A DNA stretch of 44,306 nucleotides, from NCBI GenBank assembly GCA_030696285.1, contig JAUYSQ010000116.1, positions 1 through 44,306 of the forward strand, written 5' to 3'. The position numbers and the translations under genes were made by a program. The stretch comes from Sulfuricurvum sp. (lineage in GTDB: Bacteria > Campylobacterota > Campylobacteria > Campylobacterales > Sulfurimonadaceae). Each line of letters begins with the position of its first letter. Position 1 is the stretch's first letter. The notes beneath the pieces were generated by a model. The model was not told where the DNA came from and made no database searches. It was given only the letters and a program-made list of their open reading frames with translations. This document shows, in pieces, positions 1 to 44,306 of this stretch.

Positions 1-186
1 AGCGGTTTTTTATCCGGCAGCGGTATTCGCGAAGAGGACGGTAAGCCGGTTCATGATGAGAATTATCAGACCAATGTAAACGGTCTTTTTGTAGCAGGTG
101 ATATTACCCAAGAATCAGGGGGATCAATTGCACTTGGGCTGAATCATGGCTATGCGATTGCGCAGGATATTAAAGCGTTGCGGTAG
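1..186 (+). CDS. trxB: Thioredoxin reductase-like (TrxB) C-terminal fragment, truncated by window edge
   Basis: Frame 1 translates SGFLSGSGIREEDGKPVHDENYQTNVNGLFVAGDITQESGGSIALGLNHGYAIAQDIKALR*; the GLFVAGDI motif is typical of pyridine nucleotide-disulfide oxidoreductase C-termini. Confidence 0.8.
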   Translation, partial: SGFLSGSGIREEDGKPVHDENYQTNVNGLFVAGDITQESGGSIALGLNHGYAIAQDIKALR

Positions 187-203
187 TTGCCTTTGATGCG
201 TCT

Positions 204-270
204 GTCATTCCGTGCCACGACACGGAATCCATAAATAGTAATATAGATACCGTGTCAAGCACGGTATGAC
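204..270. repeat. MITE-like palindromic repeat with terminal inverted repeats GTCATTCCGTG / CACGGTATGAC
   Basis: 10/11 match between the ends; internal hairpin ATTCCGTG-CCACGA-CACGGAAT; 30/32 match of 204-235 to 23261-23292. Confidence 0.75.
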
Positions 271-315
271 AAAGTCAAGTACGGTGTGGCAAAATGACAG
301 TGCAGGGTTAGCTAT

Positions 316-975
<660 letters not shown>

Positions 976-1017
976 TTATTATATTTTTATACGCTATCGG
1001 AATAAAATCCCGATTAG

Positions 1018-1629
1018 CTACGCTAACGCTGAGTTTCCTTCGGCAGGAAGCCCATCATAAATGATATTTTTTATGTATAGTTCCATCTCATCAACAATTT
1101 CGTCGATGGTGCGTTCGCCGTTGATCTTTTTGAGAAGATTTTTCGCCTCGTAAAAGCTTTGAATATCCGCTAAAGGCTCCGAGTAGACTTTCATACGGTT
1201 ATTGAAAACTTCAGTTTTGTCATCCGCACCGCGAGCACGTCCAAGTACACGATCCTGTGCTACTTCTTCACTCACTTCAACTTCAATAACGCTCATCAGT
1301 TTAACGCTTTCATCAGCAGCCAAAAACTTGGTAAGCTCATTCATTTGTTCATGAGAACGCGGATAACCGTCGAAGAGAACAATATCACTTGGAGCATTTT
1401 TGATCGCACTGGTAATGGTTTCGATGGCAATTTCGATCGGGACAATAAGTCCCTTGCTGATGAAACTGTCGATCAATTGACCTCGTACACTTCCACTGGC
1501 TACTTCCTCTCGGAGAAGATCTCCGGTGGAGTAGTGGACGATAACGTCACTATTACGAGCAGCAATAATTTGCGCATCGGTCGTTTTTCCTGAACCCGGG
1601 GCGCCGATGATCAAAAAAAGTTTCTTCAT
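1018..1629 (-). CDS. adk: Adenylate kinase, short form (Campylobacter/Helicobacter-type)
   Basis: [20 protein letters not shown]-loop, [18 protein letters not shown]; short LID region. Confidence 0.88.
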
Positions 1630-1631
1630 AT

Positions 1632-3386
1632 TTATTTGCTGCTTTCACGCAAACGGATATGAAGTTCACGCAGTTGAGTCAACTCGACCGGACTTGGCGC
1701 TTTCGTCATAATACACGATGCTTTTTGCGTTTTTGGGAATGCGATAACGTCGCGGATACTATCTTTTTTCGAGAGTAACATCATGAAACGGTCAAATCCG
1801 ATGGCGAATCCACCGTGAGGAGGGGCACCGAATTTAAGCGCATCGAGGAGGAAGCCAAATTTTTCTTGCGCCTCTTCTTCTTCTATCCCTAATAATCTAA
1901 AGATTTGCTCTTGGAGCGCTTGCTTATGGATACGAATTGATCCGCCGCCTAGTTCTGTACCGTTGAGAACAATATCGTAGGCAATCGACTCAATATCTTC
2001 TAAATGTTCGTGATTAAGATCACGCGGCATAGTAAAGGGGTGGTGCAACGCTTTTACGCGTCCGTCTTCGATCTCGAACATCGGGAAATCGACAACCCAT
2101 ACGAATTCGAAACGATCTTTATCTATTAAGTTCATTTTTTCATGCTCGGCGATGAAAATACGGAAACGTCCCATATAATCGCACACGGTTTTTTTATCTC
2201 CGGCACCGAAGAAAACCACGTCGCCTACTTGCAACTGGGTTCTATCCACGAGGAGTTGAAGATCTTCAGCAGAGAAAAACTTCTCTAAAGGACCTTTTAG
2301 ACCATCCTCTTTCATTTGGAAGTAGCCAAGCCCTTTTGCCCCAAATTTACGGACATAATCTTCAAAGCTTTTCATTTCACGTTTGGAGAAAACCAAATCA
2401 GCGCCCGGAACACGGAGGGCTTTAATGCGGTTCATTTTTGGATTTACTGCGATGGATGTGAAAATCTCGTTATCACAACGCTCAAAAATATCAATAACAT
2501 CCACCATTTTAAGATCATAACGCAAGTCCGGCTTATCGGAGCCATACCATTCCATTGCATCGGCGTATTTGATACGGTTAAACGGAGTAACAACGGTGTG
2601 CCCTGCGCTTGCGAACATTCCTGTCATTAACTCTTCGGCGACACGGATAACGTCTTCTTGGTTACAGAAGCTCATCTCGACATCGATTTGGGTAAATTCA
2701 GGCTGACGGTCGGCACGTAAATCTTCATCGCGGAAACATTTGGCAATTTGGAAATAGCGGTCAAATCCGCCCACCATCAACAGCTGTTTAAACAACTGTG
2801 GTGATTGGGGGAGGGCGTAGAACTCACCTTCGTGAACACGGCTTGGGACGAGATAGTCACGCGCACCCTCGGGGGTTGATTTGGTCAAAATCGGTGTTTC
2901 CACTTCCAAAAATCCGAGACCATCGAGAACGTTACGCGCTGCGATGGCTGCTTTGGAACGGAGTAAAAAGGTGTTGTACATTGATGGATTACGCAAATCC
3001 AAATAGCGATATTTGAGACGTGTCTCTTCGCCGACATTGTTATCACCGATCGTAAAAGGGACGGGCTCAGAGCGGTTCTCGATGATGAGCTCATCAACAA
3101 CCACTTCGATGGCACCGGTTTTGAGACGCGGATTGACCAGCCCCTCGCCACGTGCACGGATACGTCCATGAGCGATGAGGACAAACTCATCACGTACTTC
3201 GCTTGCCAGTTTGTGCGCATGTGCATTGTCTGCAGGGTCGCATACAAGCTGAATTAGACCGCTTTTATCGCGTAAATCGATAAAAACGATACCACCGTGG
3301 TCGCGGTAACTGTTCGCCCAACCACATAAAACGACGTTATCGCCGACGTTTGCTTCACTTAAATCGGTACAAAAATGACTTCTCAA
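1632..3386 (-). CDS. aspS: Aspartyl-tRNA synthetase
   Basis: 584 aa; class II synthetase motifs [23 protein letters not shown] and [14 protein letters not shown]. Confidence 0.98.
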
Positions 3387-3454
3387 ATCAAAGTCCTTAG
3401 GTTTAGTTTTCGCAATTATATCTTTTAGAAACTTTTGGTTTGATAATGATCACT

Positions 3455-4657
3455 TTACCGCTTCCCATAAAGTAAAATTTTTCCGTATTTCCATCCCCAA
3501 ATCACAAATAAGAGAACCCATGTTGTGACAGTGAGATCAAAGATCCAAGGATGAGAAGCTCCGAATCCATGGTCGATGGAGAGTGCTGACCGTGCGATAA
3601 TGACCACCTGAGTCCACCAAAATAGAACAATGGCAAGAGTATCGGCGTGAGGAGGCTGCCCTGAGTGTCCCAATGTCACCCGCGTTCCGAATCCGATCAA
3701 TACGGTTGTCAAAAATCCTAAAATCAATAGGTGTGTTCCTAAAAATAAGAATGAAGTGGCAGTGACAATTTCAATTATCTGAGCCAGTGCGCCTAAAAAT
3801 AGCCCTATGGGGAACCAAAAGAGTGCCAAGTGAAGTATCCATAAAATCGCTGGAGATTGAAACGGTGAGAGTTTCCAACGCAAAAATTCTCTTAAAAGAT
3901 AGCCTGCGAGGATGAGGCTGACGGTTGCTTCGGGGAAAGGGAAAACCAGAACTGCCAAAAGTGTTTTTAGCGTTAAGAGTGCGAACGTAATTTCAATAAA
4001 TCGGGGAGATTTTTCGGCTTGTGAATGGCTGAAAAAGGGGATCATCCGTTGTGCTACGCTAAACGTTAAAAATATCAAAAAAAGATTGATTATGATGGGC
4101 GAGACGAGATTAAGCCAGTTGAAAATTATCCCAAATTGTTCTAATCCATAACACAGCATCCAGATGAAATGGGCACCTAACCCAATGAAATGAGCCACTA
4201 AAATCCAAAACGGATCATTTTTCATGGGGGATTGTCCGTTTTGATAAATCCACCACAGTGTAAAAATTGCCATACTGTGTGCAAAAAGGGTAACGGCTAT
4301 AGCTGCTAAAACGACCCATTGGGAGAGTAAAGAGCCTATAAAAAAGAGGGCTGCCCCTATTTGATAGAGCCAAGTAATACGGGTATAGACTTCGCGCGGT
4401 ATCGTAGGACTGGAGCAAAATCGGGGAAATGTCGTAAACAAAAAGCCGTGAAATAACTGGCCAAAAACGATAAAAGCGAGGGAGTAGAGATGAAACTGAT
4501 TTTCAGCAATATTCAGAGTAATAACGCCTTTGTGTGCGAAAGTGAAAACAATCATCGAGACTATCGCCCATAGTACGCCGAAAAGAAAAAAGGGTTGGTG
4601 AGGCTGAGAGAAAAAATAGTTTTTAACTTTGGGCAGCTGGGGTGAAAATGTGTTCAT
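3455..4657 (-). CDS. NnrS family membrane protein
   Basis: 400 aa polytopic protein; GFGTRVTLGHSGQPP motif characteristic of NnrS. Confidence 0.85.
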   Translation of the reverse strand: MNTFSPQLPKVKNYFFSQPHQPFFLFGVLWAIVSMIVFTFAHKGVITLNIAENQFHLYSLAFIVFGQLFHGFLFTTFPRFCSSPTIPREVYTRITWLYQIGAALFFIGSLLSQWVVLAAIAVTLFAHSMAIFTLWWIYQNGQSPMKNDPFWILVAHFIGLGAHFIWMLCYGLEQFGIIFNWLNLVSPIIINLFLIFLTFSVAQRMIPFFSHSQAEKSPRFIEITFALLTLKTLLAVLVFPFPEATVSLILAGYLLREFLRWKLSPFQSPAILWILHLALFWFPIGLFLGALAQIIEIVTATSFLFLGTHLLILGFLTTVLIGFGTRVTLGHSGQPPHADTLAIVLFWWTQVVIIARSALSIDHGFGASHPWIFDLTVTTWVLLFVIWGWKYGKILLYGKR

Positions 4658-4744
4658 GATAAGATCCTCTTGAAAAAGGGAAGTATAACGTGAAGTCTAA
4701 TGGGGATGATTGATGGAAGTCAAGAAAATATCTCGTTATTGCGA

Positions 4745-4750
4745 TATAAT
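4745..4750 (+). promoter_or_regulatory. Candidate -10 (TATAAT) for the efflux operon
   Basis: gcgaTATAATttatt 42 nt upstream of the first gene in a divergent intergenic region. Confidence 0.5.
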
Positions 4751-4791
4751 TTATTCATTAAAATACTATATAAGTTTGGAGATTTCCCATC

Positions 4792-6075
4792 GTGCAGCTG
4801 ATGAAAGCTTTTTTCCTTGTCGGTGTGAGTGTGAGTGTGTATGCCCTCACTCTCGAAGAAGCGATTGATCGTACTTTAAAGACTCATCCCAATGGTCAAA
4901 TCGCATCGCTGCAGTATGAGAGTGCTGTGGAAGCCAGAAAGAGTTTGGATTCAGCCCTTTATCCTCGTATTGATGCCAATACCAACTATTTTCCGACTAA
5001 AACGTTTGTGATGCCTGTCAATGGAGCGTTTGCAACCAAGCAAGGAGATGCTTTTCATGCCGATGTGAGCGGATCGTATTCGCTGTGGGATTTTGGACGC
5101 TCCCGGGACAAGATCAATGCCTCTTTGAACTCACAAGAGGGGGCAGATTCAACCAAAAAACTAACCCGAAGCGAGTTAATACAACAGGTATGGTCGCAGT
5201 ATTACGGTGTCGCCTATGCGCACTCGCTGATCGATACAGCGGATGCTTCGGTGAAGTTTTATGAGGGCGAATACAGTCAAGCACGGAATATGCGTCTAAA
5301 CGGTCTCAAAACCGAAGCAGACGAATTGCGTTTTAAAGCATCGTTGATGGAGTCACAAGATCGTGCTGCAATTGCCCGAAGCGAATACGATAAAGTGCGT
5401 TTAGCTCTTGGGCTTTTGATCGGAAACGATGAGTTGATAAGTGTGAAAAAAGAAGAGTTAGATCAACGCTGTGAAGTGATAACGACTCAAAATAGTTCAT
5501 TAGAGGTGTTGCGCCAAGAGTTGAGGACGAATAATCCGCGCCTCAAAGTGTTACGCTCGTCTATTGATTCGGCTAAAGCGTTATCCAATGTCTCTAATAA
5601 TGAGAAATATGGGAATGTAGCGCTGATGGGTTCATATAGTTATGATAATTCTCTTTCGTCGTATGACAGCTATCAAGCGGGAATTACGGGGACGCTACCT
5701 CTGTACGATGGCGGAAAACTCTCTGCAGAAGCACAAAAAAGCCGTATTGCATACGCAATAGCCCAAAAAGAGTTCGAGAGTGCCGAGCGTGAACTGTGGC
5801 AAGAGATGTACGGTGCGTATCGTGATTTGATAGATGCTGATACGTCGATTCAGGCAAAAAAAGGGGTGATCGAAGCAACGGTAAAATCGTTGCACCTTAG
5901 TGAGGGACGATACAAACAGGGATTAGCAACGTACGTCGATGTGCTGGAAGCTCAAAGTACGTTAGAGAATGCTTATGCCGGTTTTTCTAAAGCGAAATAT
6001 CAAAAGATTCGTGCTTTTGCACAGATACAAAAATTGTTAAATTCTGCCCAAACTGGGCAAGCTTTAGTGCCATAG
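4792..6075 (+). CDS. TolC family outer membrane efflux protein
   Basis: 427 aa; LTLEEAIDRTLKTHP start, repeated coiled-coil segments, GLATYVDVLEAQSTLENA; GTG start with GGAGA at suitable spacing. Confidence 0.9.
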   Translation: MQLMKAFFLVGVSVSVYALTLEEAIDRTLKTHPNGQIASLQYESAVEARKSLDSALYPRIDANTNYFPTKTFVMPVNGAFATKQGDAFHADVSGSYSLWDFGRSRDKINASLNSQEGADSTKKLTRSELIQQVWSQYYGVAYAHSLIDTADASVKFYEGEYSQARNMRLNGLKTEADELRFKASLMESQDRAAIARSEYDKVRLALGLLIGNDELISVKKEELDQRCEVITTQNSSLEVLRQELRTNNPRLKVLRSSIDSAKALSNVSNNEKYGNVALMGSYSYDNSLSSYDSYQAGITGTLPLYDGGKLSAEAQKSRIAYAIAQKEFESAERELWQEMYGAYRDLIDADTSIQAKKGVIEATVKSLHLSEGRYKQGLATYVDVLEAQSTLENAYAGFSKAKYQKIRAFAQIQKLLNSAQTGQALVP

Positions 6076-6132
6076 CGGCGAGCGTAGAGAAAGGGACGTG
6101 TTCCTTTATCGTTTCAAAAAAATAAAAAGGGT

Positions 6133-7098
6133 GTGAAAATGACGTTTGCAAATAGCACAAAATGGATTATTGGTGGAGTTATTCTCATGGGTGCCGGAGC
6201 GTTGATCACCACCAAAATTTATCTACCAAAATTAACACCTGTCCCTATAATAGTAAAAATACCAAGTTCGATGAATACCATAAACGGTATTGGGACACTC
6301 GAAGCCAAAGAGGTAGTTGTCCTTGCTCCCAAAACAACGTCTAAAATTGAATTTCTTTATGCCGATGAGGGAGATGCCGTTCGTGAGGGGCAAGTGCTGG
6401 CAAAAATGGAAATTTCAGAGCTACGCGGAAATCTTCAAGAAAGTACTGCCAGCATCGCAAAAAGTCGTTCACAGTTGGTTTCACAGCGAGCAATTATTGA
6501 TGATTTGGAAGCCAAAAAAAGTTTAGCCGATATTACTCTCACGCGTTATAAAACACTTTTGGGTGGTGGATTTGTCACACAAGCTGAGTTTGATACCGCC
6601 CAAGCCGGCGCACGAAGTGCGACTGCACAGCTAACAAGCGCAAAAGAGAATCTCAAGCAATCCGAACATGAGATCGAAAAATCTCAAGCAGTACGAATGG
6701 GACAACAAGAAAAAATTGATGATCTTACGCTTCGCTCACCGTTTAATGGAATTGTCATCTCTCGCGAAGCAGAAGTGGGGAGTACTGTAGGGGGAGGGGT
6801 TTCAGTATTTCGACTTGCCGATCCGAAAATGGTATGGGTAAAAATCTATATTGATGAACGTCAAAGCGGAGCGTTAAAGGTAGGTCAGAATGCAACGGTA
6901 ATTCTCAGATCGTCACCCGATACAAAACTCTCAGGTAAAGTACGCAGAATTGGGATGGAAAGTGATCGAACGACTGAAGAACGGGTCGTTTATATCGTAT
7001 TGGACAGTGCTCCCCTATCGTTGCACTTTGGAGAACAAGCTGAGGCACAAATCACTGTTGAATCCAAAGCTAACACAGAAGTTAGACCTCAAATATGA
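6133..7098 (+). CDS. HlyD/RND-type periplasmic adaptor subunit
   Basis: N-terminal TM, lipoyl-like halves, LRSPFNGIVISREAEVGSTV motif. Confidence 0.9.
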   Translation: MKMTFANSTKWIIGGVILMGAGALITTKIYLPKLTPVPIIVKIPSSMNTINGIGTLEAKEVVVLAPKTTSKIEFLYADEGDAVREGQVLAKMEISELRGNLQESTASIAKSRSQLVSQRAIIDDLEAKKSLADITLTRYKTLLGGGFVTQAEFDTAQAGARSATAQLTSAKENLKQSEHEIEKSQAVRMGQQEKIDDLTLRSPFNGIVISREAEVGSTVGGGVSVFRLADPKMVWVKIYIDERQSGALKVGQNATVILRSSPDTKLSGKVRRIGMESDRTTEERVVYIVLDSAPLSLHFGEQAEAQITVESKANTEVRPQI

Positions 7099-8231
7099 TC
7101 AATCTCGCACAACGTGATATCGCCCATTCGCTGGGAAAATTTATCACCACCGCGCTGGGCGTCGGGATGCTTATTGGTGTTGTTCTCATTATGATCGGAG
7201 TCTATCGGGGGATGGTACACGATGCGATGATCGTCCCCCATGATATTTCCCCTGATTTGTGGGTGGTTCAAAAAGATACCTTGGGACCTTTTGCTGAAAG
7301 TTCCCGTCTGCACGAAGATCTAAAATACTCACTCAAAGGGTTTTTAGGGGTAAAAGAGGTACATCCCCTCACGTTTCAAAGCCTTCAAATCCCTCAAGGA
7401 AAAAAACCAATACGGGTATTTGCATTAGGATACGAAGCACTTAGCGGTTATGAACCTTTTACCCTTAGTGCGGGAAGAGAAATTCAAGTTCCTCATCAAG
7501 AAATCATCGTCGATACCAAAACAGGATTTAAAATCGGAGATCGTATTCCTTTGGGACGTGAACTCTATACCGTGGTAGGAATGACGCACAAAGCGGTTTC
7601 ATCGGGTGGTGATCCGATGGTCTATCTCGATCTCTCCGAAGCACAAGAACTCCAATTTTTATTTAGTAATGAACAAATACGCAATGACCGTACACGTGGA
7701 GGAAACAGTGCTTCAACCTCAACCGTCAATACCTTTGTTTTAAAACTAGAGGATGGATTTGACCCCACCGGTGTCGCAAAAGAACTGGAGCGATGGAAAC
7801 ATCAAGAGGTCTATACCGCCGATGAACAAGCAACGATTTTGACTAAAAATTTGATTGAGCGTTCCGCGAAACAAATCGGGATGTTTACGGTGATTTTGCT
7901 TATCGTCTCTTCGGTGATTATCTCTCTCATTATTTATACTATGACCATCGGTAAAATGAAAGAAATTGCTATTTTAAAACTTATTGGTGCACCCAATATC
8001 ACCATAACGAAAATGATCGGACAGCAGTCAGTATTGCTGGGGGTGCTTGCGTTTATCGGAGGCAATCTCTTCGCTCATGCAAGTGCCGGCATCTTCCCAA
8101 AAACGGTTATTCTTGTCCCAACGGATGCGATGAAGCTTCTGGTAATCGTCATTATTGTAAGTATACTTGCCTCTCTCTCAGGGATTCGCACTGCACTGAA
8201 GGTTGATCCTGCCAGTGCCATCGGAGGATAA
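7095..8231 (+). CDS. ABC transporter permease (FtsX/MacB/DevC-like)
   Basis: 378 aa; four predicted TMs around a periplasmic domain; MKEIAILKLIGAP motif; ATGA overlap with adaptor. Confidence 0.88.
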   Translation: MINLAQRDIAHSLGKFITTALGVGMLIGVVLIMIGVYRGMVHDAMIVPHDISPDLWVVQKDTLGPFAESSRLHEDLKYSLKGFLGVKEVHPLTFQSLQIPQGKKPIRVFALGYEALSGYEPFTLSAGREIQVPHQEIIVDTKTGFKIGDRIPLGRELYTVVGMTHKAVSSGGDPMVYLDLSEAQELQFLFSNEQIRNDRTRGGNSASTSTVNTFVLKLEDGFDPTGVAKELERWKHQEVYTADEQATILTKNLIERSAKQIGMFTVILLIVSSVIISLIIYTMTIGKMKEIAILKLIGAPNITITKMIGQQSVLLGVLAFIGGNLFAHASAGIFPKTVILVPTDAMKLLVIVIIVSILASLSGIRTALKVDPASAIGG

Positions 8232-8936
8232 ATGAGACACCCTATAATAGCCATGAGCGGTATTTCAAAAACGTATGGTGCGGGCGATAGTGCCGTCATG
8301 GCAATCAAAGAAGCGACATTTGAGATTTTTTCAGGTGAAACGGTTGCCCTTTTAGGTCCAAGCGGTTCGGGAAAAACGACGCTCATTACGATGGTGGGGT
8401 GTATCACCGAACCTACGACGGGTAAACTCATATTGAATGGAGAGCTGGTTTACGATGAGAAGTGGTGCATCAAAGATACCCGTAAGCTCCGTCGGGAAAA
8501 TATAGGGTTTATTTTTCAATCGCATAACCTCATTCCTTTTTTAAATGTAAAGGAAAATGTGACACTGGTACCACTATTAAATGGAATTTCAGACAAAGAA
8601 GCTGACAACCGTGCCCGGGATTTACTAGAGTATTTAGGGGTTGGGGATAAGCTCACTAAAATGCCCTCACAACTCTCAGGAGGTCAGAGTCAGAGAGTTG
8701 CCATAGCGCGCTCATTGGCGAATAATCCAAAAATAATTTTGGCGGATGAACCCACTGCAGCTTTAGATGCCGAACGGGCTCTTTCGGTTATGCAATTGCT
8801 TAAAAAACTTTCACTTGAACAAGAAGTAGCGATTGTTGTCGTAACCCATGATGAGCGGATGCTACCGCTGTTTGATCGGATTTTACGGGTTGAAGACGGG
8901 TATGTGAGAGAAGACTTTTTAAGAAGAGAAGGATAA
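8232..8936 (+). CDS. ABC transporter ATP-binding protein (LolD/MacB-like)
   Basis: Walker A GPSGSGKTT, signature LSGGQSQRVAIARSL, Walker B IILADEPTAALD. Confidence 0.95.
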   Translation: MRHPIIAMSGISKTYGAGDSAVMAIKEATFEIFSGETVALLGPSGSGKTTLITMVGCITEPTTGKLILNGELVYDEKWCIKDTRKLRRENIGFIFQSHNLIPFLNVKENVTLVPLLNGISDKEADNRARDLLEYLGVGDKLTKMPSQLSGGQSQRVAIARSLANNPKIILADEPTAALDAERALSVMQLLKKLSLEQEVAIVVVTHDERMLPLFDRILRVEDGYVREDFLRREG

Positions 8937-9020
8937 TCTAAAATGTGCTAGTATAAAAAAAGTAAATAAAATATTCATGATTTTTTAGAGTGGGTTATTT
9001 ATCCAAAGGTAAATGAAATA

Positions 9021-10004
9021 ATGATTCGAAAAATAACTGGATTCGTTGCCCTATCTGTCATTTTACAAGCAGATCCGTATATTTTAGGGCAGGGTGTATA
9101 TATTGATAAGATGTTAACCGTAGGTGGATACTTTTCTACAGAATTTGAGTCAAAAGAGAGTCAAGAAACCTTTAGAATTGATGACGTGGCCATTATGGCA
9201 TACGGTGAACTTAATCCTACCTTTTCGTATTTGGCAGAACTTGAGGCTATCGGGTTTTATTCTAAGAACTTTTCCACTGGAAATGAAAGTGGAAGTCAAA
9301 AATTTCATGTAGAACGTTTTTATGGCGATATGTGGCTCATGGATGCGTTTAATATTCGTTTTGGGAAACAGATTACCCCGATAGGGTATTGGAACACGGA
9401 ACCGATTAATGTTTTGCGTGATACTACTTCCAATCCCCTTTACAGCAAACTTCTTTTTCCTAAGTTTTTAACAGGTATTGATATTAATGGCTATATTTTA
9501 CAGACAGAGGGGATGCACTACCATTTGTTTGGGCAAAAAAATCAGGATTTAGACGAAGAGTATATTAATATTCCGAATGAGCATTTCTTTGGATTATCAA
9601 TTGAAAATGAGTTTTCATCTGAGTGGAATGGGGGAGGAAGTGTCGGCGAATATATTACGCTAACGGATCAACGGACCCGTTTCGCTCAAGCAAATGTTAA
9701 ATATGATGATACACAATGGCAAATTCTTGCTGAGGGAATGATTACTGACAGTAAATATAGCAATCAAGAGAGTGCTCATGCTGTTTCCGGATATGTGCAA
9801 GGAATGTATCGCTATACGCTTAAGCATGCATTTGTAGGACGTTATGAATATTTTAATGATCATTATTCGAAGTATGAAGACACTATCGGTACTTTCGGAT
9901 ACAGTTATCGTCCTTTGTATCCTGTTTCGTTAAAAGGGGAGTATCAGTGGCATTCACTTAGCGATGAAAACCGCTTTTTATTTTCCTTTTCGGTATTGTT
10001 TTGA
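9021..10004 (+). CDS. Porin-like outer membrane beta-barrel protein
   Basis: 327 aa; N-terminal signal-like segment, alternating amphipathic strands, C-terminal aromatic residue (FSVLF*). Confidence 0.75.
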   Translation: MIRKITGFVALSVILQADPYILGQGVYIDKMLTVGGYFSTEFESKESQETFRIDDVAIMAYGELNPTFSYLAELEAIGFYSKNFSTGNESGSQKFHVERFYGDMWLMDAFNIRFGKQITPIGYWNTEPINVLRDTTSNPLYSKLLFPKFLTGIDINGYILQTEGMHYHLFGQKNQDLDEEYINIPNEHFFGLSIENEFSSEWNGGGSVGEYITLTDQRTRFAQANVKYDDTQWQILAEGMITDSKYSNQESAHAVSGYVQGMYRYTLKHAFVGRYEYFNDHYSKYEDTIGTFGYSYRPLYPVSLKGEYQWHSLSDENRFLFSFSVLF

Positions 10005-10405
10005 TGAAATGGCTAATTTTGTTTTCTGGGCTTTGGCTTATGGCTTCGGGGGCAGAATACAGCGTGATCGTATCCAAAAAAGTTTCTTTTTCGGCGCTAA
10101 CCTCTCAACAAATACGCGATATATTCTTACAAAAACGTCATATGATAGGGGATCAAAAAATAATTCCTATCAATTTATTAGGACAGGATGAAGCACGGAG
10201 TGCATTTGAATCTACAATATTAAAGATGGATCGAGATAGGCTGAATGTATACTGGGTCAAACAACATTTTCAAGGGGTTGTTCCTCCACTAACGCAGCCC
10301 TCTTTTGAATCGATCAAAGTTTTTGTCCAAAACGTAGAAGGGTCTATGGGATATGTACCATCCATCCTTGTTGATAATAGCGTGAAGGTTGTCTATGAGT
10401 TTTAA
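10004..10405 (+). CDS. Small PstS-like periplasmic substrate-binding protein
   Basis: Signal peptide; LTSQQIRDIFLQKRHMIGDQKIIPINLLGQDEARSAFESTIL and EGSMGYVPS motifs; TGATG overlap with preceding gene. Confidence 0.8.
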   Translation: MKWLILFSGLWLMASGAEYSVIVSKKVSFSALTSQQIRDIFLQKRHMIGDQKIIPINLLGQDEARSAFESTILKMDRDRLNVYWVKQHFQGVVPPLTQPSFESIKVFVQNVEGSMGYVPSILVDNSVKVVYEF

Positions 10406-11906
10406 ACTAAAAACAATTTTACTTTTTTTAGGGATCAGCTTAATTCCTTATGCCCTGACAATGTTGTTATTAGGTAACTCATTCCGACACGAGCAATATA
10501 ATGCGATTACTCAGGAAATGAATACCCAGCTAAGGCTGACGGCGGAGCGGATTAATCAACACCTTTCAACGCTCCGAAGCGATATGTCGTTTATTGCCAA
10601 ATCCGATATGATGAATGACATCTATACGAAAGATTTAGATCGTCGAATCAGTAATATGCTGTTGGCAAAGAAAAATGATATGAAAATGGAAGGGGATTTT
10701 TATCTCGTTAATGAAGAAAATACAATTATTGCTTCAAGCGATTTTAGTTCTATTGCAAAAAAAGAGACGAGGAAACCGTTCTTTATCGTCCCTATAGTAT
10801 CGAGTTTTAATCAACAGCAGATCGGTAAATTAATCGTTATTTACTCTCTGAAAAATTTCAAACCATTTTTTAGCAACTCTTTGCAGCGTCACTATTATAT
10901 TTCTCATCGTGATGGAACCATAAGCCTGCGTCCAAGCGTATTTGAGGAATCGCTGAAAGTATCCAGATCTCTTGCTGTTAAGCCTGATTTGAAACTTATT
11001 TTAGAAGAAGATAAAGCCTTTGCCTATCGTTTGTTATATAAATATGAGCAGTGGTTTATCCTCTTGTTGATCGCGGGGGCATTCTTTATTTCTGCAGCAG
11101 CGTATTATGTGGCTACAGAGCTTATTCGCCCCGTAATCACCCTTTCAGATACCGCTAAACAAATTACGCGAACTCAAGATTATACACAGCAAGTCGCCAT
11201 TGATCGTGATGATGAAATAGGACAACTTTCTGATGCGTTCAATACAATGATTAGTGGAATCGGGCATGCGCTAGGAGAGATCACGGCACTCAACAAAGAG
11301 ATTGAGGATACACAGCGTGAAGTTGTTTTTACGATGGGTGCGATCGGGGAAAGTCGTTCAAAAGAGACGGGAAATCATGTTAAACGGGTGGCTGAATATA
11401 CAAAATTGCTTGCATTGCATTATGGCCTTAATGAAAATGAAGCCGAAATGCTCAAGCAAGCTTCCCCGATGCACGATATCGGGAAAGTCGCGATTCCCGA
11501 TGCCGTTCTCAATAAGCCGGGACGCTTTGATGAAGAAGAGCGTCGTATAATGGATACTCATGCGGCACTGGGATACGAGATGCTCAAATATTCCAATAAA
11601 TCACTCCTTATGATGGCAGCTACGGTTGCGTATGAACACCACGAGAAATGGGACGGCAGCGGCTATCCAAGAGGCTTAAGTGGTGAAAATATTCATATCT
11701 ATGGGCGTATTACGGCGTTGGCAGATGTTTTTGATGCTTTGGGAAGTGATCGGGTTTATAAAAAAGCATGGAATGATGAATCAATTTTCACATTGTTTAG
11801 AGAAGAGAGGGGAAAACATTTTGATCCTGCCCTTATCGATATCTTTTTTGACCATTTGAATGATTTTTTGGCGATACGCAATCAATTAAAGGATGTAGAA
11901 GTATGA
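10395..11906 (+). CDS. Membrane sensor with HAMP and HD-GYP (c-di-GMP phosphodiesterase) domains
   Basis: Two TMs flanking an extracytoplasmic region, HAMP, MHDIGKVAIPD and HHEKWDGSGYPRGLSG motifs. Confidence 0.93.
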   Translation: MSFKLKTILLFLGISLIPYALTMLLLGNSFRHEQYNAITQEMNTQLRLTAERINQHLSTLRSDMSFIAKSDMMNDIYTKDLDRRISNMLLAKKNDMKMEGDFYLVNEENTIIASSDFSSIAKKETRKPFFIVPIVSSFNQQQIGKLIVIYSLKNFKPFFSNSLQRHYYISHRDGTISLRPSVFEESLKVSRSLAVKPDLKLILEEDKAFAYRLLYKYEQWFILLLIAGAFFISAAAYYVATELIRPVITLSDTAKQITRTQDYTQQVAIDRDDEIGQLSDAFNTMISGIGHALGEITALNKEIEDTQREVVFTMGAIGESRSKETGNHVKRVAEYTKLLALHYGLNENEAEMLKQASPMHDIGKVAIPDAVLNKPGRFDEEERRIMDTHAALGYEMLKYSNKSLLMMAATVAYEHHEKWDGSGYPRGLSGENIHIYGRITALADVFDALGSDRVYKKAWNDESIFTLFREERGKHFDPALIDIFFDHLNDFLAIRNQLKDVEV

Positions 11907-12502
11907 GTGAACGTTTTAATAGTGCAGCAGCAGGATGGGACAAAGGGGATATGCGCCAAAACATTGCAGACGCAGTTTTTCAAACCATTGTGAGTCGAAT
12001 AGCTTTAACCAATAATATGAAAATTATGGATTTCGGGGCAGGGACGGGACTTTTGAGTTTTAAAATTGCCCCAATGGTAGGCTCGGTCGTCGGCGTGGAT
12101 CTTTCTGAAAAAATGCTCGAACAGCTCGAAGCAAAAAATACAGATGAGTTGAGCGTTGAAGCACTCTATCATGATATCCTTGCCTCTTCATTAGGGTGTG
12201 AATTTAATGGGATTGTAAGTTCGATGGCGATGCATCATGTTGAGGATACGGCGCATTTGTTTCGTGAGTTTTATGCTCATTTAAAAAAAGACGGTTTTAT
12301 CGCTATTGCCGATTTGGAAGAGGAAGACGGATCGTTTCATACACATGGAAATGAGGGTGTTTACCATTTCGGATTTAATCGTGAGCAATTACGAAACACC
12401 ATCGAAAATGCCGGTTTCAAAAACGTCCGTTTTCATGAGGTGTATCGAGTCGAAAAAGAGAATGGAAATTATCCTATTTTCGTTGTTACTGCGATGAAAT
12501 AA
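11903..12502 (+). CDS. Class I SAM-dependent methyltransferase
   Basis: MDFGAGTGLLSFKIAPMVGSVVGVDLS motif I; ATGA overlap with HD-GYP gene. Confidence 0.88.
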   Translation: MSERFNSAAAGWDKGDMRQNIADAVFQTIVSRIALTNNMKIMDFGAGTGLLSFKIAPMVGSVVGVDLSEKMLEQLEAKNTDELSVEALYHDILASSLGCEFNGIVSSMAMHHVEDTAHLFREFYAHLKKDGFIAIADLEEEDGSFHTHGNEGVYHFGFNREQLRNTIENAGFKNVRFHEVYRVEKENGNYPIFVVTAMK

Positions 12503-12545
12503 AATGGCAAAATGCCACATATTTATCCTCATTTGAAAAGTTGGC

Positions 12546-12551
12546 TATAAT
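12546..12551 (+). promoter_or_regulatory. Candidate -10 (TATAAT) for nadK
   Basis: ttggcTATAATagcc 34 nt upstream of nadK start. Confidence 0.45.
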
Positions 12552-12584
12552 AGCCTGAAAATCATTGAGTCAGCGAGAAAACCA

Positions 12585-13439
12585 TTGAAATTAGAATCTA
12601 TTAACCGTGTCGGTATCATTTTACGCCCTTCAACGCCTGAGCTTAAAGAGATGTTTTTAGAAGCCAAACGTATTTTTGAATCCCGTGGAATCGAAGTTTC
12701 CATCGATCATATCAGTGGAGGGATGATTGATGTGATGGGTCAGCCTTTTGAGATGATGTGTAAAAATAGTGATTTTTTAGTCACCATCGGCGGGGACGGA
12801 ACGCTCATTTCGGCGGTGCGCCGCTCATACCTCTATCAGCTTCCGGTACTAGGTATCCATGCAGGTAAATTGGGGTTTTTGGCAGATTTGGATTTTGCCG
12901 AACTTGAGCTCTTTGTGGACAAACTCATTGCAGGAGAGTATCGTATCGATAAGCGTGCAATGCTTCAAGCCACCATTGTCACAAAAAATGGTGAGAGTAA
13001 AGTCGTTGCTTTTAATGATATTGTTTTAACACGCCCTTCTATCTCAAAAATGATTCGTCTTGAAACCTATGTGGATGGAAAAAATTTTAATACCTATTAC
13101 GGTGATGGCGTGGTGATCTCTACTCCGACCGGTTCTACTGCCTATAACCTCTCAGCAGGCGGTCCCGTCCTCTTTCCACATACGAATGTCTTTGCTTTAA
13201 CTCCTATTTGTCCTCATTCTCTCACACAGCGTCCTGTTGTCCTCCCTGGGCATTTTGAGATTGAAATCAAAACTCCCGATGCAAGTGCGCTTCTGATCGT
13301 CGATGGACAGGATATGGTTGAGATTACGGACAGTGATACGGTGCATATTAAACTAGCTGACGGCGGTGCGCATCTTATTCATCGCAGTGAATTCAACTAT
13401 TTTGACGTTCTTAGAGAAAAGCTAGGGTGGGGGAATTAA
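12585..13439 (+). CDS. nadK: NAD kinase
   Basis: GGDGT motif (VTIGGDGTLISAVR), TPTGSTAYNLSAGGP motif; TTG start. Confidence 0.96.
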   Translation: MKLESINRVGIILRPSTPELKEMFLEAKRIFESRGIEVSIDHISGGMIDVMGQPFEMMCKNSDFLVTIGGDGTLISAVRRSYLYQLPVLGIHAGKLGFLADLDFAELELFVDKLIAGEYRIDKRAMLQATIVTKNGESKVVAFNDIVLTRPSISKMIRLETYVDGKNFNTYYGDGVVISTPTGSTAYNLSAGGPVLFPHTNVFALTPICPHSLTQRPVVLPGHFEIEIKTPDASALLIVDGQDMVEITDSDTVHIKLADGGAHLIHRSEFNYFDVLREKLGWGN

Positions 13440-13442
13440 ATC

Positions 13443-14981
13443 GTGATAGAACGATTTTATCTAAAAGAATTTTTATCCTTTAAAGAGGCAGAACTCGAAT
13501 TTAAGCCGGGTTTGATTGTTTTTACGGGTCCAAGCGGCAGCGGTAAATCGATTTTGATGCGTTCCCTTTTGGCTTCTGTGGGATTAGACAGTGTCGATGC
13601 CTCGGTATGTGAGTCCTCTGTTGTATGGAAAATCGATGAAGAACTTTACGGTATTGACAATGAGTTTCCCAATATTTTTCGGCACGTTAAAAAAGAGAAA
13701 ACTTCCTATTTTATCAACAACCAGCGTACGTCAAAATCGTCAATGGAAGCGATTAGCTCAGGACATTGTCGCCATTTAAGTTTGAAAGATTACAGTGATT
13801 TTGATTCAGCGGCATTGTTAAATTTGCTCGATGAGCGAATTGGATTAGTGCAGAGTGAACACCTTGTATCAGTCGAAGAACATAAAGCACAATTTGCGGA
13901 GTATAAAATTTTGGCAAGCGAGCTGAAAACTATCGAAGAGCAAGAGAAAAAACTCACTGAACTCAAAGAATTTGCGGCATATGAAATAGCGAAAATCGAT
14001 GCAATCAAGCCGATCATCGGTGAGGATGAAGAGCTCAATCATATTAAAAAACAGCTCTCAAAAAAAGAGAAAATCACCGAGGCGATCAAAAGTGCAGAAG
14101 CTATTTTTGCTTATGAAAATCAGGTTAATAATGCATTATCCCTTTTGGATGTGGAGAGTGGTTTTTTTGACGATGCGATGAACGAGCTACGGAGTATTTT
14201 TGAAAATTCTCTTGAAAAATTGGAGATGCTCGAAGATATATCGGTGGAAGATATTCTCAACCGTATCGAGAGTTTAAGTGAGCTCAAGCGACGCTATGGT
14301 GGGATTGCAGAGGCGTTGGTGTATCGTGACAAAAAAGTGAAAGAGTTAGAAGGATATGAAGGGATCGAACACTCTAAAACCCAGCTGCTAAAACACATTG
14401 AACAGCTTCAAACCCAGCTTACAACACTCTCGTCCAAACTTTCCTTAGCTCGTAACAATGAACTATCCATTACTCTTGATAAGCTCAATACCTATTTATC
14501 CATGCTCTATCTTCGTCCGGCTACACTGCATCTTGAGACGATCACCCATCACTCTTTGGGAACCGATCGTGTGGTGCTCGGATTAGAGGGGACGAAGCTC
14601 GATAAACTTAGTTCTGGTGAGTTTAATCGTCTTCGCTTAGCGTTATTGGCATTGCGCGTCGAGAGTATGGAGGGGGATGGCGGTGTGCTAATGCTCGATG
14701 AGATCGATGCCAATCTCAGCGGCGAAGAGTCGATGAGCGTCGCGAAAGTATTGCGCCACCTCTCCTCTCGCTATCAGATTTTTGTCATTTCGCATCAACC
14801 TCAACTCACCTCGATGGGACATCAGCACTTTTTGATCTATAAAGACGATGAAAGCCGCGTACGTGAACTCAATGATGCTCAACGAATCGAAGAGATTGCA
14901 CGAATTATCAGCGGTGATAGTGTCAGTGACGAGGCAAGAGGGTTTGCTCGGGATTTATTTGAGCGCACACGATGTGTTTAA
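13443..14981 (+). CDS. recN: DNA repair protein RecN
   Basis: Walker A GPSGSGKSILM, coiled-coil middle, LSSGEFNRLRLALLALR signature, MLDEIDANLSG Walker B. Confidence 0.92.
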   Translation: MIERFYLKEFLSFKEAELEFKPGLIVFTGPSGSGKSILMRSLLASVGLDSVDASVCESSVVWKIDEELYGIDNEFPNIFRHVKKEKTSYFINNQRTSKSSMEAISSGHCRHLSLKDYSDFDSAALLNLLDERIGLVQSEHLVSVEEHKAQFAEYKILASELKTIEEQEKKLTELKEFAAYEIAKIDAIKPIIGEDEELNHIKKQLSKKEKITEAIKSAEAIFAYENQVNNALSLLDVESGFFDDAMNELRSIFENSLEKLEMLEDISVEDILNRIESLSELKRRYGGIAEALVYRDKKVKELEGYEGIEHSKTQLLKHIEQLQTQLTTLSSKLSLARNNELSITLDKLNTYLSMLYLRPATLHLETITHHSLGTDRVVLGLEGTKLDKLSSGEFNRLRLALLALRVESMEGDGGVLMLDEIDANLSGEESMSVAKVLRHLSSRYQIFVISHQPQLTSMGHQHFLIYKDDESRVRELNDAQRIEEIARIISGDSVSDEARGFARDLFERTRCV

Positions 14982-15130
14982 TCATTGCAATTTTTTCCCT
15001 TGCTTTTGCGGTTAATTTTTTGATGCACGGCAATATTTTATTGGCTTCAGTGAGTGGCGTGGTGGGTTTGTTTTTTGCGGGCTTAATGATTCGGAATATA
15101 CGAAAACGGATAAAAGAGAGAGATTTATGA
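14972..15130 (+). CDS. Small (52 aa) membrane protein between recN and tatD; not in the supplied ORF track
   Basis: MCLIIAIFSLAFAVNFLMHGNILLASVSGVVGLFFAGLMIRNIRKRIKERDL*; overlaps recN 3' end and shares ATGA with tatD; two hydrophobic segments and basic C-terminus. Confidence 0.75.
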   Translation: MCLIIAIFSLAFAVNFLMHGNILLASVSGVVGLFFAGLMIRNIRKRIKERDL

Positions 15131-15912
15131 TTATAGATACCCACGTTCATCTCGATGACGAACGCTACAGTGAAGACTTTGAGGAAATGTTGGAACGTGC
15201 CAGTGAGGCAGGCGTCGAGGCATTTATCATTCCCGGTGCTCATCCATCAACACTGCCTCGTGCCGTAGAATTAAGTGAACAGCACCCTAATGTTTATTTT
15301 GCCGTAGGAGTCCATCCGTATGATTTAGAGGGGATGGAAGGGCTTGATTTTGAGCATTATGCTTCGCATCCAAAATGTGTAGCGATTGGTGAATGCGGGA
15401 TGGATTATTTTCGCCTTGAGGGGTCTGAAGAGGAAAAAGAAGCCGAAAAAAAACGTCAAGAAAACGCTTTTCGGTCTCAAATACGTCTTGCCAAAAAGGT
15501 TAACAAACCGTTGATTGTTCATATCCGGGATGCGAGTCATGACTCGAAAATAATTTTACTCAGTGAAGGTGCCGGTGAAGTAGGGGGGGTGCTTCATTGT
15601 TACAACGCCGATGACGAGTTGCTTTCGCTCGCAAAAGAGAATTTTTATTTTGGGATAGGGGGAGTAGTGACATTTCAAAACGCCAAAAAACTGGTCAATG
15701 TCCTCCCCCGTATTCCGCGTGAAAAATTGTTGATCGAAACCGATGGCCCTTATTTGACTCCGCATCCGCACAGAGGGACGCGTAATGAACCCTCTTATAC
15801 GGCGCTAGTTGCCGAAAAAATGTCTCAAATTTTAGAGTTGCCATTGGGAGAAATCGAAACATTGACCACTGAGAATGCTCGCCGTCTCTTTGGGGGATTA
15901 GCTCTATATTAA
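15127..15912 (+). CDS. TatD family metal-dependent hydrolase
   Basis: MIIDTHVHLDDERY; GECGMDYFR; LIETDGPYLTPHPHRG. Confidence 0.95.
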   Translation: MIIDTHVHLDDERYSEDFEEMLERASEAGVEAFIIPGAHPSTLPRAVELSEQHPNVYFAVGVHPYDLEGMEGLDFEHYASHPKCVAIGECGMDYFRLEGSEEEKEAEKKRQENAFRSQIRLAKKVNKPLIVHIRDASHDSKIILLSEGAGEVGGVLHCYNADDELLSLAKENFYFGIGGVVTFQNAKKLVNVLPRIPREKLLIETDGPYLTPHPHRGTRNEPSYTALVAEKMSQILELPLGEIETLTTENARRLFGGLALY

Positions 15913-15923
15913 TAACACAATGT

Positions 15924-15929
15924 TATAAT
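15924..15929 (+). promoter_or_regulatory. Candidate -10 (TATAAT) for lytic transglycosylase gene
   Basis: tgtTATAATcatt upstream of 15961 start with AAGGAG RBS at 15951. Confidence 0.5.
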
Positions 15930-15960
15930 CATTCCGTTTTCATAATTTTTAAGGAGTGAA

Positions 15961-17037
15961 ATGCGTTGGATTTTTGTTGTTTTTTTATTCCTGTTTGACG
16001 GTTATTCAGCAGGGTTTGATGTTAATGATGCCAAAAAAATCGATGTTTTAAAACATTTTGATGTTCCTTCCTCTTTTTTAAAAGATCCCTCGTTGAACGA
16101 TATATATGTTGAGAGAAAACGGGACTGTACTCTCAACGGTTTTGCCAACTCTATCGAAAATGCGGATACTTTTATTCCGATGCTTACCTCTTTGATTTCC
16201 CAATCGGATTTACCTGCAGAATTTTTGTTTATTGCTTTGGCTGAGTCGGGGCTCGATACCCTTTCCACATCGACGCGCGGGGCGAGTGGAATATGGCAGT
16301 TTATGCCTGAAACGGGAAAAGTACACGGTTTGAAGATCACTTCCTATGTCGATGAACGGCGTGATCACATCAAATCAACTCGAGCGGCGATCACCTATCT
16401 CTCCCAGTTGCATCGGCAGTTTGGTAAATGGTATCTCGCCATCATCGCCTATAACTGTGGAGACGGAAAACTTTCCCGTGCGATACGCAAAGCGGGGAGT
16501 GATGATTTGACTGTATTAGCCAATCCTCATAAGGGATATATTCCGCCTGAAAGCCGCCGTTATATCCGAAAAATAATTGCGCTGGCGTTGTTGGCGAGTG
16601 ATCGTGTATTTTTAGAACAAATACAATACGACCATTTGATCGGGGTAGCTTCTGAAAACCCTATTGCTACGGTGTACCTTCCTGAGGGGGAAGACATTGA
16701 CCGAATCGCAGCCGTTTTAGAGATGCCTAAACAAAAATTAAAGCTTTTGAATACCCATCTAAAACGTGGGGTGACGCCACCCAGCCAAAATACCTATCCT
16801 GTCTATATTCCCGAAGAAAAGCTTGCGTTGTTTCAGGAAAAATACCGCCCACGCGGATTGCAAAAATATTTTGTGATGCACAAAATTAAATCGGGAGAGA
16901 CTCTCTCTACCCTTTCACGGCGTTATAATGTGACACAAGTGTCAATAATGGATGAAAATATGATGGGAGAACGTGATGATATGCGTAAAAATCGTAATGT
17001 TAAAATTCCTATGAGCGATTCTTTTATCAAAAAATAG
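15961..17037 (+). CDS. Lytic transglycosylase with C-terminal LysM (MltD-like)
   Basis: SLT motifs ALAESGLDTLSTSTRGASGIWQFMPETG and AIIAYNCGDGKLSRAI; C-terminal LysM-like HKIKSGETLSTLSRRYNVT. Confidence 0.93.
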   Translation: MRWIFVVFLFLFDGYSAGFDVNDAKKIDVLKHFDVPSSFLKDPSLNDIYVERKRDCTLNGFANSIENADTFIPMLTSLISQSDLPAEFLFIALAESGLDTLSTSTRGASGIWQFMPETGKVHGLKITSYVDERRDHIKSTRAAITYLSQLHRQFGKWYLAIIAYNCGDGKLSRAIRKAGSDDLTVLANPHKGYIPPESRRYIRKIIALALLASDRVFLEQIQYDHLIGVASENPIATVYLPEGEDIDRIAAVLEMPKQKLKLLNTHLKRGVTPPSQNTYPVYIPEEKLALFQEKYRPRGLQKYFVMHKIKSGETLSTLSRRYNVTQVSIMDENMMGERDDMRKNRNVKIPMSDSFIKK

Positions 17038-17061
17038 TCTCGCTCTTCAGTTCAAAAATTG

Positions 17062-17067
17062 TATAAT
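17062..17067 (+). promoter_or_regulatory. Candidate -10 (TATAAT) for rlpA-like gene
   Basis: attgTATAATttatgc upstream of 17095 start. Confidence 0.5.
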
Positions 17068-17094
17068 TTATGCATTAAAAATAGAGGATAGAGT

Positions 17095-17904
17095 TTGAAA
17101 ATTAGAGTTATTTTGACGCTATTTATTCTTATAATCAGTGGATGTACGACGTTTAAGGGGTCGTATCCCTATCAGTCTACGAAACCCTCTAAAAAATATC
17201 CATCAGAAGTTTTAGACGGTGCCCCCTCAAACCTTATGAAAAAAAACGGTGAGCCGGTGGCTTCGATGCGCCCCTACACCGTGATGGGGAAAGAGTATTA
17301 TCCGACCGTAGTCAGTGTCGGAGATGTTTTTTCGGGACGTGCAAGCTGGTACGGGAGCGATTTTCACGGGAAATCGACGTGTAATGGTGAGGGATATGAT
17401 ATGTACGCTATGACGGCAGCGCATAAAACATTGCCGATGAATACGGTAGTGAGGGTTACCAATCTGGAAAATGATCAAAAAACCGTTGTCCGAATCAACG
17501 ACCGCGGGCCGTTTGTGGAGAGCCGTATTATCGATTTATCCTTTGCGAGCGCCAAAGAGATCGGCTTGATCGGTAAGGGGAGTGCCTCTGTTAAGCTGGA
17601 AGTGCTTGGATTTGAGCCTACCGGGATAAAAACAATTGATTACGTGGCAATGGCGGCTGGACCTCGCCATGAAGTATTAACCTCTTTTGCGGTTCAAATA
17701 GGGGCATTTGTAAACATAAGCGGAGCGATAGAGACGCAAAAAAAATATGCGAGTTTTCATGGATACTCCTCAATCATCAAAGATTCACAGTATAATAACG
17801 ATCGATTATACCGTGTTTGGATGCGTGGGTTCCGAAGCGAAGCAGAGGCACGTGATTTTATAGCACAAGGCTATTTTAGCGGGCAATTTATCACAAGGGA
17901 ATGA
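17095..17904 (+). CDS. rlpA: RlpA-like septal ring lytic transglycosylase / lipoprotein with SPOR-like C-terminus
   Basis: Lipobox ISGCTT; GRASWYGSDFHGKSTCNGEGYDMYAMTAAHKTLP DPBB motif; C-terminal SPOR-like region. Confidence 0.93.
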   Translation: MKIRVILTLFILIISGCTTFKGSYPYQSTKPSKKYPSEVLDGAPSNLMKKNGEPVASMRPYTVMGKEYYPTVVSVGDVFSGRASWYGSDFHGKSTCNGEGYDMYAMTAAHKTLPMNTVVRVTNLENDQKTVVRINDRGPFVESRIIDLSFASAKEIGLIGKGSASVKLEVLGFEPTGIKTIDYVAMAAGPRHEVLTSFAVQIGAFVNISGAIETQKKYASFHGYSSIIKDSQYNNDRLYRVWMRGFRSEAEARDFIAQGYFSGQFITRE

Positions 17905-17905
17905 G

Positions 17906-18478
17906 ATGATTCAAAAGAGCCGTAAAACCAAAGAGACCGATATTACCCTCTCTCTCAGTATCTATGGAACGGGAAAAAGCACCATATCGACAGGTGTTGG
18001 ATTCTTGGATCACATGTTGGAAAGTTTTGCGAAACACGCATGGATGGATGTAGAGATAACGTGTGTCGGGGATACTCACATCGATGATCACCACAGTGTT
18101 GAAGATGTCGGGATTGTGTTAGGTCAGGCACTGCGTGACGCTATTTTCCCCATCCAATCGGTAGAACGATTTGGCAATGCCGTCGTTGTTATGGATGAAG
18201 CTGCTGTGAGTTGTGATCTGGATTTGAGCAATCGTCCCTTTTTGATGTGTGAATTGGACGTTGAGGGAAAAGTCGGACAGTTTGATACCGAATTGGTTGA
18301 AGAATTTTTTCGTGCGGTCGTATTTGGAGCAGGGATTAGTGCCCATATCATTATGCAGCGCGGATCTAATAAACACCATATTATCGAGGCCGCATTTAAA
18401 GCCTTTGCCGTTGCCTTGCGCCGTGCATTGCTAAAAAATGATCGTGCAGGGATACCAAGTACCAAAGGTGTTTTATGA
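17906..18478 (+). CDS. hisB: Imidazoleglycerol-phosphate dehydratase (monofunctional)
   Basis: STGVGFLDHMLESFAKHA; DDHHSVEDVGIVLGQAL; SNKHHIIEAAFKAFA. Confidence 0.97.
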   Translation: MIQKSRKTKETDITLSLSIYGTGKSTISTGVGFLDHMLESFAKHAWMDVEITCVGDTHIDDHHSVEDVGIVLGQALRDAIFPIQSVERFGNAVVVMDEAAVSCDLDLSNRPFLMCELDVEGKVGQFDTELVEEFFRAVVFGAGISAHIIMQRGSNKHHIIEAAFKAFAVALRRALLKNDRAGIPSTKGVL

Positions 18479-18966
18479 TTAAACTTTTGTTGTTGGATGT
18501 CGACGGATGTCTTAGCGATGGAAAAATCACCTATACCCACGATGGCGTTGAACTAAAAAGCTTTAATGTGAGAGATGGCTTTGCCATAAAAACATTGGTA
18601 AAAATGGGGTATCAGGTTGCTATTATTACGGGACGCGATTCGGCGATTGTAGAACTTAGAGCCAAAGAGCTCGATATCCCTTATCTTTTTCAAGGGGTCA
18701 AAGATAAGCAAGCGGTTGCCCAGCAGCTTTGTGCCCAGCTTGGAATATTTCCTGAAGAGGTAGCGGCCATCGGAGATGATTTGAACGATTATCGTCTCTT
18801 AAAATGGGTAGGAAGTGCGTTTGTACCCAATGATGCTTTGGAGTATGTCAAGTCCATTTCACATGTGTTGGAACGCTCAGGCGGTGACGCATGTGTGCGA
18901 GAGATGATCGAAAAAATTCTCAAAGCCAATGATGACGAAGAACGTTTTTTGAACTTTTGGATTTAG
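18475..18966 (+). CDS. kdsC: KDO-8-phosphate phosphatase (HAD family)
   Basis: LLLDVDGCLSDGKI; NVRDGFAIK; IITGRDS; AAIGDDLNDYRLL. Confidence 0.93.
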   Translation: MIKLLLLDVDGCLSDGKITYTHDGVELKSFNVRDGFAIKTLVKMGYQVAIITGRDSAIVELRAKELDIPYLFQGVKDKQAVAQQLCAQLGIFPEEVAAIGDDLNDYRLLKWVGSAFVPNDALEYVKSISHVLERSGGDACVREMIEKILKANDDEERFLNFWI

Positions 18967-19476
18967 ATGTCGATTAATCTGTTTTTTGTCCTCATCTTGG
19001 GGTTATTGGTGGGGATGTTCGGTTATTTTAAGCCCCATGAGAAACAACATTATGAGGCACAAGAGGTTCCGCAGTTTGAACTGGAACAATTTGTTATTTA
19101 TGAAATTACCTCCTCTAAAATCGATCATTTTTTTGAAGGAGAGCATGGCAAGCATTTTGAGGATCGCTATGAAATTAGCGGAGCAAAATTCACCAATAAT
19201 GTAAAACCATTGCTTGAGTCGATTCGTGCCGATGAGGCCCTGTATAAAGAAGATGTAATCACCCTAAAGGGGCATGTCCATTATAGTCGCGCAGATGGTC
19301 TTGCCTTTCGCTCATCCGAGGGGATATATGATCAAAATCGCTCTCTTATTCAGACAAAAGGGCCATTCGTTATTACAAAAGATCAACATCGCATAGAGGG
19401 GTCTCGTCTGAATTATGATCTTGTTCACGACACAACTTCCGCCGATCAAGTACGCGGAAGCTATCAACTACATTAG
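18967..19476 (+). CDS. lptC: LPS export ABC transporter periplasmic protein LptC
   Basis: N-terminal TM plus LptC-like repeats; located between kdsC and lptA. Confidence 0.82.
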   Translation: MSINLFFVLILGLLVGMFGYFKPHEKQHYEAQEVPQFELEQFVIYEITSSKIDHFFEGEHGKHFEDRYEISGAKFTNNVKPLLESIRADEALYKEDVITLKGHVHYSRADGLAFRSSEGIYDQNRSLIQTKGPFVITKDQHRIEGSRLNYDLVHDTTSADQVRGSYQLH

Positions 19477-19486
19477 GAATACTAAA

Positions 19487-19978
19487 ATGATAAAACGATT
19501 ATTCTTCTTTATGACTTTTTTGACGCTAGCGCTCCATGCCGAGCAGCTTAAGATTATCTCGGATAATTTTAAAGGAGACCAAACAAAAGGTATTTCTATT
19601 TTTACGGGAAATGTTAAAATAACCAAAGGGCACGATGAGCTCAATGCTTCAAAAGTGACGATTTATACTGATGCTTCCCGAAAGCCCGTAAAGTATCTTG
19701 CCGAAGGGGCTGTCTCTTTTTATCTCGTAACAGAGATGGGTGAGAAATACCAAGGGAAGTCACAAATCGCTATTTTTATGCCCAATGAAAAAGAGTATCA
19801 ATTTTACAAAAAAGTCGATCTTATCCGTTTAGATGATTATCGTCGTGTCAAGGGAGATAAGGTGATTGTGAATACAATTGCCGGGTATTCAAGTGCAGAC
19901 AGTAGCGGTGATGAGCCCGTTGTAATGATTTTTACATTGGAAGATAAAAAAGAGACCAAGAAAGGTTCTAAAAAATGA
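19487..19978 (+). CDS. lptA: LptA/OstA-like LPS transport periplasmic protein
   Basis: Signal peptide MIKRLFFFMTFLTLALHA; LKIISDNFKGDQTKGISIFTGNVKITKGHDELNASKVTIY. The track start (19415) lies inside lptC and is unlikely. Confidence 0.87.
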   Translation: MIKRLFFFMTFLTLALHAEQLKIISDNFKGDQTKGISIFTGNVKITKGHDELNASKVTIYTDASRKPVKYLAEGAVSFYLVTEMGEKYQGKSQIAIFMPNEKEYQFYKKVDLIRLDDYRRVKGDKVIVNTIAGYSSADSSGDEPVVMIFTLEDKKETKKGSKK

Positions 19979-20586
19979 TCGAAATTATTGACTCAGCATT
20001 TCTCACCTCTGCCCCGACGATTCGGCTTGCACCAGAAAATGAATTTCAAAATGAAATCGCTTTCATGGCACGTTCTAATACGGGGAAAAGTTCCCTTCTT
20101 AATACCCTCACTCAGCGAAAATCGTTGGCAAAAGTTTCTTCTACCCCGGGTAAAACACGTTTGATTAACTATTTTGATGTGGTGTTTATGGATCGGGAAT
20201 CAGGGGAGAAATTGAGTGCCATATTGGTCGATCTTCCAGGCTTCGGGTATGCTAAAGTGGCCAAATCACTCAAGAGTGACTGGGAAAGCAATCTAACCAA
20301 TTTTATTTCCGAGCGCAAGCAAATTCGTGTTTTTGTCCATTTGATCGATTGCCGTCACCCTGATTTGGATATCGATGTTTCTGTATCTGAATATCTGAGT
20401 GAGATTTGTACCCAAGAGCAGCATATTGTACGAGTTTATACCAAAATTGATAAACTCAATCAAAAAGAACTTTCTGAGCTCAAGAAACGGTTTCCGGATG
20501 CTCTGATGATTTCGAACAGCAAGCGGCGAGGAGTCGATAAAATTGTTTCAGTATTGTACGGGATGCTTCGAGGAGAAAATTTGTGA
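19975..20586 (+). CDS. Ribosome biogenesis GTP-binding protein YsxC/EngB
   Basis: G1 ARSNTGKSSLLN; G3 LVDLPGFGYAKV; G4-like YTKIDKLN. Confidence 0.95.
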   Translation: MIEIIDSAFLTSAPTIRLAPENEFQNEIAFMARSNTGKSSLLNTLTQRKSLAKVSSTPGKTRLINYFDVVFMDRESGEKLSAILVDLPGFGYAKVAKSLKSDWESNLTNFISERKQIRVFVHLIDCRHPDLDIDVSVSEYLSEICTQEQHIVRVYTKIDKLNQKELSELKKRFPDALMISNSKRRGVDKIVSVLYGMLRGENL

Positions 20587-21047
20587 GTGGCATAACGTAT
20601 AAAAAACCAACACTCTCAGATATCTCCTCCATGCAGAAGCTTGTAGCTCCGGAAATAGAGAGTGGAGTGATTTTGCCGCGCAGTGATGATGAGATTGCAA
20701 CCAACATACGCTCATACATTCTTGCAATGGAGGGAGAGAAACTGGTTGGATTTTGTGCGTTGCATATCCATTCGCCCAACCTTGCAGAGATCCGCTCGAT
20801 GATTATTGACGGTGAGTATCGCGGGCGTCATATCGGAAGTGAATTGGTTGACAAGGCGTGTGAAGAAGGAGCTCGTTTAGGGCTGGGTGAAATTTTGGTG
20901 CTGACCTATCAGCAACGTTTTTTTGAGAATTTGGGCTTTATTGAAATCCCAAAAGAGTCTATTCCTGAACATAAAATTTGGGCCGACTGCATTAAATGCA
21001 AACATTTTCCGATATGCAACGAAGTTTCACTTATCAAAATGCTCTGA
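20583..21047 (+). CDS. GNAT N-acetyltransferase (ArgA-like)
   Basis: RSMIIDGEYRGRHIGSELVDKA GNAT motif; C-terminal ADCIKCKHFPICNE. Confidence 0.85.
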   Translation: MSGITYKKPTLSDISSMQKLVAPEIESGVILPRSDDEIATNIRSYILAMEGEKLVGFCALHIHSPNLAEIRSMIIDGEYRGRHIGSELVDKACEEGARLGLGEILVLTYQQRFFENLGFIEIPKESIPEHKIWADCIKCKHFPICNEVSLIKML

Positions 21048-21469
21048 GCCATCTTTTTTGGGTCATTGCTTTTGGAATTTACAGTGCGTTAAGCAGTATT
21101 TATCTTTTTTTACCTCCGATGTTTGCTCTTCTTGGTTTTTTGTTTTACCGTACATTAGCGCGTCACGACCTTGGAACATTAATTGTTTTTTCCATCATGC
21201 TTTTGATGATAGAGGCAGAGAAAGGGTATTGGTTTGGCAGTTCAATCCTTTTTTTTGCTCTTCTAAGCCATTATGTGATGCCGAAGCTAGAGAAAACCAT
21301 GCGATGTGTCTCATGCATCAAAGTGATTTTTGTTCTCGCAGCGTATATAGGGTATTGGGTTTTTATTTGGATGATTAACAGTGTATTATTGCTGCCAATG
21401 CCAGGGTTGGATTGGCATATCCTCTTTTATATGGCGATTGAATTTGCGCTGATTGCGATTTTCGGATGA
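20996..21469 (+). CDS. Integral membrane protein upstream of mrdA (MreD-like position)
   Basis: 157 aa with several hydrophobic helices; overlaps neighbours on both sides; alternative ATG at 21014. Confidence 0.72.
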   Translation: MQTFSDMQRSFTYQNALSHLFWVIAFGIYSALSSIYLFLPPMFALLGFLFYRTLARHDLGTLIVFSIMLLMIEAEKGYWFGSSILFFALLSHYVMPKLEKTMRCVSCIKVIFVLAAYIGYWVFIWMINSVLLLPMPGLDWHILFYMAIEFALIAIFG

Positions 21470-23253
21470 AGCTTAAAATATTACTGACTTTTTTTGTTTT
21501 GATCTGGATATCCCTAATTGTCCGGGTGTTCCATTTATCCGTTCAATCCAATGAACATTATGAGATACTTTCACAACGAAACAGCCTTAAAACAGAGCTT
21601 TCTCCCCCTGTACGTGGTGAAATACTCGATCGTAATCAAGAGCCTGTCGCCATCAATGAGTTGGGATTCAAGATAGCCCTGGCTCCCCGTTTGACAAAGG
21701 GAAAAGATACCCGCTTGTTGGATCATGAAATTGCTTATCTTATGACGATGATTCCGACTCTCGATGGAGAAAAAATAGCTAAAGTCTATAAACAGCAAGA
21801 TTCTTATTACAATCATACGTTTATTGATGTCGTTGATTTTATCCCTCATGAGACGATGATTCCCCTGTATGCTCTTATGAATTTGCGTGAGAGTATTAAA
21901 ATCTCCCCTTCACCCAAACGACTCTATCCGTATGGGAATGTGGCATCCCATCTTATCGGTTATGTGGCGAAGGCCAACCAAAAAGAGGTGGAAAACAATT
22001 CACTCTTACAACTTTTAGGACACGTCGGAAAAAGTGGGATTGAAAAATATTACAATACCTATCTTCAAGGAGAAGCAGGCGAACGTCACATCAAAGTAAA
22101 TGCTCATAATGTTGAAATCGAGGAGCTAGGGCGCAGTGCAACGAAAGAAAACCGTAACCTTGTGCTCAATATTGATATACATCTTCAAGAATACATCGGA
22201 ACTGCTTTCAAGGGGAATGTTGGGGCAATTGTTGTGATGGATACCAATGGAGCGATTTATGCTGCGGGAAGCTTTCCTGAATATGATTTGAATGCGTTTG
22301 TTGAAGGGGTCAGTAGCCAGCAGTGGAATTATTTGATTAACAGTGTTGATGCTCCCTTTACGAATAAAATTGTGAATGGACTCTACCCTCCGGGCTCCAC
22401 AATCAAAACAGGAATGGGTTTACTCTATGCCACCTCGGGCGTACTCAATGAAAACTCCACTGTCAAGTGTACGGGATCGTTTCGCTTGGGTAATCGCTCT
22501 TTCAGATGCTGGAACACTCACGGACATGGAGATGTGAGTCTTCATAAAGCGATTACTCAAAGCTGTGATGATTATTTTTACAAGGGGAGTTTGAACGTCG
22601 GTATTGAGCAAATGAGCCGTGGGATGATTCGAATGGGGTTGGGACAAAAAACCAATATTGATCTTCCTAATGAATTTATCGGTACCGTCCCCAGTCGTGA
22701 GTGGAAAAAAGAGAAATTTAAACAGCCGTGGTATCGAGGAGAAACCCTCAATACTTCTATCGGGCAAGGGGATTTTTTGACCACCCCTATTCAGATTGCT
22801 CAATACACAGCCTTAATGGCGACGGGTAAACTCCCAACTCCTCATATCGCGTACGCAGTAGGCTCAAGGCTGGTACAACCTAAGCCCAAAGAGGTTCTCA
22901 CGGTCATGGAAAAACGAAAGCTTCCCCTTATCCAAAGTGCTATGAGATCGGTCTGTAATGATCCGGGAGGAACCGCCAAGGCTCATATTTCCACTCGTTT
23001 TCCTATTGCTGGAAAAACGGGAACAGCCCAAACCTCGGGAATTTCTCAAAATGTTAAAAACCGTCTGGATGAGCGCAGTATGGAGTACTTAAAGCGGTCT
23101 CATGCATGGTTTACTACGTATGGTCCTGCGGATAAGCCTCAGTTTATCGTAACGGTATTAATAGAGCATGGAGGTCATGGAGGCGAAGCTGCAGGGGGTA
23201 TTGTATCAGGGATTTACAACAAGCTTGACGAGTTGGGATATATCAAACCCTAA
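21466..23253 (+). CDS. mrdA: Penicillin-binding protein 2
   Basis: 595 aa; transpeptidase motifs GSTIKTG (SxxK), SCD (SxN-like position), KTGTAQT. Confidence 0.96.
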   Translation: MKLKILLTFFVLIWISLIVRVFHLSVQSNEHYEILSQRNSLKTELSPPVRGEILDRNQEPVAINELGFKIALAPRLTKGKDTRLLDHEIAYLMTMIPTLDGEKIAKVYKQQDSYYNHTFIDVVDFIPHETMIPLYALMNLRESIKISPSPKRLYPYGNVASHLIGYVAKANQKEVENNSLLQLLGHVGKSGIEKYYNTYLQGEAGERHIKVNAHNVEIEELGRSATKENRNLVLNIDIHLQEYIGTAFKGNVGAIVVMDTNGAIYAAGSFPEYDLNAFVEGVSSQQWNYLINSVDAPFTNKIVNGLYPPGSTIKTGMGLLYATSGVLNENSTVKCTGSFRLGNRSFRCWNTHGHGDVSLHKAITQSCDDYFYKGSLNVGIEQMSRGMIRMGLGQKTNIDLPNEFIGTVPSREWKKEKFKQPWYRGETLNTSIGQGDFLTTPIQIAQYTALMATGKLPTPHIAYAVGSRLVQPKPKEVLTVMEKRKLPLIQSAMRSVCNDPGGTAKAHISTRFPIAGKTGTAQTSGISQNVKNRLDERSMEYLKRSHAWFTTYGPADKPQFIVTVLIEHGGHGGEAAGGIVSGIYNKLDELGYIKP

Positions 23254-23260
23254 AGTCATC

Positions 23261-23292
23261 GTCATTCCGTGCACCGACACGGAATCCATAAA
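23261..23292. repeat. Copy of the GTCATTCCGTG palindromic repeat half-element
   Basis: 30/32 identical to 204-235; hairpin ATTCCGTG-CACCGA-CACGGAAT. Confidence 0.75.
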
Positions 23293-23353
23293 CACGATAG
23301 TTGGATATTACGCACTTTTTGTTTTACAGCTCTAAGAGTTGCTTTTTGTCTTC

Positions 23354-23426
23354 GTCATTCCCGCGAAGGCGGGAATCCAGCTGTGCTTTGAGAGAGATGG
23401 ATCCCCGGGTCAAGCCCGAGGATGAC
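23354..23426. repeat. dRS3-like palindrome ATTCCCGCGAAGGCGGGAAT within a 73-bp element ending GGATGAC
   Basis: GTCATTCCCGCGAAGGCGGGAATCCAG followed by CCCCGGGTCAAGCCCGAGGATGAC; inverted ends. Confidence 0.75.
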
Positions 23427-23442
23427 GGAGTTTAGCTTTTAT

Positions 23443-23901
23443 TTAACTTACCGTCTCTTCCGTTCGAACAATAAGACTTTTAGGTAAATGAAACTGCTCT
23501 ACAAGCTCTCCTTCACGGAGTCGCATCTCCCCATTATCTACCTCGTGATCCATTCCCAGCAGATGAAGCATACCGTGAATGAAAAGCAACGAGAGTTCAT
23601 CATCGTTGCTGTGTCCTAAACTCTGTGCTATTTCCTCCACTTTGTCGATACTGATAATGATACTTCCCAATGGTGCATTGGGGAACGGATCGCTGGGAAA
23701 ACTAAGGACATCGGTTGGTTTGTCGATACCGCGAAAGTCACGATTGATGTGCGCAATTTCATCATTGTCAGTAAGGATAAGTTCGATTTCTCGGTCACTG
23801 AGAACTTCGGAAATTTTTTCCAAAAGATCAATATTGTAAGGCTTGTCGGTTCGGTTGTCTAACTCTATCATCTCACGGTTACCGATCCCGAATAAGATCA
23901 A
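23443..23901 (-). CDS. ybeY: Endoribonuclease YbeY / rRNA maturation factor
   Basis: FRGIDKPTDVLSFP; FIHGMLHLLGMDHE (HGxLHLxGyDH motif). Confidence 0.96.
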   Translation of the reverse strand: MILFGIGNREMIELDNRTDKPYNIDLLEKISEVLSDREIELILTDNDEIAHINRDFRGIDKPTDVLSFPSDPFPNAPLGSIIISIDKVEEIAQSLGHSNDDELSLLFIHGMLHLLGMDHEVDNGEMRLREGELVEQFHLPKSLIVRTEETVS

Positions 23902-24397
23902 AATCAGAGGGGATAAGCGGTTTAAAGCGTTTTGCCTCGATGGGTTGATTGGTGGAAGGATTTAAAAACTTGATCGTAACGCGATTGTCATAACTATCGG
24001 TGTATCCAATCGTACTCAGAGCATCATTTTTAAAGGTAATGGCGTAGGTGAGTCCGTTGACCGTAGCGTTATAATGTTCGTTATCCACTTTTTTCGCTTT
24101 TTTGATAATTTCGAGAAAGTCGATTTCCCCTCCAAGTGTTTTGACCGTAGCTTGTTCGATGGTAGGCTCAATAATAGTGAGCACTTTGGCATTGATATAG
24201 ACACTTTTTTGAATCGGCGATTGGTAGAGCCAGAGGGCATTTTGCGGCTTTGTAGCCCAGAGTTCACCGCGATAGAGGAGTGTTTTGCCGTGTTCATCGA
24301 CGATACGCTGTTCAAATTTGGAATTGAAAGAGCTTATCTCATTGGGTGAAGCCGACAAAATGGCAGAGAGTAAAAAAAAGAAGGGTAAAAATCGCAC
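23879..24397 (-). CDS. lolA: LolA-like outer membrane lipoprotein carrier protein
   Basis: SFNSKFEQRIVDEHGKTLLYRGELWATKPQNALWLYQSP; GTG start at 24397 preceded by AAGG fits better than the track start at 24436. Confidence 0.83.
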   Translation of the reverse strand: MRFLPFFFLLSAILSASPNEISSFNSKFEQRIVDEHGKTLLYRGELWATKPQNALWLYQSPIQKSVYINAKVLTIIEPTIEQATVKTLGGEIDFLEIIKKAKKVDNEHYNATVNGLTYAITFKNDALSTIGYTDSYDNRVTIKFLNPSTNQPIEAKRFKPLIPSDFDLIRDR

Positions 24398-24514
24398 GCT
24401 TAGCCTTGTGAAATAAAGATTATGAATTGTATCCAATCCGCATTAACCAAAACAATAGTTTACGTATGATAAAATCGAGAACTTTTTAAATACAGCTCAT
24501 ACTGAAGGCAATCA

Positions 24515-27082
24515 ATGCTCCAATCGCTCGTTGGCAAAATTTTCGGAACCCAAAATGATCGTGAAGTTAAAAAATATCTAAAACGTGTAGAACAAATCAA
24601 TACACGTGAAGCCCATTTCGCAGCACTTAGCGATGGAGATCTCCAAAATGCTTTTAATACTCTAAAAGAGTCGGTTCGCAGTCAAGCGCAAACATTGGAT
24701 GATGTATTGGTAGATTCGTTTGCGATTACGCGTGAAGCGAGCCATCGGGTATTGGGGATGCGTCATTTTGATGTTCAGCTGATCGGCGGTATGGTACTGC
24801 ACGAAGGGCGAATAGCCGAGATGAAAACGGGGGAAGGGAAAACTCTTGTTGCAACGCTTGCGGTTATCCTCAATGCGATGAATGGCAAAGGGGTTCATGT
24901 CGTTACGGTCAATGATTATCTAGCCTCACGTGACGGAACCCAAATGTCAGCTCTTTATGGCTTCTTGGGATATGAAACAGGCGTTATTTTGGAGGGGGAA
25001 TACAATCCTGCCAACAAGCGTCTTCAATACGGAGCCGATATCACGTACGGTACCAACAACGAATTCGGTTTTGACTATCTCCGTGACAATATGACCTATA
25101 CAAAAGAACATATGGTTCAGCGAGGACATTCGTTTGTCATCGTCGATGAAGTCGATTCGATTTTGATCGATGAAGCTCGAACACCGTTGATTATCTCAGG
25201 TCCGACTAACCGAACGCTCGAAAACTACACACGTGCCGATGCGGTTGCCAAAGCCCTGATACGTGAAGAACATTTTACGGTCGATGAAAAAGATCGGATT
25301 ATCCTCATTACGGAAGAGGGGATTATTAAAGCGGAAGAGCTATTTGAGGTGGATAATCTCTACAGTGTTGAAAACTCCTCTCTTTCACATCACCTTGATC
25401 AAGCACTCAAAGCCAACTATGTTTTTGTTGCGGATGTCGATTATGTTCTTCAGAATGATCAAGTGGTGATCGTCGATGAATTTACCGGCCGTCTCTCTGA
25501 AGGGCGTCGCTATTCGGAAGGTTTGCATCAGGCACTCGAAGCAAAAGAGGGGGTCATTATCAAAGAGGAGACGCAAACACTCGCCGATATTACCTTCCAA
25601 AACTACTTTCGTATGTATTCTAAGATTGGGGGGATGACAGGTACGGCACAAACAGAAGCGACGGAATTCGCACAGATTTATAGCCTGGATGTTATCTCTA
25701 TTCCGACCAATGTTACGGTCATTCGTCAAGATCTTAATGACTTGATTTACAAAACGGAAGCAGAAAAATTTGCGGCCGTTATTGCTAAAGTAAAAGAGCT
25801 GCATGCCAAAGGACAGCCGATTTTGATCGGTACTGCTTCCATCGAAAAATCAGAAAAGCTTCATCAGCTTATCAAAGGCGAAAAAATACCCCATACGGTT
25901 TTGAACGCAAAAAACCATACGCAAGAGTCTGAGATTATCAAAAATGCAGGCGAAAAAGGGGCGGTGACTATCGCAACAAACATGGCAGGACGGGGTGTTG
26001 ATATTAAAGTAAGCGAAGAGATAAAAGCTCTTGGCGGTCTTTACATTATCGGAACAGAGCGTCATGAAAACCGTCGTATCGACAATCAGCTTCGCGGACG
26101 TTCAGGCCGTCAGGGTGATCCGGGGACGAGCCAGTTTTATTTGAGCTTGGAAGACAGCCTGCTTCGTATTTTTGGTTCGGATAAGATCAAAGCTATTATG
26201 GAGAGACTTGGCGTCGAAGACGGTGAATACATCGAATCGGCCATGGTGACACGCGCAGTAGAGAAAGCGCAGAAAAAAGTTGAAAATATGCACTTTGAGG
26301 GGCGTAAACATATTGTTGAATACGATGACGTTGCCAACGAACAGCGTAAAATCGTTTACAAATTTCGCTACGAGCTTCTCGATCCAAATTACAATGTTTC
26401 CCATAAGATTGACTCGATTCGAGATGAGTATACCCAGCAGCTTTTGAGTGAATGTGGCATCTATAACGGAGTTTCAACGGAAGAGATTGATACAGAGCAT
26501 CTTAAAAAACGTATTTTAGAAGAGGTCAATATTGACGTCAATATGGAATTTTCGAATGAAATTACCTATGAGACTCTTTTAGAGCGTATTCGTACAGAGA
26601 TCAAGGGGCATTATGATGCAAAAATGTCTCCTATTGATGCCCAAACCCGTTCCGCGATTGAACGTGAAATTATCCTTAAAACTCTTGACAGTGCATGGAG
26701 AGAGCACCTCTATCAAATGGACAGCATGAAAACAGGAATCAGACTGCGTGCATATAACCAAAAAGATCCATTGGTAGAGTATAAAAAAGAGAGCTATAAC
26801 CTTTTCACCGAGCTTATTGTAGCGATCAAATTCGACAGTATCAAAACGCTTCATATTATTCAATTTAGAGTGGATAATGTGGAAGAAGAGGCGGAAGCTC
26901 TAGCGCATCAGATGGAGATACAAAAACGTCAAGAAGAGCTTCAAATGTCACTTATGGGGGCACCATCAGAGTTGGAAAGCTCTAAAATTGCACGTAATGA
27001 TGATTGTCCCTGCGGCAGTGGGTTGAAATATAAAAATTGTTGCGGCAAATCCGGACCTAAAAAAGGGGCTTTCGCCTCTTGA
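24515..27082 (+). CDS. secA: Preprotein translocase subunit SecA
   Basis: 855 aa; [30 protein letters not shown]-terminal zinc motif [15 protein letters not shown]. Confidence 0.98.
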
Positions 27083-28275
27083 GTATCGTTAGCTACCTCG
27101 TCAAACGTTTTTTACGATTTGACAAAGAACAGCCCTTTATTTTCCTCTCAGCATTGCTTGCATTTTCAGGAATTGCCCTTGGGGTGATGGTACTTATCAT
27201 CGCGATGGCTCTGATGAACGGCTTTGACAATGAGTTTAAGAAAAAACTCACCGTGATGAACTATCCCCTCACCATTCAGCCAAAATTTTACGGCTCCGTA
27301 GATACTGCTCTTTTACAGCAACTCGAAGCAAAATTTCCGGAACTCGCTTTTAGCCCTTACATCAACGCTTCTGTTTTATGCCGTCATGACACAATGCTGG
27401 AAGGCGGGTATCTTTTCGGAGTTGATTTCAAGCGTGAGGCTGCTGTTAACGACATCGTAGCTCTTGGATTAAAACATCGGATACCAACAGGGTTTGAGGT
27501 GATGGTGGGTAAAGGGTTGATGGAAGAATACAGTATAGCAAAGGATGCAAAACTTACCTATATATTTACCCAACTCGAACCGGGTGGAATTTCTATGACA
27601 CCGAAAATGAAACGCTTTAGAGCGGTCAGTACGTTTGATTCAGGGCTAAGTGCTTATGACAAAGGGTATTCGTACACCTCTATCGAGTCAATGCAAAAAA
27701 TATTAGCCATCCCTGAAAACCTTTACGATGGTATTCATATCCATTCGCCCAATCCGGAGGCGGATATAGCCCGTGTAGCAGCAGTTTTACCTGACAGTGT
27801 ATCCATACGCGGATGGTGGGAAGATAACGGAAACTTTTTTGCCGCACTTAAAATGGAAAAAATGTCTCTCTTTATCGTTTTGATGCTCATTATCCTCATT
27901 GCTGCCATTAATATTATTTCGTCACTCTTGATGACAGTAATGAATCGTCGCAGTGAAATTGCTTTGCTGTTATCGTTAGGGGCTTCCAAATATGAGGTCA
28001 AAAAAGTTTTTTTACTGCTGGGTATGATTATCGGCTCACTGGGGATTGTAACAGGTTCATTGCTGGGCTTTCTAGGGATATGGATTTTGGGTTCATTCGA
28101 TATTATCTCACTTCCGGCGGATGTTTATCCGACGTCGACACTTCCGTTGGATTTAACCGCGCTTGATTTCTTTTCTATCATTATCGGTGCATTTGTGATT
28201 GTTGTCTTATCCGCATGGTATCCGGCTAAAAAAGCGGCAGATGTTGATGTCCTGACGGTTCTGCGAAACGAATAA
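27079..28275 (+). CDS. LolC/LolE-like ABC transporter permease
   Basis: 398 aa; [33 protein letters not shown]-terminal [19 protein letters not shown] start overlapping secA stop. Confidence 0.88.
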
Positions 28276-28354
28276 TTCCTATTTTTTATTATGTTACCAT
28301 AACACTCAGATGCTTTTTATGGAGGGTATTTGAGATAATAAAAGGAGAAATAGG

Positions 28355-28360
28355 TATAAT
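28355..28360 (+). promoter_or_regulatory. Candidate -10 (TATAAT) for mltG
   Basis: taggTATAATtatttt 36 nt upstream of mltG. Confidence 0.45.
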
Positions 28361-28396
28361 TATTTTACTTTTATATCCCCAAAATTGAGATGAGAC

Positions 28397-29392
28397 ATGT
28401 TAAAACCTTCAAGTAAAACAGTAAAGCCGAAAAGAGTCATTAAAAAGAGAAATAAGAAAAAAACCAGAAGTTTTAAATGGGTTTTTTTGATGATTTTGGT
28501 GATGATTTTATCGCTTGTAGCGTATTTGTTTACACCGGTAGTATCACCAAAAATTGTTTACATACCACAAGGCTCTGTCTTTAAAAGTGTAGCTCATCTT
28601 CAAGAGGAAGGGGTTAATCTTTACAAAATAGACGCACTTATCCTTCGTCTTCTTGGACACCCACAACAAGGGTGGATTGATTTAAAAGAGGAAAATCTTT
28701 CCCGTATTGAGTATCTTTACCGTCTTACCACCGCCAAAGCAGTAACGCATGAAATTACCCTTATTCCGGGGGAGACGACCGTCATTTTCTTCGAACAAAT
28801 TGCCAAGCAACTCTCATTGGATCCAAAAAAACTTCAAAAAGCGTATGCGCAATCACGTAAAATACCTGAAGGGATGTTCGCGCCCGATACATACAGTATC
28901 CCAAAAGACAGTGATGAAAAGAAAATAATCGATTTTCTATTAATGAGATCGGAAGAAAAGCACAAAAAGCTCTCAATAGAGCTTACCGGAAATTATGATA
29001 CGGCAAAATGGTTACATATTGTAACACTTGCTTCGGTCATTCAAAAAGAAGCTGCTTCCGTAGAGGATATGCCGATGGTAAGCTCTGTCATTCAAAACCG
29101 ATTAGCTAAGAAGATGCGGCTTCAAATGGATGGAACGCTCAATTACGGACAATATTCTCATCAAAAAGTGACTGCAGCACGTATACGAAGCGATAAAACA
29201 TCCTACAATACCTATAAGCACCGAGGTTTACCTGACTTTCCTATATGCAATGTCAGCAGAGCGGCGCTGGAAGCGGCTCTTCATCCGAAGCGTACCGATT
29301 TTCTCTATTTTGTGCGTGGGAAAAATGGAGAGCATGTCTATAGTAGTTACTTTTCTACACACCATAAAAACATAGTAAATGCTACAAAATGA
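28397..29392 (+). CDS. mltG: Endolytic transglycosylase MltG
   Basis: YceG-like: EGMFAPDTYSIP, ASVIQKEAAS, VSSVIQNRL, MQMDGTLNY-like LQMDGTLNYG, GLPDFPICN. Confidence 0.95.
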   Translation: MLKPSSKTVKPKRVIKKRNKKKTRSFKWVFLMILVMILSLVAYLFTPVVSPKIVYIPQGSVFKSVAHLQEEGVNLYKIDALILRLLGHPQQGWIDLKEENLSRIEYLYRLTTAKAVTHEITLIPGETTVIFFEQIAKQLSLDPKKLQKAYAQSRKIPEGMFAPDTYSIPKDSDEKKIIDFLLMRSEEKHKKLSIELTGNYDTAKWLHIVTLASVIQKEAASVEDMPMVSSVIQNRLAKKMRLQMDGTLNYGQYSHQKVTAARIRSDKTSYNTYKHRGLPDFPICNVSRAALEAALHPKRTDFLYFVRGKNGEHVYSSYFSTHHKNIVNATK

Positions 29393-29495
29393 AACATATA
29401 TCACGTTTTTCGAGCTCTTGTAAGGGACAAATAGCAAAAATGATAAGCCTAAGTGTTATGATGTTTGTATAAAAATATAATGACAGGAGAACCTG

Positions 29496-31691
29496 ATGGC
29501 AAAAATCATTTGGTCAGTAATTGATGAAGCACCGGCACTAGCGACATACTCGCTACTTCCAATCGTAAATGCATTCACACAAGCCGCAGGCGTTGAAGTT
29601 GTAACAAGTGATATCTCACTTGCAGGTCGCGTTATCGCAACATTCCCGGAAAGAATGACAGACGCTCAGCGTATCCCCGATAATCTTGCAGAATTAGGCA
29701 AGATTGCTATGCAGCCTGATGGCAATATCATTAAACTTCCTAATATTTCTGCATCGATTCCACAGCTCAAAGCAGCGATTGAAGAACTTCAATCTCAAGG
29801 CTATGATCTTCCTAACTATCCTGAAGAGCCAAAAACAGAGGAAGAAAAAGAAGTTCAATCACGTTACTCAGCATGTTTAGGTTCAGCCGTTAATCCGGTT
29901 CTTCGTGAAGGTAACTCAGACCGTCGTGCTGCCGTTGCAGTTAAAAATTTCGCTAAGAAAAACCCGCATAAACTTCGTGCTTGGGATGAAGGTTCAAAAA
30001 CGCGTGTAGCCCACATGAACAGCGGCGATTTCTATGCAAATGAACAGTCAATCATCAAAAATGGTGACGGGAAGGTAACGATCGCTCTAAACGGCAAAAC
30101 TCTTAAAGAAATTGATGCAAAAGATAAAGAAGTACTTGACGGTACATTCTTGAGTGCAAAAGCACTTCGTTCATTCTTGGCAGATTCAATCGCTGAAGCA
30201 AAAGAGAAAAACATCCTTTGGTCAATCCACCTCAAAGCAACGATGATGAAAGTTTCTGACCCAATCATGTTTGGTCATGCTGTAACGGTATTTTTTAAAG
30301 ATGTATTTGATAAATACGGTGCAGAGTTCAAAGAGATTGGTGTTAACCCAAATCTTGGTCTTGGCGATCTTTACAAAAAATTGGCAAAATTGCCAGCGGA
30401 TAAAAAAGCCGAAATAGAAGCAGCTATCATGGCGGTTTACCCAACTCAGCCGGCTATGGCGATGGTTGATTCGGATAAAGGGATCACTAACCTTCATGCG
30501 TCTAACGATGTTATTATTGATGCTTCATTGCCGGTTGTTGTACGTGACGGCGGTAAAATGTGGAATCCGGCAGGGAAAGTAGAGCAATGTGTTGTGACGA
30601 TTCCTGACCGTTGTTATGCGACAATGTACTCTGAGTGTATCGAAGACTGTAAGAAAAACGGTCAATTTGACGTGACAACTATGGGTTCAGTATCCAATGT
30701 TGGTCTTATGGCACAAAAAGCAGAAGAGTACGGTTCACACCCGACAACGTTTGAACTTGCAGAAGACGGTGTTGTAACCGTTATCGATTCTACGGGTACA
30801 TTGATGACGTTTAACGTGGAAAAAGGTGATATCTGGCGTATGTCTCGTGCAAAAGACATTCCGATCAAAGACTGGGTTCGTCTTGCAGTAGAACGTGCTG
30901 AGATTGAAAATATTCCAGTTGTATTTTGGTTAGATGAAAACCGTGCGCACGATGCAGAGATTATCAAAAAAGTAAACGCATACCTTCCAGAGTTCAACAA
31001 ATCAGGTATTGAATACCATATTATGGCACCTGAAAAGGCTATGGCATTCTCGCTCAAACGTGTACGTGCCGGTCAAAATACCATTTCAGCAACCGGTAAC
31101 GTTCTTCGTGACTACTTGACTGACTTGTTCCCTATCTTAGAGCTTGGAACATCGGCTAAAATGCTCTCTATCGTTCCTTTGCTTGCAGGCGGCGGATTGT
31201 TCGAAACGGGTGCGGGCGGTTCTGCTCCTAAGCACGTTGAGCAGTTTATCAATGAGGGTCACCTTCGTTGGGACTCATTGGGTGAATTCTTGGCATTGGC
31301 TGAATCACTTCGTCATATCAATAAAACAAAAAATGACAGTAAGCTTGCAGCGGTTACCGCAGCACTTGATGTTGCGAATGCAGCTTATCTTGACAATAAT
31401 AAAGAGCCTTCACGCAAAGCAGGCGAGCCGGATAATAAGGCAAGTCATTTCTTCCTTGCTCAATACTGGGCAAAAGCATTGGCTGAGCAAACAAATGATG
31501 CAGAGCTTGCAGCTAAATTTGCTGCGGTAGCTAAAGCGCTTACCGACAATGAAGCAAAAATTATGGAAGAGCTTCTTTCTGTTGAAGGAAAAGCTCAAGA
31601 TATCGGTGGCTATTTCCACCCAAATAGCGTAAAAACTGAAAATGCAATGCGTCCAAGTGCAACATTAAACGCAATTATCGCTTCTATCTAA
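29496..31691 (+). CDS. icd: Monomeric NADP-dependent isocitrate dehydrogenase
   Basis: 731 aa; [62 protein letters not shown]. Confidence 0.97.
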
Positions 31692-31698
31692 GTTCATA

Positions 31699-31732
31699 CT
31701 TCCGGGGTTAACCCGGAGATGATCGTTTTTTA
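31699..31732 (+). terminator. Candidate terminator downstream of icd
   Basis: TTCCGGG-gttaa-CCCGGAG type hairpin (31700-31718) followed by gatgatcgTTTTTTat. Confidence 0.5.
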
Positions 31733-31755
31733 TCTGTAGAGGTTCTCTATAGATA
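31731..31755 (+). repeat. Second hairpin in icd-mdh intergenic region
   Basis: TATCTGTAGAG-GTT-CTCTATAGATA: 11-bp stem with one G-U, followed by AAA. Confidence 0.6.
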
Positions 31756-31837
31756 AAAGGCGATAGGTTTTCGTCTCATGGTTTAGCTCTCTTGCATGTA
31801 TGCTTCTAAGTGTTTTCGCTGCGAAAATAGTATTGAG

Positions 31838-31843
31838 TATAAT
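31838..31843 (+). promoter_or_regulatory. Candidate -10 (TATAAT) for mdh
   Basis: attgagTATAATaaaag upstream of the 31884 start; lies inside the track's longer ORF. Confidence 0.5.
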
Positions 31844-31883
31844 AAAAGAGAGTGAGGCCTATTTTGACACTAGGAGTTCAAAA

Positions 31884-32840
31884 ATGGTTAAAGGTAAACG
31901 TGTCGGAATCGTTGGCGCAGGAAATGTTGGGTCGACAATCGCATACTCATTGGCTATGCTCGGTTCATGTCATGAAATTATTTTACGTGACAATAAAATG
32001 GAGATTGCAAAAGGTAAAGCACTTGACATGTCTCAAGCAGCAGCAGCGGTACGAAGTCACTCGGTAGTCAGTGTTGCCGAAAAAATGTCCGATTTAACCG
32101 ATTGTGATATTGTTGTTATTACCGCAGGCAGCCCGCGTCTTCCGGGTATGAGCCGTGATGATCTTTTGATGATCAATGCCAAAGTAACACGTGAAGTGAT
32201 TCAAGGTATCGCAAAATATTCTCCCAATGCTATTATTATTATGGTTTCCAATCCTTTGGATGCTATGACGTATGTTGCGCTTAAAGAGAGCGGATTTGAT
32301 CGCAGTCGTGTTATCGGTATGGCCGGTATTTTGGACAGTGCGCGTATGGCGGCATTTATCCAGGAAAAATTGGGGTATGGCGGCGGACAAATTCGTGCAT
32401 CGGTTATGGGCGGTCATGGTGATGATATGGTTCCGCTTCCTCGTTATTCGACGGTTGCAGGTGTTCCTCTCTCCGATCTCTTAACGCAAGATGAGATTGA
32501 TGAAGTTGTTCAGCGTACACGAAAGGGCGGGGCAGAGATTGTTGCGTTATTACAAACCGGTTCAGCCTATTATGCTCCTGCAAAATCAACGGCTATTATG
32601 GTCGAAGCCATTTTAAAAGATACCAAACAGATTCATGCGTGTGCGGTTTATCTGGAAGGTGAATACGGCTACAGCGGTGTTGTGAGCGGCGTACCTGTTA
32701 TGTTAGGGGCAAATGGTGTTGAAAAAATTATTGAAATCACTTTGGATGAATCCGAAAAAGAGATGTTTGCAAATTCATGCGCATCGGTTCAATCGTTGAT
32801 CGATACTCTTAATACCAACAATTTTTTTCAAGGAGCATAA
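31884..32840 (+). CDS. mdh: Malate dehydrogenase
   Basis: [24 protein letters not shown] Rossmann motif; [42 protein letters not shown] taggag upstream. Confidence 0.95.
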
Positions 32841-32842
32841 GT

Positions 32843-34234
32843 ATGGACTTTCGCGTAGAAAAAGACACAATGGGGGAAGTTCGAGTTCCGAATGATACCT
32901 ATTGGGGAGCGCAAACACAGCGTTCATTGGAAAACTTTCAAATCGGTGAGGAGAAAATGCCGTACGAAATCACCCGTGCATTTTCACTTTTGAAAAAAGC
33001 GGTTGCTCTTGTGAACTGTGATTTGGGAATGCTTCCCAAAGAGAAAGCCGATGCAATAGCACAAGCAGCAGATGAGATGTTGGCGGGGAAACTTGATGAG
33101 CATTATCCCCTTGTTGTATGGCAAACGGGTTCAGGTACGCAATCCAATATGAATAATAATGAAGTATTGGCTTCCCGTGCAACTGAGATTTTAGGCGGTG
33201 ATTTCCGCACTCAAAAATTGGTTCACCCTAATGATGATGTCAATAAATCACAAAGTTCAAACGATACCTATCCGACAGCATTGCACGTTGCAGCGATTAT
33301 TGCCGTTGAAACCCGCCTTTTGCCTGCTATTGATCACTTGCGAAAAACATTGGCGCAGAAATCGGAAGCATTTAATGATATCGTTAAAATTGGACGAACC
33401 CATTTACAAGATGCGACGCCATTGACTCTTGGTCAAGAGATCAGCGGTTGGGTAGAGATGCTCAATAAATGCGAAAAAATGGCAAAAGATTCTCTTGATT
33501 CTGTACGTGAACTTGCCCTTGGCGGTACGGCAGTAGGAACAGGGCTGAATGCTCATCCGGAACTCGGAGTTCGTGTAGCTGCTAAACTGACTGAACTTAC
33601 AGGGCATCAGTTTATTACCGCTCCGAATAAATTTCACGCATTGACAAGTCATGATGCCCTCGTATTTGCACACGGTGCTCTCAAAGCCCTTGCTGCCGAT
33701 ATGATGAAAATTGCCAACGATGTTCGCTGGTTAGCATCAGGTCCACGTTGCGGTATTGGAGAAATTACGATCCCTGAAAATGAACCGGGTTCATCCATTA
33801 TGCCGGGTAAAGTCAACCCAACTCAAAGCGAAGCAGTGACGATGGTTGCATGTCAAGTGATGGGGAACGATGCTGCCATTGGTTTTGCAGCGAGTCAAGG
33901 AAATTTTGAACTGAATGTTTTCAAGCCGGTTATCGCGTATAACTTCTTGCAATCGGTTCGTTTATTGGCAGATTCAATTGTATCCTTTAACGATAACTGT
34001 GCCGTCGGGATTGAGCCGGTACGTGATCAAATCGATCATTATTTGAATAATTCACTGATGCTCGTTACGGCACTTAATCCGTATATCGGTTATGAAAATG
34101 CGGCGAAAATCGCAAAAACTGCCCATAAAGAAAACTCTACACTGAAAGCAACAGCTATTAAGCTTGGCCTTCTCAGCGCAGAGGATTTCGATAAATATGT
34201 CATCCCTGAAGAGATGACAAGACCAATAGCGTAA
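32843..34234 (+). CDS. fumC: Class II fumarate hydratase
   Basis: [43 protein letters not shown]. Confidence 0.98.
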
Positions 34235-34254
34235 ACTTAAACAGGAGGAATGGA

Positions 34255-35424
34255 ATGAATATTCATGAATATCAAGCAAAAGAGTTATTCAAGAAATACA
34301 ATGTACCAACAGTACGTGGTCACATCGTATTTACGCCCGATGAAGCAGTAAAAGCTGCTCAAGAGTTAGGTGGCAGTATTTGGGTCGTCAAAGCTCAAAT
34401 TCATGCAGGTGGACGTGGACTTGGCGGTGGTGTCAAGTTAGCACGCTCAACAGCTGAAGTACGGCAGTTGGCAAGTGAAATTTTAGGAATGACTCTTGTT
34501 ACGCATCAAACAGGACCCGAGGGTAAACTGGTACAAAAAGTTTACATCGAAGAGGGTGCAGACATCAAAAAAGAGTACTATCTTGGTCTTCTCCTTGACC
34601 GTGCACTTGAAATGCCTATTATGATGGCATCAACTGAGGGCGGTATGGCAATTGAAGATGTTGCTCACAATACGCCTGAAAAAATTATCAAGGTTGCTAT
34701 TGATCCTTTGACTGGTTTTCAATCATTCCATGGTCGTAAATTGGCATTTGGATTAGGTCTTCCAACGGAAGAGATTAATACCTTTATCAAATTTGCATCA
34801 GCGCTTTATAAAGTGTACATGGATCACGATGCAGAGATGATTGAGATCAATCCTTTGGTCAAAACAGGCGATGGCAAATTTTTGGCATTGGATGCAAAAA
34901 TGGGCTTTGACAACAATGCCTTGTATCGTCAAGATCAAGTTCGTGAAATGCGTGACTTGAGCGAAGAAGAGCCGACAGAAATCGAAGCGGATAAATACGG
35001 TTTGAGCTATATCAAACTTGACGGAAATGTTGGTTGTATGGTTAATGGTGCCGGTCTTGCGATGGGGACTATGGATACTATCAATTACGAAGGCGGAAAA
35101 CCGGCAAACTTCCTTGATGTCGGCGGTTCAGCAAGTGCAGAGACCGTTGCAAAAGGGTTTGATATTATCTTGAAAGACCCGAATGTAAAAGCAATTTTTG
35201 TTAATATCTTTGGTGGAATTGTACGATGTGACCGTGTTGCTAACGGGATTATCGAAGCGACAAAAATCACCAATGTAAACGTTCCTGTTATTGTCCGTCT
35301 CGATGGTACAAATGCTATTGAAGCGGCAGAAATTTTGAACAATGCCGGAATCGCGAATATCGTAGCGGCAACGGATCTTGCAGACGGTGCACGCAAAGCC
35401 GTAGCAGCAGCGAAAGGAGAATAA
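34255..35424 (+). CDS. sucC: Succinyl-CoA synthetase beta subunit
   Basis: [21 protein letters not shown]-grasp; [18 protein letters not shown]. Confidence 0.98.
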
Positions 35425-35427
35425 TTA

Positions 35428-36303
35428 ATGTCAATTTTGGTAAACAAAGATACAAAAGTTATCGTTCAAGGCTTTACAGGAAAAGAGGGTACCTTTCACG
35501 CTGAGCAGTGTGCAGCGTATGGTACAAAAATTGTTGGCGGCGTAACTCCGGGTAAAGGTGGACAAACTCATCTTGGTCAGCCTGTATTTAATACGGTTCA
35601 CGAAGCGGTAGCCGCTACAGGTGCTACGGTTTCTATGATTTTCGTTCCACCTGCCTTTGTCTCTGATGCAGTAATGGAAGCGGCAGATGCCGGAATCAAT
35701 CTTGCCGTTATTATTACCGAGGGTGCCCCGGTCAAAGATATGATGTTTGCAAAAGCATACGCGGTTAAAAAAGATATGATGACCATCGGGCCAAATTGTC
35801 CTGGAATTATCACGGCAGATGAGTGTAAAATCGGGATTATGCCGGGCTTTATTTTCAAAAAAGGGAATGTCGGGCTTATCTCTAAATCAGGGACATTGAC
35901 GTATGAGTCGGCGAACCAAGTGGTCAAAGAGGGCTTTGGTATTACGACAGCTGTCGGTATCGGCGGCGATCCAATTATTGGATTAAGCTACAAAGATTTA
36001 TTACCAATGTTTGAAGCTGATCCGGAAACGCATGCGATCGTTATGATCGGTGAAATCGGTGGTGATTTGGAAATCCAAGCAGCAGCGTACATCAAAGAAC
36101 ACATCACCAAACCGGTAGTTGCATTTATCGCAGGACAAACGGCTCCTGCCGGAAAACGTATGGGTCATGCGGGTGCAATTATCTCCGGAAGTGCAGGTAC
36201 TGCGCAAGAGAAAATGGCAGCTCTTGAAGCAGCAGGCGTTACGGTTGTTGTTTCTCCTGCAGATATCGGAAAAGCGATTGCCAAGGTAATGGCAGCGTTA
36301 TGA
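35428..36303 (+). CDS. sucD: Succinyl-CoA synthetase alpha subunit
   Basis: [41 protein letters not shown]. Confidence 0.98.
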
Positions 36304-36590
36304 TTCAAACCTTTGAAGTGGCCAATGTACGTTGCGGCGGATGCGTCAATACAATTACAAAAGCACTTCAAGAAGCAGGGTTTAAAGGGATCAGCGTTGA
36401 TCTTTCGTGCGAGCCACGTAAAGTAACAGTGGAAGCTGTTGATGAGGCGCAATTAGCACAATTTACTACTATATTAAGAAAATTGGGTTATCCTTTAACT
36501 GATATAGATAATGGATTAATTGAAGGTACGGTTCTCAAAGCAAAAAGCTTTGTTTCATGTGCAGTAGGAAAGTTTGGTAGTGAAAATTAA
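36300..36590 (+). CDS. Heavy-metal-associated (HMA)-like domain protein
   Basis: 96 aa; [31 protein letters not shown]; CxxC in HMA-like context; ATGA overlap with sucD. Confidence 0.82.
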
Positions 36591-36605
36591 TTTTAAGGAG
36601 AATGT

Positions 36606-36956
36606 ATGATAACTAGCGGAATGATTGAATTCACAGGAGCACCTGTTTGGATCAACAGAGACACTTGTAAAGCGTGTGATATCTGTGTATCAGTATGTCC
36701 ATCAGGTGTTCTAGGAATGAGATATGACTCTACATCAACTTTGGGAGCAATGATCTCTGTTGATAATCCAGATGCATGTATCGGTTGTAATGACTGTGAA
36801 TTAAACTGTCCTGACTTTGCTATTTACGTAGCAAGCAAGGAAGATCTAGCATCAGTCGGCAAAAAGTTTGCAAAACTTACTGATGATGCAAAAGAACGTC
36901 AAATAAAAATTGTTGAAAACAATTATATGTCTTTAGACCTGCAAGGAGTTAAATAA
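36606..36956 (+). CDS. oorD: 2-oxoglutarate:acceptor oxidoreductase delta (ferredoxin) subunit
   Basis: Two 4Fe-4S clusters: CKACDICVSVCP and CIGCNDCELNCP. Confidence 0.92.
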   Translation: MITSGMIEFTGAPVWINRDTCKACDICVSVCPSGVLGMRYDSTSTLGAMISVDNPDACIGCNDCELNCPDFAIYVASKEDLASVGKKFAKLTDDAKERQIKIVENNYMSLDLQGVK

Positions 36957-38110
36957 TGTCTGATACAAGAGAAGTAATATCAAGTGGTAACCACTTAGCA
37001 GCACTAGCGGGAGCAGATGCTGGATGTAGATTTATGGCGGGTTATCCAATTACACCTTCATCAGAAGTAATCGAACAAATGTCTGATTTACTGCCAAAAC
37101 GTGGCGGTTCTTGTATTCAGATGGAAGACGAGATTGCTGCTGTTGCTGCTGCAATTGGTGCTGGTATGGCTGGTCATAGAACAATGACAGCAACTTCGGG
37201 TCCTGGTATTTCACTAAAAGCAGAAAACTTGGGTCTTGCACAAATGTGTGAAGTTCCTTTGGTTGTTGTAAACGTTATGCGTGGTGGTCCATCAACAGGT
37301 CTTCCAACGCGTGTATCTCAAGGTGATGTTCGTCAAGCGAAAAATCCATCTCATGGTGACTACCGTTCAATTACTTTATGTGCTGGTAATTTAGCTGAGT
37401 GTTATACTGAAACAGTACGAGCATTCAACTTAGCGGATCGTTTCATGCAGCCTGTATTTGTTTTACTGGATGAAACAATCGGTCACATGCATGGTAAGGC
37501 AATTATTCCTACACCTGAAGCCGTTACAGCGGGCGTTGTTCCACGTAAACAATTTACTGGTGCGCCTGAAGATTACCATCCTTATGAGTGTGAGTCAGAT
37601 CAACCAGCAGTCCTTAACAAGATGTTTGAAGGCTACCGTTACCATTTTACAGGTCTTCACCATGATAAAAATGGTTTCCCAACTGAGGAAATTGAGACAT
37701 GTCGTAAACTTATCCAACGTCTTGAAGATAAGGTTATGTTGCATACAGATGAACTTGAATTAAATGAAGAGTTTATGCTTGATGATATGACAGGTGAAGA
37801 AGGAGAAGTATTAATCATTGCTTATGGTTCTGTTTCGCTTTCAGCTAAAGAAGCAATTCGTCACTTACGTGCTGCAGGTATTAAAGCGGGTCTTTTCCGT
37901 CCACTAACACTATGGCCTTCTCCAGAGAAATCTATCAAAAAGTATACTGATATGATTAAAAACGTACTTTGTGTTGAGTTAAATATCAGACAATATACAG
38001 AAGAAGTAGAACGTGTTTCATCTAGACTTGATATCGAAGGTCTATTTAAAGTTAATGGTCGTCCAATTTCTCCTTATGAAATTGTTAGCAAAGTAAAAGA
38101 GGTATTCTAA
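36956..38110 (+). CDS. oorA: 2-oxoglutarate:acceptor oxidoreductase alpha subunit
   Basis: GYPITPSSEVIEQM; MEDEIAAVAAAIGAGMAG; TSGPGISLKAENLGLAQM. Confidence 0.95.
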   Translation: MSDTREVISSGNHLAALAGADAGCRFMAGYPITPSSEVIEQMSDLLPKRGGSCIQMEDEIAAVAAAIGAGMAGHRTMTATSGPGISLKAENLGLAQMCEVPLVVVNVMRGGPSTGLPTRVSQGDVRQAKNPSHGDYRSITLCAGNLAECYTETVRAFNLADRFMQPVFVLLDETIGHMHGKAIIPTPEAVTAGVVPRKQFTGAPEDYHPYECESDQPAVLNKMFEGYRYHFTGLHHDKNGFPTEEIETCRKLIQRLEDKVMLHTDELELNEEFMLDDMTGEEGEVLIIAYGSVSLSAKEAIRHLRAAGIKAGLFRPLTLWPSPEKSIKKYTDMIKNVLCVELNIRQYTEEVERVSSRLDIEGLFKVNGRPISPYEIVSKVKEVF

Positions 38111-38967
38111 TGGCATTCAATTATGACCAATATTTAAGACTTGAAAAAATGCCAACACTTTGGTGTTGGGGTTGTGGTGATGGTGTTATTCTTAAGGCAT
38201 TTATACGTGCTATAGAAAAAATGGGTGTTAAGCAAGATGATGTTTGTGTTGTTTCTGGTATCGGTTGTTCAGGACGCTTTTCATCGTATGTTGACTTCAA
38301 TACAGTGCATACAACTCACGGACGTACTGTCGCCTTCGCAACAGGTATTAAAATGATGCACCCAGATAAAATTGTTGTATGTGTTGCCGGTGATGGTGAT
38401 GCTCTTGCTATTGGTGGTAATCATACTATCCATGGAGCTCGACGAAATATTGACATAACGTTAATCATTATCAATAACTTTATCTACGGTTTGACAAATT
38501 CACAAACGTCTCCAACGACTCCTCAAGGTATGTGGACCGTTACGCAAAAAGTAGGTAATATTGATCCTACTTTTGATGCTTGTGCTCTTGGTATTGCGTC
38601 TGGTGCTTCTTTTGTTGCACGTGAGAGTATGCTTGACCCTAAGAAGCTTGAGAAAATCTTTGTTAAGGCTATGGAGCATAGAGGTTTCTCTTTCCTTGAT
38701 ATCCTTTCCAACTGTCATATTAACCTTGGTCGTAAGAACAAGATGGTTTCTGCAATGGATAACCTTAACTGGATTGACAGTATCACTATGCCTGTTAAGA
38801 AATACAATGAGCTTCCAGAAGAAGAAAAACTTAACATCTTGCCAACCGGTATCTTAAAAGAAGATACAAAGGTTAGAGAATATTGCGATATGTATCAAGA
38901 TATTATCGATGCACACCAAGGTAAACGTGCAAATATTACACAAGACGACTTTGAGAAAAAAATATAA
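38110..38967 (+). CDS. oorB: 2-oxoglutarate:acceptor oxidoreductase beta subunit (TPP-binding)
   Basis: LWCWGCGDGVILKAFIRA; CVAGDGDALAIGGNHTIHGARRNIDITLIIINNFIYGLTNSQTSPTTP. Confidence 0.96.
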   Translation: MAFNYDQYLRLEKMPTLWCWGCGDGVILKAFIRAIEKMGVKQDDVCVVSGIGCSGRFSSYVDFNTVHTTHGRTVAFATGIKMMHPDKIVVCVAGDGDALAIGGNHTIHGARRNIDITLIIINNFIYGLTNSQTSPTTPQGMWTVTQKVGNIDPTFDACALGIASGASFVARESMLDPKKLEKIFVKAMEHRGFSFLDILSNCHINLGRKNKMVSAMDNLNWIDSITMPVKKYNELPEEEKLNILPTGILKEDTKVREYCDMYQDIIDAHQGKRANITQDDFEKKI

Positions 38968-38976
38968 GGAGAACTG

Positions 38977-39540
38977 ATGAGCAAGACATTAATGAGATTT
39001 ACGGGTGTTGGTGGTCAGGGTGTTCTCCTTGCTGGTGAGATTTTTGCTGCTGCAAAAATTGCAACAGGTGGAGAAGGCCTAAAAACAGCAACGTATACAT
39101 CACAAGTTCGTGGTGGACCAACAGTTGTTGATATTCAACTCGATGATCAAGAAATTTATTACCCCTATGCAAATGATGGCGAAATTGGTTTTATGCTTTC
39201 AGTTGCAAACGTTTCTTATAACTCATTCAAAGATGGTGTTCAACCTGGTGGAATAATTGTTGTTGATCCTAACCTTGTTCACCCAACGGATGAAGATCGT
39301 AAAATGTGGAAGATCTTCGAGATTCCTATTATTACTATCGCTAAAGAAGAAGTAGGAAACGTAATTACTCAATCCGTTGTTGCACTTGCTATTGCAAACA
39401 CTATGATGAATGCTGTTGATAAGAAAACTCTTGTTGATACAATGCTTTCAAAAGTACCTGCAAAAGTTCATGCTGCTAACTTAAAAGCTTATGACCTAGG
39501 TGAAAAATACGCTAAAGAAGCTATGGCTAAAGCGGTATAA
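38977..39540 (+). CDS. oorC: 2-oxoglutarate:acceptor oxidoreductase gamma subunit
   Basis: MRFTGVGGQGVLLAGEIFAAA; TYTSQVRGGPTVVDIQL. Confidence 0.95.
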   Translation: MSKTLMRFTGVGGQGVLLAGEIFAAAKIATGGEGLKTATYTSQVRGGPTVVDIQLDDQEIYYPYANDGEIGFMLSVANVSYNSFKDGVQPGGIIVVDPNLVHPTDEDRKMWKIFEIPIITIAKEEVGNVITQSVVALAIANTMMNAVDKKTLVDTMLSKVPAKVHAANLKAYDLGEKYAKEAMAKAV

Positions 39541-39570
39541 CTCTTTTCCGCTTTTGCGGAAAATTATTCT
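39541..39570 (+). terminator. Candidate Rho-independent terminator of oor operon
   Basis: TTTCCGC-tttt-GCGGAAA hairpin (39545-39562) followed by ATTATTCTT. Confidence 0.65.
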
Positions 39571-39680
39571 TCACTTATTCCTTCAATTTTCTTCTTTATA
39601 AAACTATTTTAATCATAGTGTTAATCTGATTATTAATGTACAATTGGATACTCTTTCGTAAATAATATGAGGGAGTGGAT

Positions 39681-39977
39681 ATGAATAAATTTGATGCATT
39701 ATTTGAGGATGAAGATGATATTTTTGGAGGTACTCCAAAGTCAAAATATTGGGATATTTCAAACCAAATCAGTAAAGATTTGATGCAAGATGAATTTGAT
39801 CATGTTATTATGCGTCTCGCTGTTATGGAAAAAATGCTTATGAAAATTCACGATGAAGAGATGCTCGATAAAATTATTAAAAATTATTATTATGAGAATG
39901 TCGATGAGATTGAGGTGCTAAAAAAGAGCATGTATATGGAACTTGCAGGAAAGCTTATATATCGACTTGCTGACTAA
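39681..39977 (+). CDS. Conserved-looking hypothetical protein with acidic N-terminus
   Basis: MNKFDALFEDEDDIFGGTPKSKYWDISNQISKDLMQDEFDHVIMRLAVMEKMLMK...; RBS gaGGGAG upstream. Confidence 0.7.
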   Translation: MNKFDALFEDEDDIFGGTPKSKYWDISNQISKDLMQDEFDHVIMRLAVMEKMLMKIHDEEMLDKIIKNYYYENVDEIEVLKKSMYMELAGKLIYRLAD

Positions 39978-40006
39978 ATGATACTTTAGGCAGAAGTTAC
40001 TCTACA

Positions 40007-40043
40007 TTTGCTTCTTTGGTATTCAATATACCAAAGAAGCAAA
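40007..40043. repeat. Perfect 16-bp inverted repeat with 5-nt loop
   Basis: TTTGCTTCTTTGGTAT-tcaat-ATACCAAAGAAGCAAA. Confidence 0.9.
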
Positions 40044-40070
40044 AGCCAAACTCGGAATGTAATTAATTCC

Positions 40071-40096
40071 TTATATGCGGTTTGACCCGCATATAA
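40071..40096. repeat. Perfect 10-bp inverted repeat with 6-nt loop
   Basis: TTATATGCGG-tttgac-CCGCATATAA. Confidence 0.85.
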
Positions 40097-40232
40097 TCTT
40101 CATTCACACCTTCTGTTTATTTATTATATTATCTTATTTTTTAACCTCTAATATCTTCTTAAAAATGCCCTAAATTACATTTTTTTATAACCTCTATGAT
40201 AGAATTATTTATTAAATTATTTGTTGGACTGT

Positions 40233-41429
40233 ATGATAAGAATTATTTTATTTTGTTTGGTGTTTTTTACTCTTTTTGCTCATGCTCAGACTAAAAAGAG
40301 AATTTTTATACTTCATTCGTATTCGCACGAGTACAGTTGGACTAAATTACAGCATGATAATTTTGTGAGCAAGATGCAAGAGTCATGTTCTTTACCACTT
40401 GAGATTTCTGTAGAGTATTTGGATACAAAACGTCTTAAATTATCAAATGAGTATCAATCCTTTTTTTTATCGTATTTGCAGAAAAAGTACGAGGGTTATC
40501 GTCCGGATGCTGTTTATGTAACGGATGATAATGCATTAAAGTTTTTTTTACATTATCAAGGACAATTATTTTCGGATATCCCCCTCTTTTTTTCGGGAAT
40601 CAATGATCTTTCGTTAGCACATACTCTCGATGTTATTCAATATAAAGGGGTGTATGAGACGAAAGAGATTATCCCTAACATAGAGCTTATCCGTCAGTTT
40701 TCCCCTCCGACGCGTGAGATATGGATTGTTGGAGACACCTCGAATACGTATCGTTCCATTGAATCTGATATGCGAGCAAAAATATCTCAATACCCCAAAT
40801 ACACGTTTCATTTTATCTCTTCTTCACGAATCGATGAAATTACGGAAAAACTTCCAAACTCTCCTAAAACTTTTGTTTTATTGACAACAATTGGAGAGTT
40901 AAGTGATTCTAATGGAGATAATCTTACACTAAAAGAGTCGATTGCTATTCTGAAACAAAAACCAAATCTTATTCTGTGCAGTATGGAAGATGCTTACGTA
41001 CAAGGAGGAGTTGTCGGCGGTTTTGTGACGAGTGGTGTAAAACAGGGAACTCATGCTGCTGAGCTTGTGATCCGTTATTTTAACGGTGAATCTTTAAAAA
41101 ATATTTCATCCGTCATCACAAGTCCGAATGTTTATATGTTCGATCGTAAAGCATTAATGGAATCACGATTGATACTCTCTGAATACATTGCGCGAGATGC
41201 AGTAATTTTGCACGATAAAAAAACTTTTCTGGAGCGTTATCAACATATAATTTTAAATACTTTTTTTATAGTATTGGTCCTTTTTTTACTTTTTCTGCTT
41301 ATCGTCTTTTTTATTGCTTTGCAAAATAATGCTCACTTGAAAAAATTAGAAGCAGCACTTCAGGAGAGTTCTGATGAAGTGTCGATTCTCAAAGAGAAAC
41401 TTGTTTTAATGGAACAGCTCTATGAATAA
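40233..41429 (+). CDS. ABC_sub_bind-type extracytoplasmic sensor with C-terminal TM and short coiled coil, no output domain
   Basis: Signal peptide; KKRIFILHSYSHEYSWTKLQHDNFVSKMQ; C-terminal TM HIILNTFFIVLVLFLLFLLIVFFIALQ then LKKLEAALQESSDEVSILKEKLVLMEQLYE. Confidence 0.82.
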   Translation: MIRIILFCLVFFTLFAHAQTKKRIFILHSYSHEYSWTKLQHDNFVSKMQESCSLPLEISVEYLDTKRLKLSNEYQSFFLSYLQKKYEGYRPDAVYVTDDNALKFFLHYQGQLFSDIPLFFSGINDLSLAHTLDVIQYKGVYETKEIIPNIELIRQFSPPTREIWIVGDTSNTYRSIESDMRAKISQYPKYTFHFISSSRIDEITEKLPNSPKTFVLLTTIGELSDSNGDNLTLKESIAILKQKPNLILCSMEDAYVQGGVVGGFVTSGVKQGTHAAELVIRYFNGESLKNISSVITSPNVYMFDRKALMESRLILSEYIARDAVILHDKKTFLERYQHIILNTFFIVLVLFLLFLLIVFFIALQNNAHLKKLEAALQESSDEVSILKEKLVLMEQLYE

Positions 41430-42003
41430 AAAAATTATTTTAGCAATTATTTTTTTTATTTTACTCTTAGTCATCTTTCCATTTGTTCAAACGTTCTTTT
41501 TTTCCCAACAAACAAGCGGTAAAATCGTTATTGATCAACCTATTGATGCCCCTTATCTCCAGCATCCAAAAAAAGATTTGACGTTGGTTTTTTTTGGATA
41601 TGTTGGATGTACAAAAGTATGTACCCCTATCTTGCATCAAGTGGATGATTTTTATGATTCTCCCTCTTTCGCACCGCTAAAGCCGTTTGTTGGATTCTCT
41701 TTTGTCAATTTGATGCCCGAAATAGCACCTGATCAGCCCAAAGCATTTGCACAGTCGTTTAATCCTGCGTTTGATGGGGTCTATCTCACCCAAAAAGAAC
41801 TGATGGGGATTGACAGAGATTTTTCTCTTTTTTTCTCAAAAAGTCTTGCGGATTCTGGAGAAATCGATCACAGTGATCACCTTTATCTTATTGAGACACA
41901 ACAGAGCGGTACGGTAGTTCTAAAAAATATTTATACAACCCATCCGATAAATAAATCCTTGATCATCGCGGATATTTACACATACTTAAATGAGACAAAA
42001 TGA
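41422..42003 (+). CDS. SCO1/SenC-like protein
   Basis: N-terminal TM; FFGYVGCTKVCTPILHQV (CxxxC); downstream DHSDHLYLI resembles SCO metal-binding His. Confidence 0.85.
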   Translation: MNKKIILAIIFFILLLVIFPFVQTFFFSQQTSGKIVIDQPIDAPYLQHPKKDLTLVFFGYVGCTKVCTPILHQVDDFYDSPSFAPLKPFVGFSFVNLMPEIAPDQPKAFAQSFNPAFDGVYLTQKELMGIDRDFSLFFSKSLADSGEIDHSDHLYLIETQQSGTVVLKNIYTTHPINKSLIIADIYTYLNETK

Positions 42004-43934
42004 ATGACACTATGCAAGAAAATCTTTTGAAACTCCCTTCCGTACCCGATTTCGCTCAAAAAAATTTCAAAGAGCATTTTCTTCAAGCTGATAAAGTAAT
42101 GCTGGTTCTGATTGGTATTCAATGGATTATCGCCACTTTCATTACATCGATTAGCTACGATACCTATTTGTATGGCTTTATTGGGGGAGGACTCATTACC
42201 CTGATTTTATTCTTTGCTTACCGTTCTTTCAAAGGAACACAAGTGATGCGGGCTCTGGTGGCTGTAGGGATGATGTTATTTTCGCTGATCTATATTCAAC
42301 AGCACCTTGGGCGTATAGAGATGCATTTCCATGTCTTTATTGCATTGGCAATTCTCTCCCTTTATAAAGATGTAGTGCCTGTTTTTGTAGCCGCCGCTAC
42401 AACGATTATTCACCACGCAGTTTTTAACTTTTTGCAGTTGAATGAGATTTCACTTTTTGGAATGCCGGTGATGGTCTTCAATTATGGGTGCGGAACAGAT
42501 ATTGTCTTTTTGCACGGTATATTTGTGATTGCCGAAGCATTGGTACTCGGATATATTATCAAATTACAGATTGAATACGGAGTAGAACTCAACCGTTCTG
42601 AAAATCAGATATTGGGACTAAACGAAGAGCTTAGTTTTACGTCACTGCATGATTCTTTGACAGGTCTGCCGAATCGATACAATCTTTACTCACAGCTTAA
42701 GCTCATGGTGGCCAATGCTAACCGATATGAGCGTAAATTTGCCGTATTGTTTTTGGATTTGGATCATTTTAAAAACATCAATGACACTCTTGGCCACAAT
42801 GTGGGAGATGGACTGTTGAAAGCAGTTTCACAAAAACTCAACTCAATAATCCGAGAGAATGATATTGTTGCACGTATCGGTGGAGATGAATTTATCATTG
42901 TCCTTAATGATTTTAGCGATTCAGGGACATTGGAACAGGTTATTTCGAAAATTCTCGATACCTTTCACCGCGAGTGGATTGTCCAAAATCATTTTTTAAG
43001 GCTCTCGACCAGTATTGGTGTTGCTATCTATCCGGATGATTCCAAAGAGATTAATGAACTGATGAAATTTGCAGATATCGCAATGTACAAAGCCAAATCA
43101 GAAGGGAGAGACCAGTTCAGCTTTTTTACGGCTACGTTAAATGCTCAAGTCCATGAAGAGGTCAATATCGCCCATGATATGCACCGCGCGTTGGAAGATC
43201 GAGAATTTGTGTTGTACTATCAGCCGAAAATTCATATTTTGAGCGGGAAAATTATCGGAGCAGAAGCATTGATCCGCTGGAATCATCATGAAAAAGGGTT
43301 AATCTATCCTAACAATTTCATTACGATCGCCGAAAATACCGGTTTCATTTTAAAATTGGGGACATGGATTATTGAAGAGACGGCAGAGATGATCAGTCGT
43401 TTACAACATAGCGGATATACGGATGTCCATGTCTCATGCAATGTTTCGACACGACAATTTCAAAATCTTCATTTGTTTTCAGATATCGAAAATGCCATTC
43501 GTAATAATGAAATCAATGCGAATCAATTTGCTATTGAAATCACTGAAAGTGTTATGATGGAATATCTTGAAGTGACCCTCGAAGTGCTTAAAAGAATTAA
43601 AAACTTAGGTGTCCATATTTGTATGGATGATTTCGGTACCGGCTACTCATCATTATCCTATCTGCGACAGTTCCCGATCGATTCACTAAAAATCGATAAA
43701 AGTTTTGTGGATGATATTTCAGAGTATGAAAACAATGATCATATTCTACTTAACACGATCATCGCTATGGGACAAACATTAAATCTTAATGTCATTGCCG
43801 AAGGGGTTGAAGAAGCGTATCAGATGGAGTATTTGAAAGAAAGAGGATGCGAATATTATCAAGGATATTATTTTGCGAAGCCTGTGCCTGAAGATGAATT
43901 TTTTGTATTATTGGAAAAAAATAGGAAAATTTGA
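42000..43934 (+). CDS. GGDEF-EAL protein with histidine-rich polytopic N-terminal membrane domain
   Basis: RIGGDEFIIVLN; GAEALIRWNH; DDFGTGYSSLSYLRQFPIDSLKIDKSF; N-terminal TMs with MHFHVF and IIHHAVF. Confidence 0.95.
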   Translation: MNDTMQENLLKLPSVPDFAQKNFKEHFLQADKVMLVLIGIQWIIATFITSISYDTYLYGFIGGGLITLILFFAYRSFKGTQVMRALVAVGMMLFSLIYIQQHLGRIEMHFHVFIALAILSLYKDVVPVFVAAATTIIHHAVFNFLQLNEISLFGMPVMVFNYGCGTDIVFLHGIFVIAEALVLGYIIKLQIEYGVELNRSENQILGLNEELSFTSLHDSLTGLPNRYNLYSQLKLMVANANRYERKFAVLFLDLDHFKNINDTLGHNVGDGLLKAVSQKLNSIIRENDIVARIGGDEFIIVLNDFSDSGTLEQVISKILDTFHREWIVQNHFLRLSTSIGVAIYPDDSKEINELMKFADIAMYKAKSEGRDQFSFFTATLNAQVHEEVNIAHDMHRALEDREFVLYYQPKIHILSGKIIGAEALIRWNHHEKGLIYPNNFITIAENTGFILKLGTWIIEETAEMISRLQHSGYTDVHVSCNVSTRQFQNLHLFSDIENAIRNNEINANQFAIEITESVMMEYLEVTLEVLKRIKNLGVHICMDDFGTGYSSLSYLRQFPIDSLKIDKSFVDDISEYENNDHILLNTIIAMGQTLNLNVIAEGVEEAYQMEYLKERGCEYYQGYYFAKPVPEDEFFVLLEKNRKI

Positions 43935-43968
43935 AAGGTACGATACTCCTTTCTAATCTAATATCCTT

Positions 43969-43974
43969 TATAAT
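43969..43974 (+). promoter_or_regulatory. Candidate -10 (TATAAT) of rnpB
   Basis: cctTTATAATgccac; spacing to the P1 helix start at 43980 fits a TSS. Confidence 0.65.
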
Positions 43975-43979
43975 GCCAC

Positions 43980-44305
43980 AGGTACACAGGTGATAGCTTG
44001 AGCCACAACTCAAGAGGAAAGTCCGGGCTGCTGTAGGACACGGTTCCATCTAACGGATGGCCGCGGTAACGCGAGGGACAGTGCAACAGAGAGTAGACCG
44101 CCTAGATTTCGGTTTAGGTGAGGGTGAAACGGCGGGGTAAGAGCCCACCAGTCTCATAGGCAACTATGAGAGCTATGTAAACCCAACCGCGCAGCAAGAA
44201 ACAGATGGTTAGCGTCCTACATCGCTATTGTTTCGCTAGAGGCTCAGAGTGATCTGAGCAGTAGATTAATTATCACTTTATCCAGAACCCGGCTTATGTG
44301 TACCT
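43980..44305 (+). ncRNA. rnpB: RNase P RNA (bacterial type A-like)
   Basis: GAGGAAAGTCCGGGC (P4 5'), GGTGAAACGGCGGGGTAAGAGCCCACC, 3' CCAGAACCCGGCTTA; ends pair AGGTACACA / TGTGTACCT (P1). Confidence 0.96.
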
Positions 44306-44306
44306 A

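Follow-up and report, generated by a model that had tools for sequence, protein, structure and literature searches.

A porin, half-PstS and HD-GYP transducer cassette in Sulfuricurvum: a candidate envelope-to-c-di-GMP pathway

Results

Gene layout and junctions

We analyzed a 44,306-nucleotide stretch of Sulfuricurvum sp. DNA (contig JAUYSQ010000116.1 of assembly GCA_030696285.1; hereafter the window), in which a porin gene, a gene for a small PstS-like protein, a transducer gene and a methyltransferase gene follow one another (Table 1). A preliminary description had joined the four genes by TGATG or ATGA-type overlaps. Its coordinates and strand hold, as do a TGATG between the porin and half-PstS genes (stop 10002-10004, start 10004) and an ATGA between the transducer and methyltransferase genes (11903-11906); the middle junction is instead an 11-nt overlap, ATGAGTTTTAA, which reads ...YEF-stop in the frame of half-PstS and MSFK... 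in that of the transducer. Essentially every Sulfuricurvum locus shows this spacing at the first two junctions, and cyclase-type relatives share the 11-nt overlap as well, so that both junctions reflect more than chance. Among the genomes compared, the ATGA junction was seen only in that of the window. Directly upstream of the cassette lies a TolC-HlyD-FtsX-ABC export operon (4792-8936), which in the close relative G007 runs straight into the methyltransferase gene. A short terminator-like hairpin (both strands) follows the methyltransferase stop codon at 12504-12518.

Table 1. Features of the locus, with positions in the window or, for protein domains, in residues
Feature	Position	Strand	Basis or remark
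Outer-membrane beta-barrel porin, 327 aa	9021..10004	+	ORF, alignment, Pfam of relatives, co-occurrence
Half-PstS protein, 133 aa	10004..10405	+	Family profile, AlphaFold model, Foldseek
11-nt half-PstS/transducer overlap, ATGAGTTTTAA	10395..10405	+	Kept in HD-GYP and cyclase types
dCache-HAMP-HD-GYP transducer, 503 aa	10395..11906	+	Pfam, model, Foldseek, PmGH alignment
Transducer domains	TM; dCache about 31-219; TM; HAMP 240-286; HD-GYP about 301-500 (residues)		
Class I SAM-dependent methyltransferase, 199 aa	11903..12502	+	Resident of ABC-methyltransferase-nadK locus, outside the cassette
Inserted cassette, extent	8937..11902	+	Junction alignment, window vs locus L069 of G007

The porin and its relatives

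The porin ends in SFSVLF. Searching Pfam with its family returned BBP2 for 5 of 14 members and Porin_O_P for 3 of 14, in keeping with the outer-membrane porin-like barrel proposed before; the window's own member matched only DUF481 (E 0.003). No YfiB/OmpA family was found in this Pfam search. Scanning 84,980 species genomes with the half-PstS alignment yielded 67 loci from named genomes, and a porin relative was encoded in 65 of these. The other two were a locus cut at the contig start and a Neptunomonas locus with a different porin-like barrel.

The small binding protein is half of a PstS

Single-sequence searches of Pfam, NCBIfam and the PDB returned nothing useful for the small protein described as PstS-like, nor was anything learned from a single-sequence hhalign comparison with the PstS proteins of the same genome. 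The family profile matched PDB PstS proteins (E 4e-7 to 1e-6), and the AlphaFold model (pLDDT 93) superposed on PstS domain II over 119-126 columns in the best Foldseek matches (TMq 0.69-0.70, E 1e-8). The PstS-like fold was thus borne out, but for half a PstS: a signal-peptide-like N-terminus is followed by a single domain equivalent to domain II, and the two-lobed fold of PstS is absent. The SGT phosphate motif (positions 62-64) and an arginine at the phosphate-Arg position (58) were each found in 0 of 52 family members. With only domain II present and SGT missing throughout the family, phosphate sensing is not supported, and phosphate or arsenate can no longer be taken as the obvious ligand. 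A protein lacking both the second Venus-flytrap lobe and the phosphate motif may bind no solute.

That prospect makes an adaptor relay like YfiBNR the main rival to the reading we prefer, set out in the Discussion. Half-PstS would then be a nutrient-free periplasmic adaptor between porin and dCache, reporting porin occupancy or envelope stress. The three-compartment layout matches that of YfiB, YfiR and YfiN (PMC4655355), the same porin family recurs at nearly every locus, and 51 of 52 members keep W...H..G..PP, a signature within a stretch inserted relative to the aligned PDB PstS homologues, yet domain I and the SGT site are gone. Two residues at the old ligand loop, N57 (kept in 50/52) and R65 (51/52), would however also fit a modified binding site, and no homology to YfiR or YfiB was found: the top Foldseek matches of the half-PstS model are PstS, with no YfiR among the best 50. 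We regard this relay as unlikely, though a serious contender.

As had been stated before, the protein has no ABC transporter partner. No pstCAB genes lie beside it, its partners being the porin and the transducer; the genome's true PstS is encoded on contig C36 next to PhoU/PhoB/PhoR-like genes. Elsewhere in the same genome (L168 4726-7094, G000:C238), the gene for a whole PstS-like protein (278 aa) abuts and precedes that for a membrane PAS-GGDEF protein, making a second binding-protein/c-di-GMP pair.

The transducer

The third gene had been read as a membrane HAMP-HD-GYP protein with an extracytoplasmic domain, and our analysis agrees. The periplasmic model is a double Cache between two TM helices, closest to the KinD sensor domain (Foldseek, TMt 0.65); the Pfam dCache_1 match was partial and below its cut-off. 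The model came from a mixed-output alignment and its HD-GYP half was poor (pLDDT about 45), so we used only the sensor half and took the HD-GYP assignment from sequence. The HD-GYP domain aligned with PmGH at E 1e-61, with the eight metal ligands, K225, D308, the GYP motif, R314 and K317 all kept. The position of PmGH D183 is Ser in the window's transducer and in all 17 relatives checked. A D183A change inactivates PmGH and is as damaging as changes to metal ligands (PMC4159591), whereas D183 is not known as a family-wide requirement. From these residues, the transducer likely hydrolyses c-di-GMP, although the Ser at the D183 position leaves this short of certain.

The sensor family also occurs without a porin or half-PstS gene nearby in several genomes (L171-L177), including in sensor kinases, so the dCache may sense alone. 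A second rival explanation builds on these kinases and on the KinD-type fold: the dCache would bind a small molecule directly, the porin would supply it and half-PstS would be a minor accessory. Yet half-PstS adjoins every HD-GYP-type transducer found in the genus, with a fixed 11-nt overlap, and we consider direct sensing quite improbable.

Three genes form one unit

We examined co-occurrence in 36 other genomes of the genus. A close half-PstS copy (60-71% identity) was present in 23 of the 36, and the same 23 carried the porin. The transducer was found in 22 of those 23; in the remaining genome, G033, the contig ends inside the half-PstS gene. The other 13 of the 36 had no close copy of porin, half-PstS or transducer. 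Counting the window's genome, 24 genomes had the cassette. The order porin, half-PstS, transducer and the overlaps were constant in all 22 Sulfuricurvum neighbourhoods fetched, while flanking genes varied. Pairwise distances of porin, half-PstS and sensor correlated at 0.91-0.95 (Mantel test), a value to which organism phylogeny contributes. Porin, half-PstS and transducer are thus one conserved, movable unit, with neither the absence of linkage nor the pst linkage that would have spoken against the preliminary description. Co-inheritance of the three genes may also have causes other than contact between their products.

No mobile element was found; the search for repeats that would mark one covered the cassette's left edge and gave nothing convincing. 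The window's own genome holds a second porin/half-PstS cassette (L058 1955-5071, G000:C80), in which a histidine kinase replaces the HD-GYP protein.

The methyltransferase is a neighbour

The fourth gene had been included as a possible member of the pathway. In G007 (L069), the genes run FtsX-ABC-methyltransferase-nadK-recN, uninterrupted by a cassette; the junction alignment places the window's cassette between the ABC-ATPase stop and the methyltransferase start. The G007 cassette lies on a different contig from its ABC-methyltransferase locus. Between the two genomes, identity is 75-94% for the flanking proteins (ABC 83, methyltransferase 89, nadK 94) and just 66-77% for those of the cassette. 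With the G007 site empty and the flanks more alike than the cassettes, the window's cassette is not the positional counterpart of that in G007; its transfer or relocation would be the simplest reading of these alignments. Methyltransferase orthologues occurred in 29 of the 36 same-genus genomes, and none adjoined a cassette. The methyltransferase is therefore a mere neighbour, a resident of the ABC-methyltransferase-nadK locus and not a cassette member. Of the operon described before as a four-gene pathway, the linkage of porin, half-PstS and transducer stands; the methyltransferase falls away by the empty-site comparison. At loci L074-L077 and L079, from several Sulfuricurvum genomes, a nifE-like nitrogenase cofactor gene, as read from the translated sequence, lies within about 1.5 kb of the methyltransferase orthologue.

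These data also bear on a four-gene phosphate or oxyanion pathway that takes in the methyltransferase. The PstS-domain homology, the Porin_O_P matches of some porin relatives and the ATGA junction in the window all fit such a pathway. Against it stand the methyltransferase's residence in a locus of its own, never beside a cassette elsewhere, the missing SGT motif and phosphate arginine, and the true PstS encoded with PhoU-like and two-component genes at another site. We think this pathway very improbable indeed.

One input, exchanged outputs

The 67 loci differed in output. A fused HD-GYP was found at 25, a REC-HD-GYP protein plus a separate dCache/HAMP histidine kinase at 23, a histidine kinase without HD-GYP (alone or with a REC-only protein) at seven and a class III nucleotide cyclase at six; the remainder were contig-end cuts or had differing outputs. 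Pfam Guanylate_cyc supported the cyclase call at 6e-27 or better in all five proteins tested, and the sixth was called by motif. The Neptunomonas locus (L166) pairs half-PstS and its other porin-like barrel with a dCache_3-GGDEF protein. Both the fused and the kinase/REC-HD-GYP architectures end in HD-GYP, which supports c-di-GMP breakdown as a frequent target; given the cyclases, it is not the sole one.

When the five output labels were mapped onto a porin plus half-PstS tree, 9 changes were required, compared with a mean of 24.2 after shuffling, and the HD-GYP group was not one clade. Compared with Sulfurimonas-side HD-GYP types, the window's transducer shares 38-44% identity in the sensor and 79-84% in the output domain; with cyclase types, it shares 39-46% and about 16-21% (unrelated), respectively. 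The boundary between the two regimes is sharp near residue 300. The input (porin, half-PstS, dCache and HAMP) is thus inherited together, and the output enzyme has been swapped between lineages. We considered whether the 79-84% HD-GYP identity indicates recent transfer between cassettes and dropped the idea: HD-GYP domains 74-81% identical occur on other proteins in cassette-free genomes, so HD-GYP is a general plug-in output. In G007 (L170 385-3721, G007:C15), a dCache-HAMP sensor 69% identical to that of the window continues into fused PAS and CheA-like HATPase domains, and a REC protein follows; upstream, this locus ends at the contig edge.

The exchange of outputs allows a further, tentative reading in which the cassette would be a plug-and-play receptor. 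A half-PstS that binds no ligand would couple the porin to dCache-HAMP and read the state of the porin, the outputs being, depending on the lineage, c-di-GMP breakdown, nucleotide cyclization or a phosphorelay. We hold this to be rather unlikely.

Discussion

Because the three genes are one conserved unit, the locus is best read as an envelope-to-c-di-GMP pathway. We propose, with a probability of roughly 0.6, an envelope cassette in which the porin-coupled half-PstS acts on the dCache-HAMP transducer and alters c-di-GMP hydrolysis; the contacts, the direction of control and the existence of a ligand are what we infer. The porin would admit a small solute to the periplasm or report the state of the outer membrane. 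Secreted half-PstS would take up that solute or state and dock on the dCache of the inner-membrane transducer, and HAMP would relay the signal to HD-GYP, changing c-di-GMP hydrolysis.

If the proposal is right, the relatives offer a natural series, with one input and several outputs, for studying how one signal in the periplasm is connected with c-di-GMP, cyclic nucleotides or a phosphorelay. It would also give a possible role to small PstS-like genes without an adjoining transporter. We found no description of a porin and half-PstS head with exchangeable outputs in the literature searched, which left out most subscription journals.

Activation of receptors by binding proteins is an established mechanism that extends to c-di-GMP enzymes (PMC9602780). 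In the NspS-MbaA system of Vibrio cholerae and Sinorhizobium, a periplasmic polyamine-binding protein controls an inner-membrane c-di-GMP enzyme (PMC8967002, PMC9993111). Like the cassette, it sets a gene for a binding-protein fold beside one for a membrane c-di-GMP enzyme, outside a transporter. It differs in that its binding protein is complete and its enzyme bifunctional, whereas the cassette has half a PstS and a dedicated porin, and its HD-GYP is swapped for cyclases or kinases in relatives. The BctC-type protein of Bordetella pertussis (PMC9602780) likewise stimulates a membrane receptor, a sensor kinase, but belongs to the TctC family, binds citrate and is part of a transporter.

With YfiBNR of Pseudomonas aeruginosa, the cassette shares an outer-membrane protein, a small periplasmic protein and an inner-membrane HAMP c-di-GMP enzyme. 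By contrast, YfiB is a lipoprotein, YfiR does not have the PstS fold and YfiN is a diguanylate cyclase; HAMP is the one homologous part that we found. Compared with the PstS of PstSCAB, half-PstS has the domain II fold in common and lacks domain I, the SGT motif and transporter genes. Finally, the transducer and PmGH of Persephonella marina (4MCW) have in common the HD-GYP domain with its eight metal ligands and GYP motif, but the transducer carries Ser in place of D183 and places this domain behind a membrane dCache-HAMP sensor.
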